64,000 nt of DNA, taken from the NCBI RefSeq assembly GCF_000974425.1, contig NZ_CP010429.1:2604001-2668000 (forward strand). The letters run 5' to 3'. This DNA is from Spirosoma radiotolerans (GTDB lineage Bacteria; Bacteroidota; Bacteroidia; Cytophagales; Spirosomataceae). A program made the position numbers and the translations under genes. Shown piece after piece: positions 1 through 64,000 of this stretch; within the stretch, counting starts at the first letter, position 1; every line of letters begins with the position of its first letter. The notes under the pieces were generated by a model, which was not told where the DNA came from, searched no databases, and was given only the letters and a program-made list of their open reading frames with translations.

Positions 1-567
1 ATTCGTGTAACGCCGAAAGTCATCAACAGCCTGCTCTACGATCGGATTCCAGCTACGGATGTCCGGTCGAAAATGTGGGTAAAGACGCCAACGACAACCA
101 ACTCCATTGTGCCAACGGGTGGCGTACGGGCTCCCTACATGAACCAGAAGTTCCGGCTGCCGGGCACGCCATCCACCAGCGCAATGGGCGATATTCCCTA
201 CATGCGGGCTGCGGAGATGTATTTGATCGAAGCCGAAGCGCAGGCGCGTCTGGGCAACGCCACGGCTGCGGCCAGCGTGCTGTTCGATCTGGTCAGTAAG
301 CGGGATCCTTCCTACAAACTGTCGACAAGCACCGGTACACAACTGATCGATGAGATTTTATTCAACCGGCGTATCGAATTATGGGGCGAAGGTTTTCGGT
401 TTACTGACCTCAAACGGATGAACCTGCCGCTGAACCGGAACGGAGCGAACATCAGCTCGGCTGTAGCTGTTCTGTTCGATGTAGCCCCCGGCGATGTTCA
501 ATGGGAGTTTCTGATTCCACGGCGGGAAATAAATGCCAATAAAGCAATCGTTCAAAATCCGTTATAA
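1..567 (+). CDS. SusD/RagB-family nutrient-uptake lipoprotein, C-terminal part
   Basis: The frame is open from base 1, so only about the last 188 residues are present; the lipobox and first TPR helices lie left of the window. Family hallmarks are the helix RAAEMYLIEAEAQAR and the near-terminal RRIELWGEGFRFTDLKR, which packs against the TPR core in SusD proteins. These surface lipoproteins cap a SusC-type TonB-dependent channel and bind glycans or other polymers. A susC partner would be expected just upstream, outside the window. The substrate cannot be told from this fragment. The gene ends with TAA and is followed by a strong hairpin. Confidence 0.93.
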   Translation: MRVTPKVINSLLYDRIPATDVRSKMWVKTPTTTNSIVPTGGVRAPYMNQKFRLPGTPSTSAMGDIPYMRAAEMYLIEAEAQARLGNATAAASVLFDLVSKRDPSYKLSTSTGTQLIDEILFNRRIELWGEGFRFTDLKRMNLPLNRNGANISSAVAVLFDVAPGDVQWEFLIPRREINANKAIVQNPL

Positions 568-590
568 ACCGCCTTTTAACGTAATGTCAA

Positions 591-620
591 CGCGCCTAAC
601 TGTATGCACAGTTAGGCGCG
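591..620. terminator. Hairpin after the SusD gene, probable terminator
   Basis: Perfect 13-bp stem (591-603 with 608-620) and a 4-nt loop, 24 nt after the SusD stop. The following T-run is weak, so it may act as a bidirectional stop between convergent genes or stabilise the mRNA 3' end. Confidence 0.6.
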
Positions 621-628
621 TTGCGTTT

Positions 629-712
629 AATGGGTTTGTATTCAGCCCCTGTTTTGGTTTACTCTATGCATGAATTGAAACACGGACTGAAGCCCGTGGG
701 TACAAACCCATT
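629..712. repeat. 12-bp inverted repeat overlapping the kinase stop codon
   Basis: Arms at 629-640 and 701-712 are perfect reverse complements. Between them lies a smaller dyad (CACGG, CCGTG) around ACTGAAG. The right arm runs into the stop codon of the minus-strand histidine kinase. The inner motif resembles dispersed intergenic palindromes of Bacteroidota, from memory. Confidence 0.45.
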
Positions 713-1772
713 ACTCCGCGTAAGTAGGTAGCAGTAACGGCATACTGACCGAGAAGGTTTTTGCTTCGACATCATCCTGAACAATGACGGGTGACTGGCC
801 GAGTAACTTATACTTGGTGATAAAATTCTGAAGCCCATTGCGGGGAGAGGGGACAGTTACTTTCTTGATCTGCCGATTGTTGGCGACGATCAATCGCCCG
901 TCCCGGGTGTATACTCGAATCCTTAACGGCTGCTCGGCCAGGATAATGTTATGCTTGATCGCGTTTTCGAAAAGGAGCTGGAGCGTGAGCGTTGGAATCT
1001 GATACGACAGGTACTTGTTTTCAACATCGACCTCCATAAAGATGGCGTCGCTATAGCGGGCTTTGAGCAAATGGAAGTAGGCATTTATAAACGTCAGTTC
1101 ATCGGAAAGTGGGCAGAGATCGCGCTTGTTCTGCTGAAGCAGGTAGCGGTAAACAGACGATAGCTCGTTCAGAAAACTATCCGCCTGATCGGTGTCGGTT
1201 GTTATTAAGGAAGAAAGCGAATTCAAATTATTGAACAGAAAGTGCGGATTAAGCTGCATCTTCAACGAATCGAGCTGGCTTTGCAGGTTCACTTTTTTTA
1301 GTTCTTCCGTTTCGATGTAGGCAACCTTCCAGCGTTCATAGAGGTACATCCCTTCGAAAACGGCCGCAACCTGGATCGTACCGACAACCGATACGAGCGT
1401 ATTGAAAAAATAAGGCTTGAACAGGAAGTAATCTTCGGCTGGGAAAAGGCCAATCTGGTGGTAAATGAAGGTCTGCGAAATGCGGATAGCACTGGCAAAC
1501 AGGACAAACCAGATCAATTGAAACAATACCCGGTGCCCTGTTTGGGCCAGCTCGGGATACCGCTGGCGAGAAACAATGATGCCTCGCCGGTTGCATTCCC
1601 ACACAACAACCGAGCCCGTCATGAAGAACAGGGGGATACGCCAGTCAGCGGGGTAAGGCACGTTGGTGTAGCCGAACATAACCCATTGCCCCACCAGTGC
1701 CAGCAGGGCAACGCCACCCAGTCGCATCCACTTGTCATTTAGTTGTTGCATTGGCCTTAATGAACGCCCCAT
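711..1772 (-). CDS. LytS/YehU-type sensor histidine kinase
   Basis: Inner-membrane sensor kinase of the His_kinase (PF06580) type. Residues about 15-150 form four hydrophobic segments. A short coiled coil (ETEELKKVNLQSQLDSLK) leads into the phosphoacceptor box LNPHFLFNNLNSLSSL, and an ATPase domain follows with a FENAIKHN N-box. The C-terminal GLQN replaces the usual glycine-rich G2 box. Such kinases normally phosphorylate a LytTR response regulator encoded next to them, but none is adjacent here, so it is an orphan or signals at a distance. Start is ambiguous between ATG at 1772 and an internal ATG at 1751 (MQQLNDKW), which looks more natural. Stimulus unknown. Confidence 0.9.
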   Translation of the reverse strand: MGRSLRPMQQLNDKWMRLGGVALLALVGQWVMFGYTNVPYPADWRIPLFFMTGSVVVWECNRRGIIVSRQRYPELAQTGHRVLFQLIWFVLFASAIRISQTFIYHQIGLFPAEDYFLFKPYFFNTLVSVVGTIQVAAVFEGMYLYERWKVAYIETEELKKVNLQSQLDSLKMQLNPHFLFNNLNSLSSLITTDTDQADSFLNELSSVYRYLLQQNKRDLCPLSDELTFINAYFHLLKARYSDAIFMEVDVENKYLSYQIPTLTLQLLFENAIKHNIILAEQPLRIRVYTRDGRLIVANNRQIKKVTVPSPRNGLQNFITKYKLLGQSPVIVQDDVEAKTFSVSMPLLLPTYAE

Positions 1773-1872
1773 TTTGCCACAAGATAATGAGTTTTAGCTT
1801 TAGCCTTTGAAAACCCGCAAATCAGGTCAGCACCCACCTGTGATTTTTGCTGCTTAAACCCGGTTTCACTTA

Positions 1873-1908
1873 TGAAAAATTCCTGGCGCGTTATTCGTAC
1901 CAGGAATT
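1873..1908 (-). terminator. Intrinsic terminator of the small lipoprotein gene
   Basis: Read on the minus strand, a 9-bp stem (1900-1908 with 1878-1886) with a 13-nt loop is followed by a T-tract at 1873-1877. It sits 25 nt past the stop codon at 1934. Confidence 0.65.
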
Positions 1909-1933
1909 CAAGCTTAACTAACCTAACCTTTAC

Positions 1934-2221
1934 TTATTTCTTCGTCGGTTGTTGAGTCGCCACCGACGTAACTGGGGCAGCCTGCCTGGGTTTGTATATG
2001 GCACCTGTGGCAAAATCAACGGGGATACTAATTAGGGGAAAGAGCAGGATGTCGGCAATGAGCGCCCCCGCCCGCACCTGGCGCTGTGTTTCTCCTGGCA
2101 TCGGTCTGCGTTTTTGACCGTCTGTGATACGACCACCAAAAACGGTAGCGCAACTGGTTAATGAACTGCCTACAGTGAGAAGCGTCAGGGCTAACAGAGC
2201 GTATTTTTTGAGCGGTTTCAT
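1934..2221 (-). CDS. Small YceK-like lipoprotein
   Basis: 95 residues with a lipoprotein signal: basic MKPLKK, a hydrophobic stretch, and the lipobox LTSC with the lipidated Cys near residue 24. After it come ATVFGG and a second hydrophobic stretch (ALIADILLFPLISIPVDFATGAIY), a layout seen in the YceK/YidQ type of small lipoproteins. Function is unknown; an envelope location is inferred. The next gene upstream on the same strand is also a lipoprotein, separated by 42 nt, so the two may be co-transcribed. Confidence 0.75.
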   Translation of the reverse strand: MKPLKKYALLALTLLTVGSSLTSCATVFGGRITDGQKRRPMPGETQRQVRAGALIADILLFPLISIPVDFATGAIYKPRQAAPVTSVATQQPTKK

Positions 2222-2263
2222 GTAGATTTGACTTATGTGTTCGGAAAAAGTAGGTCTGAATGT

Positions 2264-2704
2264 TTATTTGGTAGCACCAATCGTGAATCGGACATTCTTG
2301 TCATCTTCGCCGTTGATAATCAGTTTGTTGTTGCTCAATGAGCCAATCTGATCTCCTTCGTAGCTGAACGTCAGCGTCCCTTTGCCCGCATCGGCCACGG
2401 TAACGTCACTGGCTGAAACCACCATAAATTCACTGTTGTCTGATTTCTGGCGGATGTCTAACGCCAAAGAAACCGTCGATCCCGTTTGTCGGGTGACCCG
2501 AATCGATCCCTGTAGGTTAGTCTGGCTGGCGGGGAGCGTTTTGCCATCATACGACAGCTCCGAATAGGTGTAAGTACCAGCGGCCTGAGTGGCGGCATCG
2601 GCAGGCATGATGGAATCGTCGTTGCCCTTTTTACAGGCCGTAAAAAGGGTCGTGCTCATCAATAAGATAAGCCACGCAAAGCGGACGTGAACGGTTTGTT
2701 TCAT
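2264..2704 (-). CDS. Hypothetical lipoprotein
   Basis: 146 residues from the ATG at 2704. A longer frame reaches 2950 but would overlap the divergent gene and lacks a signal. The chosen start gives MKQTVHVRFAWLILLMS and a lipobox ending TACKKGNDD, so the mature protein starts with Cys and a charged spacer, typical of Bacteroidota surface lipoproteins. The rest is predicted beta-rich with alternating polar strands, like the lipocalin-like domains often seen in such proteins. No known active site. Likely in an operon with the YceK-like gene. Confidence 0.7.
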   Translation of the reverse strand: MKQTVHVRFAWLILLMSTTLFTACKKGNDDSIMPADAATQAAGTYTYSELSYDGKTLPASQTNLQGSIRVTRQTGSTVSLALDIRQKSDNSEFMVVSASDVTVADAGKGTLTFSYEGDQIGSLSNNKLIINGEDDKNVRFTIGATK

Positions 2705-2941
2705 TTGAATTTGTTGTTTTTGGAAAGAGGTTTTTAGTTGGTATTGCGCTTGTGTTCCGGAAGGACATGGCAAAAATGGCAGGTCATCCTGGCACGATGA
2801 AGAGCCACTGTGTTCAAGCGGTAGAATGACCCGCTGAAGTGCCGTTTGTGCCCGATGAGTTGGTGAAGGGTTCTGTTTGCATTGGCGGGATTTGTTCGTT
2901 AATTGGTAAGCGTTGACCCCTCTGCCTGGATGGTTTGCTTC

Positions 2942-3850
2942 ATGAAACACCTGTATCTTCTCTCATTTCTGTTGGTGGCCAGTCTGGCTATGGCCCAGGA
3001 TGACTATTACCAACCCAAAAAACTGCCCGCCCCGCCAAGGCCGACGTACACAATTCTGTTGAAAGACGGTACCCAGCTACGGGGTGAACTGGTACGGCAG
3101 GATAGTGCAGAGGCCATTATCCGCACCAAAAACCTCGGTGAAGTCCGGCTACGATCGGATCAGATCGTCCGTATAGAGCAGCAGGGTGCTCAGGCCGAAG
3201 GAGCGAGCTATCCAAACCAGTTTTCGCAAACCATGCGGTTAGCCCCAACGGCTTTTTCTGCCGAAAGAAATAGACTTTATTATCGAAATTACCTGCTGTA
3301 TTTCAGTCAGTTCGAATACGGTATAACGGATAACTGGAGCGTTGGAACTACATTTTTTACCTTCGTCCCCATCGCGGTCTTTAGCCTATCAACGAAAGTT
3401 TCTTTCCCGGTTGGTGATCGGGTGCGGTTAGGCGTCAGCGGGCAATATATAGGGATTCAATCAGATGGATTCCTGATTGGCGGGGGGCGGGGATCAATCC
3501 AGGGGGCTGGCTACCTGCAGGGAATCGTAACGACCGGCGATCGGCAAAACAACACGACATTCGGCCTGGGTTGGGGCGTATCCAATGGCGAACTGTCGCG
3601 CACGGTGGTCGGTTCATTCGGGTTGGTTCGGAAAGTTAGCCCCAAACTTTCCTTCATTACTGAGAACTTTGTCTTATTAGGACGTGGGTCGGTCAATTTT
3701 GGCGGTATGTTGTCGGCGGGTATTCGGTTCGATCGTCGGCGCCACGCGTTTGACCTGGCCGCTTATATTCCGTTTTTTATTGGCCCCGGCGTTTCCAGTC
3801 TGGTGACGTTTGCACCTTACGCGAGCTACCACCTGAAAATTGGTAAATAA
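2942..3850 (+). CDS. Outer-membrane beta-barrel protein, hypothetical
   Basis: 302 residues from ATG 2942, which places a clean signal peptide (MKHLYLLSFLLVASLAMAQ) at the N-terminus; an upstream in-frame ATG at 2903 would add 13 unlikely residues. Residues about 30-75 form a small domain with TILLKDGTQLRGELVRQD and IRTKNLGEVRLRSDQI, an SH3-like or DUF6265-type pattern often preceding barrels. The rest is alternating amphipathic strands with aromatic girdles, ending in ASYHLKIGK. Role unknown; porin or assembly roles are possible. It faces away from the lipoprotein pair across a 237-bp divergent spacer. Confidence 0.7.
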   Translation: MKHLYLLSFLLVASLAMAQDDYYQPKKLPAPPRPTYTILLKDGTQLRGELVRQDSAEAIIRTKNLGEVRLRSDQIVRIEQQGAQAEGASYPNQFSQTMRLAPTAFSAERNRLYYRNYLLYFSQFEYGITDNWSVGTTFFTFVPIAVFSLSTKVSFPVGDRVRLGVSGQYIGIQSDGFLIGGGRGSIQGAGYLQGIVTTGDRQNNTTFGLGWGVSNGELSRTVVGSFGLVRKVSPKLSFITENFVLLGRGSVNFGGMLSAGIRFDRRRHAFDLAAYIPFFIGPGVSSLVTFAPYASYHLKIGK

Positions 3851-3929
3851 GCTGATTGCATGAGAATAGCGGCTGTAATACACCGATTTCCGCTATTTTC
3901 GCCGTTATTGTCAGATAAGCCATTCCTGT

Positions 3930-4055
3930 ATGCCTGAAAATCCTTCTGATTTACCCCCGTTTGCTCGTTCGTGGACACAACTTTATGCTATTGTGATTGG
4001 TAGCCTGGTAGTCGAAATCTTGTTTTTTTACGGGTTAATGCGCTGGTTGTCATGA
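3930..4055 (+). CDS. 41-residue single-span membrane microprotein coupled to the symporter
   Basis: A short frame beginning at ATG 3930 encodes a polar Pro-rich N-terminus (MPENPSDLPPFARSW) and one hydrophobic helix (residues 19-36, YAIVIGSLVVEILFFYGL) ending MRWLS. Its TGA overlaps the symporter ATG as ATGA (4052-4055), the classic sign of translational coupling. Other sodium/solute symporters are preceded by small membrane partners (DUF485 with ActP, DUF3311, DUF4212, DUF997), so an accessory subunit is a reasonable inference. It is shorter than those families and I cannot assign it to one. Confidence 0.75.
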   Translation: MPENPSDLPPFARSWTQLYAIVIGSLVVEILFFYGLMRWLS

Positions 4056-5740
4056 GTATTCTTGACTGGAGCGTACTGGCTCTTTCGTTGATAGGCATCA
4101 TCGCCTATGGGTTGTGGCGCAGTCGGGGTAGCCGGAGTATGGACGATTACCTGCTAGCCGGGCAATCGCTGCCCTGGTATCATGTGGGGCTTTCGGTGAT
4201 GGCTACCCAAGCCAGCGCCGTCACATTTTTGTCGGCGCCGGGGCAGGGCTTTAGTGATGGAATGCGCTTTGTGCAGTTTTATTTTGGCTTGCCCCTGGCC
4301 ATGGTGGTACTGTCGGTTACGTTCGTTCCGATTTTTCATAAGCTGCGGATTTACACCGCTTATGAATTTCTGGAAACCCGTTTCGATGCGCGGGTGCGGA
4401 CACTTACGGCAGGCTTATTTCTGTTGCAACGGGGGTTGTCGACGGGACTGTCGATTTATGCCCCAGCCATTATTCTGTCCACAATTCTGGGCTGGAACAT
4501 CTACTGGACCAACCTGCTCATGGGTGGTATTGTACTCGTATATACGGTTACGGGCGGTACAAAAGCCATTTCCTACACGCACCTTCAGCAGATGGCCATT
4601 GTCACCTTCGCCATGGGGCTGGCGGGCTACCTGACCGTTAAGATGCTACCCGAAAGTGTCGGTTTCGTGGATGCCCTGCACGTAGCAGGGGAAGCGGGAC
4701 GAATGAACCTCATTGACCTGAAGTTCGACCCAAACAGCCGCTACAACCTCTGGTCGGGCCTGATTGGCGGCTTTTTTCTTCAACTTTCCTACTTCGGCAC
4801 CGACCAGTCGCAAGTGGGACGCTACCTCACTGGCCAGTCGATTGGACAAAGCCGGTTGGGATTGCTGATGAATGGGTTATTGAAAGTACCCATGCAGTTT
4901 CTGATTCTGCTGGTGGGTGTACTGGTGTTTGTTTTTTATCAATACAATCCATCGCCGACCTTCTTCAACAAGCAGGAAACCGACCGACTAAAGCAAAGCA
5001 AGTACGCATCTGCCTACCAACTGGCCGAGATCAAGCACCAAAACCTGACGGCTCAGCGACAGCGGGCGGTGCAGGATATGCAGGTAGCACTGACCACGAA
5101 CAACGAAGCTGCGCAGGATGCGGCAGGGTCCATACTACGCCAAACGGATGTAGCTCTGAAAGCAGTTAAAACGGATGTTACCAAACTTATTCAGCAAAAC
5201 AATCCATCGGCAGACGTCAACGATGTTAATTATGTTTTCCTGCGGTTTGTCCTAGACTACCTGCCACACGGCCTGATTGGCTTGCTGATTGCCGTTATTT
5301 TCAGCGCATCGATGGGGAGCATAGCCTCCGCCTATAATTCACTGGCTTCGACAACGGTTGTCGACATATACAAACGGCTGATGAAGAGCGATTCCGACGA
5401 TGCGCATTACCTGGCTGTTTCGCGCTGGTCTACCGTAGGGTGGGGGGTGTTTTGTATTGTTGTCGCCCAGTTTGCCAACCGACTAGGCAGTATGATCGAG
5501 GCTGTAAATATCCTGGGGTCATTGTTTTACGGCGTCATTCTTGGGGTATTTGTCGTTGCGTTTTACGCCAAATCCATTGGTGGTCGGGCTACGTTCTGGG
5601 CGTCGATACTGGCGGAAATACTCGTGGTAGTGAGTTGGTACCTCGATCTGACGGCCTTCTTATGGCTCAATGTCATTGGGTGTCTGCTGGTTGTAGGCAT
5701 TGCCTGGGCGCTGCAGCGAATCATGCCCCAAAATTCATAA
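4052..5740 (+). CDS. Sodium:solute symporter family transporter
   Basis: 562 residues with about 13-14 membrane helices of the SSS (LeuT-fold) family. The N-terminus LAGQSLPWYHVGLSVMATQASA matches the first, sodium-site-forming helix, and GTDQSQVGRYL is the conserved family motif after helix 6. Between the helix ending near residue 300 and that starting near 395 lies a charged, helical insertion of about 90 residues (coiled-coil-like, rich in Q, K and A), commonly seen in Bacteroidota members. Substrate is not predictable; sialic acid, sugars and nucleosides are typical for the family. Start is fixed by the 4-nt overlap with the upstream microprotein. Confidence 0.92.
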   Translation: MSILDWSVLALSLIGIIAYGLWRSRGSRSMDDYLLAGQSLPWYHVGLSVMATQASAVTFLSAPGQGFSDGMRFVQFYFGLPLAMVVLSVTFVPIFHKLRIYTAYEFLETRFDARVRTLTAGLFLLQRGLSTGLSIYAPAIILSTILGWNIYWTNLLMGGIVLVYTVTGGTKAISYTHLQQMAIVTFAMGLAGYLTVKMLPESVGFVDALHVAGEAGRMNLIDLKFDPNSRYNLWSGLIGGFFLQLSYFGTDQSQVGRYLTGQSIGQSRLGLLMNGLLKVPMQFLILLVGVLVFVFYQYNPSPTFFNKQETDRLKQSKYASAYQLAEIKHQNLTAQRQRAVQDMQVALTTNNEAAQDAAGSILRQTDVALKAVKTDVTKLIQQNNPSADVNDVNYVFLRFVLDYLPHGLIGLLIAVIFSASMGSIASAYNSLASTTVVDIYKRLMKSDSDDAHYLAVSRWSTVGWGVFCIVVAQFANRLGSMIEAVNILGSLFYGVILGVFVVAFYAKSIGGRATFWASILAEILVVVSWYLDLTAFLWLNVIGCLLVVGIAWALQRIMPQNS

Positions 5741-5760
5741 GGCGTGTTGACTGCTCATTT

Positions 5761-6048
5761 AAAGCCAATTACGCCCAGCCCCTGAACCAGTTGCGTGTGT
5801 TAGGACATCGCCGTACTTTAGAAGTACTACTTGATACTGTTATGCTGAGAGCATCAGATTTTTTCAAAGAAGAGCGTGATCCATTATTCAAACGTGGACT
5901 GGAACGCGGTTTGGAACGTGCACAAAAGGTTAGAAAAGGTCTTGTCAGGAATCTATTGCTTAGGTCAGATAGGCGTCATATGCAAATCGCTAAAATTGCT
6001 GAGATAAAAGAAGAAGTGGAGTTAATTGCCAAGCAGATTAAAAAATAG
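5761..6048 (+). pseudogene. C-terminal remnant of an Rpn/PD-(D/E)XK-type transposase-like protein
   Basis: Directly after the symporter stop, a frame without a proper start reads KANYAQPLNQLRVLGHRRTL, then FKEERDPLFKRGLERGLERA, then MQIAKIAEIKEEVELIAKQI. The repeated RGLERG and the final helix-turn-helix-like segment are the usual tail of Rpn-family recombination-promoting nuclease/transposase-like proteins in Bacteroidota. The nuclease domain itself is absent. Codon use here is visibly more AT-rich than in the symporter. The fragment is probably the leftover of a decayed gene. An alternative is a small expressed protein from ATG 5841. Confidence 0.5.
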
Positions 6049-6052
6049 ATTG

Positions 6053-6116
6053 CTCTTCTCTTAATAAAAAAGCCCGGTTCGAATGATCGAACCGGGCTTT
6101 TTTATTAAGAGAAGAG
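6053..6116. terminator. Bidirectional intrinsic terminator with 30-bp perfect stem
   Basis: Arms 6053-6082 and 6087-6116 are perfect reverse complements around a 4-nt ATGA loop. The GC core (AGCCCGGTTCGA) is flanked by six A/T pairs on each side, giving U-runs in both directions. It lies between the convergent remnant (stop 6048) and the DUF2911 gene (stop 6127). Confidence 0.9.
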
Positions 6117-6126
6117 TGAGGTTTAT

Positions 6127-7029
6127 TTACGCCTTTTTCTTGCCCTTGCCAGGTTTCATAGCCGGCATGGCAGGGATTTGGGCGGTGTATTCAGCGATGC
6201 TTTTTTCGATACCTTCCTTGAAAAACGGGAACGCCGAATCATTGGACGATTGACCCATAGACAGGGCTTTTTTAGCCAGAGGAACCGCTTCGGTGTATTT
6301 GCCCATCTTGGCCAGAATCTGCGATTTTACGTACAGGTTACGGTAGGTTTCTTTCAGGGAAATCGACTTGTCGATCCAGCCTAAAGCCTGCTCCAGGTTA
6401 CGACCTTTCGAGAGGTTGTAGTTGGCGGCTGCCTGTAGCACAGCCGCATCTTCAGGCTTGTCGGCTACGGCTTTGTCCACGTTGGCGGCTGAGTTGGCAT
6501 TCACATCGACGCGCAAATCGGCGCTGGCTTTCGAGTTAGCCCACATGAAATTCATTTTGGCCGTGCTGTCGGTCAAATCGCTAAAGCCAATGGTAAAAGT
6601 TTCAATCTTCTCGTTATTTTCCTTCGGTGTCAGGTCAACCCGCAGTACGTCGTCGGCTTGCTTGTACGACGCTTCCGTGACGGCTTTGTCTTTGTTGAAA
6701 ATGAGGGTAAACGCGTCGGCGTTTGGAATCGACATGATCGAGTAACTCCCTGCTGGCAGCGTTTTGCCATTCACCATCAAGTCGGTGGTAGTCGTAAAAA
6801 TCGTAGCGCCATTGGCCCCGGTGCGCCAGATTTTACCCGCTGGAACAAACGAACCAACAAAAGGATCGCGTCCTTTCAGGCTTGGTCGCGAGTACGTTAC
6901 GGTAATGTCAGTCGTCCCCACGGTTTGCATAACCGATGCGCCGGGGCTGGGTGATGGCAACTTAATTTGTGCGGTGGTTAATTGCGCTGCTAAACAAATA
7001 GCAACTGCTGTAAGCGAAAGTTTGCGCAT
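6127..7029 (-). CDS. Secreted DUF2911 domain protein with TPR-like tail
   Basis: 300 residues from ATG 7029, giving the signal peptide MRKLSLTAVAICLAAQLTTAQ; the frame continues upstream but overlaps the divergent NUDIX gene. Residues about 25-165 are DUF2911, recognised by the start SPSPGASVMQTVGTTDITVTYSRP, the GKIWRTGANGAT core and the LPAGSYSIMSIP strand. Residues about 190-280 look like TPR helices (NYNLSKGRNLEQALGWIDKS). The C-terminus is Lys-rich (KPGKGKKKA). Periplasmic location is expected; biochemical role is unknown. Its divergent promoter region of 66 nt is shared with the NUDIX gene. Confidence 0.9.
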   Translation of the reverse strand: MRKLSLTAVAICLAAQLTTAQIKLPSPSPGASVMQTVGTTDITVTYSRPSLKGRDPFVGSFVPAGKIWRTGANGATIFTTTTDLMVNGKTLPAGSYSIMSIPNADAFTLIFNKDKAVTEASYKQADDVLRVDLTPKENNEKIETFTIGFSDLTDSTAKMNFMWANSKASADLRVDVNANSAANVDKAVADKPEDAAVLQAAANYNLSKGRNLEQALGWIDKSISLKETYRNLYVKSQILAKMGKYTEAVPLAKKALSMGQSSNDSAFPFFKEGIEKSIAEYTAQIPAMPAMKPGKGKKKA

Positions 7030-7095
7030 GATTGTCGATAGACTATTTAAAAAATCTCCCCCAAATTGCGACTTTTTTAGACAAAAAGCCAACGT

Positions 7096-7635
7096 ATGCA
7101 CCGCGAACCATTGATCACCCTGCTTCAGGAACACACCCCGGCCGACGCTACCGAGCAGGCTATGACACAGGCAACCATTGCGTTTGTCAGGACTTATCCC
7201 AATTGTTTTGATCGGTCTTTGTTGATTGGGCACGTAACGGGGTCGGCCTGGATTGTTAGCCCGGATCGCGAGCAGGTGTTGCTTATTCACCACCGGAAGC
7301 TTGACCGGTGGCTACAGCCCGGTGGTCATGCCGATGGTGATCCTGATGTGGCTGCGGTGGCCTTGCGCGAAGCCCAGGAAGAAACCGGATTAACTTCTCT
7401 TAAGCGTATTGGCGCTGGTATTTTCGATGTCGATGTTCACGAGATCCCGCTTCGAAAAAATGTACCGGCACACCTTCATTATGACATTCGTTTTTTGTTT
7501 GAAGCCGACTTTATGGAAGCGTTTGGTAATTCTAATGAAATTACAAATATTCAGTGGTTTTCTGTCGAAAAGGCCAAAAGTCTAACAGATTCTGAATCTA
7601 TTTTAAGAATGTTGCGTAAAAAAGTTGTAAACTAA
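7096..7635 (+). CDS. NUDIX hydrolase
   Basis: 179 residues, one NUDIX domain. The box reads GHADGDPDVAAVALREAQEETGL at about residues 76-98 (shown here in two parts: GHADGDPDVAAVAL and REAQEETGL). The REx2EExG metal-binding core is intact; the first Glu of the canonical Gx5E is Pro, a form I recall in the GGHADGD subgroup of NUDIX proteins. These enzymes cleave nucleoside diphosphates linked to another moiety. The substrate is not deducible. The leading residues (about 1-45) are helical. The gene is divergent from DUF2911. Confidence 0.88.
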   Translation: MHREPLITLLQEHTPADATEQAMTQATIAFVRTYPNCFDRSLLIGHVTGSAWIVSPDREQVLLIHHRKLDRWLQPGGHADGDPDVAAVALREAQEETGLTSLKRIGAGIFDVDVHEIPLRKNVPAHLHYDIRFLFEADFMEAFGNSNEITNIQWFSVEKAKSLTDSESILRMLRKKVVN

Positions 7636-7655
7636 AAACATAGTAGATATTTTAA

Positions 7656-7687
7656 TTGTTTTTTAATCTGATGAAGTAGTAGCTTTG
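7656..7687 (+). promoter_or_regulatory. Bacteroidota-type promoter for the 133-residue secreted protein
   Basis: TAGCTTTG at 7680-7687 matches the -7 consensus TAnnTTTG, and TTG at 7656-7658 lies 21 nt upstream as the -33 element. It overlaps the possible TTG start at 7685 and so supports translation from ATG 7715. Confidence 0.7.
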
Positions 7688-7714
7688 CTGGACAACAAAA
7701 CCATAGAAATAGCC

Positions 7715-8116
7715 ATGAAATCAGTCGTATTTTTGCTTACTGGCATCAGCCTGCTGGCGCTGTCAGGGCAAGCTTTTTCGCAGGATGATGGAGCGCGAAA
7801 GCCCTTGAATAATCCGATGTATTCGACCCATAACTACAAGCATCCTAATATGGCTGCGGCCGCCCGACGTCAGGAAAGTAAGGCTGGTGTTGTTGTGCAG
7901 CAACCGGCTTCAAGCGATCCACGGCTGGCTAATTACAAAAATCAAATGCCTAACCAGCAGCCAACGGGTGGTATTCAGATCGACCACACGCCATCGGCAA
8001 GCCTGGCTGACCGGAATTATAAAGTGCAACGGGTTAGTGAGCCTAAACCGACTGTTCCGATGGATGAGTATTACGTTAAAAAACGCAGGACGGACAGCAC
8101 AACGATTGGTAATTAA
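7715..8116 (+). CDS. Small secreted hypothetical protein
   Basis: 133 residues with a signal peptide (MKSVVFLLTGISLLALSGQAFSQ). The mature part is polar and probably disordered, rich in Asn, Gln, Pro and Lys (PLNNPMYSTHNYKHPN, SLADRNYKVQRV) and ends DSTTIGN. No domain is recognised. Start is fixed by the promoter at 7656-7687. A strong hairpin with a T-run follows, so the gene is a single transcription unit. Function unknown. Confidence 0.7.
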   Translation: MKSVVFLLTGISLLALSGQAFSQDDGARKPLNNPMYSTHNYKHPNMAAAARRQESKAGVVVQQPASSDPRLANYKNQMPNQQPTGGIQIDHTPSASLADRNYKVQRVSEPKPTVPMDEYYVKKRRTDSTTIGN

Positions 8117-8135
8117 CAGAACTGAATTGAGCACA

Positions 8136-8173
8136 ACGGGTCAACTGCACGTGCAGTTGACCCGTTTCTTTTT
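8136..8173 (+). terminator. Intrinsic terminator
   Basis: A perfect 30-nt palindrome at 8136-8165 (ACGGGTCAACTGCAC and its complement) is followed by TTTCTTTTT. It lies 20 nt after the stop of the 133-residue gene. Confidence 0.85.
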
Positions 8174-8266
8174 GGCTCCTTATTGATGCAGGGGTTGTTG
8201 GTAGTGCATCATTGATTTGTACCATACACGTCTTGATCTGTCTTTCCGGACCAGCTGTCTCTGGCT

Positions 8267-8274
8267 TACCTTTG
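8267..8274 (+). promoter_or_regulatory. Probable -7 element upstream of DUF983 gene
   Basis: TACCTTTG matches TAnnTTTG, 61 nt before the ATG at 8335. The -33 element is weak (TTTC near 8243). Confidence 0.45.
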
Positions 8275-8334
8275 TCTTATAAAAAGAGCCAGACCTACGC
8301 CCGATAAAGGCATCAACCTAAAATCGATAACATC

Positions 8335-8709
8335 ATGTCAGTCAACCATAGTCGTTTATACAGCATAGTGAACAATAAATGTCCTCGTTGTCAGGAGGGC
8401 GACTTCTTTGTTTCGAAGAGCGCGTTCAGCCGAAATTTTGACAAAATGCACGATCACTGCCCGCATTGTGGCGAAAACTTCATGCCTGAACCTGGTTTCT
8501 ACTGGGCGTCGATGTTTGTGAGTTATGCGTTTTATACCATTTATACCCTCCTTACATTTTTCATTTTCGTCAAATGGCTGGACGTAGATCTGGATTACTA
8601 TCTGGTTGGATTAGTGCCAACGCTGATCCTCTTAACGCCTTACTTCTTCCGGCTCGCCCGCCGTACCTGGTTGTCGATCTTTATTGCCCCCAAACCCGTA
8701 GCTGGTTAG
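8335..8709 (+). CDS. DUF983 family membrane protein with zinc ribbon
   Basis: 124 residues. Two CxxC pairs (KCPRCQEGDFF and HCPHCGENF) form a likely zinc ribbon in the first 45 residues, followed by PEPGFYWASMFVSYAF, the family signature, and two membrane helices (about 57-80 and 86-107). DUF983 proteins occur widely in bacteria and their function is not established; some lie near cytochrome oxidase genes, which is not the case here. It stands alone between hairpins. Confidence 0.9.
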   Translation: MSVNHSRLYSIVNNKCPRCQEGDFFVSKSAFSRNFDKMHDHCPHCGENFMPEPGFYWASMFVSYAFYTIYTLLTFFIFVKWLDVDLDYYLVGLVPTLILLTPYFFRLARRTWLSIFIAPKPVAG

Positions 8710-8759
8710 TTTGTTGTCTTAGCTGGTCCCCACACCCGCATTGATCGTTGATATGTTCC

Positions 8760-8796
8760 AGCGCATTTTATCGTGTTAACGCGGATAAAATGCGCT
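8760..8796. repeat. 13-bp inverted repeat upstream of nitrilase
   Basis: Arms 8760-8772 and 8784-8796 (AGCGCATTTTATC and complement) with an 11-nt spacer, 44 nt before the nitrilase ATG. There is no clear T-run after it. It could end the DUF983 transcript or be an operator. Confidence 0.5.
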
Positions 8797-8840
8797 ATTT
8801 TGCGGACTATGTTAAGGGGTAGACATGACCGAATAAACGT

Positions 8841-9731
8841 ATGCAGGTAAAAGTTGGGGTAGTTCAGGCAACTCCGGTGTTCTTCGATAGCACGAAGACA
8901 ATTGATAAATTAGAAACTTTAGTGGCCGACGGGGCTAAAAAAGGCTGCCAGTTTTTGCTTTTCCCGGAGTCGTTCATTCCCGGTTATCCCCGAAAATTTA
9001 CGTTTGGTGCGACCATTGGGTTGCGAACGGATGCCGGTCGCGAACTCTACAAAACGTACTGGCAAAACAGTGTACAGGTTCCCAGCCCTGAAGTGAGTCG
9101 GCTGGAACAGATTGCCCGCGACAACGGCGTTTATCTGGCCATTGGCATAACAGAACGCGACAGCCTGAACGGAAGCTTGTATTGTACCCTGATGTATATA
9201 TCCCCAACGGACGGCTATCTGGGAAAGCATCAGAAAATTAAGCCAACCGGCGTTGAGCGATTGGTGTGGGCCGAAGGAACGGGGAAGGATTCTCTGCAAA
9301 CCTTCGACACGACCGTTGGCCGAATGGGTGGCCTGATTTGTTGGGAGAACTACATGCCATTGGCCCGAATGCGGATTTACCAGCAGGCTCCGCAACTCTA
9401 CCTGGCTCCAACTGCCGATGCCCGCCAAACGTGGCCTGCCACACTCCAGCACATTGCCTGCGAGGGCCGTTGCTTTGTGCTTGGGTGTAATCAGTATTTT
9501 ACCCGAGATGATTATCCGGAAGAGTACCAGTCGATGCTGACGGACGATGAGCTTGTCCTGAGTAAGGGAGGCAGTGCCATTGTTTCGCCACAGGGTGAAT
9601 TTATCGCAGGGCCTTTATGGAATGAGGAGGGTATCCTGATCGCTGATCTGGACCTGGACGAGGTATTGAAAAGCAAGCTTGATTTCGATGTGATTGGTCA
9701 TTACAGTCGTCCTGATCTCTTCACTTTTTAA
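8841..9731 (+). CDS. Nitrilase-family carbon-nitrogen hydrolase
   Basis: 296 residues, full length for a nitrilase. The catalytic triad is visible: Glu43 in FPESFIPGYP, Lys132 in HQKIKPTG and Cys167 in GGLICWENYMP. The FIPGYPRKFTFGA and VWAEGTGKDSLQ segments fit true nitrilases, which turn nitriles into carboxylic acids and ammonia, better than amidases. The protein should be cytoplasmic and oligomeric. The exact nitrile is unknown. The gene converges on the macrodomain gene with only 2 nt between stop codons. Confidence 0.9.
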   Translation: MQVKVGVVQATPVFFDSTKTIDKLETLVADGAKKGCQFLLFPESFIPGYPRKFTFGATIGLRTDAGRELYKTYWQNSVQVPSPEVSRLEQIARDNGVYLAIGITERDSLNGSLYCTLMYISPTDGYLGKHQKIKPTGVERLVWAEGTGKDSLQTFDTTVGRMGGLICWENYMPLARMRIYQQAPQLYLAPTADARQTWPATLQHIACEGRCFVLGCNQYFTRDDYPEEYQSMLTDDELVLSKGGSAIVSPQGEFIAGPLWNEEGILIADLDLDEVLKSKLDFDVIGHYSRPDLFTF

Positions 9732-9733
9732 GC

Positions 9734-10243
9734 CTACACCTGTTTAAGTCGCTGTTCGTAAAGTGACAGGTTTTCAGCATCAAAGCAAACGAAGAAAATG
9801 TCCCGAATGGACGTCGGCCGATCAAGAAAGTGGTTCACGGCCGCTACAGCCGTATCGGCCGCTTTGTCTTTGGGGTAGCCGTAAACGCCGGTACTGATAT
9901 TGGGGAAGGCAATGCTCGCTAAGCCGTTCTGCGTGGCAATCTCCAGCGCTCTTTGGTAACAACTCGCCAGTAACTCAGCTTCGCGGTGGTTACCACCCCG
10001 CCAGACTGGCCCAACGGCATGAATGACGTGTTTTGCCGGAAGCCGGTATCCCTTGGTAATCTTGGCATCGCCGGTATCGCATCCTTTGAGCGTCCGGCAT
10101 TCGGCCAGTAAGTCGGGTCCGGCTGCCCGATGAATGGCTCCATCAACGCCCCCGCCACCCAACAAACTGGTGTTAGCCGCATTCACAATGGCATCAACCT
10201 GTTGCTTCGTAATGTCGCCTTGAATAACCCGAATGATTGCCAT
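9734..10243 (-). CDS. Macrodomain ADP-ribose hydrolase (YmdB-like)
   Basis: 169 residues, a single macrodomain. [33 protein letters not shown] and [16 protein letters not shown] are the ADP-ribose binding loops. Close relatives deacetylate O-acetyl-ADP-ribose or remove ADP-ribose from proteins or nucleic acids. No toxin partner (DarT) is adjacent, so a housekeeping YmdB-like role is more likely than an antitoxin one. Start at 10243 gives [12 protein letters not shown], typical of the family. Confidence 0.93.
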
Positions 10244-10268
10244 AGGAACAGGTTTATGGTATTCAGTT

Positions 10269-10363
10269 TACGGTTTGTGGTTAACGGCGATCCGTCGCAC
10301 GGTTGGCTGACGCACGAATTGCTTTCGCCGGTCCGCTGACGCGTCAGCCAACCACAAACCGTA
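10269..10363. repeat. Palindromic intergenic repeat, copy 1 (with 16488-16550)
   Basis: Nested inverted repeat. Inner arms GGTTGGCTGACGC at 10301-10313 and its complement at 10341-10353; outer arms TACGGTTTGTGGTT at 10269-10282 and complement at 10350-10363. The 63 nt 10301-10363 match 16488-16550 at about 57 positions in the same orientation. Shorter repeats of AAACCACAAAC follow to 10381. Confidence 0.85.
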
Positions 10364-10391
10364 TATTACAAACCACAAACCTGTTCCTGTG

Positions 10392-12032
10392 TTACAGTTT
10401 TATCAACTTCACCGTCCGTTTTTTATCTCCTGAAACAAGAGTCATGAAATACATGCCCGCAGACAGGTTCAGATTGGGTAATATAAACGCGCTTATTCCT
10501 GCCGAGGTGTAGCGGTTCTGCCAGACGATCCGGCCGGCGGCATTCGTCAACGTCGCATCCAGCGGTGTATTCGCCTGAATTTCTCCCCATTGAATCCCGA
10601 GGGGCTCGGCATCGCTGAACGGATTTGGGTAGACCAGCAATTGGCCGTAGGCATCAGCCAAAACAGATGCCCGCTCAAAATTGGGAATACCATAGCCCAA
10701 CTGGTCATCGGGATTGCCAAACTGACTCCCCGACCGGCGAAGGGCTTCCGTAACCTGGGCCGCCGTTAAGCGGGGGTGGGCCTGCCAGAAGCCAGCTGCC
10801 AGGCCAGCCACAAGGGGAGTGGCAAAGGAAGTACCATTGCCCAAAACGATGTTTCCGCCCGGATCTCCGATAGTAGTTCCCTGCCCCCGAGCCGCCAAAT
10901 CGGGTTTCACGCGTTGGTCGGCGGAGGGGCCAAACGAACTGAACGAAGCCCGCTGCCCGGTTTGGGTAACGGCACCAATCGCGAGCACAGATGCCGCATC
11001 AGACGGTGCCGATAAATAACGCCAGGCATCACTGCCTTCATTCCCGGCCGCTACCACCACAACCATGCCCGTTTCAGTCGCAATCTGGGCCGCCCGGCTG
11101 GAGAGTGCTGTTTTTCCGTCCATATTCTGGTAGGTGTAGCTGGTGTTTGGATCATCGAACTGCGTATAACCCAGGGATGAACTAATCACATCGACTCCCG
11201 CACTGTCGGCATATTCAGCACCGATCAGCCAGTTGGCTTCTTCAATTTGCTTTTCGGTATCGGCATCTTCGGTACGAAGTAAAATAAACGACGCTTTGTA
11301 AGCCGTTCCATACAATTGTTTGTCGGCGGTAGCGGCAATGGCCGACAAACACGAGAGCCCGTGCGCATCGTCTTCATACACGCTCGTTTCTTTCTTTACA
11401 AAATCATACGTTGCCAGCACCCGTTTTTCATCCAGGAGCGGTTTAAGAAAACCTACTTTGTCGCCATTCAGAAACCCTGCATCCAGCACGCCAATGAGCA
11501 TCCCCTCGCCATGATACCCCATCTGGTGCATTTTGTCCACCCCGAGCTGGGTAATCTGCGCCTGCGAAGTACCATAATCCAGCGGGGCGTCGGCCACACT
11601 GGTTAAAGACTCCAGCTTTTTAACGGTTTTAGGTTGGGTTTCGGCACTCACACGGGCAGCCGCCAGCGACCGGCCAAATTCCAGCCCCTTTACAAAAGGA
11701 AGTTTCTGTATCGTAGCTATGGTGATATCGTTGGTTTCGACCAGCACCGCATTGAGCCAGCGTGAGGTGAACCAGATTCTGGCTCCGGCCTGCTGTAGTT
11801 GCGTCACGTAAGTGGGGTTGACCGGTAAGTCACGTTCGAGTATGGAAATTGCCTGTTTTTGCCGACGCAATATGGAGCGCTGCGATAGGAATTGTTCGGG
11901 GCGGCTGACGCTGTAGGGCGAGTTTGCCTTATCGCCCAGTAGTACCAGATACTTGCGCGTTGTCTGAGCAAAGCTGGTCAACTGGAAAATTAACAGGACC
12001 AGCAGGAACCAGCCCGACTTATTCCTTTCCAT
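10392..12032 (-). CDS. Subtilisin-like S8 serine protease with T9SS sorting domain
   Basis: 546 residues from ATG 12032 (MERNKSGWFLLVLLIFQLTSFAQ signal peptide). Catalytic elements in order: Asp in IGVLDAGFLNGD, His in DDAHGLSCLSAI, oxyanion Asn in VVAAGNEGSDAW and Ser in GTSFATPLVAG. The last 80 residues (LLVYPNPFSDAEPL to KRTVKLIKL) are a type-A T9SS C-terminal sorting domain, so it should be exported by the Por system and attached to the surface or released. It overlaps the upstream lipoprotein gene by 14 nt, which implies coupled expression. It is the last gene of the six-gene minus-strand block. Confidence 0.93.
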   Translation of the reverse strand: MERNKSGWFLLVLLIFQLTSFAQTTRKYLVLLGDKANSPYSVSRPEQFLSQRSILRRQKQAISILERDLPVNPTYVTQLQQAGARIWFTSRWLNAVLVETNDITIATIQKLPFVKGLEFGRSLAAARVSAETQPKTVKKLESLTSVADAPLDYGTSQAQITQLGVDKMHQMGYHGEGMLIGVLDAGFLNGDKVGFLKPLLDEKRVLATYDFVKKETSVYEDDAHGLSCLSAIAATADKQLYGTAYKASFILLRTEDADTEKQIEEANWLIGAEYADSAGVDVISSSLGYTQFDDPNTSYTYQNMDGKTALSSRAAQIATETGMVVVVAAGNEGSDAWRYLSAPSDAASVLAIGAVTQTGQRASFSSFGPSADQRVKPDLAARGQGTTIGDPGGNIVLGNGTSFATPLVAGLAAGFWQAHPRLTAAQVTEALRRSGSQFGNPDDQLGYGIPNFERASVLADAYGQLLVYPNPFSDAEPLGIQWGEIQANTPLDATLTNAAGRIVWQNRYTSAGISAFILPNLNLSAGMYFMTLVSGDKKRTVKLIKL

Positions 12033-12717
12033 ACGTTTGAATACGATACACTTGTCGAATGCCATAATCAATCTGGTTCTTCCCGATACAACCTGGACTA
12101 GTCGTACAAAATTGACGAGACGTCCGCTCTTTATAAATCAGCCCAACCTGCCGGGCATACACCGCTATTCGTTTCTCCTGCGAAACCAGCGTCGAATCGT
12201 CCTGAGCCACCACCGTGACGGTTTCATTGAACAACTTCTCCAATACGCGAAAAGGCTGGCCTGCGTTGCGTACCTCGTACTCGTCGGGTCCGAATGCATT
12301 GTGCCGGTTGCCGTTCCAGGTCAACCCGTTACGGATTGGGAATAGTAAGCTAACAAAATCCTGACCATTTTCTGTACGGACGGCTTCATTCGTGACTAAC
12401 CGGGCCGACCATACCGAATCGGCTTGCCAGGGCTGGCTGTCGGTAGCGCGTCGGTAACGCATGAGTCGGTAGGCCGTTTGGCCAGCTACGTCTGTGTACG
12501 GCGCTCCCACAACTTCCTTGATTTGGTAATTTCGCTGTATCGGCTCGGCCTGAAGCCGGTATTGATCTTCCTGTACCGTGTAGATACAAAACTGACCCGT
12601 CTCCAGCGGAAAATAAGCAGAGTCTGCTGGGGCGAGCCCGGTTATGGCTGGCTGGCAACCTGATAATAACGCCAGAGCGACCACTATCCGGAAACTTGCA
12701 GACAAAGAATAGGGCAT
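12019..12717 (-). CDS. Hypothetical lipoprotein upstream of the protease
   Basis: 232 residues. Signal MPYSLSASFRIVVALALLSGC gives a lipidated Cys near residue 21. The mature protein is beta-rich, with FPLETGQFCIYTVQED at its start and a Cys-containing C-terminus (RQFCTTSPGCIGKNQ) that could form a disulfide. No catalytic motif is recognised. The 14-nt overlap with the protease gene suggests the two products are made together; a surface partner, inhibitor or chaperone of the protease is one possibility. The start lies 18 nt after the stop of the membrane-protein gene. Confidence 0.75.
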   Translation of the reverse strand: MPYSLSASFRIVVALALLSGCQPAITGLAPADSAYFPLETGQFCIYTVQEDQYRLQAEPIQRNYQIKEVVGAPYTDVAGQTAYRLMRYRRATDSQPWQADSVWSARLVTNEAVRTENGQDFVSLLFPIRNGLTWNGNRHNAFGPDEYEVRNAGQPFRVLEKLFNETVTVVAQDDSTLVSQEKRIAVYARQVGLIYKERTSRQFCTTSPGCIGKNQIDYGIRQVYRIQTYGKE

Positions 12718-12735
12718 ACGAAAGGGAGATGACTA

Positions 12736-13239
12736 TCAAAAAATCCGGCTCCAGGCGAAACGGATTATCAGCAGCAGGGCGACAAACCCAACGACTATAT
12801 AGGCGAAAGGAACGTAGGTAACTGCGTAAATACGGGTGCGGTCAATGAACCAGAGGATGCCCATGACTGCCCCGATCAGGGTCAGAAAACTGGATAATTT
12901 ACCGAAGCCCGGAATATAGCTGAACGGGATTTTGCGCCGAATAAGCATCAGCGTGGCTACCATCGTCAATACCGGCAGCACTTGCAGACCGAGATTCATA
13001 TCCCAGATGCTCTGGCGCTCGAACAAAAACAGGTAGATGTTGAGGGTAACGGCAAAAATGCCCGGAATGCAGGCCAGATACACCAGAACCGCATAGACGT
13101 AGCGCCATTTCCAGATGGCCTCCGCCGTTTCACCCGACCATAAATTAACTAAAAAAGCTCCTGTCGGTACGGCCGACAGGAGCAGGAATAACATAATTGG
13201 CTGGCCGGATAAGGCCGCAAATACATCGCGCAGTGTCAT
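12736..13239 (-). CDS. Four-helix membrane protein, hypothetical
   Basis: 167 residues with four or five hydrophobic segments (about 13-31, 45-72, 86-100, 114-130, 142-160). The short soluble stretches carry ERQSIWDMN and RRKIPFSYIPGFGK. No family is recognised. It follows the ASKHA gene after an 89-nt spacer filled by a hairpin, and precedes the lipoprotein gene by 18 nt. Position in the block suggests a membrane component of the same envelope function. Confidence 0.7.
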   Translation of the reverse strand: MTLRDVFAALSGQPIMLFLLLSAVPTGAFLVNLWSGETAEAIWKWRYVYAVLVYLACIPGIFAVTLNIYLFLFERQSIWDMNLGLQVLPVLTMVATLMLIRRKIPFSYIPGFGKLSSFLTLIGAVMGILWFIDRTRIYAVTYVPFAYIVVGFVALLLIIRFAWSRIF

Positions 13240-13259
13240 GGTGGTGGAGTAAAAGAGCG

Positions 13260-13328
13260 AATGAGTAAAAGAACGAAAGAGTGAAAGAGCGTTTCGGCAG
13301 TTTTCACTCTTTCGTTCTTTTACTCATT
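13260..13328. repeat. 27-bp perfect inverted repeat with 8-nt unit arms
   Basis: Arms 13260-13286 and 13302-13328, perfect complement, 15-nt loop, ending one base before the ASKHA stop codon. The left arm and its upstream flank are built of 8-nt variants: GAGTAAAA, GAGCGAAT, GAGTAAAA, GAACGAAA, GAGTGAAA. It may partly terminate transcription or protect upstream mRNA. Confidence 0.9.
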
Positions 13329-14396
13329 TTATTTAAGCGTCAATAAGTAGCCAATCGTAAAGTTGGCGTCCCAGTCGAAAACGAACTGATTGCAGCCCGT
13401 TGCATCGGCAATGGCTTTGTAAATATTCAGGCCCGCTTTCGATTTGGCACTTTCCAGTTTGTAAGCCGATGGCGCATCGAGAACGGTGTAGCGTTCCTTG
13501 CCTTTCCGCACCGACTTGGCCAGTTCAAATGGTACACCACCGATGATAAAGCAGGTTTTACGGTGATCGTTGGGCACCTGTTTCGCTTTCGCCGAGACCT
13601 CTGTTGAAACGGTTTCATCACTGGTTCCATTCTCAAAATACTTGGCTCCGTACGTTTCCAGCGACTTGATGGACTCGCCCTGCTTCCAGGAGATCTTGGT
13701 GTTGCCTGAACCGATGTCTGTGACAAACGAATTGTCCGCATAGTCGGCGGGTAGCACCGACCGCAGCCCCAGGGAACCTTCCTGCTCGGGCGTAACCGTG
13801 TTGACAAAATAATTCAGCGACTTTAGGGCCTTGATGATCTTTTGGGTTCCTTCGGCTTTGAGCGCTCCTGAACTAACCACAAAGTGAATGTTGCGTCCGC
13901 CCACACCAAAGTCAAGCATTTTGCCGATGTAACTCTTTAAGCCTGTCCGAATGTCATTATCGCTTGCCATGTTCTCCATAACTAGGCTATTCCCGAATTC
14001 AGCTTTTTCGAGCTTCCAGCGTTTCTGGTCGTCAATTCTGACAATAAATGAGTTGAAGCCACTGGCGCCTAATTCAACGACACCTTTCAACTGGCCATTC
14101 TGAGGCTCCGGAGCGGTGTAATTAAACGCCTGACGCGGCTGATCCGTCGCTTCGCTTTCCGACGAGCCAGATGATGCCTCTGACGAAGATGCCGATGATT
14201 CTTCGACGGCTCCTTCGGCTGTTTTGTCGTCAGCCCGGGGCATCGTCTGCGACTCGGAATATTCTTTTTCTTTAGCGTCCTTGGGCGCCAGTTTACGCAA
14301 GGCCGCATTGCCACCAAAGTAACGGAACGCGAAGAAAGCGGCAGCCAGAATCAGGGCTGTGATGAGTAGCCGGCCGGCCACAGTTAATCGTTGCAT
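13329..14396 (-). CDS. Membrane-anchored Ppx/GppA-like ASKHA protein
   Basis: 355 residues. Residues 7-24 form one N-terminal membrane helix, then an acidic, Ser-rich linker (about 35-90), then a domain with Ppx/GppA order: phosphate-1-like VVELGASGFNSFIVRID, SSGALKAEGTQKIIKAL (matching the TSALR region), TPEQEGSLGLRSVL (matching SGxEEARL, with the second Glu kept), phosphate-2-like VTDIGSGNTKISW, and a late glycine motif FIIGGVPFELA. True Ppx/GppA enzymes act on polyphosphate or pppGpp and are usually soluble; here key positions drift, so an actin-like or binding role is also possible. The remote homology is my reading, not a search result. Confidence 0.6.
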   Translation of the reverse strand: MQRLTVAGRLLITALILAAAFFAFRYFGGNAALRKLAPKDAKEKEYSESQTMPRADDKTAEGAVEESSASSSEASSGSSESEATDQPRQAFNYTAPEPQNGQLKGVVELGASGFNSFIVRIDDQKRWKLEKAEFGNSLVMENMASDNDIRTGLKSYIGKMLDFGVGGRNIHFVVSSGALKAEGTQKIIKALKSLNYFVNTVTPEQEGSLGLRSVLPADYADNSFVTDIGSGNTKISWKQGESIKSLETYGAKYFENGTSDETVSTEVSAKAKQVPNDHRKTCFIIGGVPFELAKSVRKGKERYTVLDAPSAYKLESAKSKAGLNIYKAIADATGCNQFVFDWDANFTIGYLLTLK

Positions 14397-14406
14397 AAGA
14401 AATTAA

Positions 14407-14488
14407 TTTTGAATGATTGAATTGTTGAATGTCAGAGTGATTGAATAAGATCAGCGTCGGCTATTTTATCATTCAATCACTCATTTGA
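14407..14488. repeat. Inverted repeat with 8-nt unit arms
   Basis: Stem GAGTGATTGAAT at 14435-14446 pairs with 14471-14482. The left side reads as successive 8-nt variants: GAATGATT, GAATTGTT, GAATGTCA, GAGTGATT. It fills the 94-nt spacer between the PspA-like gene (stop 14491) and the ASKHA gene (start 14396). Confidence 0.75.
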
Positions 14489-14490
14489 AA

Positions 14491-15504
14491 TTAGTCCAGC
14501 AGGTTTTTATAGCCAGCGTCCTTCTGAGGATTTGGGCCGAGGTTGAGGGGCTGGGCCGGCGCATCTAGCTGGACCATCTTGAACTCGCCTTTGTTGTAAG
14601 CCTCCAGCAGAGCCTCACCCTTGTCGGACAGAACGCCATTCTGAATATCGACGCCGTTGATGAAATCCATCGAGAGATCCATCGCCCGTTTCATTTCACC
14701 GAGTTTCATGCTCATGTCGTCCTGAATGTATTCCATCGACTGGTCGAAGTAAAACTTCTTGTCTGGATCACCTTTAAAGATGCTGACCGCCGTTTTGAGG
14801 GCATTCGAGCTATCCTTAACAATTTGATATTCTGTCTCTTTGAGCCGAACTTTGATCTCTGTTTCCTTGATAATGTAATCGGCGCTCTGGTTTACTTTTT
14901 CCATAAACGCCAGCACATTTTTCATGTTACGCTGGAGCGGGAGCAGCTTTTCATTCATTTCCTGAAGCCCGGCGCCTTCGATGGTTGCCAGTTGGGCCGT
15001 TTCGCGCATACCGGGCCTGTCGCTCAGCGAATTGGCTTTATTGGCTTCGGCAAATTTCTGCTTGATCGCTTCGTTGTTCTCATTGATTTTTTTGTTCAGC
15101 TTTACGAGCTGTCCTGCCAGAATATTAATCTGACCCTGCATTTTTTCGCGTTTCTCTTTCAAATCATCAATATAGATTTTCATGATAGCGATCGGATTCA
15201 ATTGAATAACCGTACCGGTTATACTACGCATCAGCGATTTGAACAGAAAGAAGACGGCAGTGCGTACATCTTTGCTGGTGAACAGGAAAATCAGAACGCC
15301 CAGCGCGCCAAGCAGGAGCGATAGTTCGAGGATGTTCGACGTGGCGCGAATCAGAAATTCGATGATCCGGTTAAAGTAAACCAGGCCTAATCCCGCCATG
15401 CCGGCCAGAACGATCATGCCCAGAACACCTTCGGGACGGCTCCAGAATGAACGCTTTTCTACGTCCGCACCGCCACCAAGTTTAGAAAAATCAGGAGTTG
15501 CCAT
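14491..15504 (-). CDS. Membrane-anchored PspA-like coiled-coil protein
   Basis: 337 residues. Two adjacent membrane helices (about 28-47 and 55-75) and a third amphipathic segment to about 100 are followed by a long helical region (105-235) with the pattern NPIAIMKIYIDDLKEKREKM, NILAGQLVKLNKKI, then KLLPLQRNMKNVL, reminiscent of the long helical hairpin of PspA/Vipp1 proteins. PspA proteins are ESCRT-III-like membrane stabilisers; they lack membrane spans, so this would be an anchored variant. The C-terminal 100 residues are mixed, ending Pro-rich. Similarity to PspA is structural inference only. Start ATG 15504 is the only good one. Confidence 0.55.
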   Translation of the reverse strand: MATPDFSKLGGGADVEKRSFWSRPEGVLGMIVLAGMAGLGLVYFNRIIEFLIRATSNILELSLLLGALGVLIFLFTSKDVRTAVFFLFKSLMRSITGTVIQLNPIAIMKIYIDDLKEKREKMQGQINILAGQLVKLNKKINENNEAIKQKFAEANKANSLSDRPGMRETAQLATIEGAGLQEMNEKLLPLQRNMKNVLAFMEKVNQSADYIIKETEIKVRLKETEYQIVKDSSNALKTAVSIFKGDPDKKFYFDQSMEYIQDDMSMKLGEMKRAMDLSMDFINGVDIQNGVLSDKGEALLEAYNKGEFKMVQLDAPAQPLNLGPNPQKDAGYKNLLD

Positions 15505-15588
15505 TTGTTTGGGTTTATGGTTTGAGGTTTTGGTATTCGCGAGCCTGAGGTCATCGTTACAACAGGCCTGTCCATCGAGTAGTAAAAC
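15505..15588. repeat. Spacer with 7-nt near-tandem units
   Basis: Bases 15510-15540 read as GGGTTTA, TGGTTTG, AGGTTTT, GGTATTC, the same unit type as in the hairpin repeats at 10269 and 16461 but without a matching second arm. It separates the coiled-coil gene from the PspA-like gene. Confidence 0.4.
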
Positions 15589-16314
15589 CTATTTTAAGTA
15601 GTGCGCCATTTTGGCGATATCATCTTTAATCTGGTCGGTAAAATGGGCAAACGTGGTTTCATAATTTTGCCGGTTCTGAGTGATTTTCGCACTCTGTTCC
15701 GTGATTTCGCCCGTAATAGCCGTCAACCGGTTTGTATTGGCGTCAATCTGTTTCTGAATCTCCACGAGTTGCTTTGCCAGCGACTCATTATCGGTTTGTA
15801 GCCGTTTCTGTTCATTCTGTAAGCCGCCAACGCGTTCGGCCAGAGCGGTTTCTACGCTTTTGGCAAACCCATCCCGGTCTTTGTTCAGGGCTGCAATATA
15901 TCCATTTGCCGTATTGGTCAACACCGTCACGTCTACTGAGCCAGCCAACGCTTTGAAACTGGCCCAGGCCGCCTGAAACTGCTTCTCTTCGGATAAACCC
16001 AGGTTGCTGAGGCTACGCAGCGTTTCCCGAAATTCGAAGTAGTCGGGGCCAGGCGGATTGTTCTGCGCCAGTACGTTGGCCAAATGTTCAGCAAATTTGG
16101 AATCGACAGTGCCAGGCGTACTTACCGGCGACTCACCTACCGGTGTAACCGAACCAGGGCTGGTGACCCCGGGCGTAGGTACGCTCGCCGAAGGGCGGGG
16201 TACGACTGGTGCCGATGAAGCCACTGGCGGTGTGCCGGTAGCCGTACCCGGCTCTTCGTCTTTAACGAAGAAACTCAGGATTTTACGACCAATTGATTTG
16301 TCAGGTTCTGGCAT
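15589..16314 (-). CDS. Pro-rich, coiled-coil cytoplasmic protein, first gene of the block
   Basis: 241 residues without signal or membrane helix. Residues 1-20 are MPEPDKSIGRKILSFFVKDE; 22-70 are a low-complexity Pro/Ser/Thr/Val linker; 72-135 form a helical domain (KFAEHLANVLAQNNPPGPDYFEF, given here as a family-like start); 150-235 are a coiled coil with heptads (QNEQKRLQTDNESLAKQLVE). I recall similar uncharacterised Bacteroidota proteins next to phage-shock-like genes but cannot name a family. Role inferred as a soluble partner of the anchored coiled-coil protein encoded next. Confidence 0.6.
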   Translation of the reverse strand: MPEPDKSIGRKILSFFVKDEEPGTATGTPPVASSAPVVPRPSASVPTPGVTSPGSVTPVGESPVSTPGTVDSKFAEHLANVLAQNNPPGPDYFEFRETLRSLSNLGLSEEKQFQAAWASFKALAGSVDVTVLTNTANGYIAALNKDRDGFAKSVETALAERVGGLQNEQKRLQTDNESLAKQLVEIQKQIDANTNRLTAITGEITEQSAKITQNRQNYETTFAHFTDQIKDDIAKMAHYLK

Positions 16315-16460
16315 AATTGTCTATCGTTTCGGAGCTACTCATTGGCGGGTTTACCCCTTCTGTAAAAGACTAAGCAATGTTACGAGGTTCCGGCCAATCC
16401 CACAATATCAGATTTGGCCGAACGGTTGCGGGGGTTGACAATGTGTTGCAGGGAAGGACG

Positions 16461-16553
16461 GTTTACGGTTTGTAGTTTACGGTTTGTGGTTGGCTGACGC
16501 ATCAGTTGCTTTCGCCGGTCCGTTGGCGCGCCAGCCAACCACAAACCGTAAAC
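16461..16553. repeat. Palindromic intergenic repeat, copy 2 (with 10301-10363)
   Basis: Arms 16475-16500 and 16528-16553 (26 nt, one mismatch) around a 27-nt loop that shares TTGCTTTCGCCGGTCCG with the loop of copy 1. The left flank is built of 7-nt units GGTTTAC, GGTTTGT, AGTTTAC, GGTTTGT. It ends 6 nt before the msrA stop codon. Confidence 0.88.
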
Positions 16554-16559
16554 CGAGTC

Positions 16560-17219
16560 TTATTTCCTCACCCACGTTTCCATCCGCTCTCTAAACGTTT
16601 CTACTTTGGCTTTAGAAACTAGTTGGATATACATGTTGTAGGGATTCTGGCGGTAGTAATCCTGGTGATACCCTTCGGCGGGGTAGAAGGCCGTATAGGG
16701 AACCACCTGCGTAACAACTCGCCCCTGGTGATGTCCGGACGCATTTTCCCGCTGAATGGCTGCTATGATGCGGGCTTTCTCCTGAGGTGTTCGGTAAAAC
16801 ACCACCGAGCGGTAATGCTTCCCAATATCGGGACCTTGCCGATTGAGTTGAGTGGCATCGTGGCCGGCAAAAAACGCATCCAGCAGTACGTCATACGAAA
16901 TAACGTCGGGGCTGTAATAAACCTGTACCGCTTCGGCGTGTCCCGTTTGGTCGGTGCCAACCTGTTCGTACGTGGGGTAGGCCAGATCACCACCGGCATA
17001 GCCTGAAACGGCCACCCGTACTCCCTTCAGCGATTTCATTTCCTCCTGAACGGCCCAGAAACAGCCACCCGCCACGGTTGCTACAGCCTCGCCGGGTTGC
17101 AGACCAGGGAGTTTGGCTGGGTTCGTATCAATAACGGTCGCGGTTTTCTCGGCTGGGTGCTGTTGGCAACCCGCTAAAAACAAGGCAGCCAGAATAAATA
17201 GGTGAACGAGTAATTTCAT
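16560..17219 (-). CDS. msrA: Peptide methionine sulfoxide reductase MsrA, lipoprotein form
   Basis: 219 residues. Reduces the S-epimer of methionine sulfoxide in proteins. The catalytic Cys53 is in GGCFWAVQEE; GYAGGDLAYPTYEQV, TGHAEAVQVYY and YHQDYYRQNPYNMY are further family motifs. The N-terminus is a lipoprotein signal (LFLAGCQQ, Cys18), so this copy repairs periplasmic or outer-membrane proteins and needs a reductant there. Resolving cysteines typical of the C-terminal extension are not seen. No MsrB domain is fused. Confidence 0.96.
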   Translation of the reverse strand: MKLLVHLFILAALFLAGCQQHPAEKTATVIDTNPAKLPGLQPGEAVATVAGGCFWAVQEEMKSLKGVRVAVSGYAGGDLAYPTYEQVGTDQTGHAEAVQVYYSPDVISYDVLLDAFFAGHDATQLNRQGPDIGKHYRSVVFYRTPQEKARIIAAIQRENASGHHQGRVVTQVVPYTAFYPAEGYHQDYYRQNPYNMYIQLVSKAKVETFRERMETWVRK

Positions 17220-17291
17220 GAGATAGCCTTACACGTAGATTAACACAAAAGCGGGGTAGTGGGTTGCGTAAAAGTAACGCCCTTTAGGCCT

Positions 17292-17299
17292 TAACTTTG
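17292..17299 (+). promoter_or_regulatory. Probable -7 element of the miaE promoter
   Basis: TAACTTTG matches TAnnTTTG, 70 nt upstream of the miaE ATG. The nearest TTG (17264-17266) is 25 nt upstream, slightly long for the -33 element. Confidence 0.5.
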
Positions 17300-17368
17300 T
17301 TCGTTGGCCCACTGCTACCAATTGTAACCTATTGCTTATGAACCGCAGGGTATTGCGGCTATATCTGT

Positions 17369-17965
17369 ATGTCACTAACGACTTTAGGGCTCGAACTGCC
17401 CACAGACCCGCGTTGGGTCAACATTGCCGAAATGAATATCGGCGAAATTTTGGTTGATCATGCCTGGTGCGAACAAAAGGCCGCATCGTCGTGTATTTCG
17501 CTGATTGTCCAGTATTTCGATCAGCCAACGCTGGTTGATACGTTAACGCCCATCGTATCCGAAGAGTGGGGGCACTTTCACCGGGTATTAAAAGAGCTTC
17601 AAAAACGGGATATCCCGCTGGGACGGCATCGAAAAGATGAATACGTTAATCAGGTACGAACCCGGTTGCGTCGGTCGATTAACGATTACAAAGAGCAGAT
17701 GATGGACAATCTGCTGATGAATGCCCTGATTGAAGCCCGAAGTTGCGAACGCTTTAAGCTCCTGTCGGAGCAAATCGCCGATGAAAGCCTGCGAAAGTTT
17801 TACCGCGAACTGATGATTTCAGAAGCCGGTCATTACCGCACATTCATTGATTTGGCCGAAGCCTATCTGCCCGCCGAACGTGTCCGGAAGCGGTGGAAGG
17901 AGTTTCTGGCAGTAGAAGCTGACATTATAGCAAAATTGGGCGTCCGTAGTGATCGAATGCACTGA
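17369..17965 (+). CDS. miaE: tRNA-(ms2io6A)-hydroxylase MiaE
   Basis: 198 residues, ferritin-like di-iron enzyme that hydroxylates the isopentenyl group of ms2i6A at position 37 of tRNAs reading U-starting codons. Iron ligands are seen in the helices NIGEILVDHAWCEQKAA, SEEWGHFHRVLKEL, ALIEARSCERFKLL and MISEAGHYRTFIDLA. The protein is of normal length. The next gene starts 95 nt later on the same strand. Confidence 0.93.
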   Translation: MSLTTLGLELPTDPRWVNIAEMNIGEILVDHAWCEQKAASSCISLIVQYFDQPTLVDTLTPIVSEEWGHFHRVLKELQKRDIPLGRHRKDEYVNQVRTRLRRSINDYKEQMMDNLLMNALIEARSCERFKLLSEQIADESLRKFYRELMISEAGHYRTFIDLAEAYLPAERVRKRWKEFLAVEADIIAKLGVRSDRMH

Positions 17966-18060
17966 GCAGATCAAGGAATTTATCGACTCGTTTGTCCCGA
18001 ACTGAGTAAAGCGTGGGTTATCTTTACTGTTCGGCTGAACACGTACTCACCGAAGCACGA

Positions 18061-21000
18061 ATGACTTTTCTTCGCCAAACGGCTAAACGAATTTTTGATA
18101 CCCACGGTCCTAGCTTACGCGACGTTTGGGTGATTTTGCCGACGCGCCGGGCTGTGTCCGTTTTTTTAGATGAACTGGCGGCTCTTTCTGACCGGCCTTT
18201 TCTGGCTCCCCACGCCCTCGCTGTCGACGATTTTATTACCCAGGCTGCGGGTGTCCAATTGATCGATTCGGTTAGTTTACTATTTGACCTTTACGACGTT
18301 TTTAGAGAAATCGACCCATTGGTTGAGTTTGAACAGTTTATCGGTTGGGCATCGGTGTTGTTAGCTGATTTCGACCGGATCGATCAATACCTCGTTAGCC
18401 CAACGGAACTCTTTAGTTACCTCACGGCAGCCAAAACCCTCGAACGCTGGCAGGTCGATATGCCGTCGACGGCCAAACCCATTGCAGAAACGCCTGGTAC
18501 GGCCCGCTACTTCAAGCTGTTTGAGAACCTGCAAACGGCTTACCATGCCCTGCATGAACGCCTGAACGAACAAGGACTTGCTTACCGGGGAATGGCCTAT
18601 CGGTTGCTGGCGCAGAACGTCGAGTCGCTGATTCGGGATAATCTGGCCTATGAGCGGGTTTATTTTGTCGGGTTCAATGCGCTCAGCCGGGCTGAGGAAC
18701 ACATCATTCGGGTGCTAGTCGATGCTCAAAAGGCCGAACTCATCTGGGACGCCGACCAGTATTACATGGACGACCGCCGTCAGGAAGCAGGCGAATTCCT
18801 GCGACGATATAAAGAAAATGGCTGGTTTTTTTCGAAACAGAACCACGCCGATTTGGTCCAGCAATCCAACAATCTGCTCGGAACGGAGAAAAACATTCGC
18901 GTAGTCGGCGTGGCCAATGCCAGCATGCAGACGAAAGTGGCCGGTAAGATTTATAGCGAGTGGCAACAGGCCGGGCCTATAGGACAGGGGAATAACACGA
19001 GCCGTTCGCCCAGAACGGCCATTGTGCTGGCCGATGAAACCCTGCTTGTGCCGGTGCTGTATGCGCTCGACGAAAACGTGACGGACTTAAACGTGACGAT
19101 GGGACTGTCGTTGCGCTCGTCGCTGATGTTCACCCTGGTCGATACGCTGTTTGAGATGCAGCGAACGGTACATGAATTCCGGACACGGGATGGGCGTGAT
19201 CTGAAGATTCCCAAATTTCATCACCGCCACATAGTAAAGCTGCTGAATCACCCGTTCCTGAAGCAGTATGAGCGTATTCGCGGACTCATGTGGCCGGGGG
19301 AGGTGTTGCCCAATGGCGACGTGCTACCGCCCGAACCCCTCTTTCAGTGGATTGCCAAAGAAATTGTCAAGAACCAGCGGGTCTACCTGACCGAACAGGA
19401 AATAAGAGAGCTAGGACAGAACGATCCGCTTGTGCAGGTACTGTTCACACGTTGGCCCAATGAAGAGCCAATGAAGGCTATTCAGACATTTTACGAGCTG
19501 ATCGAACTCCTGCGCGATGTGTATCGGACTAGTCAGGATGCCATCGAAATTGAGTACCTATATCTGTTTTTCACCCTGCTCAAGCAACTCGAAGCAACCC
19601 TGGAGCGGCAGGGAAGCGTGGGGAAAGGGGCACGCAACGGCCGTCAGGCTACGGGCCAGGCCGAGGTTACCGTGCGAAGCTTTCGGCAATTTCTGTATGA
19701 ATTAATTCGGCAGACATCCATCCCGTTCACCAGCGAAGGAAAAAGCCAGTTGCAAATCATGGGGATGCTCGAAACGAGGGCGCTGGATTTCGATCGGGTT
19801 ATTATCCTGTCCGTAAACGAAGGGATTCTACCCCAGTCGCGGAAACTTAACTCGCTGATTCCGTTCGATATAGCTTCGGAACTGCTCCTGCCTACGTATC
19901 GGGAGCAGGAAGCCGTTATGGCCTACCACTTTTACCGGCTCCTGCAGCGAGCCAGTGACGTGGTGTTGTTGTATACCACCTCAACTGATGCATATGGAAG
20001 CAGTAAAGGGGAGCCGAGCCGGTTTATCCGACAACTGGAACATGAACTCGTGCCCCGTTCCAAAGGCCTTGTTCGCATAAGCCGCCCGACGGTTCGCTTT
20101 GGGCGGTCAACCGAGCAGGCCGGTGCCGATTTGGCCCAACTGCGGGTGCAAAAAACGGAACGCATACGGGACGATCTAATTAAATTGCTCACCACAAAAG
20201 GCTTATATCCGTCCTACCTGAACCAGTTTGTGAGTTGCTCGATGCGCTTCTATTTCAGCCGGATTGTGAACATCAGTGAGGAGGAAGATATTGAGGAGAA
20301 AATGGGGGCTGCCGAATTCGGAAGTTGGCTGCACAAAGTGATGGAGCGCCTGGATCTGGACTATCGCCTGAAAGGGTTACCCATCGACGAGTCGATTATC
20401 AAGAACCTGCTGGAAGAAGAATTTGCCAGTTCCATGAAAGGGCGGGTCATTGAATCGGGAATGAACCTGTTGCTCTATGACCTGGCTCAGAAACTGATGC
20501 TCGATTTCCAGCGTCAGCAAAATGCCCTCACGGGTCTTACCGTCATCGGTACCGAGCAAACCCTGGAAACGTACCTGACAGTTTCTGTGGAGGGCCGTGC
20601 GCCGATCCGGGTGCGTATTGCGGGTAAAATTGACCGCATCGAGCAATTTGGTGATCAGATTCGCATTGTCGATTATAAAACCGGTAAGGTTGATCTGTCC
20701 GACAAAACACCTATCGGCCTGATTGACAAGCTACTGAATGACGGAAAGGAAGATAAAATGCGGCAGTTGTGGCTATACCGATACCTGGCCCTCAAAAACA
20801 TCAGCGACTATGGCGGACTGCCCCGTGACAGAGCCAAGAAGGACATTTTTAAGGCGGAGGGCTTGCCGGTTGAAGCGGGTTTCTATTCATTCCGCGATGT
20901 GAACGGTGGCTTCAAATCAAACCCGGTCCGGTTTGGCGACAATGACAGCCCGGCCCAATACATTAAAGATTCAGAGGATTTATTGCGTCAACTCATTGAG

Positions 21001-21090
21001 CGCTTGCTCGACCTAAACGAGCCGTTCAAGAAAACCGACCAAATAGAAACCTGTCAGTTCTGCGATTACAAGGGCATTTGCGGAAGATAA
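18061..21090 (+). CDS. AddB-like PD-(D/E)XK nuclease/helicase-fold protein
   Basis: 1009 residues from ATG 18061 (a GTG at 18013 is an alternative). The N-terminal two thirds resemble an inactivated UvrD-like helicase; GMLETRALDFDRVIILSVNEG is the motif-V-like region. The C-terminal nuclease has the order of AddB: first Cys in QFVSCSMRFYF, the active site GKIDRIEQFGDQIRIVDYKTGK (as GKIDRIEQF, then IVDYKTGK), and a last Cys cluster CQFCDYKGICG, predicted to bind a 4Fe-4S cluster. It would process DNA ends in recombination repair. Its usual partner AddA (UvrD helicase plus nuclease) is not next to it. Confidence 0.88.
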   Translation: MTFLRQTAKRIFDTHGPSLRDVWVILPTRRAVSVFLDELAALSDRPFLAPHALAVDDFITQAAGVQLIDSVSLLFDLYDVFREIDPLVEFEQFIGWASVLLADFDRIDQYLVSPTELFSYLTAAKTLERWQVDMPSTAKPIAETPGTARYFKLFENLQTAYHALHERLNEQGLAYRGMAYRLLAQNVESLIRDNLAYERVYFVGFNALSRAEEHIIRVLVDAQKAELIWDADQYYMDDRRQEAGEFLRRYKENGWFFSKQNHADLVQQSNNLLGTEKNIRVVGVANASMQTKVAGKIYSEWQQAGPIGQGNNTSRSPRTAIVLADETLLVPVLYALDENVTDLNVTMGLSLRSSLMFTLVDTLFEMQRTVHEFRTRDGRDLKIPKFHHRHIVKLLNHPFLKQYERIRGLMWPGEVLPNGDVLPPEPLFQWIAKEIVKNQRVYLTEQEIRELGQNDPLVQVLFTRWPNEEPMKAIQTFYELIELLRDVYRTSQDAIEIEYLYLFFTLLKQLEATLERQGSVGKGARNGRQATGQAEVTVRSFRQFLYELIRQTSIPFTSEGKSQLQIMGMLETRALDFDRVIILSVNEGILPQSRKLNSLIPFDIASELLLPTYREQEAVMAYHFYRLLQRASDVVLLYTTSTDAYGSSKGEPSRFIRQLEHELVPRSKGLVRISRPTVRFGRSTEQAGADLAQLRVQKTERIRDDLIKLLTTKGLYPSYLNQFVSCSMRFYFSRIVNISEEEDIEEKMGAAEFGSWLHKVMERLDLDYRLKGLPIDESIIKNLLEEEFASSMKGRVIESGMNLLLYDLAQKLMLDFQRQQNALTGLTVIGTEQTLETYLTVSVEGRAPIRVRIAGKIDRIEQFGDQIRIVDYKTGKVDLSDKTPIGLIDKLLNDGKEDKMRQLWLYRYLALKNISDYGGLPRDRAKKDIFKAEGLPVEAGFYSFRDVNGGFKSNPVRFGDNDSPAQYIKDSEDLLRQLIERLLDLNEPFKKTDQIETCQFCDYKGICGR

Positions 21091-21362
21091 GTGCTGGTGA
21101 AGAAGGAAGGCTTGGTAATCTGATAATTTACTGGACCGAATTACTTTTGACCAGCTATTTTATTCTGTTTACCACTGATAAACTTATGAAAAAGACAATA
21201 GGGTCCATACGCGGCTAAGTCTGTAATAGGAACCAGTTTAACGTAGTGCTCATTAATCGAACAGGCTTATTTCTGCCCACTTATCGGGAAGGATCAATGG
21301 GAAGATGAGTCTTGTCGGGAGATGGAATAAACTGAGATGCCATTTCCCCGGTTTATAGTCAG

Positions 21363-22721
21363 ATGCGGGTCAATGATGAAGTAATCTTGTTCTTTTCAGT
21401 CTTGAAATGGCTATTTATTGCCAGTCTCATCGGCTGTCTGGTTGGTTTTGTTGCTTCAGGATTTATTCGTTCGCTGCATTATGTCATTGAACAGAGTAAT
21501 CAATACCAGCATATTTTTTACTTACTACCCCTCAGTTTTTTTCTGGCTAATCTGCTTAGCCAGTTTGTGCTCAAGAGACACCTGGGAACCGATACCCTGA
21601 TCGATGCCATCAATAAAAACTATGGTAAGCTGGAGGGGAGCTTCATTCCCACGAAAGTCGTCAATGTGGTGCTGATTCTGGCTACGGGAGGCTCGGCTGG
21701 TAAAGAAAGTCCCTGCGCCCAGATTGGGGCAGGTATCGGCAGTGTGTGTGCCAGTTTATTCCGGGTGAATGACATTGATCGCCGGAAGATGGTCCTTTGC
21801 GGCTTTTGTGCTGGATTTGCCTGCGTCTTTGGGGCTCCTATTGCGGGTGCATTATTTGGGATTGAGGTGCTGGCCGTTGGCGTGATTTTCTATGATGTTT
21901 TATTGCCCGCTTTTATTGCTTCTGTGACAGCCTATCAGGTTTCGTCAGCCCTTGGCGTTACTTTTTTTTATTATCCTCTGAAATTTATTCCAGCCTTTGG
22001 TCAGGGGTTCTTCATTCAGTTGATAGTGGGCGGCATAGTCTTTGGTTTATGTGCCTTCGCCCTAGTACGGGCCATTCAACAAAGTACCCTGGCAACCAAC
22101 GCCATTCCGCTCTGGCGCCCTTTAAAAGGTTTTCTGGGTGGGGTCATTCTGGTTGTTTTGACCCTTTTGTTTTCACGGGATTATTTGGGGCTGGGCCTCA
22201 ATCTGATGGAAGACTGTATCAAAGGCTATTCAGTAAATAGATTCGCCTTTTTGCTGAAAGCCATTTTTACAATCATCACATTGAGCATCAGTCGGAGCGG
22301 CAGTGTCATTACGCCTATACTCTTTATTGGCGCGACGGCGGGGGGCTCCTTCGCCCAACTGGTTGGAGCAGATCAATCGACCTTTGCGGCTATTGGCTTT
22401 GTGAGCCTGTTAGCGGGAACAACCAACACGCCCATTGCTACCAGTATTTTGGCCATCGAGCTGTTTGGCGCGTCAATAGCACCTTATGCAGCCGTATCCT
22501 GCGTGCTTAGTTACCTGATGTCGGGTCACCAAAGTTTATACGCTTCCCAGCGATTAATCATCCCTAAATCAGGAGCCATTGCCATCAGGCCAGGCCTTTC
22601 TATCGGAAGCCTGTCAGCAGACCGAAAACCGACCGACATTCGACTTTCGAGCTGGTTACAGCGACTAAAGTCGTTCTTTAACGGCTTAGCTGGACGGAAA
22701 AATGGCGCAAAAGATGAGTAA
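21363..22721 (+). CDS. ClC-family chloride channel/transporter
   Basis: 452 residues with about ten to twelve membrane helices. The anion-pathway motifs are GGSAGKESPCAQIGAG (residues 109-124; Glu115 corresponds to the gating Glu of GREGP) and the second-half SVITPILFIGATAGG. The gating Glu suggests a proton-coupled exchanger, though this cannot be settled by sequence. No CBS domains follow; the tail is short and basic. A 272-nt spacer of no evident content lies upstream, and the two-component system starts 101 nt downstream. Confidence 0.92.
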   Translation: MRVNDEVILFFSVLKWLFIASLIGCLVGFVASGFIRSLHYVIEQSNQYQHIFYLLPLSFFLANLLSQFVLKRHLGTDTLIDAINKNYGKLEGSFIPTKVVNVVLILATGGSAGKESPCAQIGAGIGSVCASLFRVNDIDRRKMVLCGFCAGFACVFGAPIAGALFGIEVLAVGVIFYDVLLPAFIASVTAYQVSSALGVTFFYYPLKFIPAFGQGFFIQLIVGGIVFGLCAFALVRAIQQSTLATNAIPLWRPLKGFLGGVILVVLTLLFSRDYLGLGLNLMEDCIKGYSVNRFAFLLKAIFTIITLSISRSGSVITPILFIGATAGGSFAQLVGADQSTFAAIGFVSLLAGTTNTPIATSILAIELFGASIAPYAAVSCVLSYLMSGHQSLYASQRLIIPKSGAIAIRPGLSIGSLSADRKPTDIRLSSWLQRLKSFFNGLAGRKNGAKDE

Positions 22722-22822
22722 TTCAATAGAATTGGGACGTTTGGTGAATGCCGCAGGGAGGCTCACATATGTCAGCCAGAGACCATGTCGCTTGGCAGGA
22801 TGCTCAGGAAACTATAGGTATT

Positions 22823-23497
22823 ATGAAAATTCTACTCGTTGAAGACGAAGTAAGTCTGGCCTCGTTCATTCGCAAAGGTGTGGAGAGCGAAGGGTATGAA
22901 ATTGATCTGGCTTATGATGGGCTGGTGGGCCAAAGCCTGGCCGACAACAAGACCTACGACGTTATTGTGCTCGATGTCAACCTGCCCCATATAAATGGGT
23001 TTGACCTGTGTCGGCATATCAAACGGGAGACGCCCCGCCAGTCGGTTATGCTGCTTACGGCGCTGGACAGCCTTCCCGATAAAGAAAGCGGGTTTGGAGC
23101 CGGTGCCGACGATTACCTGGTTAAGCCCTTTGAATTCCGGGAGTTGATGTTGCGAATCAAAGCCCTGGCCCGGCGAAATAGTGACTTTAGCGGCTTGAAA
23201 ACCGTACTGCGTGTGGCCGATCTGGAGCTTAATACGGAGGCTCATTCGGTTTTCCGGGCCGGGCAGCGGATTGATCTGACCGCCCGGGAGTACGCCCTGC
23301 TCGAATACCTAATGGTCAATCAGGGTCGAACTGTCAGCCGGGTCGACATTGCCGAAAAAGTATGGGATCTGCATTTCGATACGAGCACAAATGTGATTGA
23401 CGTGTATATCAATTACCTGCGCAAAAAAATTGATAAAGACTACAGCCCGAAACTATTGCATACGATCATTGGGATGGGCTACGTCTTACGGGGCTGA
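22823..23497 (+). CDS. OmpR-family response regulator
   Basis: 224 residues from ATG 22823 (MKILLVEDEV); the frame opens upstream at 22748 but those residues do not belong to the fold. Receiver domain 1-115 with acidic pocket EDE (7-9), phospho-acceptor Asp51 in VIVLDVNLPHINGF and Lys101 in DDYLVKPFEF. A winged-helix DNA-binding domain (130-224) contains LTAREYALLEYLM and TNVIDVYINYLRKKID. Two bases separate it from the histidine kinase gene, so they form one operon. This kind is close to CusR/QseB-type regulators. Confidence 0.95.
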   Translation: MKILLVEDEVSLASFIRKGVESEGYEIDLAYDGLVGQSLADNKTYDVIVLDVNLPHINGFDLCRHIKRETPRQSVMLLTALDSLPDKESGFGAGADDYLVKPFEFRELMLRIKALARRNSDFSGLKTVLRVADLELNTEAHSVFRAGQRIDLTAREYALLEYLMVNQGRTVSRVDIAEKVWDLHFDTSTNVIDVYINYLRKKIDKDYSPKLLHTIIGMGYVLRG

Positions 23498-23499
23498 TT

Positions 23500-24888
23500 A
23501 TGCAGATTAAACATAAACTCATTCTCTGGTTTTCGTCGTTGGTGGCCAGTATTCTGGTTATTTTCTCGGTTTATGTGTACAGCACCTACGCCAGTTTCCG
23601 ACAGCGTTCCATCGAAGACCGGTTGGCCCGGAAAGCCCGGGTTACGGAGCAACTGCTCACACTGAGAGGAGCGGTGGCAGGCAGCGTGATTACATCCATG
23701 CCCGAGCAGGTCGAGCTTGTCTATTCGCCGTCCGACAGTTTAATTTATAATAGCCAGCAAACCAACGACTTTGTGGCTGAACCCGCTTTCCGAAGTCGGG
23801 TTCGGCGGGAGCGACTTGTCCGGTTTCAATACGAAAGTCCCGGTCATTTGTATCCTAAAGATGGCGTCGCCCTAACCTACGCGGGCGTCTCACCGTCGCC
23901 CGATGGCCGGGAGTACGTCGCCATCGCCACTGCCTACGATCAGGACGGCTATCAGCGACAAAAAGATCTACGCGATCTTTTTATCATTGGGAATGCGGTA
24001 TCCATTGGACTGGTCATTCTGATGGGGTACCTGTTTGCCCGTCAGGCCCTCAAGCCACTAAACAGTCTGATCGACCAGATCAATACGCCCGAAGCCAGTT
24101 CGCTGACCTTCCGACTGCGGGCCAACAACCCACAGGATGAGGTGGGTGTGCTGGCGCAGGCCTTTAATGACCTGCTTACTCGGCAAGAGCGGCTGGTCGA
24201 AAATCAACGCTCGTTTATTGCCCAGGCGTCGCACGAATTACGCACGCCCCTGACTACTATTAAAGGCTGGCTGGAAACGTCTATGCTGTACGACGCCGAC
24301 GCCGAGAGCCTCAAACGGGGTATGGCCCAGGCGGTCAAAGAACTGGATAAACTTACCGCTCTGTCCAATGGGCTGTTGCAACTGGCCCGTATTGATGGTG
24401 TAGATGCCCAGCTTGACCGGCAGCCACTCGAATTGGTTGAAGTTGTACTCGATGCGGCCGATACATTTAGTAAACAGCATAGCGGACAATCGCTATCGTT
24501 GCAACTCAGTGACGGGATACTCGAACAAAGCATACCAGTCATGATCCGGGGCAATGCTTATCTGCTTCGAACGGCGTTGTTGAATCTGCTGGACAATGCG
24601 GCCAAATATTCGGGTGGACAGCCGGTTACGCTTTGTCTGGAAATGGATACCGAAGAACGGTCGCGTATTCGAATCGAAGATCGGGGTATCGGCCTGACGC
24701 CTGGCGAAGAAGAACGGGTGTTGCTGCCCCTGGTTCGAGGGTCTAACGTGCAGGCAATCGATGGTTTCGGCATTGGCTTAACGCTGGCACATCGGATTAT
24801 AACCATCCATCAGGGGAAGCTACGGCTGCGTCCCCGCCCGGGAGGGGGAACGATCACCGACATTACCCTACCCTTACAACCCGCTTAA
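23500..24888 (+). CDS. Sensor histidine kinase
   Basis: 462 residues. Membrane helices at about 9-29 and 160-180 enclose a periplasmic sensor of about 130 residues. A HAMP domain (180-235) is followed by the dimerisation box with His245 in ASHELRTPLTTIKGW, then N-box LLNLLDNAAKYSGG, G1 IEDRGIGLTP and G2 GFGIGLTLAHRI. It phosphorylates the regulator encoded 2 nt upstream. The stimulus is unknown; the nearby ClC gene is a possible target or neighbour only. Confidence 0.95.
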   Translation: MQIKHKLILWFSSLVASILVIFSVYVYSTYASFRQRSIEDRLARKARVTEQLLTLRGAVAGSVITSMPEQVELVYSPSDSLIYNSQQTNDFVAEPAFRSRVRRERLVRFQYESPGHLYPKDGVALTYAGVSPSPDGREYVAIATAYDQDGYQRQKDLRDLFIIGNAVSIGLVILMGYLFARQALKPLNSLIDQINTPEASSLTFRLRANNPQDEVGVLAQAFNDLLTRQERLVENQRSFIAQASHELRTPLTTIKGWLETSMLYDADAESLKRGMAQAVKELDKLTALSNGLLQLARIDGVDAQLDRQPLELVEVVLDAADTFSKQHSGQSLSLQLSDGILEQSIPVMIRGNAYLLRTALLNLLDNAAKYSGGQPVTLCLEMDTEERSRIRIEDRGIGLTPGEEERVLLPLVRGSNVQAIDGFGIGLTLAHRIITIHQGKLRLRPRPGGGTITDITLPLQPA

Positions 24889-25065
24889 TAACTTCCACGT
24901 TTTCATCTGGTTCATAATGGGTAACTCAATGCCTATGGATATGCCTAGCGAGGTTAGGACAAACCCGATGGCTAGCACAATCCAGTAAAACGTTTTATCG
25001 TTCTTGACCGGATGCCCACATGCTTGTTGACCTATGAATAAAAAAATGGAAAGGTAGATGACGGA
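24874..25065 (-). pseudogene. Possible remnant of a small membrane-protein gene
   Basis: A minus-strand frame, open from a TAG at 25066-25068, reads SVIYLSIFLFIGQQACGHPV, then KNDKTFYWIVLAIGFVLTSL, then GISIGIELPIMNQMKTW and a stop at 24874. The composition is that of a real two-helix membrane segment, but no ATG, GTG or TTG opens it and the 3' end overlaps the histidine kinase stop. A decayed gene or a fragment is more likely than an active one. Confidence 0.3.
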
Positions 25066-25098
25066 CTACCAAGTGCTGATTTGGCAGTCCGTCTACCT
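25052..25098. terminator. Imperfect hairpin at the end of the DUF2141 gene
   Basis: AGGTAG (52-57) and ACGGACT (61-67) pair with 25086-25098, with a 3-nt bulge and one mismatch, loop TGCTGA-like. The DUF2141 stop codon (25093-25095) lies in the stem. Confidence 0.45.
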
Positions 25099-25521
25099 GA
25101 CGTTGACTGTTACCGTCAGGCCCGTGGGGGGAACCCGAAGGATAGCTTGCTCAAACGTCGGCGGGCCACTCACGCCCCCTCGGGCGTCATTCGAGATACC
25201 GTATGCCTCTCTTGGTATGCGAAACAGGTTGTAATCGAGACGATGGTTGCCGTTCTCGTCGTGCACCACTCCCAGGGCATAATTACCGGCGGGCAATCGG
25301 TCGAATACGAATAGGCTGGTTAGCTCTTCAATGGGGACTTCCACGCAGCGCAAGGCCTTTTTGTCATCGGAGGGGAACCCATCTGCTGAGTTGAAGAGCC
25401 AGATTTTGCAATGTCCCTTGTCGGTTTCAAAGCCGGTTACGTTGACCGTTAGCGCGCCTTGTGCGAACATAGACGTGGTCCACAGAGCTTGCAGCACCAC
25501 CCAGGTCAGGATTGTTTTCAT
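25093..25521 (-). CDS. Secreted DUF2141 domain protein
   Basis: 142 residues. Signal peptide MKTILTWVVLQALWTTSMFAQ, then one DUF2141 beta-sandwich: LTVNVTGFETDKGHCKIWLF, LPAGNYALGVVHDENGN and the conserved end REAYGISNDARGGVSGPPTFEQA. The family is periplasmic or secreted and of unknown function; it resembles a transthyretin-like fold. It may be transcribed with the DUF1772 gene, 76 nt upstream on the same strand. Confidence 0.92.
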   Translation of the reverse strand: MKTILTWVVLQALWTTSMFAQGALTVNVTGFETDKGHCKIWLFNSADGFPSDDKKALRCVEVPIEELTSLFVFDRLPAGNYALGVVHDENGNHRLDYNLFRIPREAYGISNDARGGVSGPPTFEQAILRVPPTGLTVTVNVR

Positions 25522-25597
25522 CGTGTTTTACTTGGTTGTAGACTTTAATGGAGTCGACTGAGCGTAATTTAATTGGGTCCGATGAGACATTAGTGGA

Positions 25598-26056
25598 CTA
25601 AAAAATGGCTCCGGCGGCTAAGAGTGTCAGTCCGATCAGGCCCCCCGCTACCCGAATCCGGTGAAAATTCACCCACCGGTCGCGCAGTTGCGCCCAATGG
25701 GTAGGTAGCGCCGATGGGTCCCAGCTTACAATCTGCATTACGATGGGCACTTCGATTCGTACCGTGACGATCAGCGCCGTCAGGAAGCAGCCGAAGCCCG
25801 CCAGCGTAAGCCAGAACGTTGTCGGCTGGCTATCAAAGGACAGGTACAGCGTGGGCAGGGTAGAAAGCAGCCCCAGGGGCGTTAGGAATGTCATCAAGCC
25901 CGCCATGTTCTGATTTAGCCGGTGGGTAATGGCCAGAAACACGCCTGGCTCGAATGTATTTAGAGAACGGCTCAGTGCCAGCCAAGGACCCCAGTACATA
26001 CCGCCAACTAAGGCTGACAGGACCAGATTGAAGAGTTCGAAGAATTTAAGTGTCAT
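25598..26056 (-). CDS. DUF1772 (anthrone-oxygenase-like) membrane protein
   Basis: 152 residues from ATG 26056 (MTLKFFELFNLVLSALVGGM); a longer frame to 26155 would occupy the divergent promoter region. Four membrane helices at about 6-26, 50-70, 80-100 and 130-150. The conserved RIEVPIVMQI and WVNFHRIRVAGGL segments are those of DUF1772. Fungal relatives are anthrone oxygenases, but bacterial function is unknown. It is divergent from the AraC-type gene and probably its target. Confidence 0.85.
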   Translation of the reverse strand: MTLKFFELFNLVLSALVGGMYWGPWLALSRSLNTFEPGVFLAITHRLNQNMAGLMTFLTPLGLLSTLPTLYLSFDSQPTTFWLTLAGFGCFLTALIVTVRIEVPIVMQIVSWDPSALPTHWAQLRDRWVNFHRIRVAGGLIGLTLLAAGAIF

Positions 26057-26176
26057 TGCAGTAAGTGGTTGTATAGTGTGTCCAAACATTGGTTCTGTTT
26101 TAAACATGGCAAAGATCCTGCTCATTATATACAGAAAATACCTACGTTTAGCCAATAAATAGTCGTATTCAGTCAG

Positions 26177-27148
26177 ATGCAGTTAGTAATTGATTCCTCA
26201 GGACCGGTCGGACGGATTGATGTGCTGTCGGAAGATGGACACTCAACCAGCGCCGACTATATAGAGATGGCGTTCCCCCCTTCTTTGGGGACGGGTACCA
26301 TCCAGCGGTTTACGCTTAGCCCGCTACTATTTGTTATGTTGCACCGCTACACCCTCAGCCGGGACGTTGAGTTGCGCCGTCGGGCCGAACCTGGCGATCA
26401 GTCGATGATTATATTTAGTTTTCGCAATATGGTACGCCCGGCTACCCCGTCCGCCCACCCGTCGTCCATCCGAATGCTCCCGGCGGTGCAAGTGAGTTCG
26501 AGTGATATGGACTTAGCTGTCTCTTTCCCCACCGGTACGCTCATTCGCACGATTATCGTTGGCATCAACGCAGCCCTGCTAGGGCAACTCATGGGGCAAC
26601 AAACCCAAAAGCCGCTGGTTCAAACCCTGCTGAGTAGTCGTCAATCGTACCTCTACGAAGAAATCGGGTCACTGGTCGTTCAGCAGGTGGCGGCCGACAT
26701 GTTGGCCCACCACTCGACCGACCCGCTGTTATCCTTTTACTTAACCGTGAAAGGGCAGGAGTTGGTCTATCAGTTCATGAGCGATTTACTGAAGCGCGAG
26801 ACTAAAGCGGTCTATCCGCTACGGGACGATGATGGCAAGACACTCTTTGTCGTGCGGGACCAGTTGGTACAGGATCTAAGTCGGGCTCCGAGCATGCCCC
26901 ATCTGGCCTCGGTAGCGGGGATGAGCGAAAGCAAACTCCGTCGGTTATTTCGGCAGGTTTTCGGCATGAGCCTCTATGATTACTACCAGACGGTACGCAT
27001 GCACGAAGCGGCCCGACTGTTGCGGGAAGCTAAACTATCCGTGTCGGAAACGGGCTATCAGTTGGGCTTTGCCAACCTGAGTCATTTTACTCGTGTCTTT
27101 AAGCAGCATCTGGGTCAAAAGCCAAAACAGTATGCAAAATCAATGTAG
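26177..27148 (+). CDS. AraC-family transcriptional regulator
   Basis: 323 residues. The C-terminal 100 residues hold the double helix-turn-helix: APSMPHLASVAGMSESKLRR and the second helix SVSETGYQLGFANLSHFTRV with the family end FKQHLGQKPKQYA. The N-terminal 200 residues are a beta-rich effector region with no recognised ligand. Distance and divergence (121 nt) suggest that it controls the DUF1772 and DUF2141 genes. Confidence 0.93.
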   Translation: MQLVIDSSGPVGRIDVLSEDGHSTSADYIEMAFPPSLGTGTIQRFTLSPLLFVMLHRYTLSRDVELRRRAEPGDQSMIIFSFRNMVRPATPSAHPSSIRMLPAVQVSSSDMDLAVSFPTGTLIRTIIVGINAALLGQLMGQQTQKPLVQTLLSSRQSYLYEEIGSLVVQQVAADMLAHHSTDPLLSFYLTVKGQELVYQFMSDLLKRETKAVYPLRDDDGKTLFVVRDQLVQDLSRAPSMPHLASVAGMSESKLRRLFRQVFGMSLYDYYQTVRMHEAARLLREAKLSVSETGYQLGFANLSHFTRVFKQHLGQKPKQYAKSM

Positions 27149-27294
27149 TGGCTGTGGGCGGCTATTGGTCATTGTGGTGGAGTGGTAGCGAAGCCGCCGG
27201 GCAATTCCAGACAGTAGCTATCCTATTCGCTATTGGTAGGCCACTGCCGGATGACCTGAGTAATCGTTTGTTCCCTTATTCCCACAAAACGCTC

Positions 27295-27332
27295 GTAGCT
27301 TTATACATAGGTAGAACTATATATAAAGCTAC
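27295..27332. terminator. 11-bp hairpin between convergent genes
   Basis: GTAGCTTTATA (27295-27305) pairs with 27322-27332. It lies in the 220-nt spacer between the AraC gene and the hydrolase gene; the rest of the spacer shows nothing clear. Confidence 0.4.
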
Positions 27333-27368
27333 TAACCACATTTCGTGTGCAGATCGATAAACGGCGAT

Positions 27369-28115
27369 TTATTTCAGGACCTCTTCCAATTTCTTTACCA
27401 ATTGTTCAGGCTGTTCCCGCATGGCATAATGTCCGCCTTCCAGCGATGCGATTTGCCAGTGCCGTTGGCGCGCTTTGACTAAGCCCATTTGGTCGTTGGC
27501 GGCTTGGCTTTGCCCATTCTTAGTCATCACAATAAACGTGGTAGGGATGGTCTTAACCAACGGATTACGAAGGGATAACGGCTCGGTAAATGTTTTCAAT
27601 GACTGAGCTACATCCATAGGTGGAATCGATCTGACCGGCCCAAATGGATACTCCATAAAGCCATCCTTTACGTGAGATGCCATGAGGCTATTCCATAAAT
27701 CACCGCAAACCATCTGAGCGCTCTCCCCATCATTGGGCACCATGGCATCCAAATAAATCAGCTTACTGATTCGATCGGGCAGTTGCTCCGCCACGCCAGA
27801 GATGACCATGCCCCCAAAGCTGTGTCCGACTAAAATGACGTTGTGTAAGTCTTCAAACTTAATCACGTTGACAATGTCGCTAATGAAGGTAGTCAAATTG
27901 ATGGTTGGGTTCGCTAGATGCACGCGCTCCCCCAGACCGGTCAAGGTAGGCCGGTATACCTTATCGCCCTTGGCTCGTAGAATAGTTTCGACTTGGGCAT
28001 AATCCCAGCCACCCGACCAAGCTCCGTGTACCAACAGAAACGTTCTAGGCTGATGCGTTTGGGCAAAGCAAGTTATAGAAGCCATGAAGGCGAGAATCAA
28101 CACTAGTTTGTTCAT
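27369..28115 (-). CDS. Secreted alpha/beta hydrolase
   Basis: 248 residues. Signal peptide MNKLVLILAFMASITCFAQ, oxyanion loop LVHGAWSGGWDYA, nucleophile Ser99 in VGHSFGGMV, and catalytic His229 in GGHYAM. The pattern LLVHGAWSGGWDY...GERVHLANP fits the plant methyl-esterase/hydroxynitrile-lyase-like branch, often annotated as salicylate or methyl-ester esterase; substrate is unknown. It is divergent from the HxlR gene across a spacer with clear operators, so HxlR probably controls it. Confidence 0.9.
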   Translation of the reverse strand: MNKLVLILAFMASITCFAQTHQPRTFLLVHGAWSGGWDYAQVETILRAKGDKVYRPTLTGLGERVHLANPTINLTTFISDIVNVIKFEDLHNVILVGHSFGGMVISGVAEQLPDRISKLIYLDAMVPNDGESAQMVCGDLWNSLMASHVKDGFMEYPFGPVRSIPPMDVAQSLKTFTEPLSLRNPLVKTIPTTFIVMTKNGQSQAANDQMGLVKARQRHWQIASLEGGHYAMREQPEQLVKKLEEVLK

Positions 28116-28179
28116 AATTATTTAGCTGATGGTTAGCAACTGAACAAATTTCGTCAACTTCACTTTCGAAAAGGTAGCC

Positions 28180-28213
28180 GTTACCTACAAGTAACTAGTT
28201 ACCTGCGCGTAAC
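28180..28213. promoter_or_regulatory. Tandem operators between hydrolase and HxlR genes
   Basis: Two copies of GTTAC-N6-GTAAC (28180-28195 and 28198-28213) separated by TA. They lie 20 nt before the hxlR-type ATG and 65 nt before the hydrolase start, as expected for autoregulation and control of the divergent gene. Confidence 0.7.
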
Positions 28214-28232
28214 CAGTAATCAAGATAATCAG

Positions 28233-28577
28233 ATGGAATCTTCAGAACCGGCTTGCCAGTATGAACTGCTGGCGGCCCGCGATGCGCTGGAAGTGATTCA
28301 GGGCAAATGGCGCATTCCCATTGTCATTTCCTTAACCTATGGAACAAAACGGTTTGGGGAGATTCAGCGTGATATTGGGGACATCTCGCCGAAGATGTTA
28401 TCTCAAGAGTTGAAAGCGCTGGAAGCCAACCAGCTTATCACACGTAAGCTGTTGGCAGATAGTATGCCTGTTTCGGTCGAATACTCACTGACGCCCTTAG
28501 GCCTGTCGTTGAAGAGTCTGTTAGTCGAGCTACGGGTTTGGGGCCGGCACTTTCGCACCGAGATGATTCATCGTTAA
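28233..28577 (+). CDS. HxlR-family transcriptional regulator
   Basis: 114 residues, single winged-helix domain of the HxlR type: CQYELLAARDALEVIQGKWR, RFGEIQRDIGDISPKMLSQE and the wing VEYSLTPLGLSL. Cys8 sits at the usual conserved position for thiol or electrophile sensing. The regulators act as dimers, often repressing a divergent gene in response to aldehydes or quinones. Operators at 28180-28213 support this. Confidence 0.93.
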   Translation: MESSEPACQYELLAARDALEVIQGKWRIPIVISLTYGTKRFGEIQRDIGDISPKMLSQELKALEANQLITRKLLADSMPVSVEYSLTPLGLSLKSLLVELRVWGRHFRTEMIHR

Positions 28578-28870
28578 GCGGTTGCCCTCCTCACAAAAAC
28601 AAGTAGTTGTTCAGCACCAGACGCCGATTCATTTGAGAGTGGGAGTGGCCAGCCCGTGCTCATTCTATAGTATTTAACTGATGTATCCGCCTGTAACGCG
28701 CCTAAAATTGAGACCAGGGGATGGCTATCAATCGCTGATTGGGTAAATCAAGTCCATTAAGGACTAACTTAGAATAAGGGCTTGGTCAGATCGTGCCGAT
28801 CCTGGTTGATAATAGTACTGGTTACTTTAGCGCTAAGCACCCAGCAAAGTAGCCATAAACCTCCCTTCTA

Positions 28871-29467
28871 TTATTTCATTTTAGCTGCTAACCAATGCTT
28901 AGCCAAGGTGGCCTCCACCGGTTGTAACAGATGAATACCCAACTCAATTTGATTTTCAGCTAGTCCCCCAAAACATAGCTGGTTCACCTCGTTCAATTTC
29001 TGGTAGCAAGCTTCTAGTTGGCTTTGCCCTTGGCTAGTGATCGTTAGCCGTTTGGTCCGCTTATCATGCACATCACCTTGTTCCAGGATTAGCCCCGACT
29101 TCTTGAGCCGGTCAAGAATCAGTAAGCCGGATGATAACTCATTGAAGTGAGCCGAGATGACATCGGTCTTCTTGGGATTGGTCATGTACGCTACCGAACT
29201 GAGATACAAAAACTCATCGAAGCTGTTAAGGCCGCATTCTTTAAAAGCAGCCAGGGCATGAAGTGTATGCAATTTGGAAACCCGGCCAATTAATTTAATC
29301 AGCAAGCTAGCCTTATCAGGAGGGGCAGGGGATTGCCAGAAGGAAGCTAAACTGCTTTCGGGCTGCTGACTCGCTAAGTAAGTTTGGCAAAACTGCGCTA
29401 AATCCGCTTTAGGGTTTTCTTGTTCATAGCTCGCCCAAAGATTGAGTAGTTCAACAGCTTTATTCAT
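28871..29467 (-). CDS. MarR-family transcriptional regulator
   Basis: 198 residues from ATG 29467 (a start three codons upstream is possible). The winged helix spans about 75-170: DEFLYLSSVAYMTNPKKTDV, SAHFNELSSGLLILDRLKKSG, and wing QGDVHDKRTKRLTITSQGQ. It has an additional helical N-terminus of about 60 residues. The gene is divergent from the glyoxalase-like gene and shares an operator region. A 293-nt spacer without evident content separates its end from the HxlR gene. Confidence 0.9.
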   Translation of the reverse strand: MNKAVELLNLWASYEQENPKADLAQFCQTYLASQQPESSLASFWQSPAPPDKASLLIKLIGRVSKLHTLHALAAFKECGLNSFDEFLYLSSVAYMTNPKKTDVISAHFNELSSGLLILDRLKKSGLILEQGDVHDKRTKRLTITSQGQSQLEACYQKLNEVNQLCFGGLAENQIELGIHLLQPVEATLAKHWLAAKMK

Positions 29468-29471
29468 ATAG

Positions 29472-29558
29472 ATCATCTTTGATGTAAAACTAAAGCATCA
29501 TCCAGGTGTTAAATAATCATTTATGATGTATATTCGCACAATAAAAATCATAAATGAT
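29472..29558. promoter_or_regulatory. Three operator-like palindromes for the MarR regulator
   Basis: ATCATCTTTGAT (29472-29483), ATCATTTATGAT (29516-29527) and ATCATAAATGAT (29547-29558) lie between the MarR and glyoxalase-like starts. The last ends 7 nt before ATG 29565. Confidence 0.7.
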
Positions 29559-29564
29559 GTAATT

Positions 29565-29930
29565 ATGCAAGCACAACAAGTTAACGGATTGACAGGGGTG
29601 ATCATGTCCTCACCTGAACCAGAGCGGTTAGCAACATTTTATCGGGACATATTAGGTATTCCGCTAGCGTTGAATCGCCATGGCAATACGCCTGAACATT
29701 GGGAATGTGACTACAAGGGAATTCATTATGCGGTGCTCAAACAAAAGGTGCTTACGCAAGCGAACGTTAATACGGTCCTGTCCTTTGCGGTAGATGACAT
29801 TGAGCGCTTTGTGCGGACTCACAACATTTCATTAATTCATCCGATTATGGATTTAGGGGATGGGGCTTCTATTGCCAGTTTTAAGGATCCTGATGGCAAC
29901 ATCCTGCGCTTTTGGATGACGAAAAATTAA
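29565..29930 (+). CDS. VOC/glyoxalase-superfamily protein
   Basis: 121 residues from ATG 29565; upstream in-frame ATGs lie within the operator palindromes and are unlikely. Single VOC fold in two beta-alpha-beta-beta-beta modules: TGVIMSSPEPERLATFYRDI, then FKDPDGNILRFWM as the conserved end with a metal-site Glu replaced by Arg-Phe. Such proteins include glyoxalase, dioxygenase and antibiotic-binding forms. Function here is open; MarR control suggests a role against a toxic compound. The stop codon lies in a long hairpin. Confidence 0.88.
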   Translation: MQAQQVNGLTGVIMSSPEPERLATFYRDILGIPLALNRHGNTPEHWECDYKGIHYAVLKQKVLTQANVNTVLSFAVDDIERFVRTHNISLIHPIMDLGDGASIASFKDPDGNILRFWMTKN

Positions 29931-29991
29931 TGAGCCTGTAGCGCGTACAGATGACGCTGCTCAGTTATCTGTACGCGCTACAGGCTCATTA
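29928..29991. terminator. 28-bp hairpin that includes the glyoxalase-like stop codon
   Basis: 29928-29955 pairs with 29964-29991 throughout (one G.U) with an 8-nt loop. It begins with the TAA stop. No long T-run follows, so it may work together with the next hairpin. Confidence 0.6.
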
Positions 29992-30018
29992 TATAAATTG
30001 GTTACTAACTCTCAAAAT

Positions 30019-30064
30019 AGGCTCGTGCATGAAACGAATTAATATTCATGCACGAGCCTTTTAT
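30019..30064. terminator. 15-bp intrinsic terminator
   Basis: AGGCTCGTGCATGAA (30019-30033) pairs with 30045-30059, followed by TTTT and preceded by AAAA, so it can stop transcripts from both sides. Confidence 0.8.
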
Positions 30065-30091
30065 GGCAGTTGATGAACTAATGAATTCTGA

Positions 30092-30937
30092 TCAGCGTGA
30101 ACCATAAAATAACTCTAACCCCTTGAGAAAGCTTAGTTGCCCGGTATCCATGTGCCCAAGCTGGTTATAAACCACACCAAGTAGGCTAACCTTATTGGTC
30201 TGCCGAAGCGAGGCCAGCAAAGCTGTAGTGGGCTCAACGTCCCACTGCCGATTTTCCTGGCCGCCGACAGTTACAACCAGTCGTACTGAGTCGGACGTAT
30301 TGACCCTGCCTAGCTGGCTAGGTAACTGGTTCAAATAGAAATTATGATACCATACAGCCGGACTGGCGGCTACGAAGTTTTGAAAAACGTGGGTCCTGCT
30401 TTTGGCTTGGCTAAGTAATGTATACAAGGCAAAGTAGCCCCCAAATGAATGACCAAGTAGTGTTCTGTTTTGAGCCAGCGTTCGGTAAGTAGCGTCAATC
30501 AAAGGCAATAACTCTTGGCCCAGAAATTGGCGAAATTGCTCACCGCCACCGGGCGCTTTCAACTCATCAGCGGGTAAAGCCGAAGGATATAAATAGTCCC
30601 GTACCCGAAGGGAATCCATCGCGTCGAACGATTTATAGCCAACCCCCACTAAGACAAGTGGAGGTAGTAATCCCGCTTTTTCATACTGATGGATACTCGC
30701 GGCCAGCATAGGGAAGTGAAAATTGCCATCCAGGACCACGACCACTGGGAAATGTTTGGTTGTGCTGTCGCTGTATTCTAAAGGGAGTTGAGTCTGCACA
30801 TATAGCGAATCATGGATGGTTTTTGAATACATTACCTGAAGGGGTGAATTGGCAGGCGGCTGGTTATTGGCCTTATCCCTCGGTTGGCAGCCAAGCAAAG
30901 TAAAGCCGAACAGAGCGAGTGTTGGTATCAGATGCAT
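30092..30937 (-). CDS. Lipoprotein esterase of the Fes/IroE alpha/beta-hydrolase type
   Basis: 281 residues from ATG 30937 (another ATG four codons earlier). Lipobox FTLLGCQPRDK. The putative-esterase (PF00756) signs are FPVVVVLDGNFHF, the nucleophile LLGHSFGGYFALY, and a late His in NQLGHMDTGQ. These enzymes cleave siderophore esters or other acyl esters; with a lipid anchor it would act in the periplasm or at the surface. No siderophore receptor is adjacent. A 437-nt spacer lies upstream. Confidence 0.88.
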   Translation of the reverse strand: MHLIPTLALFGFTLLGCQPRDKANNQPPANSPLQVMYSKTIHDSLYVQTQLPLEYSDSTTKHFPVVVVLDGNFHFPMLAASIHQYEKAGLLPPLVLVGVGYKSFDAMDSLRVRDYLYPSALPADELKAPGGGEQFRQFLGQELLPLIDATYRTLAQNRTLLGHSFGGYFALYTLLSQAKSRTHVFQNFVAASPAVWYHNFYLNQLPSQLGRVNTSDSVRLVVTVGGQENRQWDVEPTTALLASLRQTNKVSLLGVVYNQLGHMDTGQLSFLKGLELFYGSR

Positions 30938-30949
30938 ACGGTTGATCAA

Positions 30950-31386
30950 TAGGGAAGTACTCTACTGAGCATTGAGGGAGTAGCCAACCGGTGGATAGGG
31001 TTGCTTGTGGCTAACCGGTTTAAGTTAATTTAACGTATGTCTATTCTGCTTGAGCAGCATGTAAAGTAGTTGGTGGGCAGATCAGAAGAACATTCTCGCA
31101 AAGACGCTACTTTGGTGAGACATGGGTAAAAGAACGACCGTTAGGATTTTCTTGTCTTAGTTTTTCCTACTGTTAGTAGGAAAACTTTACCCATCTGTAA
31201 TAGCCGCTCCTAAGGGGCATCCCCAGTAGGGCTGTCGTTAGCCAAGTATAAAGTAGAATTCGTTCTGCAAGAACAGTTTATACCTTCTCCAACTCGTGCA
31301 ACTTGCGACTAAAATTACCTTTCCCTAAAAGGATGGCTACCCGCATCGGTTAGCGATGTACATTAACTACCCTTTCGACCAAGACC
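30950..31386. other. Intergenic spacer with a small hairpin
   Basis: 437 nt between divergent genes. A 9-bp hairpin (TTTTCCTAC at 31162-31170 with 31176-31184) is the only clear structure. No coding pattern or consensus promoter was recognised. Confidence 0.4.
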
Positions 31387-31914
31387 ATGAAGCCCGTGTT
31401 AGCCTTTATCTGCTTGCTGTTCAGCCTAACCGCCAATAGACAATCCATCGAAGAGCGGTTAAAAGCAAAGGTACGCCAGTTGGAAGCCGATCAGCTCCGG
31501 CAAGCGAATCAACCCGTGACCAACCTTCAGTTCGTCTCCTTCCGCTACAGCCTGATTCCCCTTAAAAACTGGTGGAAACGGCTTTATGATACCCAGGTGG
31601 ACTTCCGCATTCAAATGAGGCTGTTAACCCATGAAACCTATGGCCAGTTGCGCCAACAGGATCAGCTAAAAGGAACCCACCAAGCGGATTCGCTGGCGGC
31701 TATGATCGGCCAACAAGAGCAAGCCAAACAGACTGATATCTCCAAGGAAGAGGCTTATTTTAAAACCAAGTATGAAAGGGCCGATCCAGGGCAACAGATT
31801 TACGAAACGCTTTCTCAGTTGAGTTATCAGCAGGCTGGCCAGCCCCGCCAGTCCCAACCGGTGAGGCACGCCTTTTATCCAACCGACTTGTCTGAGGTAG
31901 AGTCGTTTAAATAG
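31387..31914 (+). CDS. Hypothetical protein with N-terminal hydrophobic segment
   Basis: 175 residues. A short hydrophobic N-terminus (MKPVLAFICLLFSLTANRQ) may be a signal peptide. The rest is charged and helical, Gln- and Lys-rich (IEERLKAKVRQLEADQLRQA; SKEEAYFKTKYERADPGQQ), with a central WWKRLYDTQVDF. No family recognised. It precedes the efflux operon by 187 nt in the same direction; functional linkage is not evident. Confidence 0.55.
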   Translation: MKPVLAFICLLFSLTANRQSIEERLKAKVRQLEADQLRQANQPVTNLQFVSFRYSLIPLKNWWKRLYDTQVDFRIQMRLLTHETYGQLRQQDQLKGTHQADSLAAMIGQQEQAKQTDISKEEAYFKTKYERADPGQQIYETLSQLSYQQAGQPRQSQPVRHAFYPTDLSEVESFK

Positions 31915-32024
31915 GGCTATGTTTAGCCTGGGCATGTGCCTTTGTGAGGGGTAGAAAATCACCTCCTGATGCTCTGCCCATCGGCGCGGCTGTTGTCACT
32001 ACAGTAGCTGCGGATTGATCCGTT

Positions 32025-32079
32025 CTAATAGGAACTAATTTGGCTCTAATCTGGCTCTAATATCCATCCCGTAGCTTTG
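32025..32079 (+). promoter_or_regulatory. Efflux operon promoter with four phased CTAAT repeats
   Basis: TAGCTTTG at 32072-32079 is a perfect -7 element. Upstream, CTAAT occurs at 32025, 32035, 32046 and 32057, that is every 10-11 nt, the last two within a direct repeat of TGGCTCTAAT. No good -33 TTG is found at the right distance, so an activator may bind the repeats. Confidence 0.6.
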
Positions 32080-32101
32080 GCCTATTCATCGAAACAGGCT
32101 C

Positions 32102-33541
32102 ATGCGTAGCGGAAATAAACGATATTATTGGCTTCTGTCTTTTCTGGCCAGTTGCTGGATCGGCCAGAGCTGGGCGCAACCGGGAAACCTGCCGGTGACG
32201 CCAACAAACTCACTCACTTTACCCAAAGCGCTGGAACTGGCCCGGACCAACTACCCAGGCCTTCGGGGAAAACTAGCCACCATTCGAGCCACTGAAGCCG
32301 ATGTGCAGGCCCTAAACATGTCGCTGTTGCCTCAGGCGGGTATTCAGGCGCAGACGCTCAATGCAACTTCTAATCAGGTACGTGGTGCTTATGTTTCCAA
32401 CGGGGGCTTGTTGCTGCCCGTTTCCGGCGTACGCACCGACGGGTTTAATATGAACCCTGCCTGGACCAGTGCCGCGTCGATGGTCGTCGATTGGGAAGCC
32501 GTCACGTTTGGGCGTCGGCAAGCTCGACGCGATCAGGCCCGGCTGGCCGTGGAGCAGGCGCAGGCCGACTACGAAGGAGAGCTATTTACTCATCAGGTGC
32601 GGGTGTGCGATGCGTATTTGCTGGCGCTCAATGCGCAAAAATCGGTAGCGTTGCAACGGACGAATCTCCTGCGAGCGCAGCAACTCCAGCGCATCATTCG
32701 CGCCAGCACCGAAGGTGGGCTCCGGCCGGGTATTGATAGTGCCGTAGCCAATACGGAAGTGGCCCGTGCTCAATTGCAGGTACTGGAAAGCCAGCAACTG
32801 GCTCAACAGCAAGTACTTCGACTGACCGAATTGATTGGCCAACCGAACCCGGCTGTGCGGCTCGACACGATGGTTTTTTATAACCAGCTGCCTCAGTTAC
32901 CGCTTTCCCCCGGCAGCAATCCCGCGCTGCATCCGCAGTTACGAGTTTATCAAAAAAGTATCGAGGTAGGCAGAGCGGGCGAAACGTTGCTGAAAGCGTC
33001 GGCCTTACCGTCTGTTTCGTTGCTTGGATCAGTACAGGGGCGCGGCTCGGGCATCAGCGAGCAGGCCCAGTCCGATGGTACGTTCCGTATCGATCCGTCG
33101 CTGGGCGCTGGCCTGCCGCTGCGTTCGTTCAACTACATCGCGGGCGTTACGGCCATCTGGCGCCCAACTGATTTATGGCGAACAAAATATGCCCTGTCGG
33201 CCCAGCGCGAACGGATCAATGCCAGTCAGCAGGCGTATGACCAGCAGGCACTCGGCCTTCAGGCTGCGGGCCAGAATGCGGCATTGCAGCTCCAGTTGGC
33301 TCAGGCCCGTGCCCAGCAGGCTCCGCTCCAACTGGATGCGGCCCAGCAGGCCTACATCCAGGCGCAGGCCCGCTACGAATCGGGGCTGGACAACATTCAG
33401 GCGCTCACCCAAACCAGTGCGCTACTGAATCGGGCGGAAGTCGATCAGGCACTGGTCACCAGCAGCGTCTGGCGCGCTCTGCTGCTCCGAGCCGCTACCA
33501 TTGGCGATCTGGATTCATTCTTCCAACAACTTCCCCGCTAA
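32102..33541 (+). CDS. TolC-family outer-membrane efflux channel
   Basis: 479 residues. Signal peptide MRSGNKRYYWLLSFLASCWIGQSWAQ (given here in full as residues 1-26 by position). Two outer-membrane efflux repeats with long coiled coils: SLTLPKALELARTNYPGLRG opens the first, ALGLQAAGQNAALQLQLAQA and QARYESGLDNIQALTQT the second. It forms the outer-membrane exit duct. Genes follow in the order channel, pump, adaptor with 5- and 16-nt spacers, so this is the first gene of a three-gene operon. Confidence 0.93.
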   Translation: MRSGNKRYYWLLSFLASCWIGQSWAQPGNLPVTPTNSLTLPKALELARTNYPGLRGKLATIRATEADVQALNMSLLPQAGIQAQTLNATSNQVRGAYVSNGGLLLPVSGVRTDGFNMNPAWTSAASMVVDWEAVTFGRRQARRDQARLAVEQAQADYEGELFTHQVRVCDAYLLALNAQKSVALQRTNLLRAQQLQRIIRASTEGGLRPGIDSAVANTEVARAQLQVLESQQLAQQQVLRLTELIGQPNPAVRLDTMVFYNQLPQLPLSPGSNPALHPQLRVYQKSIEVGRAGETLLKASALPSVSLLGSVQGRGSGISEQAQSDGTFRIDPSLGAGLPLRSFNYIAGVTAIWRPTDLWRTKYALSAQRERINASQQAYDQQALGLQAAGQNAALQLQLAQARAQQAPLQLDAAQQAYIQAQARYESGLDNIQALTQTSALLNRAEVDQALVTSSVWRALLLRAATIGDLDSFFQQLPR

Positions 33542-33546
33542 TTCTC

Positions 33547-36500
33547 ATGATCAAAGCTGCCTTAGCCAAACCCATTACGGTCATCGTTGCCTTAGCCGGG
33601 ATTATTTTATTTGCGATTCTGGCCCTTTTGCAGATTCCGGTGGACATTTTCCCCCGGCTGAATCTGCCTACAATTTACATTGCCCAGCCCTATGGCGGGA
33701 TGACACCCGCTCAGATGGAAGGCTTTATTGCCACCCGTTACCAGAATCAGCTGCTTTATGTGTCGGGTATCAAGTCGGTGGAGGTGAAAAATATTCAGGG
33801 CCTGTGTCTGGTGAAATGTTCGTTTTATGAAGACGTCAACATGGCGCAGGTATCGGGCGAAGTAGCCAACCAGGTCAGCCGGGTTATGAATTATTTGCCG
33901 CCGGGCACTGTGCCTCCCACGGTCGTTCGCTTCGATGCGTCGAGCTTACCCGTGGGTCAGTTGGTGTTCAGCAGTCGCCGGGCATCGCTGGGGGAAATGC
34001 AGGATTTGGCTTCTACCCGCATCCGGCCCTTGTTTTCCCAGATTCCGGGCGCTTCGGCTCCGCCCCCGTTTGGCGGCAACGAACGAACGGTGGTCGTGAA
34101 AGTCGATCCCGAACGGATGCGTAGTTATGAACTGACCCCCGACGAAATTGTACAGGCCGTTGTGAAGAACAACCAGATTTCACCGGCCGGTAGCGTTCAA
34201 ATGGGTGACTATACCATCATGACGCCCAGCAACACGGTACTCGACAAGGTCAGCGAGTTTTTGACTATTCCGCTGCGGAAGGGCGTAGGGCCAACGGTGT
34301 TTCTTCGTGACGTAGCCACGGTAGAAGATGCTACCGATATAATGGTTGGGTATGCACTGGTCAATGGAAAACGGTCGGTTTACATTCCCGTTACCAAAAG
34401 TGCCGATGCTTCGACCATGAGCGTTGTGAGTGCGCTGAAAGCCAAACTCCCCGAAATGAAAGCGCTGTTGCCGGATGATGTACAGCTTACCTACGAGTTC
34501 GACCAGTCGGTCTACGTCACGCAGGCGGTTCATAGTCTGGCTGTTGAAGGCGGTTTGGGCGCCATTCTGACCGGGTTGATGGTATTGCTTTTCCTGGGCG
34601 ACTGGCGGAGTTCGCTGATTGTAATCCTGACGATTCCGGTGTCCATTATGAGCGCTATTTTGCTGCTCAACCTGACTGGCCAAACCATTAATATCATGAC
34701 CCTGTCGGGGTTGGCGCTGGCCATCGGTATTCTGGTCGATCAGGCAACGGTCGTGATTGAAAATATTCACCAGCACCTTGAGATGGGCAAACCTAAAGCC
34801 CGCGCCATTCTGGATGCCTGCCAGGAGATGTCCTTCCCGCTGCTGCTCATTACCCTGTGTATTCTGGCCGTATTTGCGCCCGCTTTCCTGATGAACGGTG
34901 TTCCGCGCGGCATGTTCCTGCCCTTGTCGTTATCGGTTGGCTTCTCGATCATTGCTTCCTATATTCTATCGCAGGTGTTTGTACCCGTGGTGGCGAACTG
35001 GTGGCTAAAAAGTCATCCCCATGCCAGCCCGCATGACGTAAGCATTTTGCCCGATCTGAATCAACCGGCGGAGGGTCGGCAGGAAAGCTATGAGGAAAAG
35101 CACCCCGAAAAAGTGACGGGTTTCGAACGCTTTAAGCTGGGTTACCTCCGGGTTCTGGACAACCTGATGGGCCATCGAACGCTGGTCATCAGTGCATATG
35201 TACTGGTTTGTGCGCTCCTGATTGGTATTGGCTTCGCCCAGATTGGTCAGGACATGATGCCCCGGCAAAACCACGCCCATCAGTTTCAGGTGCGGATCGT
35301 TGGGCCGCAGGGCCTGCGGATCGAACGGACTGAAGAGCTCACCAAGCGGGTAATCAAGCAGATTGGCGACATCGTTGGCCCTGATAACATGGCCATTTCG
35401 TCGGCTTTTGTGGGAATGACGCCCTCCAGCTATGGCACCAGCGCGCTTTACGTGTTCAATGCCGGTCCGCACGAAGCGGTGCTGCAAGTCAATCTGTCCG
35501 ACGAATATGAAGTCAAGTCTATGGACGCGCTAAAAGAACAGATTCGCCAGCGGGTTCACCGAAAAATGCCCAACGTCCAGCTTTCGTTCGAACCCATCGA
35601 CCTGACCGATAAGATCATGAGCCAGGGCGCACAAACACCCATCGAGATTTTAGTGGGCGGCAAAGACATCAAAGAAGGGCAGCACTACGCCAACCGCTTG
35701 TTGACCCGTTTGCGTGAGATTCCCTACCTACGTGATCTGCGGATCAATCAACCGCTTAGTTACCCCACGGTGTCGATCCAGGTAGATCGCGAACGGGCGG
35801 GTCAATTAGGGCTTAGCATCGACGAGATTTCCAAGTCGCTGGTGGCGGCAACCTCGTCCAGCCGATTTACGGCCAAGAACCTGTGGCTCGACCAGTCGAA
35901 AGGGTTTGCCTACCAGGTGCAGATTCAACTGGAACAGGATCAGATGAAGTCAGTGGCCGATATTCAGGCGATTCCGCTCGTGAAAGGACAGTTGCGGCCC
36001 ACGCTGGGCGATGTGGCAACCATTACGCCAACTACCGTACCGGGCCAGTACGACCGCATTGGCCCCCGCCGGATCATCACGGTGTCGGCCAACATCAACC
36101 AGATTGATTTGGGTACGGCCACGCACGATGTGCAAGCCGCTATCACGGCGGCCGGACAACCTCCCCAAGGGTCGGTGGTGGAGTTGCGTGGACTGGCCAA
36201 GCTGCTTCAGGAAACGCTGAGCAGTCTTCAGTTTGGGCTGGGACTGGCCATTGTGGTGATCTTCCTGTTGCTGGCCGCCAACTACCAGTCGTTCAAAGTA
36301 GCGAGTGTGGTGCTGGTGAGCATACCCGCCGTGTTGGCTGGCTCCCTCACGCTGCTGCTCGTAACCGGGCAAACGCTCAACCTGCAATCCTACATGGGCA
36401 TCATCATGTCGGTGGGGGTGTCGGTGGCCAATGCCCTGTTGCTGGTTACCAATGCCGAATCTCTACGGCTGCGCTACCGCGACGCTCGTGCCGCTGCCCG

Positions 36501-36810
36501 GGTGGCCGGTGCAGCCCGCCTTCGGCCTATTCTGATGACGGCGCTGGCAATGATTGCCGGGATGGTTCCGATGGCGAGTGGGCTAGGTGAGTCGGGCGAA
36601 CAAACCGCCCCGCTGGGCCGGGCGGTTATTGGTGGGCTATTTTTTTCAACGATTGCCGCCCTGCTGATTTTGCCCGTCGTTTTTGCGGCCATTCAGCGTA
36701 AAACGGCCTTTGACTCGCCTTCACTCGACCCGGACGACCCAACCAGCACCGTGTTCGATGGATCACCCGAAGCTCTGGCCGAACGGTCTGAATCCAGTTT
36801 AACCTACTAA
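33547..36810 (+). CDS. RND efflux pump (AcrB/HAE1-like) with altered proton relay
   Basis: 1087 residues, twelve membrane helices in two repeats with large periplasmic porter loops. The start IKAALAKPITVIVALAGIIL and PVDIFPRLNLPTIYIAQPYGG are typical. In helix 4, GILVDQATVVIENI keeps Asp398 but has Gln399 where AcrB has its second Asp; in helix 10, VGVSVANALLLV has Ala961 at the place of the relay Lys. A subgroup of Bacteroidota pumps has VDEATV here, so the coupling differs from AcrB. Substrate may be drug, lipid or pigment. Proton dependence is not certain. Confidence 0.93.
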   Translation: MIKAALAKPITVIVALAGIILFAILALLQIPVDIFPRLNLPTIYIAQPYGGMTPAQMEGFIATRYQNQLLYVSGIKSVEVKNIQGLCLVKCSFYEDVNMAQVSGEVANQVSRVMNYLPPGTVPPTVVRFDASSLPVGQLVFSSRRASLGEMQDLASTRIRPLFSQIPGASAPPPFGGNERTVVVKVDPERMRSYELTPDEIVQAVVKNNQISPAGSVQMGDYTIMTPSNTVLDKVSEFLTIPLRKGVGPTVFLRDVATVEDATDIMVGYALVNGKRSVYIPVTKSADASTMSVVSALKAKLPEMKALLPDDVQLTYEFDQSVYVTQAVHSLAVEGGLGAILTGLMVLLFLGDWRSSLIVILTIPVSIMSAILLLNLTGQTINIMTLSGLALAIGILVDQATVVIENIHQHLEMGKPKARAILDACQEMSFPLLLITLCILAVFAPAFLMNGVPRGMFLPLSLSVGFSIIASYILSQVFVPVVANWWLKSHPHASPHDVSILPDLNQPAEGRQESYEEKHPEKVTGFERFKLGYLRVLDNLMGHRTLVISAYVLVCALLIGIGFAQIGQDMMPRQNHAHQFQVRIVGPQGLRIERTEELTKRVIKQIGDIVGPDNMAISSAFVGMTPSSYGTSALYVFNAGPHEAVLQVNLSDEYEVKSMDALKEQIRQRVHRKMPNVQLSFEPIDLTDKIMSQGAQTPIEILVGGKDIKEGQHYANRLLTRLREIPYLRDLRINQPLSYPTVSIQVDRERAGQLGLSIDEISKSLVAATSSSRFTAKNLWLDQSKGFAYQVQIQLEQDQMKSVADIQAIPLVKGQLRPTLGDVATITPTTVPGQYDRIGPRRIITVSANINQIDLGTATHDVQAAITAAGQPPQGSVVELRGLAKLLQETLSSLQFGLGLAIVVIFLLLAANYQSFKVASVVLVSIPAVLAGSLTLLLVTGQTLNLQSYMGIIMSVGVSVANALLLVTNAESLRLRYRDARAAARVAGAARLRPILMTALAMIAGMVPMASGLGESGEQTAPLGRAVIGGLFFSTIAALLILPVVFAAIQRKTAFDSPSLDPDDPTSTVFDGSPEALAERSESSLTY

Positions 36811-36826
36811 CCAGCTAATCGACACC

Positions 36827-37960
36827 ATGAATGTATACAATCTCCTCCGACCCGGTTTGCAAGTGGCCCTTATAGCGGGCCTGGGCTTTCTGTTCAGCCA
36901 GTGCGGCAACTCGTCAGCCGAAAAAAGCCAGATGGACGAAGTACCCGTTGAGGAAGACATTCGGTACGAAACCATTCGGGTAGCGGCTTCCCGTCCGGCA
37001 TCGGAACTAAATCTGCCGGGCGAGCTGGAAAGCTACTACGAAACCGATCTCTATCCCCGCGTGAGCAGCTACGTTAAAGCGCTGCACGTCGATATTGGCG
37101 ATCAGGTAAAGAAGGGGCAGGTACTGGCCGAACTGGAAGCGCCCGAACTAACGGCGAACCTGACCGAAGCCTACTCGAAAGTGAAAGCTGCCGAAGCCGT
37201 TTATGGTGCCAGTAAAGGCACTTTCCTGCGCGTTTTACGGACCAGCCGGACACTGGGGGCAATTTCGCCCGTCGATCTGGATGCATCCCGAACCAAAGCT
37301 ATTTCCGATAGTCTGGCCATTGTTGCAGCCAATGCCCACTACAATTCAGTACAGCAACTGGTGAGTTATCTGAAAATAACCGCTCCGTTCACGGGCGTCA
37401 TCACTGACCGGCGGCTGTCGCCAGGCGCATTTGTGGGACCGGGCGGCCAGAACGGCGTACCCATGCTGAAGATCAAACAACTCGACCGACTTCGTTTGCG
37501 CATTGCCGTCCCGGAAGCGTATCTGGGCGATATTCGGCGGGGCAATCCGGTTCAATTTTCAGTACGAAGCTTTCCCCGGCAAACATTTACGGGACGCATC
37601 AATCGCATCGCCAACAGCGTTCGGCCCGAAACCCGCTCTGAGCTGGTCGAAATCGATTTCCAGAATAAAGGTGGCCAATTAAAGCCGGGCATGTTTGCCT
37701 CGGTTCGATTGCCCGTCAGTACTACGAATGAGGGTAGTTTATACGTACCCAAATCCGCTATTATCAGTACCATAGACCGCACGTTTGTGTTGAAAGTGGT
37801 GGATGGAAAAGCCGTTCGGGTAACGGTGCAGAAAGGCGATGAGTCGGCTGGGCAGACGCAGGTTTTTGGTAACCTGAAGCCCGGTGATCTGATTTTTAAA
37901 ACAGCAACCGATGATCTGGCCGACCAGGCTAAGGTTAAAACGCAACTTGTGAGCCAGTAG
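36827..37960 (+). CDS. Periplasmic adaptor (membrane fusion protein), lipoprotein
   Basis: 377 residues, HlyD/AcrA type. Lipobox FLFSQCGNSS places a lipidated Cys near residue 26. Barrel-sandwich (lipoyl) half-motifs PRVSSYVKALHVDIGDQVKK and SYLKITAPFTGVITDRRLSP flank a short hairpin (about 110-165); a beta-barrel (KLRLRIAVPEAYL region) and membrane-proximal domain follow. The hairpin is short, which fits RND pumps. It bridges the pump and TolC-like channel of the same operon. Confidence 0.93.
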   Translation: MNVYNLLRPGLQVALIAGLGFLFSQCGNSSAEKSQMDEVPVEEDIRYETIRVAASRPASELNLPGELESYYETDLYPRVSSYVKALHVDIGDQVKKGQVLAELEAPELTANLTEAYSKVKAAEAVYGASKGTFLRVLRTSRTLGAISPVDLDASRTKAISDSLAIVAANAHYNSVQQLVSYLKITAPFTGVITDRRLSPGAFVGPGGQNGVPMLKIKQLDRLRLRIAVPEAYLGDIRRGNPVQFSVRSFPRQTFTGRINRIANSVRPETRSELVEIDFQNKGGQLKPGMFASVRLPVSTTNEGSLYVPKSAIISTIDRTFVLKVVDGKAVRVTVQKGDESAGQTQVFGNLKPGDLIFKTATDDLADQAKVKTQLVSQ

Positions 37961-38112
37961 TCAGGAAGTAATACCATCAGCTGTTCATCCGTTAGCTTGA
38001 CCTGGGCGACCACCAGGTCCTGGTTTTCTCCTTGACATTCATCGACCTCCCAAAAGAGTCCTTTATAGTCTATCCGATAGCGTGTCTTCTCAGTAAGCTG
38101 ATCCTTGCATAG
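37954..38112 (-). pseudogene. CYTH-domain gene fragment
   Basis: On the minus strand 53 codons read LCKDQLTEKTRYRIDYKGLF, WEVDECQGENQDLVVAQVKL, TDEQLMVLLPDYW. This matches the middle of CYTH proteins (KTRY...I...G..WE.D...G...GL..A..EL...LPDW), which hydrolyse triphosphates or belong to class-IV adenylate cyclases. A TGA precedes it (38134-38136), there is no start codon, and the C-terminal third is missing because the homology ends inside the adaptor gene's stop. It is a broken remnant next to the efflux operon. Confidence 0.7.
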
Positions 38113-38163
38113 GGCGTGATTAGGGTTGGGTGGTCAGAGACCCAAAGCTAATCACGCCCATTT
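38112..38163 (+). terminator. Hairpin after the efflux operon
   Basis: GGGCGTGATTAG (38112-38123) pairs with 38148-38159, with partial inner pairing, and is followed by ATTTT. It lies 152 nt after the adaptor stop, past the CYTH fragment. Confidence 0.6.
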
Positions 38164-38323
38164 TCATACATCTAAAATTGACGAACCATTGGTAACCAGT
38201 AAACTACCTATTTGTATCGCTGTAAGTGTCTACTTGGAATAGAATGAAGGGTAAGAGTCAATATATAATGGGAGCTACTTACTAATGGGCCTGTAATCCA
38301 CTGAAGATATCTTGAATAAAAAG

Positions 38324-38361
38324 AAAAAACGGCCCCAATTCGCTGGAAAGGGCCGTTTTTT
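38324..38361. terminator. Strong bidirectional intrinsic terminator
   Basis: AAAAAACGGCCC (38324-38335) pairs with GGGCCGTTTTTT (38350-38361) around a 14-nt loop, giving U6 in either direction. Confidence 0.85.
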
Positions 38362-38423
38362 GCTGGTTTTTGAATACAACCTGAATTGAAAAAAAGCAAT
38401 TTCGTCTGTTACCTCCGTAACAA
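38324..38423 (-). ncRNA. Candidate small RNA of about 100 nt
   Basis: On the minus strand a near-consensus promoter (TTG at 38458-38460, 20 nt, then CAATTTTG at 38430-38437) precedes a hairpin GTTAC-4-GTAAC at 38408-38421 and ends in the strong terminator at 38324-38361. No coding pattern is seen. The TonB receptor gene ends 194 nt upstream of it, so a processed 3' UTR product is an alternative. Confidence 0.35.
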
Positions 38424-38616
38424 GTGAAACAAAATTGGTAAATAAAAAGAATAAATACAACTATTCTGATAGAATATGATTTGATTTCTTCCCAACGGGA
38501 ATGTTGGCTTCCAGGCAATGGTTTTTTCTTTGCTTCACGTAAAGCATAACGTCAGCAACGGGTATGTTCAAAATCACTCGTACCACCCTAGCAAGCTGAG
38601 TGGCATTATAAAAAGC

Positions 38617-41013
38617 TTACTTAAACACGAAGTTGTAGGAGAGGGAAGCAATGGGTGCCGCAAAAATCTGGAGCTTATAGGCGTTGGTTTTGTTATTCTC
38701 GGTTTTGAAAAACACGGAATACACATTCTTGTGGCCATACAAATTATAGACGGTAAATGCCCAGCGCCCTTCCCAACGCCGTTTTCTCATGCCCGGACTG
38801 TATATGTTCCAGGCGAAATCCAGCCGGTGGTAGGCCGGTAATCGCTCATTGTTGCGTTCACCGTAGTAGGGATACTGCGCCCCATCGATGGTAACATATC
38901 CCGTGGGGGCTGAATAGGGTCGTCCCGTGCTGTAGGCAAACGTAAACCCAAAGCTATTGTGCCGGTCTACATCAATGGTCATGTTGGCATTGACTGTGTG
39001 TGGGCGGTCGTAACTGGCTTTGTACCAGTTGCCTGCGTTTACATTTTGTTCAATGGAAGCGCCTTCGTACACCTGATTCAGGGTGCGGGCATAGGTATAG
39101 TTTAACCAGCCGGTCAGTTCGCCTTTCTTCTTGGAAATCATGGTCTCAATGCCGTACGCTTTACTACGCCCCTGCAATAGTTGCGTTTCGGGGTAAGGTT
39201 GAAGTAAAAAATCTGCTCCCGGCCGGTAGTCGATAATGTGCTCCGTGGCGCGCCAGTAGCCCTCCAGCGTGAGTTCGTAAATGTTCTCCTTGAAGCTCAG
39301 GAAATAACCGGCCGTGAGCAACTGACTAATCTGTGGTTTTATGTTGGGGTCCGAGGTTTTCCAGCGCGAGGTGGGCAGGGGCGTTGTGGTGTTCGTCACG
39401 ACCTGTAAATACTGGCGCATCATGTTGTACCCAAATTTGAGTGATGAATTGGGCCCCAGCGTATACCGAATGCCAATCCGGGGCTCCGGACCGCCATACT
39501 GCTTCGAGATCTGACCAGCGCCATACCGGGTCGAATCGATTACTGAAAAGTCATCGCGGGTTTCGCCGGGTGCATACTGCCTGACCAGCGATGGCCCCAT
39601 CGACAGAAACTGGGAGTAACGAATGCCCAGCGAAACAGCCAGTCTGTCGCTAAAGCTCCGTTCATAATCGGCATGAATAGCTAACTCAAGGGCGTTCTCG
39701 GTTGGCGTGGTTATATAATTGACGCTTTCGCTCCGGCCGGGATATAATGTACCCGGCTCAATGCGGTAATGTGTGCCGCTAACGCCCAACTCAAGCTTTT
39801 GATCAGTTAGTTGGAAATTCAAGTTCGATTTTATCTGCCGTTGCAATACCGACGACCGCAAACTGACCACGTTGCCACTTAATTCAGGAGACAGGATTTT
39901 GGGAACATAGTGCACATAAATACCCGTCGTTTGGAGGTTTAGCCGGGACGACAACGTTCGGAACCAGCGCGCCATGACGTTAACCGTTTGGTGGTCGTAG
40001 CGGGTGGCGGTTCCGTTTACATTAGGCAGGTTGGCCAGCAGATCCGTCCGGAACAAATCTTTGCTGCCATAAGCCGTTACCGTCAGCGTGTTGCGATTGT
40101 CGATACGCCAGAATGCCTTCAGAACGGCATCCCCGAATTTGGCTCGTATGTTCGCCAGCCGGTCAGACACGATCGGCAACAGGAAATCGTTGAAGGCCCC
40201 GCGTCCGGAAACCAGAATTCCGAATTTCCCCTTCACAATGGGAATGTCGGCGGTGAATTTATTCGAAACCAGACTGACACCTCCTGACAGACTGAACTGG
40301 TCCAGACTTGGATTTCGCAGGGACACATCCAGCACCGAAGCCGCCCGTCCGCCGAAGCGCGCCGGTACGTTTCCTTTGTATAAATCGGCCGTACTAATCA
40401 CCTCGGAGGGGAAAATAGAAAACAGCCCAAACATGTGGGTGGGATTAAAGATGGGCGTATCGTCCAGCAGAATCAGGTTTTGGTCGGTGGTGCCACCCCG
40501 AATATTTACGCCGTTGCTGGCTTCCCCAACGCTCGACACACCCGGAAGCATCTGTAAGCCGCGTAACAGATCAACTTCGCCGAGGGCGGCTGGAAGCTTC
40601 CGTAAGGCACTCATATTGATCTGGTTGACACCCAGAATAGGTTGCCGAACCGTTTTGTCGAATCCTTTGGTCGTCACGACGACTTCTTCCAACTGGCTTT
40701 CAACGGTAATCAAGTTCAGCTGGATTGTTACGGGGTCGCTGGAAAGACGAACATTTTTCCGGACGGGCGTAAAGCCAACCAATCGGGCTACCACGATGTG
40801 ATCGCCAGCAGGCAGGTCGATAGAAAAACGGCCTTGCTCATTGGTGCTGGTGCCGGTGAGTGCTTTGCGATAATCGACCACAATGGCTGCGCCAGCCAGC
40901 GGTTTACCCGTGGCCGAATCGCGGACAATGCCGTTCAGGTTAACCATCATCTGGGCCTGGAGGACCGGGCTAAAAAGCAGAAAAATGATAAGGGCAGGTA
41001 GGTGTCGGCTCAT
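38617..41013 (-). CDS. TonB-dependent receptor with carboxypeptidase-like N-terminal domain
   Basis: 798 residues. Signal peptide, then a CarboxypepD_reg-like domain (about 25-105; GIVRDSATGKPLAGAAIVV) and a plug (about 115-235; LRGLQMLPGVSSVGEASNGV, NIRGGTTDQNLILLDDTPIF) followed by a 22-strand-type barrel that ends SLSYNFVFK with the terminal aromatic. It imports an unknown large substrate with energy from TonB. It lies 24 nt downstream of a DUF4249 gene, a pairing frequent in Bacteroidota. Not a SusC: length and N-terminus differ. Confidence 0.92.
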   Translation of the reverse strand: MSRHLPALIIFLLFSPVLQAQMMVNLNGIVRDSATGKPLAGAAIVVDYRKALTGTSTNEQGRFSIDLPAGDHIVVARLVGFTPVRKNVRLSSDPVTIQLNLITVESQLEEVVVTTKGFDKTVRQPILGVNQINMSALRKLPAALGEVDLLRGLQMLPGVSSVGEASNGVNIRGGTTDQNLILLDDTPIFNPTHMFGLFSIFPSEVISTADLYKGNVPARFGGRAASVLDVSLRNPSLDQFSLSGGVSLVSNKFTADIPIVKGKFGILVSGRGAFNDFLLPIVSDRLANIRAKFGDAVLKAFWRIDNRNTLTVTAYGSKDLFRTDLLANLPNVNGTATRYDHQTVNVMARWFRTLSSRLNLQTTGIYVHYVPKILSPELSGNVVSLRSSVLQRQIKSNLNFQLTDQKLELGVSGTHYRIEPGTLYPGRSESVNYITTPTENALELAIHADYERSFSDRLAVSLGIRYSQFLSMGPSLVRQYAPGETRDDFSVIDSTRYGAGQISKQYGGPEPRIGIRYTLGPNSSLKFGYNMMRQYLQVVTNTTTPLPTSRWKTSDPNIKPQISQLLTAGYFLSFKENIYELTLEGYWRATEHIIDYRPGADFLLQPYPETQLLQGRSKAYGIETMISKKKGELTGWLNYTYARTLNQVYEGASIEQNVNAGNWYKASYDRPHTVNANMTIDVDRHNSFGFTFAYSTGRPYSAPTGYVTIDGAQYPYYGERNNERLPAYHRLDFAWNIYSPGMRKRRWEGRWAFTVYNLYGHKNVYSVFFKTENNKTNAYKLQIFAAPIASLSYNFVFK

Positions 41014-41037
41014 CCGTTCAGCGAGTAGATAGGTTCG

Positions 41038-42243
41038 TTAGTCATTCCAGCCGGGGGGGAATTGATCGGTTCGAGTGCGGCTGGATACGCACAGCGCTGA
41101 AGCAACACTGCCCCCGTACGTGCTGCTGCCGGGCAATGAGGATTCCAGGCGTGGCGTGCGGCCGTTTATGGCATAGAACAACCCCTGAAAAGTGCCCGTC
41201 GTGACATCCTGACGCTTGATCTTGTGACGGATTTCCGTTACGGCCGCAGCCGAAAAATAGCCAATAACATTCTCCGACGAGTTGGCCAGATTTTTTATAT
41301 TGCCCGAAATAGGCGCGGGGGGCGAATCGGCCAGGGTTCCCGTATTCTGCACCTGATCGGTGAAGAGTTTGTAATACCGATACGCACTGGGCGATAAAGA
41401 CAGTTGCTGAACCACAATCAGGGCTGGATTGCGCTGGTAAATGGGGACACTCGCCACTTTATGTCCCGTTTGCAATTGCCCGTTTGTGTAAGCATCTGCG
41501 GAAACGTCAATGTCCGTGTTATAGAAAATATCCCAGCACAACTCCCGGCAGGGGTAATCAAACTGGATGGACAGACTCAAGGTCGTATCTCGTACGCACC
41601 CAAGTACATCAATCGGTCCGCTGCCTACAGGGCCAACATCCACGACAATGTAACGGCCCTGCTGGCAGGTGGCGCACCAGAGTTGCTGCTCATACAGCCG
41701 CCATCGCCAGAGGTAGAAATTGCGCTCATTGGCCGGGTCCTGAAAATCAATATACACGTCATTGGCGGGCACATTCAACCCATCGGCCGTTGTCTTTGGC
41801 CCCTGTGGGTTGAACTGATCATATGCTTTCAGAATCGGTGGAATAGTCGCCATCGTTTCAACGGACGATTCGTATCGAACACCTTCTTCGGTCTGAAAAC
41901 GGAGCTGGTAAGTCGTGCCAACCTGTCCCCGAAAATCATCAGGAAAACTATACATGCCGGGTTGGCTTTCGAGCAGGGTGATGGGTGTTGTTCCGTTGAT
42001 CAGGACCGTTACCGATGCGCGCCTGACGGGCGTACTTACCGTACCGCTATCGGCAGTAGAGCGGGAACGACTCAGGCTGATGCTCTGGGTCTCGTCCAGG
42101 TTCGTGACAATGCCACTCACCACCAGCAAGTTACTATTCAACGGAACGCCGGGGTCGTAGGCGTCAATGCAACTGTAGAGCAAAACCACCAGCGAGACGA
42201 GCCCACTCCAGTAAAAGATTTGTAAGAAAAAAGTCCTGTGCAT
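41038..42243 (-). CDS. DUF4249 lipoprotein, partner of TonB receptor
   Basis: 401 residues. Lipobox VVLLYSCIDAYDP. Typical DUF4249 starts are LLVVSGIVTNLDETQSISLS and the Ig-like strand RRASVTVLINGTTP; the conserved Cys-containing loops CATCQQGRYIVVDV and YPCRELCWDIFYN are late in the protein. The family is found next to TonB-dependent receptors and is thought to act as an outer-leaflet accessory, by analogy with SusD. It is the first gene of the pair. Confidence 0.9.
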   Translation of the reverse strand: MHRTFFLQIFYWSGLVSLVVLLYSCIDAYDPGVPLNSNLLVVSGIVTNLDETQSISLSRSRSTADSGTVSTPVRRASVTVLINGTTPITLLESQPGMYSFPDDFRGQVGTTYQLRFQTEEGVRYESSVETMATIPPILKAYDQFNPQGPKTTADGLNVPANDVYIDFQDPANERNFYLWRWRLYEQQLWCATCQQGRYIVVDVGPVGSGPIDVLGCVRDTTLSLSIQFDYPCRELCWDIFYNTDIDVSADAYTNGQLQTGHKVASVPIYQRNPALIVVQQLSLSPSAYRYYKLFTDQVQNTGTLADSPPAPISGNIKNLANSSENVIGYFSAAAVTEIRHKIKRQDVTTGTFQGLFYAINGRTPRLESSLPGSSTYGGSVASALCVSSRTRTDQFPPGWND

Positions 42244-42310
42244 ACCAATTGAGTGTTACTTAGGCGTCTTGTCAGTCAAGACTAAAACAGGTCTACAATG
42301 ATGGGCAACA

Positions 42311-43507
42311 TTACTTGCCGCCCCCGCTAACGGTTGGGTATGTTCCGGTTATTCTATTCTTCTGGGCCACGACCGGGCTGGACACGACGATACCGCCCGT
42401 TCTGAAACTCCAGCGTTTACGACCCGTAACAGCATCAAGGGCGTACAGGCTGTAGTCGTTGCTCCCAATATAAACGACGCCACTGGCCACAACGGGGGTG
42501 GAATAGATATCGAAGCTCGTGCTGAACGACCACACCTGTTGGCCTGTGCTGGCATTTACGGCGTATACATTGTGGTCGCGGCTGCCTATGTAAACGATTC
42601 CATTGGCAATGACCGGACTGGAATAGACGACGCCGTTTGTTGAAAAAGACCAGCGTTGCTGACCAGTAGTCGCATCGAGTGCATAGAGGTGCTGATCTGC
42701 ACTACCAACATACACCACCCCATTGGCAACAACCGGACTGGAGTCTACGGCCGACCCGGTTTTAAATGTCCAGCGTTGCTTGCCCGTGGTCGCATCGAGG
42801 GCGTACAGTTTACCATCCTGGCTGCCTACATAAACCAGTCCATTCGCCACGATCGGGCTGGAGAGAATGAAATAGTCGGCACTGGATACCCAGCGCAGGA
42901 GGCCCGTAGCCGCATCCAGCGCGTAAACGCGGTTATCCTGCCCACCAATGTAGACAAGGCCATTCGCCACAGTCGGGCTGGAGTAAAACCCAAATGAATT
43001 CGTAAACAGCCAGAGCAGGCTACCAATGGTGGCATCGATGGCGTATATCTTGCCATCCTGACTACCGACGTACACGATGCCGTTCGCGATGGTCGGGCTG
43101 GAATACACGATTCCGCCGGTTTTAAATGCCCATCTCTTTTTGCCGGTATCACCGTCAATGGCATACAGGTTGTAGTCATTGCTACCGACATAAACCATCC
43201 CGTACGCAACCGCCGGGCTTGACTGAATGGAGGTGTCGGCTTTGAAAACCCAGCGGGGCTGCCCGGTTGTGGTATCAAGGGCGTACAGGTTATTATCGAA
43301 ACTGGCTGCGTAAACAACGGGGGCTGAGATCGTGGCGGAGGGCGGTGTTGTAACGGTCGCGGCAATGGGTGGCGTAACGGGCGGAGCTACATTTAGGGTG
43401 GACGCTGGTTTGCAACCTGACAGGCAGATGCTTACGAGGATAACCCAGACAAGCAGCATTCCGGAAAGACGGGCAAACGCGAGTAAAACGGGAGAATAGC
43501 TTCTCAT
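42311..43507 (-). CDS. PQQ-like eight-repeat beta-propeller lipoprotein
   Basis: 398 residues. Lipoprotein signal ending CLSGCKPAS, a Pro/Thr-rich linker to about residue 65, then eight repeats of about 40 residues with the pattern VYVGSxDxxLYALDxxTGxxRW, each preceded by SSPVVANG. Such PQQ-like repeats form eight-bladed propellers like BamB. Nucleotide repeats of about 120 nt reflect recent duplication. No PQQ-binding or enzymatic residues are evident, so a scaffold or ligand-binding role is likely. It is 68 nt upstream of DUF4249 on the same strand. Confidence 0.92.
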   Translation of the reverse strand: MRSYSPVLLAFARLSGMLLVWVILVSICLSGCKPASTLNVAPPVTPPIAATVTTPPSATISAPVVYAASFDNNLYALDTTTGQPRWVFKADTSIQSSPAVAYGMVYVGSNDYNLYAIDGDTGKKRWAFKTGGIVYSSPTIANGIVYVGSQDGKIYAIDATIGSLLWLFTNSFGFYSSPTVANGLVYIGGQDNRVYALDAATGLLRWVSSADYFILSSPIVANGLVYVGSQDGKLYALDATTGKQRWTFKTGSAVDSSPVVANGVVYVGSADQHLYALDATTGQQRWSFSTNGVVYSSPVIANGIVYIGSRDHNVYAVNASTGQQVWSFSTSFDIYSTPVVASGVVYIGSNDYSLYALDAVTGRKRWSFRTGGIVVSSPVVAQKNRITGTYPTVSGGGK

Positions 43508-43557
43508 ATAAAAGCAAAGGCTTATCTCCGAAAATATACCCTAAAAAGGCGACATAA

Positions 43558-44565
43558 CTATACGCCCGGCATAGTTAAGGGAACAAAGTGCTTCTGGTTG
43601 AGTGGCAGATTATCGGGAGTCCAGTCTACGTCGTTGAGGAAAGCGAACGCCCGAACGGGACAATTAGCGACGCGGCAGTAGTGGCAACATTCTTTTTCGC
43701 AGGGATCGGTGTGGACAAAAATCTCGACTTCGCCCCGGAAACCGTCTTTGAGCGTGTCTTCGAAATGATGTACTTCCTCATGGACCTGATTCAGTTTCCA
43801 GTAATACGGCAGCGTCAAGTGGCAGTCGATGTGCAGATCGGCACCGTATTTCTGAACGCGCAGGTTATGCACATCGATCCAGTTTCGGTCTTTGTGTACA
43901 TTCAAGAGGTTTACGACCCGGTGCAGTGTAGGCACGTCGGCTTCGTCCATCAAGCGCGCCACCGACTGGCGGGTGATCTGAAACCCGTTGTAGATAATTA
44001 CGATGGCGAGTAACAGGGAAAGTGCACTGTCAATCCAGTGTTTTCCGGTATAGGCAACCAGTGCCACGCCAATCATCACCACCACACTGCTAAACGTATC
44101 GGTAAGCAGGTGTTTGCCATCGGCAGTCAAAGCCGCCGAGTCAGTTTGTTTTCCTGACCGAATGAGCATCCAGCCAACAAAGGCGTTGGCCACGGCGGTC
44201 AGCCCAATCAGCGCAAAGCCCCAGTCGAGGTTGGCAAGTACTTTAGGTTCGAAAATGCTGAGTATCGCCTGCCAGATAATAACCAGCCCCGCCGAAAGAA
44301 TCATCGCCCCTTCGAAACCCGAGGACAGAAACTCAATTTTTCCGTGCCCATACGGGTGATTCAAATCGCGGGGTTGGCCAGCCAGGTAAATGCTATAAAA
44401 CGCAAACCCGCTGGCAATGACGTTAACGATAGATTCGACCGCATCACTCAGAATGGCGGTCGAGTAGGTCAGGAAGTAAGCCGTGAATTTGAGTACCAGC
44501 AGCGTTATGCTCAGTCCCAGCGAGATGCCCATCCATCGGTATTTCGTTTGTTGACTGGCACTCAT
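43558..44565 (-). CDS. Cation diffusion facilitator with Cys-rich tail
   Basis: 335 residues. Six membrane helices (about 12-200) carry the metal motifs AILSDAVESIVNV and PYGHGKIEFLSSG, with HWIDSALSLLLAI in helix 5. A cytoplasmic metal-binding domain follows (DVHNLRVQKYGADLHIDCHL). The tail holds Cys289, Cys293, Cys294, Cys297 and Cys302, then AFAFLNDVDWTP. It should export Zn2+, Fe2+ or similar from the cytoplasm. The extra cysteines could sense or buffer metal; they are not part of the basic CDF fold. Confidence 0.93.
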   Translation of the reverse strand: MSASQQTKYRWMGISLGLSITLLVLKFTAYFLTYSTAILSDAVESIVNVIASGFAFYSIYLAGQPRDLNHPYGHGKIEFLSSGFEGAMILSAGLVIIWQAILSIFEPKVLANLDWGFALIGLTAVANAFVGWMLIRSGKQTDSAALTADGKHLLTDTFSSVVVMIGVALVAYTGKHWIDSALSLLLAIVIIYNGFQITRQSVARLMDEADVPTLHRVVNLLNVHKDRNWIDVHNLRVQKYGADLHIDCHLTLPYYWKLNQVHEEVHHFEDTLKDGFRGEVEIFVHTDPCEKECCHYCRVANCPVRAFAFLNDVDWTPDNLPLNQKHFVPLTMPGV

Positions 44566-44623
44566 GAAGCTGTGGGATAGGGGATACGTTCAATTCGGAT
44601 CGTCGGAAACGATTTGTAAACGA

Positions 44624-44631
44624 CAAAGGTA
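44624..44631 (-). promoter_or_regulatory. Probable -7 element for the CDF gene
   Basis: On the minus strand TACCTTTG matches TAnnTTTG, 59 nt upstream of ATG 44565. No clear TTG at -33. Confidence 0.4.
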
Positions 44632-44717
44632 ATAATTCGACAGGGGAAAGTTGGTGTTCGTGGTAATCGGTTTGCGTGCCTTTTACCACGAACTAAGTCA
44701 GGCGAGAGCATTCTCGT

Positions 44718-46538
44718 TTATTTTACGGTCTTCGCTCCCAGCCAGTTCGTCCGGAATGCCTTCATCTCGGGCGTGAGCGTAAGATCTGCTTTTTCGTATA
44801 ACTCAACCGATGTCGACGGATTTTCGGCCAGTGTAACCGGAGCCGTTTTTGCGTCGTCCCGATGGCTATAGGCTAGCTGAATGACATCACCGGGTTTGTG
44901 TTGTGCCAACATGGCCTGGAGTGCTTCAGTTTTAGCAACAGCTTGTCCATCAACGGCAGTAATCACATCGTCAATATCGAGACCCGCCTTGTATAATGGC
45001 GAATCCAGGACGGTATTGGAAAGCAGCGTCAGGCCATTGTTGGTTTCGCCATAGCGAACGGATCCCATCCACGCTTTTCCGGCCTGTGCTTTTTTGACGG
45101 CAAGCCCCGCTTTAGCCAGTAAGGAAGCATAGTCGATGGCTTCGTGACCACGGATGTATTTGTCGAAGAAAGAACGCGCAAACTCGGGGGTTGCCAGGCT
45201 GGCCAGCACGGTCTGCAAGCCATCGACGGTGTAGGGCTGCTCGGGTTTGCCAAACCGCTTCCAGACCGCCTGCATGTAGGTGTCCAGCGACTGGTTTTGC
45301 TGGCGTAATTCAAGGTCCAGCGCCAGGGCAACCGCTGCACCATAGGTGTAATATGAAGTGAACATGTTGCCGTAATTCGTTCGGTCGATGGATACCCCAG
45401 CATCGACAAAGACGGCATGGCAACTGGCATCGATGGGCGAATAGCGGGTGGCGCCGGGCGTTTGCTGTTTGGTGTATACAAGTCCCGCCAGCGTATTGGT
45501 GTATTCATCAATCGGCGTGAAACCGGCCCGAACGAGGAGTAGCTCCCCGTAATACTGGGTAAAACCTTCGGCAAACCAGAGCTCGTAGCTCATGTTGCTC
45601 TTCTCAAAATTAAAGGGCTCCAGCGTTTTGGGCCGGATGCGTTCCACATTCCAGCAATGGAAAAACTCATGCGCAAACACGCCCAATACCTTCTCTGGTC
45701 CTGTGAAGGCAAGCGGCACGGCAATCATGGTCGAATTGCGGTGTTCCATGCCATCGCCCCGAACATATGGGTTCAGACTTGCCAGAAAGGTGTAATTGCC
45801 ATAATCATAACTCGGAAACTCCCCGTAAACAGCCTTTGCCTGATCCACAATGCGGGCAATTTTTTGGGTAAATCCGTTCGCCGTCGAATCGGCGACGGCG
45901 GCTTCCAGCGCAACCCGGAAGGTGATCGGCTTGCCATCGGTATTGGTTCGTTTCCATTCGTTGATGGCCAGCTTCCCGATCTTTACCGGCGAGTCCATGA
46001 AGTACTGTAAACCTGGAGCCGTGAAGGTATATCGATCCGTTGTCGGGACTAACTGGGTAGCCACAACGCCCATATTGCCGGTCGGCAGGTTAAATTTTAC
46101 GGTAATGGGCTGTTTGTCGAAACCCTTGACCCACATAAACGTAGCGGGCATATTCAGGTGAATACTCTGCGGATCGATGCCCATGTAGGTGCCATCTGGA
46201 TAATTGCCGAACAACGTGTAGCTGAGCCGGATTGTGCCCTTATGCGTCGGTACGGTATAGACATCACCCTCAGTCCGAACAAGGGACAATGGCTGGTTCT
46301 GCTCATCATACGCCCGGACATTATAAACGTTCTTGCCAAACTCATGGGTAGCATAACGCCCTGGCGATGAGCGACTCATTCGGAAAATGGCCGTTTGCTT
46401 CGGCAATTGAGAAACCGTCAGACTAATCTGCGCTTCGTGGTGAATGGCGTTGGGGAAGGAAACATCGTAGCGGATTGTCTGGGCATTAACCGAACGAATA
46501 AACAGCGTGGAAAGAAGGAGTAATATTGGTAATTTCAT
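44718..46538 (-). CDS. M61-family metallopeptidase with PDZ domain
   Basis: 606 residues from ATG 46538, giving signal peptide MKLPILLLLSTLFIRSVNAQ. The M61 N-terminal domain (to about 200) is followed by a thermolysin-like catalytic domain with zinc ligands His290 and His294 in HEFFHCWNVERIRP and Glu324 in WFAEGFTQYY. A PDZ domain near the C-terminus (about 510-590) contains SPLYKAGLDIDDVITAVDGQ. Such periplasmic peptidases release N-terminal Gly/Ala or degrade misfolded proteins. An upstream extension in this frame is not supported by a signal. Confidence 0.93.
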   Translation of the reverse strand: MKLPILLLLSTLFIRSVNAQTIRYDVSFPNAIHHEAQISLTVSQLPKQTAIFRMSRSSPGRYATHEFGKNVYNVRAYDEQNQPLSLVRTEGDVYTVPTHKGTIRLSYTLFGNYPDGTYMGIDPQSIHLNMPATFMWVKGFDKQPITVKFNLPTGNMGVVATQLVPTTDRYTFTAPGLQYFMDSPVKIGKLAINEWKRTNTDGKPITFRVALEAAVADSTANGFTQKIARIVDQAKAVYGEFPSYDYGNYTFLASLNPYVRGDGMEHRNSTMIAVPLAFTGPEKVLGVFAHEFFHCWNVERIRPKTLEPFNFEKSNMSYELWFAEGFTQYYGELLLVRAGFTPIDEYTNTLAGLVYTKQQTPGATRYSPIDASCHAVFVDAGVSIDRTNYGNMFTSYYTYGAAVALALDLELRQQNQSLDTYMQAVWKRFGKPEQPYTVDGLQTVLASLATPEFARSFFDKYIRGHEAIDYASLLAKAGLAVKKAQAGKAWMGSVRYGETNNGLTLLSNTVLDSPLYKAGLDIDDVITAVDGQAVAKTEALQAMLAQHKPGDVIQLAYSHRDDAKTAPVTLAENPSTSVELYEKADLTLTPEMKAFRTNWLGAKTVK

Positions 46539-46786
46539 TGAGCGTTTCGTGTTGATAAGTAGGTGGCAGAACCGGGCAAATTTAGGCCAATTTAAGCGTT
46601 GCCTGCGAGAATAGTATAACCGGACTGATGATCGGTAGAGACAAAAAAGGCAACAGACCTTGTCGCAGGGTATGGGCGAAACGTGATAACTTAGCGACTT
46701 TATCGGGGAATTGTCCTGATGCTGACACGCTGGATGGGTGTAGATCAAAGGCCGTAACCCAAATCGAGAACCGTTTTAGCTCCTGT

Positions 46787-47335
46787 ATGAACTCGACTGA
46801 AAATCCCTGGCAAACGCTCAATTCTGCTGTAACTTACGAAAATCCCTGGATGGCGATCCGGCATGAGGAGGTCATTACGCCCGCTGGTACACCTGGCATT
46901 TATGGCGTTGTCAGTTTCAAAAATAAGGCCGTTGGCGTCATTCCGATTGATGCCGAGGGTAACACCTACCTCGTTGGGCAGTACCGTTACCCGTTAAATG
47001 AGTACTCATGGGAAATTCCTGAAGGCGGTTCCCCGCTAGGTACTGATCCGCTGGAGTCGGCCAAGCGTGAGCTGAAGGAAGAAACGGGCCTGATCGCCCA
47101 AACATGGACTAAAGTAGCCCGTATCCATACGTCCAATTCCGCGACCGATGAAGAGGGATTCCTGTACATCGCCGAAGAGCTGGTACAGGGCGATCATGCA
47201 CCCGAAGAAACAGAAGATTTACGCGTCTGGAAGTTGCCCCTTGCCGAAGCCGTTGAGATGGCCATGACGAGCCGGATTACTGATTCGCTCAGCGTAAGTG
47301 GCCTGTTAATTGTGGCCCGACTGCGGGGAATTTAA
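46787..47335 (+). CDS. NUDIX hydrolase, ADP-ribose pyrophosphatase type
   Basis: 182 residues from ATG 46787 (MNSTENPWQTLNS); the frame is open upstream but not conserved-looking. NUDIX box in EIPEGGSPLGTDPLESAK and RELKEETGL, with Thr where the first Glu of the box is usual. The entry VGQYRYPLNEYSWEIPEGG and the TSNSATDEEGFLYIAEEL region fit ADP-ribose pyrophosphatases, which hydrolyse ADP-ribose to AMP and ribose 5-phosphate. Confidence 0.88.
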   Translation: MNSTENPWQTLNSAVTYENPWMAIRHEEVITPAGTPGIYGVVSFKNKAVGVIPIDAEGNTYLVGQYRYPLNEYSWEIPEGGSPLGTDPLESAKRELKEETGLIAQTWTKVARIHTSNSATDEEGFLYIAEELVQGDHAPEETEDLRVWKLPLAEAVEMAMTSRITDSLSVSGLLIVARLRGI

Positions 47336-47336
47336 A

Positions 47337-47456
47337 CTTAGTTTGTGGTCTGTGGTTTGTAATTTGTAATTGCTGCCCCATCAAATCGGGATCGGGGCTG
47401 GTGCAATAGGTAACGACAAACCGTAAACGACAAACGACAAACAACCAACAAACTAA
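47337..47456. repeat. Inverted repeat with 7-nt unit arms
   Basis: The left side is TAGTTTG, TGGTCTG, TGGTTTG, TAATTTG, TAATTGC; the right is CCGTAAA, CGACAAA, CGACAAA, CAACCAA, CAAACTA. Together they can pair as an imperfect long hairpin. It fills the spacer between the NUDIX and LysE genes. Confidence 0.65.
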
Positions 47457-47465
47457 AATCTGCTT

Positions 47466-48104
47466 GTGTTTTTACCTATTCTTTTCGGTTTCCTGGTCGG
47501 TGTAGCGCTCTGTCTGACATTTGGAACGGTATTTTTTGCATTGATCCAGAACAGCGTCGACAATGGATTTCGCTCGGGAATGAAGATCGTTTTGGGCGTT
47601 ATCACCGGCGACACATTATTTGTGCTGGCGGCTCTGCTGGGCACCGCATTCATTCCTAAAGTGCAGGGTTTCGAGAACTTCATGGCCATTGTCGGGGTGC
47701 TGTTCCTAGTGGCGATGGGCCTGGTCAATATCCTGAAAGGAACACCCCGGCTGGCGTACCCAAAAACAAGTTTCGGTAATTTTGTCTATTACTTCACGAC
47801 CGGTTTTTTTCTGAACGCACTCAATCCCGTCAATTTCGTGTCGTGGGTGGCCATTGTGGCCTATATTCGTTCACATCTGCATTATTCAACCAGCCAGCAA
47901 TACGCCTTTATGATCGCTGCTCTGGTGGGCGTGTTCGTTACGGAATCGGCGCTGGCTTATTACGCAAACCGGCTCAAGCGGCTCTTTACGCCCCGGGTCG
48001 TTTTGATTTTCAACCGGACAACGGGCGTTGTTTTCTTGATCGGAGCCGCCAACATTGCCTACACCCGGCTGCTTGAACCGCTCTCAAAAGCGCTGAACTG
48101 GTAG
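47466..48104 (+). CDS. LysE/RhtB-family amino-acid exporter
   Basis: 212 residues from GTG 47466; no ATG lies near. Six membrane helices. The first helix FLVGVALCLTFGTVFFALIQNS has the LysE-type GxxxTFGxxFF pattern, and GFFLNALNPVNFVSWVAIVA is the conserved fourth segment. The family exports amino acids or small metabolites. Substrate not known. The gene is followed by a cluster of covarying hairpins. Confidence 0.9.
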   Translation: MFLPILFGFLVGVALCLTFGTVFFALIQNSVDNGFRSGMKIVLGVITGDTLFVLAALLGTAFIPKVQGFENFMAIVGVLFLVAMGLVNILKGTPRLAYPKTSFGNFVYYFTTGFFLNALNPVNFVSWVAIVAYIRSHLHYSTSQQYAFMIAALVGVFVTESALAYYANRLKRLFTPRVVLIFNRTTGVVFLIGAANIAYTRLLEPLSKALNW

Positions 48105-48132
48105 GGGTAAGAGAATAATGAATTCTGCTTCC

Positions 48133-48313
48133 GTGGTCCGTGAGGACACGGACCACCTTTCCGGCAGGTAAATCTGGCTGACGCGTGAGTAGTCCGTGAA
48201 GATCGGAACGCCGACCGCACGGACCACGGGAGCAGGCCTGTGTCCTCACAGCCTCTCCGCCGGATGGTTATAACGTTGCTGACGCTCAAGAGGCCTGTGG
48301 GGACACAGGCCTC
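48133..48313. repeat. Cluster of small covarying hairpins
   Basis: 48133-48156 (GTGGTCCGTG-AGGA-CACGGACCAC) and 48290-48313 (GAGGCCTGTG-GGGA-CACAGGCCTC) are perfect 10-bp stems with a GGA-type tetraloop. Two related partial copies lie between (48192-48224 and 48232-48252). Three base pairs differ between the outer copies and all are compensated. Confidence 0.8.
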
Positions 48314-48346
48314 GGAGTAGACTAATCATTTATAATTCATCACTCA

Positions 48347-49888
48347 TCATTTATTTAAAAAGGCTTCCCATTCTGCAATCATTCCTTTTTTCAGAACGCG
48401 GGGAAATTTGTTCTGGCCACCCATTTTGCCTCGGGAGGCCATCCAGTCGTAGAAGGTTTTCGTTGGCAGGACGGTTACACTAATGTCTTTCAACGCGTGC
48501 CGACGTTCAACGGCGTAATCGTCGTTGAGTTCTTTCAGTTTGGCATCCAGTCGGTCGCGGAGTTCGTTGGCATCGACGGCGTCATTGGTGCCGATGTACC
48601 AGTGGTGGGCAAACAGCGTATCGTAGGTTACGCCCGCTACGGTGAATTCCCGGATGGAGATGCCCAGCTCATCGGAGACCATTTCGATGGCCTTGTTCAT
48701 GTTATCGACCGACAAATGTTCGCCACACAAACTCAGGAAGTGCTTGGTCCGGCCGGTAATCACTATTTCAGCCCGAGTTTTATTCACGAACCGGATCGTG
48801 TCGCCGATGAGGTAGCGCCACGCCCCGGAGCAGGTCGAAATCAGCAGGGCATACTCTTTTCCCTCTTCGACCTCATCGATCATCAGCGTTTCGGGGGTCT
48901 CGATCAGTTCGCCATCGGCCGAGAAATTCTGCTCGTTGAACGGAATAAATTCGAAAAAGAGCCCATTGTTAAGCACCAGCTGCATGCCCTCCGCATCGGG
49001 GTGGGTCTGGTACGCAATGAAGCCTTCCGAAGCCAGATACGTTTCGATGTAGGTGATCGGGTGGGCCAGCAGTTTTTCAAATCCCTGCCGATACGGTTCA
49101 AAGGAAACCCCCCCGTGGCAGAACACCATCAGGTTGGGCCATATGTCGTGGATGGTTTTGACATTGTACCGGGCAATGATTTTCTCCATCAGCAACTGAA
49201 TCCAGGCGGGTACGCCTACCACGTAGCCGATGTCCCAACCTGCAGCCTGTTCCGTAATTTCGTCCAGTTTGAGCGCCCAGTCGCGCTCCTGAGCAATGTC
49301 GCGGCCGGGTTTATAGAATCGCTCGAACCAGAGGGGGATTTTACTGGCCGTAATGCCGCTCAGATCGCCCTCATAATGGCCCTCCCGAACGCTCAGATCC
49401 GTACTGCCGCCCAGCATCAGGCACCCTTTTTCGTAAAGCGTGGAGGGGAGGTTCTGGTATTTTCCGAGGGTCAAAATCTGGCGAATGCTGGTTCGTTGGA
49501 TGGCTTTCGACATCGCCTTGGTGACCGGGATGTACTTGGTGGCTGCTTCGGACGTACCCGAGCTGAGGGCAAAGTATTTCACTTTTCCGGGCCAGGTCAC
49601 ATTGGGTTCGCCAGCCAGCGTTTTCTTCCACCACGAATCGAACATTTTGTTGTAGTCGTGGATGGGCACGTTCTGCTTGTATTTCTGATAAAACTCCCGT
49701 TCGGTGCCAAATTCGGCCGCCCGGAGTAAGTCATCAAAGTGATAGGCTTCACCAAAGGCGGTGAACTGCGCTTTTCGAATAAGCTTACGGAAGACTTTGC
49801 GCTGCTGACGAAGGGCGTTGAACTTCCGCAGTCGGACGACATTCGATAATCGAATCCCGTTTTTGAGCATACTACCTAGTAAAGCCAT
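48347..49888 (-). CDS. GH3 auxin-responsive-promoter family protein
   Basis: 513 residues, full length. In plants GH3 enzymes are acyl-adenylate-forming and conjugate amino acids to jasmonate or auxin; bacterial function is unknown. Visible marks are the phosphate-binding YFALSSGTSEAATKYIPVT region, the ETYLASEGFIAYQ segment, and TGRTKHFLSLCGEHLS. It probably activates a carboxylic acid substrate and ligates an amine. It follows surE on the same strand after a repeat-filled 97-nt spacer. Confidence 0.92.
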   Translation of the reverse strand: MALLGSMLKNGIRLSNVVRLRKFNALRQQRKVFRKLIRKAQFTAFGEAYHFDDLLRAAEFGTEREFYQKYKQNVPIHDYNKMFDSWWKKTLAGEPNVTWPGKVKYFALSSGTSEAATKYIPVTKAMSKAIQRTSIRQILTLGKYQNLPSTLYEKGCLMLGGSTDLSVREGHYEGDLSGITASKIPLWFERFYKPGRDIAQERDWALKLDEITEQAAGWDIGYVVGVPAWIQLLMEKIIARYNVKTIHDIWPNLMVFCHGGVSFEPYRQGFEKLLAHPITYIETYLASEGFIAYQTHPDAEGMQLVLNNGLFFEFIPFNEQNFSADGELIETPETLMIDEVEEGKEYALLISTCSGAWRYLIGDTIRFVNKTRAEIVITGRTKHFLSLCGEHLSVDNMNKAIEMVSDELGISIREFTVAGVTYDTLFAHHWYIGTNDAVDANELRDRLDAKLKELNDDYAVERRHALKDISVTVLPTKTFYDWMASRGKMGGQNKFPRVLKKGMIAEWEAFLNK

Positions 49889-49897
49889 GTTTGTAGA

Positions 49898-49983
49898 TGA
49901 TATAGGATGTATGACATAAGATGTATGGTATACAATGCGGGTTATCGTTTCTGCTCCTACATCCTATAACATACATCATACAT
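49898..49983. repeat. Inverted repeat with 7-nt unit arms
   Basis: TATAGGATGTA (49901-49911) pairs with 49958-49968; flanking units are ATATAGG, ATGTATG, ACATAAG, ATGTATG on the left and the complement of ATGTATG repeats on the right. It lies between surE and the GH3 gene. Confidence 0.65.
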
Positions 49984-49985
49984 CC

Positions 49986-50761
49986 TTATAATTTCCATTC
50001 GTTCAACTTGTCCATCATCGTGTACGCTGTCAGATCATATTTACAGGGTACAATGGACGTGTAATTTTGCGATAGGGCATACTCGTCGGTGTCTTCGGCG
50101 TGGGTGTCGAAGTTGACGAAATCACCGGCCAGCCAGAAGTACCGGCGGCCGTGCGGGTCGCGTCGCTCATCGAAAACCTCCTGCCATTTGGCGTTGGCCT
50201 GCCGACAGATCCGAATGCCTTTCAGTGGCTCGGCGGTGCGGGCCGGAAAGTTTACGTTTAAGGCCGTGCCGCGCTCCACCCCCGCGCCAGTACGTTTCGG
50301 GCAATGGTGAGGATGTGCTCATGCGTATGCGAAAAGTCGGGTTGTCGCGTGAAGTCACCAAGAGAGAAACCAATTGCCGGAATGCCTTCGATGGCGGCCT
50401 CAATGGCCGCCGACATGGTGCCCGAATACAGCACGCTGATGGACGAGTTACTGCCGTGATTGATCCCGCTGACAACCAGGTCCGGAGCCCGGTCTTTCAG
50501 GACGTGATTTTTGGCCAGCTTAACGCAATCGGCCGGCGTGCCGGAGCACTCATAGGCGGGTACATCGCCAAAAATATCGGATGGATAAAGTCGAATTGGG
50601 TTCGCGATGGTGATTGCGTGGCCCATGCCTGATTGAGGACTGTTCGGAGCGACCACAACCACCGAACCGATTTGTTTCATTAAGTCAACGAGCGTGCGAA
50701 TACCGTGGGCGGTAATTCCGTCGTCGTTCGTAATAAGAATCAAAGGTTTTTGTTCGGACAT
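49986..50761 (-). pseudogene. surE: surE (5'/3'-nucleotidase) interrupted by a 1-nt frameshift
   Basis: The N-terminal part, from ATG 50761, is SurE: ILITNDDGITAHGIRTLVD, the SGTPADCVKLA and VSGINHGSNSSISVLYSGT motifs. It runs to ...ILTIARNVLARG at about 50282 and then shifts out of frame. The C-terminal part (VERGTALNVNFPART to KLNEWKL, stop 49986) is in the next frame. One G more in the G5 run (C5 on the plus strand, 50279-50283) restores a 258-residue protein, the normal SurE length. It is either a real inactivating frameshift or a base-calling error in a homopolymer. Confidence 0.85.
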
Positions 50762-50929
50762 AAACGCTGGGTTGTCATGTGTCAATCATCGATACCGGGT
50801 ACTGGTCAACTGCTTACGGCTGTTTACCTCGTTCCGGCCATCAACAAATGACTTTTGTTGCCGCTAAACTACACAAATACGGCATAAGGACGGACGAAAC
50901 TTAATTTCAGGGCCGTTTCGACACAGTTG

Positions 50930-51775
50930 TCAGGCCTGGTGCCGTTTTTTAAACTGGAGCGGATTTTCGCCCGTAACCCGCCGGAAAATCTTGTTGAAGT
51001 ACGACAGGCTGTCAAAGCCGCACGCAAAACAAGCCTCCGAAACCGTGTTATCCCGTAGTAACAGTTTCTGGGCCTGATTGATCCGGTATTGATTCAAAAA
51101 CTGCGTAAACGTGAGCCGGGTCATGCGTTTGAAATACCGACAGAAAGCCGCTTCCGTCAAGTTCGCCAAGGCGGCTACTTCGGCGATGGATAGCTGTCGG
51201 GTATAGTGCTCAGCAATAAACTGGTTCACCCGTTTGAGTCGCTGCTGTTCTTTCAGGTTGTAGGCGCTGGCAACGGCTTCTCCCTGCAGCGGTGTGCATT
51301 CGGTGCTGGTTGCCAGAAGCTGGAAAATGGATAGCAGCAGCATAAGTCGCTCAAATGGAGGCAGGTTGGCCAGTTGATTCAACCGTTCGCCAACGACCTG
51401 TTTGGTGTGTCCATAAAAGGAAATACCCGACCGGGCGCGCGCAAACAGCTTCGTAATAGCCGCAAATTCGGGTGCCTGCCACAACACCTCGCCCAGAAAG
51501 TTTTCCTTCAACTGCACGACAACTTTTCTGTGATCGGTTTTGACACCGTAATCGAAGTTAAGGTGCGGAATGTTAGGGCCAATGAAAACCAGATCACTCC
51601 CTTCGTAGCGCGAAATATGATCGCCGACATGACGCGTGCCGTTAGCCCCCTCGATGTATACGATTTCGTATTCCGGGTGGTAGTGCCACAGAAAAACATC
51701 GCTCAAGTGAGGAGTAAGCAACAGATGGAACGAACTGTCAGTATCGGGGCTGATTTGCTCCAGAGCAACTTTCAT
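50930..51775 (-). CDS. AraC-family regulator with cupin domain
   Basis: 281 residues. The N-terminal cupin (about 15-95; PHLSDVFLWHYHPEYEIVYIEG, listed in two parts as PHLSDVFLWHYH and PEYEIVYIEG) is a ligand pocket. The C-terminal double helix-turn-helix (about 180-280) has RQLSIAEVAALANLTEAAFC and VSEACFACGFDSLSYFNKIF with the end VTGENPLQFKKRHQ. It is divergent from the PhyH gene across 156 nt and is probably its activator. Confidence 0.94.
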   Translation of the reverse strand: MKVALEQISPDTDSSFHLLLTPHLSDVFLWHYHPEYEIVYIEGANGTRHVGDHISRYEGSDLVFIGPNIPHLNFDYGVKTDHRKVVVQLKENFLGEVLWQAPEFAAITKLFARARSGISFYGHTKQVVGERLNQLANLPPFERLMLLLSIFQLLATSTECTPLQGEAVASAYNLKEQQRLKRVNQFIAEHYTRQLSIAEVAALANLTEAAFCRYFKRMTRLTFTQFLNQYRINQAQKLLLRDNTVSEACFACGFDSLSYFNKIFRRVTGENPLQFKKRHQA

Positions 51776-51889
51776 AAATCAGACGATTTTGCTGCTAAAT
51801 GACAAAAATATTGTCTACTGACAAACCTAAGAGCAATATAGTGCAAAAAGTGGCTAGTATCGTCTTAACTGGCCGATGCGCATAATGCC

Positions 51890-51897
51890 TAATTTTG
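51890..51897 (+). promoter_or_regulatory. -7 element of the PhyH promoter, weak -33
   Basis: TAATTTTG matches TAnnTTTG, 34 nt upstream of the PhyH ATG. The expected TTG at about 51867-51870 is absent (CTTAACT), consistent with activation by the divergent AraC-type protein. Confidence 0.55.
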
Positions 51898-51931
51898 ATC
51901 CAATAAAAACGCTTTAACATCCTATTGCCTT

Positions 51932-52900
51932 ATGGAGACGATGCAACCCACAAGGATTCCCGATAATGCACACAAGGACATTCCCGGAAATCCGTCGACA
52001 GCCACTAGCAGCAAACTTAAATTGAATGACCGCCCCAATGGCGAGCCGCTTCGTGTATTATCCGAAGACGACTGGGCCTTCTGGAAAGAAAACGGGTATA
52101 TCGTGATCAAACAGGCGGTGCCCAAAGAAAATGCCGAACGGCTGGCCAGTTTTATCTGGAAGTTTGAAGAGAAAGACCCCAACGATCCGACTACCTGGTA
52201 TGCCCCGCCCCGTGCGGAAATGAAAATGAAAGAGCTGACCAATAGTGGTATGGTCGAACTGTACAACCACCAGTACGAATGGGATAACCGGCAATACCAG
52301 CGGGTATATGATGCGTTTGTCGACATATGGGGCACCGAAAAATTATGGGTAACCATCGACCGGGCCAATCTGAATTTCCCGGTTCGGCCGGGGCACGAGT
52401 TCAAGGGATTTATTCACTGGGATTACGATCCCGAAACCCGCCCGCAGAATGTACAGGGTGTGCTGGCGCTGGCCGATCAGACGGACGAGAACATGGGTGG
52501 TTTTCAGTGCCTGCCCGAACTCTACCGCACCTACGACACCTGGAAACTAACCCAACCCGCCGACCGCGACCACTTTAAACCTGATACGACCGGATTCGAG
52601 TTTGTGAAAGTAAAGATGGAAGCAGGCGACCTGTTGATTTTCAATAGCACACAGCCCCACGGCATACGTCCTAACCTGTCGGCGGACAAGGTGCGGATCG
52701 CGCAGTATATTTCCATGATGCCCGCCGAAGAAGATAACGAAGCCTTGCGGCAATGGCGGATTATGTCTTGGCGCGAGCGGCAGGCCCCCGAAGGCTACGC
52801 GTTTCCGGGCGATCCCCGTAACTGGGAAAAAGAACGCGAGCAAACCGCCGAACTCTCCCCCCTGGGCCGAAAACTACTGGGTTTGGACAGTTGGGAGTAA
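51932..52900 (+). CDS. Phytanoyl-CoA dioxygenase (PhyH) family protein
   Basis: 322 residues. Fe(II)/2-oxoglutarate dioxygenase fold. The facial triad is His-x-Asp in FKGFIHWDYDPETRP and a distal His in STQPHGIRPNLSADKVR, with Arg probably binding 2-oxoglutarate. LPELYRTYDTWK and the NWEKEREQTAELSPLG tail fit a subset of sugar- or amino-acid-acting PhyH proteins. The substrate is unknown. A control by the divergent AraC regulator is likely. Confidence 0.92.
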   Translation: METMQPTRIPDNAHKDIPGNPSTATSSKLKLNDRPNGEPLRVLSEDDWAFWKENGYIVIKQAVPKENAERLASFIWKFEEKDPNDPTTWYAPPRAEMKMKELTNSGMVELYNHQYEWDNRQYQRVYDAFVDIWGTEKLWVTIDRANLNFPVRPGHEFKGFIHWDYDPETRPQNVQGVLALADQTDENMGGFQCLPELYRTYDTWKLTQPADRDHFKPDTTGFEFVKVKMEAGDLLIFNSTQPHGIRPNLSADKVRIAQYISMMPAEEDNEALRQWRIMSWRERQAPEGYAFPGDPRNWEKEREQTAELSPLGRKLLGLDSWE

Positions 52901-52948
52901 GCGTTTGCCAGGAGAGACAGGGCGGTAATTCGGTCCGAAAAAATGGGT

Positions 52949-52956
52949 TATCTTTG
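52949..52956 (+). promoter_or_regulatory. Probable -7 element of the lysR-type gene
   Basis: TATCTTTG matches TAnnTTTG, 33 nt before the ATG at 52990. Confidence 0.5.
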
Positions 52957-52989
52957 ACGTTGTGACGCAACCGAAACGATAATCCATTT

Positions 52990-53895
52990 ATGCTCTCATC
53001 CCGCCACCTGGTTTTCATGGAAGTGGCTCGTTTATTAAGTTTTACCAAAGCCAGCCAAACGTTATTCCTGAGCCAGTCGGCGATTAGTAAGCATATAAAG
53101 TCGCTGGAATATTTTTACAAAACAGGCTTATTCGAACGGCACGGAAATCACATCAGCCTCACCAACGCGGGGCAGGCCCTGTACAACAAATTGCTGCAGG
53201 CGGGCCAGTTACAGGAGGAGCTACACCAGGAGCTCCAACAGATCAACGAGTCGTTTCTCCCCTTAACAAAATTAGCCATCGGGTCCAGCACAACCATCAG
53301 TTTATACGTCCTGCCATCAGCTTTATCCGCTTATCTGCAGCAACACGACCACATTCGGGTCGATGTGCTCAACCGCAACTCCGAGACCATTCAGAATGCG
53401 CTGCTGGCTCATGAAATCGATGTCGGGATTGTAGAGGGGTTGACCCGGGTAAATACCGTAACCTACACGCCCTTTATGACAGACGATGTACTGGCCGTTT
53501 GTTCAGCCCGGAGTCCGTTGCGGGGCAGAACGCTAACCCTGACCGATTTACCCACTATTCCCGTAGCCCTGCGGGAGAATGGGTCGGGTACGCTGGCCAT
53601 TATTGACGATGAGCTAAGCAAAAAAGGCATACCCTTGTCGTCGTTGCGCATCCTGATTCGCCTGGGCGGAACGGAAGCGCTCAAAAATTTTGCGCTGGCA
53701 GATACCTGCCTGGCTTTTTTGCCCAAGCGAGCCATCATCAAGGAACTGGCTCTAGGCGAGTTGGTTGTGCTCCCCATTCAGGGTTTACTCCTTCAGCGAA
53801 CGTTCTATTTCATTCAGCGGAAGGGAACCGAAGGCAATCGATTGGTCAGTACATTTATTCAGTTCTTGAAACACCATTATTCCTCCAGGGAATAA
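52990..53895 (+). CDS. LysR-family transcriptional regulator
   Basis: 301 residues. The winged helix-turn-helix occupies 1-65: FMEVARLLSFTKASQTLFLS and QSAISKHIKSLE. The two-lobe periplasmic-binding-like effector domain spans 90-300, with TKLAIGSSTTISLYVLPSAL and LAHEIDVGIVEGLT. No divergent target is present. The next gene is threonine synthase 65 nt downstream, in the same direction, so co-transcription is possible. Confidence 0.94.
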   Translation: MLSSRHLVFMEVARLLSFTKASQTLFLSQSAISKHIKSLEYFYKTGLFERHGNHISLTNAGQALYNKLLQAGQLQEELHQELQQINESFLPLTKLAIGSSTTISLYVLPSALSAYLQQHDHIRVDVLNRNSETIQNALLAHEIDVGIVEGLTRVNTVTYTPFMTDDVLAVCSARSPLRGRTLTLTDLPTIPVALRENGSGTLAIIDDELSKKGIPLSSLRILIRLGGTEALKNFALADTCLAFLPKRAIIKELALGELVVLPIQGLLLQRTFYFIQRKGTEGNRLVSTFIQFLKHHYSSRE

Positions 53896-53960
53896 CTCAT
53901 GCCAAAACGGTATTTGCTTCGTGCGTTGTTAACCGGGACTTTTCGGGAAATTTTGCAACC

Positions 53961-55160
53961 ATGATCGCTACCACCACTTCATCGCTACTCACCGATTTAC
54001 ACTGCTCCCAGTGTGGATCAACGCATAACGCATTCGTTCGTCAGACCTTGTCCAGTTGTTGCCAGGCCCCGCTTCTGGCTGCGTTTAATCTTGATAATAG
54101 CGGTCTGCAAAAAGCAGATTTGGCCACACGAACCAAATCACTTTGGCGCTACGAGGAACTATTGCCGGTTCTTCAACCCGATAATCAGATAACTTTAGGA
54201 GAGGGGTTCACGCCCTTGTTATCGCTCAAACGACTGGCTGACACGTTTGGATTCAGCCACCTGAGTTTGAAAGATGAGGGTCTCAATCCAACTGGATCGT
54301 TTAAGGCTCGGGGCCTGTGTATGGCCATCTCAAAAGCAAAGGAAAATGGAGAACAGGCCTGTATTATTCCAACGGCCGGCAATGCCGGGGTGGCCATGGC
54401 GGCCTACTGTGCCCGAGCCGGACTCGAAGCCGTTGTGGTAATGCCGCGTCATACGCCCGATGCCTTTAAAGAAGAGTGTATTGGCTACAACGCCAACCTG
54501 ATTCAAATAGACGGCCTCATCAACGACTGTGCGGCCAAAGTTCACGAACTAAATCAGGATGGCCGCTACTTCGACGTGTCGACTTTAAAGGAACCGTACC
54601 GGCTGGAAGGCAAGAAAACGATGGGCTATGAGATCGCTGAGCAGTTAAACTGGCAGTTGCCGGATGTAATCATGTACCCGACGGGTGGCGGAACGGGCTT
54701 GATTGGCATCTGGAAAGCGTTTCACGAGCTGAAGGCGCTGGGCTGGTTATCGAAGGAGCAGCGGCTTCCGCGCATGGTGGCTGTGCAGGCCGAAAACTGC
54801 GCGCCCGTTGTGGATACATACCTTGGCAAACAACCCAACAGCAAACAATATATCGGAAAACCGACTCTGGCAAACGGATTAGCTGTGCCGAGGCCGATTG
54901 GCGAGCCGCTGATGCTGAACGTCCTCCGTGAGTCGGGTGGGACAGCCATTGCCGTTTCTGAAGAAGACATGCTGGCGGGTGTCAGCGACCTGTGCCGCTA
55001 TGAGGGCATTTTTGCGGCTCCCGAAGGCGGAGCCATCTGGGCAGCTACCAAAAAACTACTGCACCAGGGCTGGCTTCAGTCAACCGAACACATTGTGTTG
55101 CTCAATACTGGTTCGGGCCAGAAATACCTGGACAACGTGAAGGGCCAGTGGCGCCGTTAA
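53961..55160 (+). CDS. thrC: Threonine synthase
   Basis: 399 residues. PLP-dependent fold type II enzyme that converts O-phosphohomoserine into threonine. PLP-binding Lys115 is in NPTGSFKARG; the phosphate-binding loop is PTGGGTGLIGIW. N-terminal CSQCG and SCCQ cysteines match the short zinc-ribbon-like start of class-II threonine synthases. Alternative PLP enzymes (threonine dehydratase or cysteate synthase) are less likely given the N-terminus and length. Confidence 0.88.
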   Translation: MIATTTSSLLTDLHCSQCGSTHNAFVRQTLSSCCQAPLLAAFNLDNSGLQKADLATRTKSLWRYEELLPVLQPDNQITLGEGFTPLLSLKRLADTFGFSHLSLKDEGLNPTGSFKARGLCMAISKAKENGEQACIIPTAGNAGVAMAAYCARAGLEAVVVMPRHTPDAFKEECIGYNANLIQIDGLINDCAAKVHELNQDGRYFDVSTLKEPYRLEGKKTMGYEIAEQLNWQLPDVIMYPTGGGTGLIGIWKAFHELKALGWLSKEQRLPRMVAVQAENCAPVVDTYLGKQPNSKQYIGKPTLANGLAVPRPIGEPLMLNVLRESGGTAIAVSEEDMLAGVSDLCRYEGIFAAPEGGAIWAATKKLLHQGWLQSTEHIVLLNTGSGQKYLDNVKGQWRR

Positions 55161-55214
55161 TCGGTCTAAGACCGGCGGTTTTCTCCTCCAAACCTAAAGA
55201 ACCGAGCCAATTTA

Positions 55215-55286
55215 TTAACCACAGAGCCACAGTCGTTAGCTAGCCAAAAGTCAATGTTTTTACACCTCTGTGTTCTCTGTGGTTAA
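55215..55286. repeat. Inverted repeat of the ACCACAGAG type
   Basis: TTAACCACAGAG (55215-55226) pairs with 55275-55286; arms are built of AACCACAG, AGCCACAG. It lies between the convergent thrC and trhO genes. Similar ACCACAGAG palindromes are dispersed in many bacterial genomes, from memory. Confidence 0.7.
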
Positions 55287-55295
55287 ACGTTCATC

Positions 55296-56270
55296 TCATT
55301 CGGCGTATTTGATTCCCTCAGTGCGCTGGCCCTGACGGCTTTTATAGCCCTGAATAGGCGAGTAGCTTTGGGTTTGTTTGCCATAGTAGCCGGTTCCGTC
55401 GTAAGCGCGAAGATTCGGGTCCTGTTTGCAGGCATCGGTGCAGGTGCCACCATGTTCGGTACCGCAGTTTTCGCACAGGGTCACGTGGTTATTGCAGACT
55501 GGGCTGGCGCAGTTGATCATGCGGCTGGTAGGCGTGCCGCAGCGGTAACATACCGATACCGTAACGGGGTTTATGTGATTGACCGGCACCGTAACGCGGT
55601 TATCGAACACATAACACTCCCCGTCGAAATCTTCGCCACCCGTTTCCAGACCATACCGGATAATGCCACCATGAAGCTGGTAAACGTTCTCGAAGCCCTG
55701 AGCCAGCAGATATGCCGATGCTTTTTCGCACTTGATACCGCCGGTGCAGTACGTAATTATTTTCTTGTCTCTCAGGTGATCGAGTTCGTGGACATGGTCG
55801 GGGAGCTCGCGAAGGTTCTCCATGTCGAACGTAATAGCCCCTTTGAATTTACCGACCTCATGCTCATAATTTGACCGCATATCGACCAGTACGACATTGG
55901 GGTCATTTTTGAGCTTCTTAAATTCGTCCGGTTCCAGGTGAATTCCCGTTTGCCGACGTGGATCAACAGGCAGATCGGAGTGAACGATTTCGGCCTTTAC
56001 CCGAACGTGTAATTTTTGAAACGTATGCCCATCGCTTTCATCGACTTTGAAGGCAATACCGGCAAAGCGTGGATCGGCGCGGAGCGTATCCATATACGCT
56101 TCGCAGTCGGCAGTTAAGCCAGACACTGTGCCGTTCAGTCCCTCGGGAGCCACAATAACGCGCCCCAGCAGGTTTAATTGCAGGCAAAGCAAATGATGCT
56201 CTTCCCGGTATTGCTCTGGGTTTTCGATGGGCGAATAAATGTAATAGAGAAGGACGCGGTATGGTTTCAT
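55296..56270 (-). CDS. trhO: tRNA uridine-34 hydroxylase TrhO (rhodanese-like, YceA family)
   Basis: 324 residues from ATG 56270 (MKPYRVLLYYIYSPIENPEQ). Oxygen-dependent hydroxylation of U34 to ho5U in tRNA. N-terminal ferredoxin-like domain with LGRVIVAPEGLNGTVSG, then a rhodanese domain with the active Cys175 in TYCTGGIKCEKASAYL (second Cys181). The C-terminus has a Cys-rich set (CYRCGTP, CASPVCNNHVTLCENCG), a possible zinc site seen in this subfamily. The start upstream at 56315 overlaps the divergent kinase region and is unlikely. Confidence 0.93.
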   Translation of the reverse strand: MKPYRVLLYYIYSPIENPEQYREEHHLLCLQLNLLGRVIVAPEGLNGTVSGLTADCEAYMDTLRADPRFAGIAFKVDESDGHTFQKLHVRVKAEIVHSDLPVDPRRQTGIHLEPDEFKKLKNDPNVVLVDMRSNYEHEVGKFKGAITFDMENLRELPDHVHELDHLRDKKIITYCTGGIKCEKASAYLLAQGFENVYQLHGGIIRYGLETGGEDFDGECYVFDNRVTVPVNHINPVTVSVCYRCGTPTSRMINCASPVCNNHVTLCENCGTEHGGTCTDACKQDPNLRAYDGTGYYGKQTQSYSPIQGYKSRQGQRTEGIKYAE

Positions 56271-56433
56271 AAGTACAGTACAGGCAATAGACCGGGCTGC
56301 CGCAGCAGCAAACATGAAAAAAGGGTACTCAATCGTTTTCTATTACAAAATTAAACCCAATTTGCGAAAGTTCATTCGTTGCCGACTGGAAGAGAGAAAT
56401 CCGTTCTGGTCGTCGTTTCCTTTCGTTCGTTTT

Positions 56434-57078
56434 ATGCACATTGCCATCACAGGAAATATTGGGGCCGGTAAAACAACCCTGGCCGAGCAGTTAGCGGAGC
56501 ATTATGGTTGGGAAGTTTTATACGAAGCGGTTGAAGGAAATCCGTATCTGGCTGATTTTTATCGTGATATGCCGCGCTGGGCCTTCAACCTACAGGTCTA
56601 CTTTCTGAACAGTCGATTTGCGCAGGTCAAACGCATTATCGACATCCAACAGGCGAACCAAACCGGCCAGAAACAGCCACATACTGTCGTTCAGGATCGG
56701 ACGATCTACGAAGATGCCGCTATTTTTGCCCGGAATTTGTATCAAAGCGGGGATATGCTGGAGCGTGATTTTACGACCTACCATGCGTTGTTTGCCAACA
56801 TGGCTAGTCTCGTTCGGCCTCCCGATCTGATGATCTACCTTCGGGCCAGTCTGCCGAAGCTCCGTCAGCAAATTCAGAAGCGGGGCCGGTCGTTTGAACA
56901 ATCCATCAGTGACGATTACCTGATCAACCTGAATCGGTTATACGAAGAATTCGTGGCTTCCTATCAATTAGGACCGTTGCTGATTATCGAAGTGGATGCT
57001 ATTGACTTTGCCAAAAATCCAGCTGACTTTACCCAGGTTCTGCACCAGATCGAAGCCCAGTTAAGCAGAGAAGTGTAG
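56434..57078 (+). CDS. Deoxynucleoside kinase
   Basis: 214 residues from ATG 56434. Phosphorylates deoxynucleosides in the salvage pathway. P-loop GNIGAGKTT (7-15), EAVEGNPYLADFYRDM (substrate Glu), the DRT-like VVQDRTIYEDA motif and a lid region with Arg (SLPKLRQQIQKRGRSFEQ). Bacteroidota dNKs of this type often prefer deoxyadenosine or deoxyguanosine. It is divergent from trhO, with the frame open to 56314 upstream but starting properly at 56434. Confidence 0.93.
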   Translation: MHIAITGNIGAGKTTLAEQLAEHYGWEVLYEAVEGNPYLADFYRDMPRWAFNLQVYFLNSRFAQVKRIIDIQQANQTGQKQPHTVVQDRTIYEDAAIFARNLYQSGDMLERDFTTYHALFANMASLVRPPDLMIYLRASLPKLRQQIQKRGRSFEQSISDDYLINLNRLYEEFVASYQLGPLLIIEVDAIDFAKNPADFTQVLHQIEAQLSREV

Positions 57079-57123
57079 GCGTTGTTCGGGATGAACGATC
57101 CGTTTGATCTAGTACTTACTCAA

Positions 57124-57166
57124 AAGGTTTTAAGCAACCTTGTCCGTCAGGTTTAAGAACCTGACG
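57124..57166. repeat. Two adjacent small hairpins
   Basis: AAGGTT-6-AACCTT (57124-57141) and CGTCAGGTT-TAAG-AACCTGACG (57145-57166, perfect 9-bp stem). Both have the AGGTT...AACCT design and lie 45 nt after the kinase gene. No T-run follows. Confidence 0.65.
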
Positions 57167-57218
57167 TCACTAAATCAGCCAAACTGCTCTGTGAACATAC
57201 ATAATCTGCTCGGTTATT

Positions 57219-57256
57219 AAAAAACAGGTCGCTCCCATTGGAATAAAGCGACCTGT
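57219..57256 (-). terminator. Orphan intrinsic terminator on the minus strand
   Basis: On the minus strand ACAGGTCGC (57248-57256) pairs with 57224-57232 and is followed by a T6 run. No coding gene on that strand ends here; it could end an unknown short transcript. Confidence 0.6.
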
Positions 57257-57361
57257 GGTGTGGAGAGCGGAAAGAAGTATATACGATTGGTAGAGTAATT
57301 TAGATTGCTTTCGGCTGCTCTCCTCACCGAATACATTTTCTTTTCGGCCGCCTAAAGGCAC

Positions 57362-57369
57362 TATCTTTG
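57362..57369 (+). promoter_or_regulatory. Promoter -7 element for the 59-residue membrane protein
   Basis: TATCTTTG matches TAnnTTTG, 32 nt upstream of ATG 57402. TTTTC lies about 20 nt upstream as a weak -33 element. Confidence 0.55.
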
Positions 57370-57401
57370 CGCTATAAAGCATCTCCTAGAATGCCCGTGT
57401 A

Positions 57402-57581
57402 ATGGATACAAAGCCTCCTTTTTATCGACGTCCTGTTGTGCTGGCTATTTTTACGGCCGTTCTGGTTATTGGGGCGTTTGCACTGGCCAAATTTCACCTT
57501 ATTTCTTCCGTGACGCAGGGCGTCGTGACGGCCATAGCCGTCGGCATTCAGATCGCACTTTATCGGCAGAAAAAGGAATAA
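57402..57581 (+). CDS. 59-residue two-helix membrane protein
   Basis: Short gene with MDTKPPFYRRPVVLAIFTAV and LVIGAFALAKF as the first helix, and SSVTQGVVTAIAVGIQIALY as the second, ending RQKKE. The basic end after each hydrophobic part suggests a hairpin with both ends inside the cell. A good promoter precedes it and a strong terminator lies downstream (57708-57743), so it is a complete transcription unit. Function unknown. Confidence 0.7.
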   Translation: MDTKPPFYRRPVVLAIFTAVLVIGAFALAKFHLISSVTQGVVTAIAVGIQIALYRQKKE

Positions 57582-57707
57582 AACAAAGTGGGTGCTTTTG
57601 CATGCAACCTGTTGACTAGGTTGGCGTTACATCGACACGTTACTCTATGATTGTGTTGATGTCTTAAGTTCAGCTATCATCAGCTGACTTAACCCATTGA
57701 TGAATTG

Positions 57708-57743
57708 AGCCCGTCTACGGAGACCGTAGTATGGGCTTTTTTC
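57708..57743 (+). terminator. Intrinsic terminator
   Basis: AGCCC and CTACGG (57708-57712, 57715-57720) pair with CCGTAG and GGGCT (57724-57737) and are followed by T6. The 126-nt stretch between the small gene and this hairpin also contains TTAAGTTCAGC-8-GCTGACTTAA near 57664-57692, which may be a structured 3' UTR. Confidence 0.8.
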
Positions 57744-57788
57744 GTTTAGGATTTCTGTTGTATGAGCCCATAGGGCAGTGTCATGGAG

Positions 57789-58004
57789 CTACCCAAAAAT
57801 ATTTTCCACTCCGTTATACAGTTCCAGCGCGTCGAGAACATGAATTTGTTGGCGCTTGGCAATCCAAAGCACCGTGTCCACAATGAGGTAAGCATCCTCA
57901 TGCTGACGAACCATCTCCCATACCGCATATGCATCGGTATACTCATGGCCCGTGTCACTGGCAATGCTGGAAAGTAAGCCAATATTGGCCCGGCGTGAAT
58001 TCAT
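57789..58004 (-). CDS. Hypothetical protein downstream of the LytTR gene
   Basis: 71 residues from ATG 58004, or 90 from TTG 58061. Sequence NSRRANIGLLSSIASDTGHE and AYLIVDTVLWIAKRQQIHVL looks like an alpha-helical protein or a C-terminal fragment. The stop is at 57789. It follows the LytTR gene on the same strand and might be its partner. No family recognised. Confidence 0.5.
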   Translation of the reverse strand: MNSRRANIGLLSSIASDTGHEYTDAYAVWEMVRQHEDAYLIVDTVLWIAKRQQIHVLDALELYNGVENIFG

Positions 58005-58111
58005 AGCATGAGTGAAAAAGCACAAAAAGCCGTTTTTAATCCATAGTTCTTTGGCAACCAAAATTCGTTGAGCAAAAGAAGTTAAAAAGTAAAAGCACTA
58101 TATACGTCAAG

Positions 58112-58429
58112 TTACTTATCTGGTAAGGCCGACAGTTGCTTTACATGCTTAAAAACCAGGCTCAGCCGCCGTCGGCCAACAGGGAGCCACAGGCCTGCCA
58201 AATGCACTTCTCCGGCAGCGGCACTTAATCGGCGGCTTCCATCGAGAAAATTTGGATTGATGGCATATGTCCGATGGATGCGAATGAAATCCGGGTAATG
58301 TTCCAGACAGTTAGAAAGTGTTCGGGAAAGAAGCAACTTTTTGCCATCCAGTAGATGGCAATAGGTATAGTTGCCTTCGCCAGATAAATAGGTAACGGAG
58401 TCAGGAATGGGGTAGAGCACTCGTTTCAT
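58112..58429 (-). CDS. Stand-alone LytTR DNA-binding protein
   Basis: 105 residues, a LytTR domain alone without a receiver. Family motifs are DSVTYLSGEGNYTYCHLLDG, SRTLSNCLEHYP and FIRIHRTYAINPNFLDG, followed by the recognition region VHLAGLWLPVGRRRL. LytTR proteins bind two direct repeats and regulate cell-wall or stress genes. No receiver or kinase is encoded next to it; the LytS-type kinase of this window is about 56 kb away. Confidence 0.9.
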   Translation of the reverse strand: MKRVLYPIPDSVTYLSGEGNYTYCHLLDGKKLLLSRTLSNCLEHYPDFIRIHRTYAINPNFLDGSRRLSAAAGEVHLAGLWLPVGRRRLSLVFKHVKQLSALPDK

Positions 58430-58677
58430 ATAGTGGACAGTAAAGTAAGTAACCTATTGACTTTCGAAAATACCGAATAGTCACAAGATGATATGCCCAC
58501 TAAATAATTAATGTTAGTATGAATCAAATTTTTTAGTTATCGGTAAGTCGCTAATAGTCATGGATGAATTCAATAAATACCGGTTAAATTCTGAAACCAG
58601 ATCTGTATTGGGCAAGATGTCAAGAATACTGGTTAATTACAGGGGAGAGGTAAAAACAATTACTTATTTTTACCCAT

Positions 58678-59874
58678 ATGTCCATGTCAACGTTTCGATA
58701 TCAGCTGCCCAAAAAAGCGATCAAAACTGACTGCCCCGATTGTGGCCCAAAACATCGTCGGACATTGAGCCGCTATGTCGATACGTTCACGAATGAATTA
58801 TTGCCCGAACAATACGGGCGTTGTGACCGGGAAAGTAACTGTGGCTATCACCTCAATCCATATAAGAAAGGTCCCTCGGGGTTATCGTATCACGACGAAG
58901 TAAAAGCCCGCACCAATCCAGGGCCAATTCCCAGAACCTGGTTTACCATAGCGGCCAAACAAAAATACAAGGGAGCCTCGAAACAGGAAATCATTACGGG
59001 CCTTTTACAGACTGAAAATGCTACGCTCGAACAAGCCGAATGGGTAGCGGCTTTCCTGTTCAATAAACCAGGTGTTGAGCCTGTCAGGACTTCGACTGGC
59101 TCCTTAGGTGAAGTTTTTGCCATTCCTGACGAAGTGCTTAAACAGTCGCTCGGGCACTATGAACGCAATCAGTTTGCCTGGTTACTACGTCGTCATTTTG
59201 GACGTAGCGTTGCCGATGAACTGTTAGAACGGTTTGCCATTGGTACCTCAGGCCGTTGGCCGGGTGCGTGTATATTTTGGTACATTGATGAGTACCAGCG
59301 CGTACGGGGTGGCCAAATTAAATTGTTCGATGAAACGTTTCATACCGTCACGTATGTGGTCAAGGATGGGGAAAAACGGAGTCGGACAACGTGGGTTCAC
59401 TCGTCGTTCGCCCAGCGTTGTACGGAGCAGAATATACCGTATCCTGCCTGGCTTACGGCCTATCTGGACGAGCGCAATGACGTACAGAAGTCACCGTGTT
59501 TGTTTGGGCTTCCCCAGTTACTGACCGTTCCGGCCGATAAGCCGGTGGCAATTGTTGAAGCCCCCAAAACGGCGGTTGTGGCTACCCCTTATTTTCCGGG
59601 GTTTGTCTGGTTGGCCGTAGGGGCCTTATCATACCTGAACGCGGAACGGCTGGCTCCGGTCCGGGATCGGAAAATAGAGTTGTTTCCCGATCTCTCGAAA
59701 GATGGCAGCGCCTTTGACCGCTGGAACCGGGTTGCCGGGGAGTTACTGGCGCAGGGATTCAACATAACCGTATCGACCTATCTGGAGGACAATGCCACCG
59801 AACCCGAACGGGCGGCCGGAGCCGACTTAGCTGATTTCCTGCTTGAACAATGGAATCAGTACCCGCCGGAGTAG
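58678..59874 (+). CDS. DUF6371 Toprim-like protein with zinc finger
   Basis: 398 residues (ATG 58678 or 58684). The N-terminal zinc finger is TDCPDCGPKHRRTL with the second pair RCDRESNCGYHLNPY, like CHC2-type primase fingers. The C-terminal half has Toprim-like acidic motifs IVEAPKTAVVAT and LFPDLSKDGSAFDRW, ending AAGADLADFLLEQWNQ. Bacteroidota DUF6371 proteins are often linked to mobile elements or plasmids; a role in DNA or primer synthesis is inferred. No other mobile-element gene is adjacent. Confidence 0.75.
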   Translation: MSMSTFRYQLPKKAIKTDCPDCGPKHRRTLSRYVDTFTNELLPEQYGRCDRESNCGYHLNPYKKGPSGLSYHDEVKARTNPGPIPRTWFTIAAKQKYKGASKQEIITGLLQTENATLEQAEWVAAFLFNKPGVEPVRTSTGSLGEVFAIPDEVLKQSLGHYERNQFAWLLRRHFGRSVADELLERFAIGTSGRWPGACIFWYIDEYQRVRGGQIKLFDETFHTVTYVVKDGEKRSRTTWVHSSFAQRCTEQNIPYPAWLTAYLDERNDVQKSPCLFGLPQLLTVPADKPVAIVEAPKTAVVATPYFPGFVWLAVGALSYLNAERLAPVRDRKIELFPDLSKDGSAFDRWNRVAGELLAQGFNITVSTYLEDNATEPERAAGADLADFLLEQWNQYPPE

Positions 59875-60043
59875 GGAATAGGAGGGCACGGTTTACACCG
59901 ATAGCCAGTCGTGGTCTTAAAAAGATCCGTATTGTGGAATTGATTTCTAAAGCGGGCTGTAGTAGAGAAAGAGAATTTATTAATCATTTACATAACCGTT
60001 GGTCTCTCACCGCCTATTTTGCCTTACCAAAAGACCCAGAAAC

Positions 60044-60709
60044 ATGAGAGGAATCAAGTTAGATTTATATCTAAGCAAAGGGTATTTTAGAATGCATCAG
60101 GAAGTCTTCACCTGTTACGCCGTGCTCTTTGAGGAGACCGTTTGCCCTGTGCACTGGTTGCGTATTGTGTTGGCAGATGTTCGCTATGGAAAGGAACAAC
60201 TCAGGCTCTTTCGCATCAACGAAAATTTCTCAGTAACCATTAAACCGTTGTTGATTACGGATGAGATGGAAGCCCTCTATGCCACCTATAAAGGGGGAAT
60301 AAATTTTGATGCGCCCGAATCGGTCGAGGCTTGCCTGCTGGATGGGGCGGCCTATAATGTGTTCGACACGTATGCTGTTGAAATTCGGGATGAAAAGACG
60401 CTGATTGCGGTTGGTATTTTTGACAATGGGGCGCAAAGTATTGCCGGTATTATGAATTTTTACCACCCCACTTATCGCCGGCACAGCCTGGGAAAATACC
60501 TTATGTTGTTGAAAATCAACCATGCCCGGCATCAACAAAAAACCTATTACTATCCTGGTTATCTAGCCAGCAAGTACACGAAGTTCAATTATAAACTATT
60601 CGCCTGCGAAGCAGCTACTGAAGTGTTCGATGCTCACCGGGATCAGTGGTATCCGTTTGCCTGGGAAACAGTTAACGTTCTGGCTGCCGAAATCCTGAGC
60701 GAGGAATAA
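60044..60709 (+). CDS. Ate1-like arginyl/leucyl-transferase homologue (GNAT fold)
   Basis: 221 residues from ATG 60044. The core IEIRDEKTLIAVGIFD-like segment (here VEIRDEKTLIAVGIFDNG), NFYHPTYRRHSLGKYLML and the YYYPGYLASKYTKFNYK stretch match the C-terminal domain of arginyl-tRNA-protein transferase, where the order is VGVxD, FxxPxYRxxSLG, YYYLGYYIxxCxKMxYK. The N-terminal zinc- or heme-type cysteine cluster of Ate1 is absent. It may transfer an amino acid or another acyl group; it is not the usual bacterial Bpt by length. Function uncertain. Confidence 0.6.
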   Translation: MRGIKLDLYLSKGYFRMHQEVFTCYAVLFEETVCPVHWLRIVLADVRYGKEQLRLFRINENFSVTIKPLLITDEMEALYATYKGGINFDAPESVEACLLDGAAYNVFDTYAVEIRDEKTLIAVGIFDNGAQSIAGIMNFYHPTYRRHSLGKYLMLLKINHARHQQKTYYYPGYLASKYTKFNYKLFACEAATEVFDAHRDQWYPFAWETVNVLAAEILSEE

Positions 60710-60827
60710 CGATCAATCATCCGCTTTTCGGGCTATCTCATGAGCGGAAAAAGAATAAAACGTAGTTCGCTGGTCTGTTCTTAAATTCACCTGAAAACGA
60801 TAACCTATCAATCCTGAATACGGGGTA

Positions 60828-60857
60828 GGGCAGGCGGTTTGTCAATACTGCCTGCCC
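60828..60857. terminator. Hairpin between convergent genes
   Basis: GGGCAGGCGGT (60828-60838) pairs with 60847-60857 with one G.U; it abuts the rph stop codon (60861). No clear T-run. Confidence 0.5.
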
Positions 60858-60860
60858 GGT

Positions 60861-63563
60861 TTACAGGATTTCTACATACCCTTCTGTTCCATTCACGCGA
60901 ATCCGTTGCCCATCTTTGATCCGTTTGGTCGCATTCTCCACGCCGACAACGGCTGGCAAGCCGTATTCCCGGGCGATAACGGCGCCGTGGGTCATTAGGC
61001 CGCCAACTTCGGTGATCAGGCCTTTTATGGATACAAATACGGGTGTCCAGCTCGGGTCTGTAAAAACGGTAACTAAGATATCACCCTCTTCCAGAACCGC
61101 CATGGAAATGGCGGCATCTTCCAGGTTTACAATAACTCGTGCTCGGCCCTCAATTACGCCGGAAGAAACAGCCAGACCTGCCATGGCTCCTGCCGGGAGA
61201 TTTGCCAGTTTATACTTACCCGTAAAGATCTCACCGTCAGAGGTGATTACGCGTGGTGGCATCAGTTTTTCATAGCGTTTGAACTCCTCTTTTCGTTGGC
61301 CGATAAGCTGGTAATCCAGTTGATGGGTGCGCACCAGTTCGCGGAATTCGTCAAATGTGAGGTAGTAGCTGTCCTCTGCTGACTGAAGAATGCCCGCTTG
61401 TACGAGCTGTTCGGCTTCTTTCAGCAATGCCTGCTTATACACGAAGTAATGACTAACGATGCTGTATTTCGGGTATTCACGGTAACCGCTGAGGTTCCGA
61501 ACCAGGCTATTCATTCGTTTTGTATCTTGGACTTTTTGGGCACCATCCGGTAGCTGGGCCAACCGAGCTACCAATTCCTGTTCTTTTTTTTGCGCTTCCT
61601 GTTGCCCTTGCTCAAACTTTCGCTTGCTGGCGCCAGGCTCAACGTTTTTGATATGACTGAGAATGATAGGGATAAGAGTAGCTGGCTTTTCGCTCCAGCG
61701 AGATCTCGTAATGTCGATTTCTCCGGTACAGCGCATCCCGTATTTGTCCAGATAAGCATCGAAAGCGTCTTTGGTTTCCTGTCCGCCATCAAATTGAAGC
61801 AGCTCATCCAAAAAGTTATCCTCTTTTGCCTTTTGCAAATAGTCAATTACGTCTGGATAAGGGCGAATTACATCGGCAACATCCAATAACGCCAGCCCCA
61901 TCTCCGAGGTGATATTGTTCGATACAGATTGAGAAAGCGTATCGGCTACGTTCTTTTCGCCTAACCACAACTCTATTTTTTCATTGATCCAGGATGCCGC
62001 ATTCATGGCCGTCATGATTACACCCATGTTTTGTGGATCAGAAATGCTCTTTTTTAATTGCTGGATATCGTCCAGAATAAAATCAAACAGAGCTGATCCT
62101 GACTTCGACTGGATGTTTTGCTTTAAGGCGTCTATCGATGTCTGACTACGCCTGACCAAATCAGAAACAATGGCTGGATCATAGTCGTTTAATGCTTGGT
62201 AATTCGGAAGGGGTACCGGTTTGTTGCTTGTATCAGAGCCTGATTCTTTTTTCTCATCCGGTAACGACTTGATAAAATCTCCCCGCTCCAGGATGGTTGT
62301 CAATGCATCTTTTACAAGCGGATCGAATTTTCCCAGCGTGGCGATTATCGTATGCCTGCTGCCGGGTGAAGCCAGCATCTGTGTAACATCAGCAAACAAC
62401 CTCCCGCCAGCTATACGCATGTGTGCAGGCGTCGTTAACAACCAAAAAGACAATCCCAGCGGCTTCATGGCGTCGGTCATCATTTGCTGATGCCCGACAG
62501 ATATATAAATGTGTAAGCCTGCTTCGGCATTACTCTGATCATTCGCTACAGGACCACCTGCCTGACGGGCGGGAATCGGATATAGCGTAGTGATGGGCCG
62601 ACTTTGGACGATATAGAACCCTTGCCCGTCTGGCAGGCGGGCATCGTCGACCAAACACCATTCAATGTCTTGCGGGCTACCGAAATGTGTCTCGATCTTT
62701 CTGCCAATATGTTCAAGCTGTAAAATCCGGGCATCCGCCAGCGCTGGCCTGTTCTGCCGGTCAGGCTCAATCTCCTGTTGGTTAGTACCGCCCTCGTTTA
62801 CTGCATAAATGCCCAACTTTTTGGCTGATATTTTTCTGGCGACGATCCTACCGTTTACTACTTTAAAGTTATCGACATTCACCAGGCCAGAGACCAGAGC
62901 TTCTCCTAATCCGAAGCTGGCATCAATAGATACCACGTTTCGATTAGACGTGACCGGATCGGCCGTAAACATAATGCCTGCTGCATCCGGAAAAACCATT
63001 TTCTGAACGACCACGGATAGGTAGACTTTACGGTGGTCGAATTGGTCTGCTGATGCGGCTGTTTGAAGGCGGTAAATAACGGCCCGCTCGGTAAAGAGCG
63101 ATGCCCAGCACTTACTGATATGGGTTAAAATGGCCTCCGTTCCAATGATGTTCAGATAGGTATCCTGCTGGCCTGCAAAGGAGGCTGTTGGTAAATCCTC
63201 TGCCGTGGCACTGGATCGAACGGCATAGGCATTGTTTTCCCCAAGTCTGGAAAGTTGTTGAATGATGGCTGATTGAATGTCTTCAGGAATGGTTATTCCT
63301 TCGATAACCCTACGGATTTCTCCGCTTAGTTCATTGATTTTACTTCGGTTTTCTACCTTCAGCTGCGATAACTGATCCAGTAATTCGTTAACCGACGGTG
63401 TTTCCGCAATGATCCGTTTAAAGGCTTCTGTAGTAAGGCAAAAGCCATCCGGTACGTGGATGCCGTCAATTCTGGTCAGTTCTCCCAGATTAGCGCCTTT
63501 ACCCCCAACAAGTTGACGTTTTGTTTTGTCAACATCCTTCAAATCAACTATGTACAAACTCAT
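60861..63563 (-). CDS. rph: Rifampicin phosphotransferase / PEP-synthase-like dikinase
   Basis: 900 residues. ATP-grasp domain (about 1-325; GGKGANLGELTRIDGIHVPD, AVRSSATAEDLPTASFAGQQ and EWCLVDDARLPDG), a helical rifampicin-binding-like middle domain with YISVGHQQMMTDAMKPLGLS, and a phosphohistidine domain with His859 in GGLMTHGAVIAREYGLPAVV and the end KDGQRIRVNGTEGYVEIL. This order and these motifs are those of Rph, which phosphorylates the C21 hydroxyl of rifampicin. A different PEP-type phosphotransferase is possible but less likely. A MarR gene lies 17 nt upstream. Confidence 0.88.
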   Translation of the reverse strand: MSLYIVDLKDVDKTKRQLVGGKGANLGELTRIDGIHVPDGFCLTTEAFKRIIAETPSVNELLDQLSQLKVENRSKINELSGEIRRVIEGITIPEDIQSAIIQQLSRLGENNAYAVRSSATAEDLPTASFAGQQDTYLNIIGTEAILTHISKCWASLFTERAVIYRLQTAASADQFDHRKVYLSVVVQKMVFPDAAGIMFTADPVTSNRNVVSIDASFGLGEALVSGLVNVDNFKVVNGRIVARKISAKKLGIYAVNEGGTNQQEIEPDRQNRPALADARILQLEHIGRKIETHFGSPQDIEWCLVDDARLPDGQGFYIVQSRPITTLYPIPARQAGGPVANDQSNAEAGLHIYISVGHQQMMTDAMKPLGLSFWLLTTPAHMRIAGGRLFADVTQMLASPGSRHTIIATLGKFDPLVKDALTTILERGDFIKSLPDEKKESGSDTSNKPVPLPNYQALNDYDPAIVSDLVRRSQTSIDALKQNIQSKSGSALFDFILDDIQQLKKSISDPQNMGVIMTAMNAASWINEKIELWLGEKNVADTLSQSVSNNITSEMGLALLDVADVIRPYPDVIDYLQKAKEDNFLDELLQFDGGQETKDAFDAYLDKYGMRCTGEIDITRSRWSEKPATLIPIILSHIKNVEPGASKRKFEQGQQEAQKKEQELVARLAQLPDGAQKVQDTKRMNSLVRNLSGYREYPKYSIVSHYFVYKQALLKEAEQLVQAGILQSAEDSYYLTFDEFRELVRTHQLDYQLIGQRKEEFKRYEKLMPPRVITSDGEIFTGKYKLANLPAGAMAGLAVSSGVIEGRARVIVNLEDAAISMAVLEEGDILVTVFTDPSWTPVFVSIKGLITEVGGLMTHGAVIAREYGLPAVVGVENATKRIKDGQRIRVNGTEGYVEIL

Positions 63564-63580
63564 ATTTTTTACGTTTACGA

Positions 63581-64000
63581 TTATTTGTCGTTGAGTTTAT
63601 TGGTTGTTTCACTCATTAATTCAATCGCTTTTAAAAAATAGGCTTCAATGATTTTAACTTCCTCGTTTGAAAATGAAGCAATGAGTTCGTCTGACTTATT
63701 CCGGAATTCTTTGTAAAGCGGTGCTAATAGCGCCATTATGGCTGACGTGTCGGGTTCGATGATAACCTTCCGTCTGTCGTCTTCCGCCAATCGTCTTTTT
63801 ACCAATTTTTTCTTTTCAAATCGATCGATCAAACCAGTAACGGCACCGGTCGTTAGACCGCTTAAAGTTGCCAGTTCGCCGGCTGTCATTGCTCCTTTCT
63901 GGATAAAAAACCCTAAGTATTTATGGTCAGTCCCGGAAAACCCTGCTTTTCGAGCAACGGCTTCATGCATCTGAATGGAGGTATAGGCATACTGCTGGCT
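63581..64000 (-). CDS. MarR-family regulator, N-terminus outside the window
   Basis: The frame is open through base 64000, so the first residues are missing; 140 codons are present. The preserved part reads QQYAYTSIQMHEAVARKAGF, ELATLSGLTTGAVTGLIDRF and wing KRRLAEDDRRKVIIEP. Typical MarR helix 1 continues upstream. It precedes rph by 17 nt on the same strand, so the regulator and the antibiotic-modifying enzyme are likely one operon. Confidence 0.92.
   Translation of the reverse strand, partial: SQQYAYTSIQMHEAVARKAGFSGTDHKYLGFFIQKGAMTAGELATLSGLTTGAVTGLIDRFEKKKLVKRRLAEDDRRKVIIEPDTSAIMALLAPLYKEFRNKSDELIASFSNEEVKIIEAYFLKAIELMSETTNKLNDK

Follow-up and report, generated by a model that had tools for sequence, protein, structure and literature searches.

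Three adjacent genes of Spirosoma radiotolerans raise the question of whether a PspA-like protein and a phosphatase-fold protein, both with predicted membrane anchors, belong to one envelope system, and on which side of the membrane each is placed. The genome is 7.03 Mb in a single contig; the window is the whole stretch analysed here, 64,000 nucleotides in length. Genes A, B and C are consecutive ORFs in that order on the minus strand, with intergenic gaps of less than 100 bases (Table 1), as a first-pass annotation had described for 13329..16314. A methionine sulfoxide reductase gene is found upstream of the trio. None of the proteins A to D has a Pfam or NCBIfam name above cut-off. The interval from C to D holds a perfect inverted repeat at 13260-13328 (27-nt arms, 15-nt loop). 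Inverted repeats of other sequence are also found at 14409-14483, between B and C, and at 16459-16555, upstream of A.

Table 1. Genes and protein features of the trio and the genes that follow it (positions within the window)
Feature	Position	Strand	Description
Gene A	15589..16314	-	241 aa; soluble, short N-terminal peptide, Pro-rich linker, helical domain, coiled coil
Coiled coil of A, residues ~139-235	15610..15900	-	Coiled-coil matches sub-threshold only
Gene B	14491..15504	-	337 aa; membrane-anchored PspA-like protein
B residues 24-76	15277..15435	-	Hydrophobic helices, likely two membrane passes
B residues 104-284	14653..15195	-	Long helices, apparently sequence-related via B relatives to the PspA/IM30 family
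B residues 332-337	14494..14511	-	Conserved C-terminal tail (alignment of 20 proteins)
Gene C	13329..14396	-	355 aa; anchor, linker, Ppx/GppA-type ASKHA domain (predicted)
C residues 6-26	14319..14381	-	N-terminal membrane anchor (one hydrophobic helix), homologous to X4 anchor of sister operons
C residues 27-98	14103..14318	-	Ser/Glu-rich low-complexity linker; model confidence <50 at residues 37-84
C residues 99-355	13332..14102	-	Ppx/GppA-type ASKHA domain (predicted structure)
C first phosphate loop, E108-LGASGFNS	14049..14075	-	Glu where cytoplasmic Ppx has Asp
C E206 codon	13779..13781	-	Aligns with catalytic Glu of Ppx
C second phosphate loop, D227-IGSGNTK	13695..13718	-	N232 and K234 are marks of the exported branch
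Gene D	12736..13239	-	167 aa; small hydrophobic membrane protein, frequent fourth member
Gene E	12019..12717	-	Lipoprotein, lipobox LLSGC
Gene F	10392..12071	-	S8 (subtilisin-type) protease with type IX secretion sorting tail; just after the lipoprotein gene

Conservation was assessed in 148 genomes of the order, using protein queries for B and C and a profile for A. Matches to A, B and C were found in 37, 29 and 22 genomes respectively. Leaving out genomes with weak matches, four for A (E >1e-4) and one for C, gave 33, 29 and 21; a weak B match in genome G097 was kept because its locus (L082) reads A-B-X4-X5-X3, an arrangement described below. After this trimming A is present in every B genome and every C genome, and there is no genome with A that lacks both B and C. 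Hypergeometric values for the co-occurrence of A with B or C are very small; they overstate the case, since the genomes are related. Across a phylum sample of 395 genomes the C profile matches 19, seven of them strongly (E <1e-100), and the B profile matches 25, so the set belongs mainly to this order.

A scan of named-species genomes gave 592 stretches, 402 of which code for C relatives; the best 80 of these 402 were kept. A and B adjoin C in 61 of the 80 loci, one of the two is labelled in five, and neither in 14. Some of the missing neighbours are artefacts: the simple gene caller missed three C genes, and two loci lie at contig ends (L131, L158). In L133, L135 and L160, A and/or B are present but more distant from C. 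The recurrence of A-B-C in this order across other genomes exceeds chance, and the evidence supports a conserved, unnamed gene set which combines, as had been proposed, a coiled-coil protein with a Pro-rich linker, a helix-anchored PspA-like protein and an anchored ASKHA protein. The first-pass annotation also had a membrane protein, a lipoprotein and a protease following the trio. D, E and F do lie on the same strand, and D is downstream of C in 41 of the best 80 loci; E and F, however, are found there in only 9 and 12, and were rejected as members. D is linked to B by L225 (6335-8061), where a B-like gene of strong divergence adjoins a D gene; the A-C locus of that genome has no B. In L080 (7898-8927) the B gene is in two overlapping frames, perhaps through decay or a sequencing error. 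A viral or phage origin was rejected, as no relative of C was found in a scan of viral contigs or in phage records. C matches occur in two of 72,556 plasmid records (L277 and L278, both from Hymenobacter); on one of these plasmids the C gene is beside a PAS-domain gene.

The kinds of operon were compared in the window and 39 stretches chosen for a match to B or C. C was called in 20 of these 40: twelve read A-B-C, two A-C, three vWA-PP2C-kinase-C-A, and in three C is alone. One of the two A-C loci (L090) has a B match between A and C. X4, a long protein with an OmpA domain at its end, is found in 14 of the 40. The usual order there is A-B-X4-X5-X3, with a permease of BPD type (below the Pfam cut-off) as X5 and an ABC ATPase as X3. 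OmpA-type domains account for the best 60 of 80 matches of the X4 profile in the PDB; the binding-domain label for the middle part of X4 rests on its position and on passages of PMC11237479. Two loci of one genus (L070 and L089) are hybrids, A-B-C-X4-X5-X3, and L160 of Hymenobacter negativus has A, then X4-X5-X3 and C. In another family there are A-B pairs without an adjoining C, which is elsewhere in those genomes; one genus of this family has a Na/Pi cotransporter gene nearby. Three genomes have vWA, PP2C and kinase genes before C-A, as does a plasmid of Hymenobacter volaticus on which several frames are broken; in their order these genes resemble a triad which we take to be TerY-P. Neither this triad nor the ABC ATPase, permease and OmpA protein is found beside the trio in the window.

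PspA/Snf7-like proteins with a membrane segment have been described in operons with an AAA+ ATPase, an ABC ATPase, a permease and a PBPB-OmpA protein (PMC11237479, in part). The likeness lies in sister loci such as L070, L077, L079 and L224, where an anchored PspA-like gene is next to genes for an ABC ATPase, a permease and an OmpA-domain protein. The X4-X5-X3 arm agrees with the published operons except for the AAA+ ATPase, none having been noticed beside the present sets. The sets described here differ from the operons in those passages in adding a constant partner, A, and a Ppx/GppA-type protein, C, on the same kind of anchor; the window trio has no ABC arm beside it. The words ppx, askha, pp2c and vwa are absent from the main text of that paper, and the C arm and the triad were not found there. 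The earlier remark that no named system with this set is known is supported for the trio; of the wider system, the arm made up of PspA-like protein, ABC transporter and OmpA-type binding protein is already covered by the passages in question.

The assignment of B to the PspA family comes through its relatives. B of the window has no match to PF04012 (PspA/IM30) up to E 1 and so lies below the family cut-off, and no protein of its genome matches at E 0.001. Eight of 20 B relatives match at E <=0.1 (best 3.7e-8), and the B profile retrieves proteins that pass the PF04012 cut-off; by this route B appears to be sequence-related to PspA/IM30. The structure model of B was weak when compared for the PspA helical hairpin. 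The sequence of window B alone found nothing useful in the PDB. The 43 matches of the B profile there were for the most part coiled coils without relation to it, and none was a PspA chain. Residues 24-76 likely form two membrane passes, leaving the long helices inside. In the C-terminal tail L335 is invariant and Y332 nearly so among 20 proteins; residues 332-337 are likely a docking peptide. One B homologue (P0117) is named in UniRef after 5-bromo-4-chloroindolyl phosphate, which suggested XpaC membership; a Pfam search with window B at E 1 showed no XpaC match.

The predicted structure of C has an ASKHA fold of Ppx/GppA type, as the first-pass annotation had supposed. The closest known systems are the Ppx/GppA phosphatases (PF02541; 6pc0, 1t6c, 3mdq), with which C shares the fold, the Glu at the catalytic position and the second-loop D-x-G-x-G, and they also include the NTPDases (CD39/apyrase type; 4bra, 3zx2). 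C differs from Ppx/GppA in its likely export, a first-loop Glu for Asp, N232 and K234 for Ser and Glu, the membrane anchor and the linker. Window C has no match to PF02541 at E 0.1 and falls below the cut-off; the other 18 of 19 C members match at E <=0.1 (best 2.2e-7), and a lipoprotein relative in L210 exceeds the cut-off (29.3 against 27 bits). The sequence of window C alone found nothing useful in the PDB. An hhalign comparison of C with a Ppx of its own genome gave a probability of only 16.6, with the Glu and the phosphate-loop region aligned. Two ordinary Ppx/GppA genes are found elsewhere in this genome, so C is not its only one.

The usual view of Ppx/GppA phosphatases is that they act on polyphosphate and (p)ppGpp in the cytoplasm. 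C might face the cytoplasm as they do and act beside B on the inner face; PPX is given as an intracellular enzyme in passages of PMC13318637, and the charge around the C anchor is ambiguous for topology. Against this stand the lipoprotein signals of its homologues. In two genomes from another family of the class the C profile finds a tandem pair of homologues each, and those shown in L210 start with a lipobox. A sample of 249 genomes from that family held no further C homologue, but within the genus itself 13 of 116 genomes match the C profile, 12 of them strongly. The strong matches comprise 17 distinct genes; 16 of them begin with a hydrophobic segment that by eye ends in a lipobox Cys, and one is without a clear start. 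Signal peptides were seen by eye in eight of 12 weak C-profile matches of the phylum sample. With a profile built from seven of these signal-peptide relatives, 50 genomes out of 390 gave a match, and in 18 of them E was <1e-40; eight of the 18 are the source genomes of the weak matches and ten are new, among them the window genome with two proteins. Ten of ten further proteins of this type have a signal peptide by eye.

The anchor points the same way. In a comparison of 42-residue N-termini, for which over-long C starts were trimmed by pattern, 78 of 82 distinct C proteins score against 14 X4 proteins above the best of 284 controls with a hydrophobic helix; the top-scoring pair (L062 C with L070 X4) also agrees in residues beyond the helix. 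OmpA domains bind peptidoglycan in the cell wall, so the body of X4 should be outside. Given the lipoprotein homologues and the anchor common to C and X4, and with exported relatives in the trees described below, the ordinary cytoplasmic Ppx was rejected as leading view and a cytoplasmic C is very improbable. On these sequence grounds the ASKHA domain of C in the window genome is likely outside the cytoplasm. With the helices of B likely inside, the ESCRT-III-like and Ppx-like components are probably not on one membrane face, a departure from the pairing on one membrane suggested earlier.

A tree of 48 domains separates 43 exported-type from five cytoplasmic rows with support of 100/99, and C is one clade, also at 100/99. 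If the root is placed on the Ppx side, the C clade branches from within the lipoprotein-genus proteins. A second tree of 45 rows recovers both splits (100/100 and 100/99) with weaker inner support; its secreted (SEC) group is weak (57/46) and many branches are long. Two rows missed by the trimming pattern were omitted from both trees, and a truncated Ppx was also omitted. We infer that a lipoprotein-type ancestor of C gained an X4-type anchor and then joined A and B; the long branches make this order of events conjectural.

Active-site motifs were compared in 49 proteins: 19 C, 16 from the lipoprotein genus, eight secreted and six cytoplasmic. The first-pass annotation had called the motifs of C drifted. 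This holds for the first loop (DxG), where Asp is replaced by Glu in 19/19 C and 16/16 lipoprotein-genus proteins and is retained in 3/8 secreted and 6/6 cytoplasmic proteins. It does not hold for the Glu at the catalytic position (E206), present in 19/19, 16/16, 8/8 and 6/6 of the four groups, or for the second-loop D227-x-G-x-G, invariant in 49/49. It may be that C no longer catalyses and serves only for binding or structure, the set then linking inner membrane and cell wall mechanically. The first-loop replacement would fit this, as would the segment DWDAN (341-345), which is invariant among C proteins and absent from Ppx, and X4, whose similar anchor carries an OmpA domain, a cell-wall binder by family knowledge. 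The Glu, which drift would be likely to remove, is kept in all C and all lipoprotein-genus proteins compared, and the structural role is improbable.

For the conserved trio we favour a role in which C holds its ASKHA domain outside, binds and perhaps cleaves a phosphate ligand, and passes its state to B and A; the chances of this are about even. A and B would form a core at the inner membrane. The domain of C outside the cytoplasm would sense a phosphate-containing ligand, perhaps cleaving it, and the ligand state would be passed across the membrane to the PspA-like B and its coiled-coil partner A. The anchors of C and X4 may contact B, and signalling would run inward. C, or X4 with the ABC permease and ATPase, would be exchangeable outside-facing modules on the A-B core, and the vWA-PP2C-kinase triad may be an additional input in some relatives. 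The guess of a phosphate ligand comes from the retained site, the transport neighbours and the exchange with the ABC-linked module. An outside-facing C could also be a nutritional phosphohydrolase of periplasmic polyphosphate or nucleotides, merely held by A and B with no inward signal. This is rather unlikely: the first-loop Asp is Glu in every C compared, and a scavenging enzyme would need neither so close a dependence on A nor a kinase-phosphatase triad ahead of C-A.

The sensor role of C can be extended, more tentatively, to an origin. Bacteroidota may have an exported Ppx/GppA branch, one Cytophagales member of which acquired its membrane anchor from a transport protein that binds the cell wall and is associated with PspA; the result would be an ASKHA sensor on the outer side of the inner membrane that drives an ESCRT-III-like protein on the inner side upon an extracytoplasmic phosphate ligand. 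Neither exported Ppx/GppA nor the A-B-C gene set is the subject of a paper among the matches listed in the open-licence literature. If true, an exported branch with a member genetically tied to a PspA-like protein would provide a way, open to experiment, for a phosphate compound outside the cytoplasm to act on membrane maintenance inside. It further points to a possible control of PspA-like systems without an AAA+ ATPase, the control of which is named as unknown in passages of PMC11237479. The common anchor provides an experimental handle: one type of membrane helix is predicted to attach either a phosphatase-fold protein or an OmpA-type protein linked to an ABC transporter to a single core. 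The window genome has two further exported-type Ppx-like proteins: one in L295 (G000:C1:3859303-3860391; 514-aa open frame), with a signal peptide by eye and a long N-terminal extension, and one at G000:C1:3171016-3172080 (486-aa open frame).
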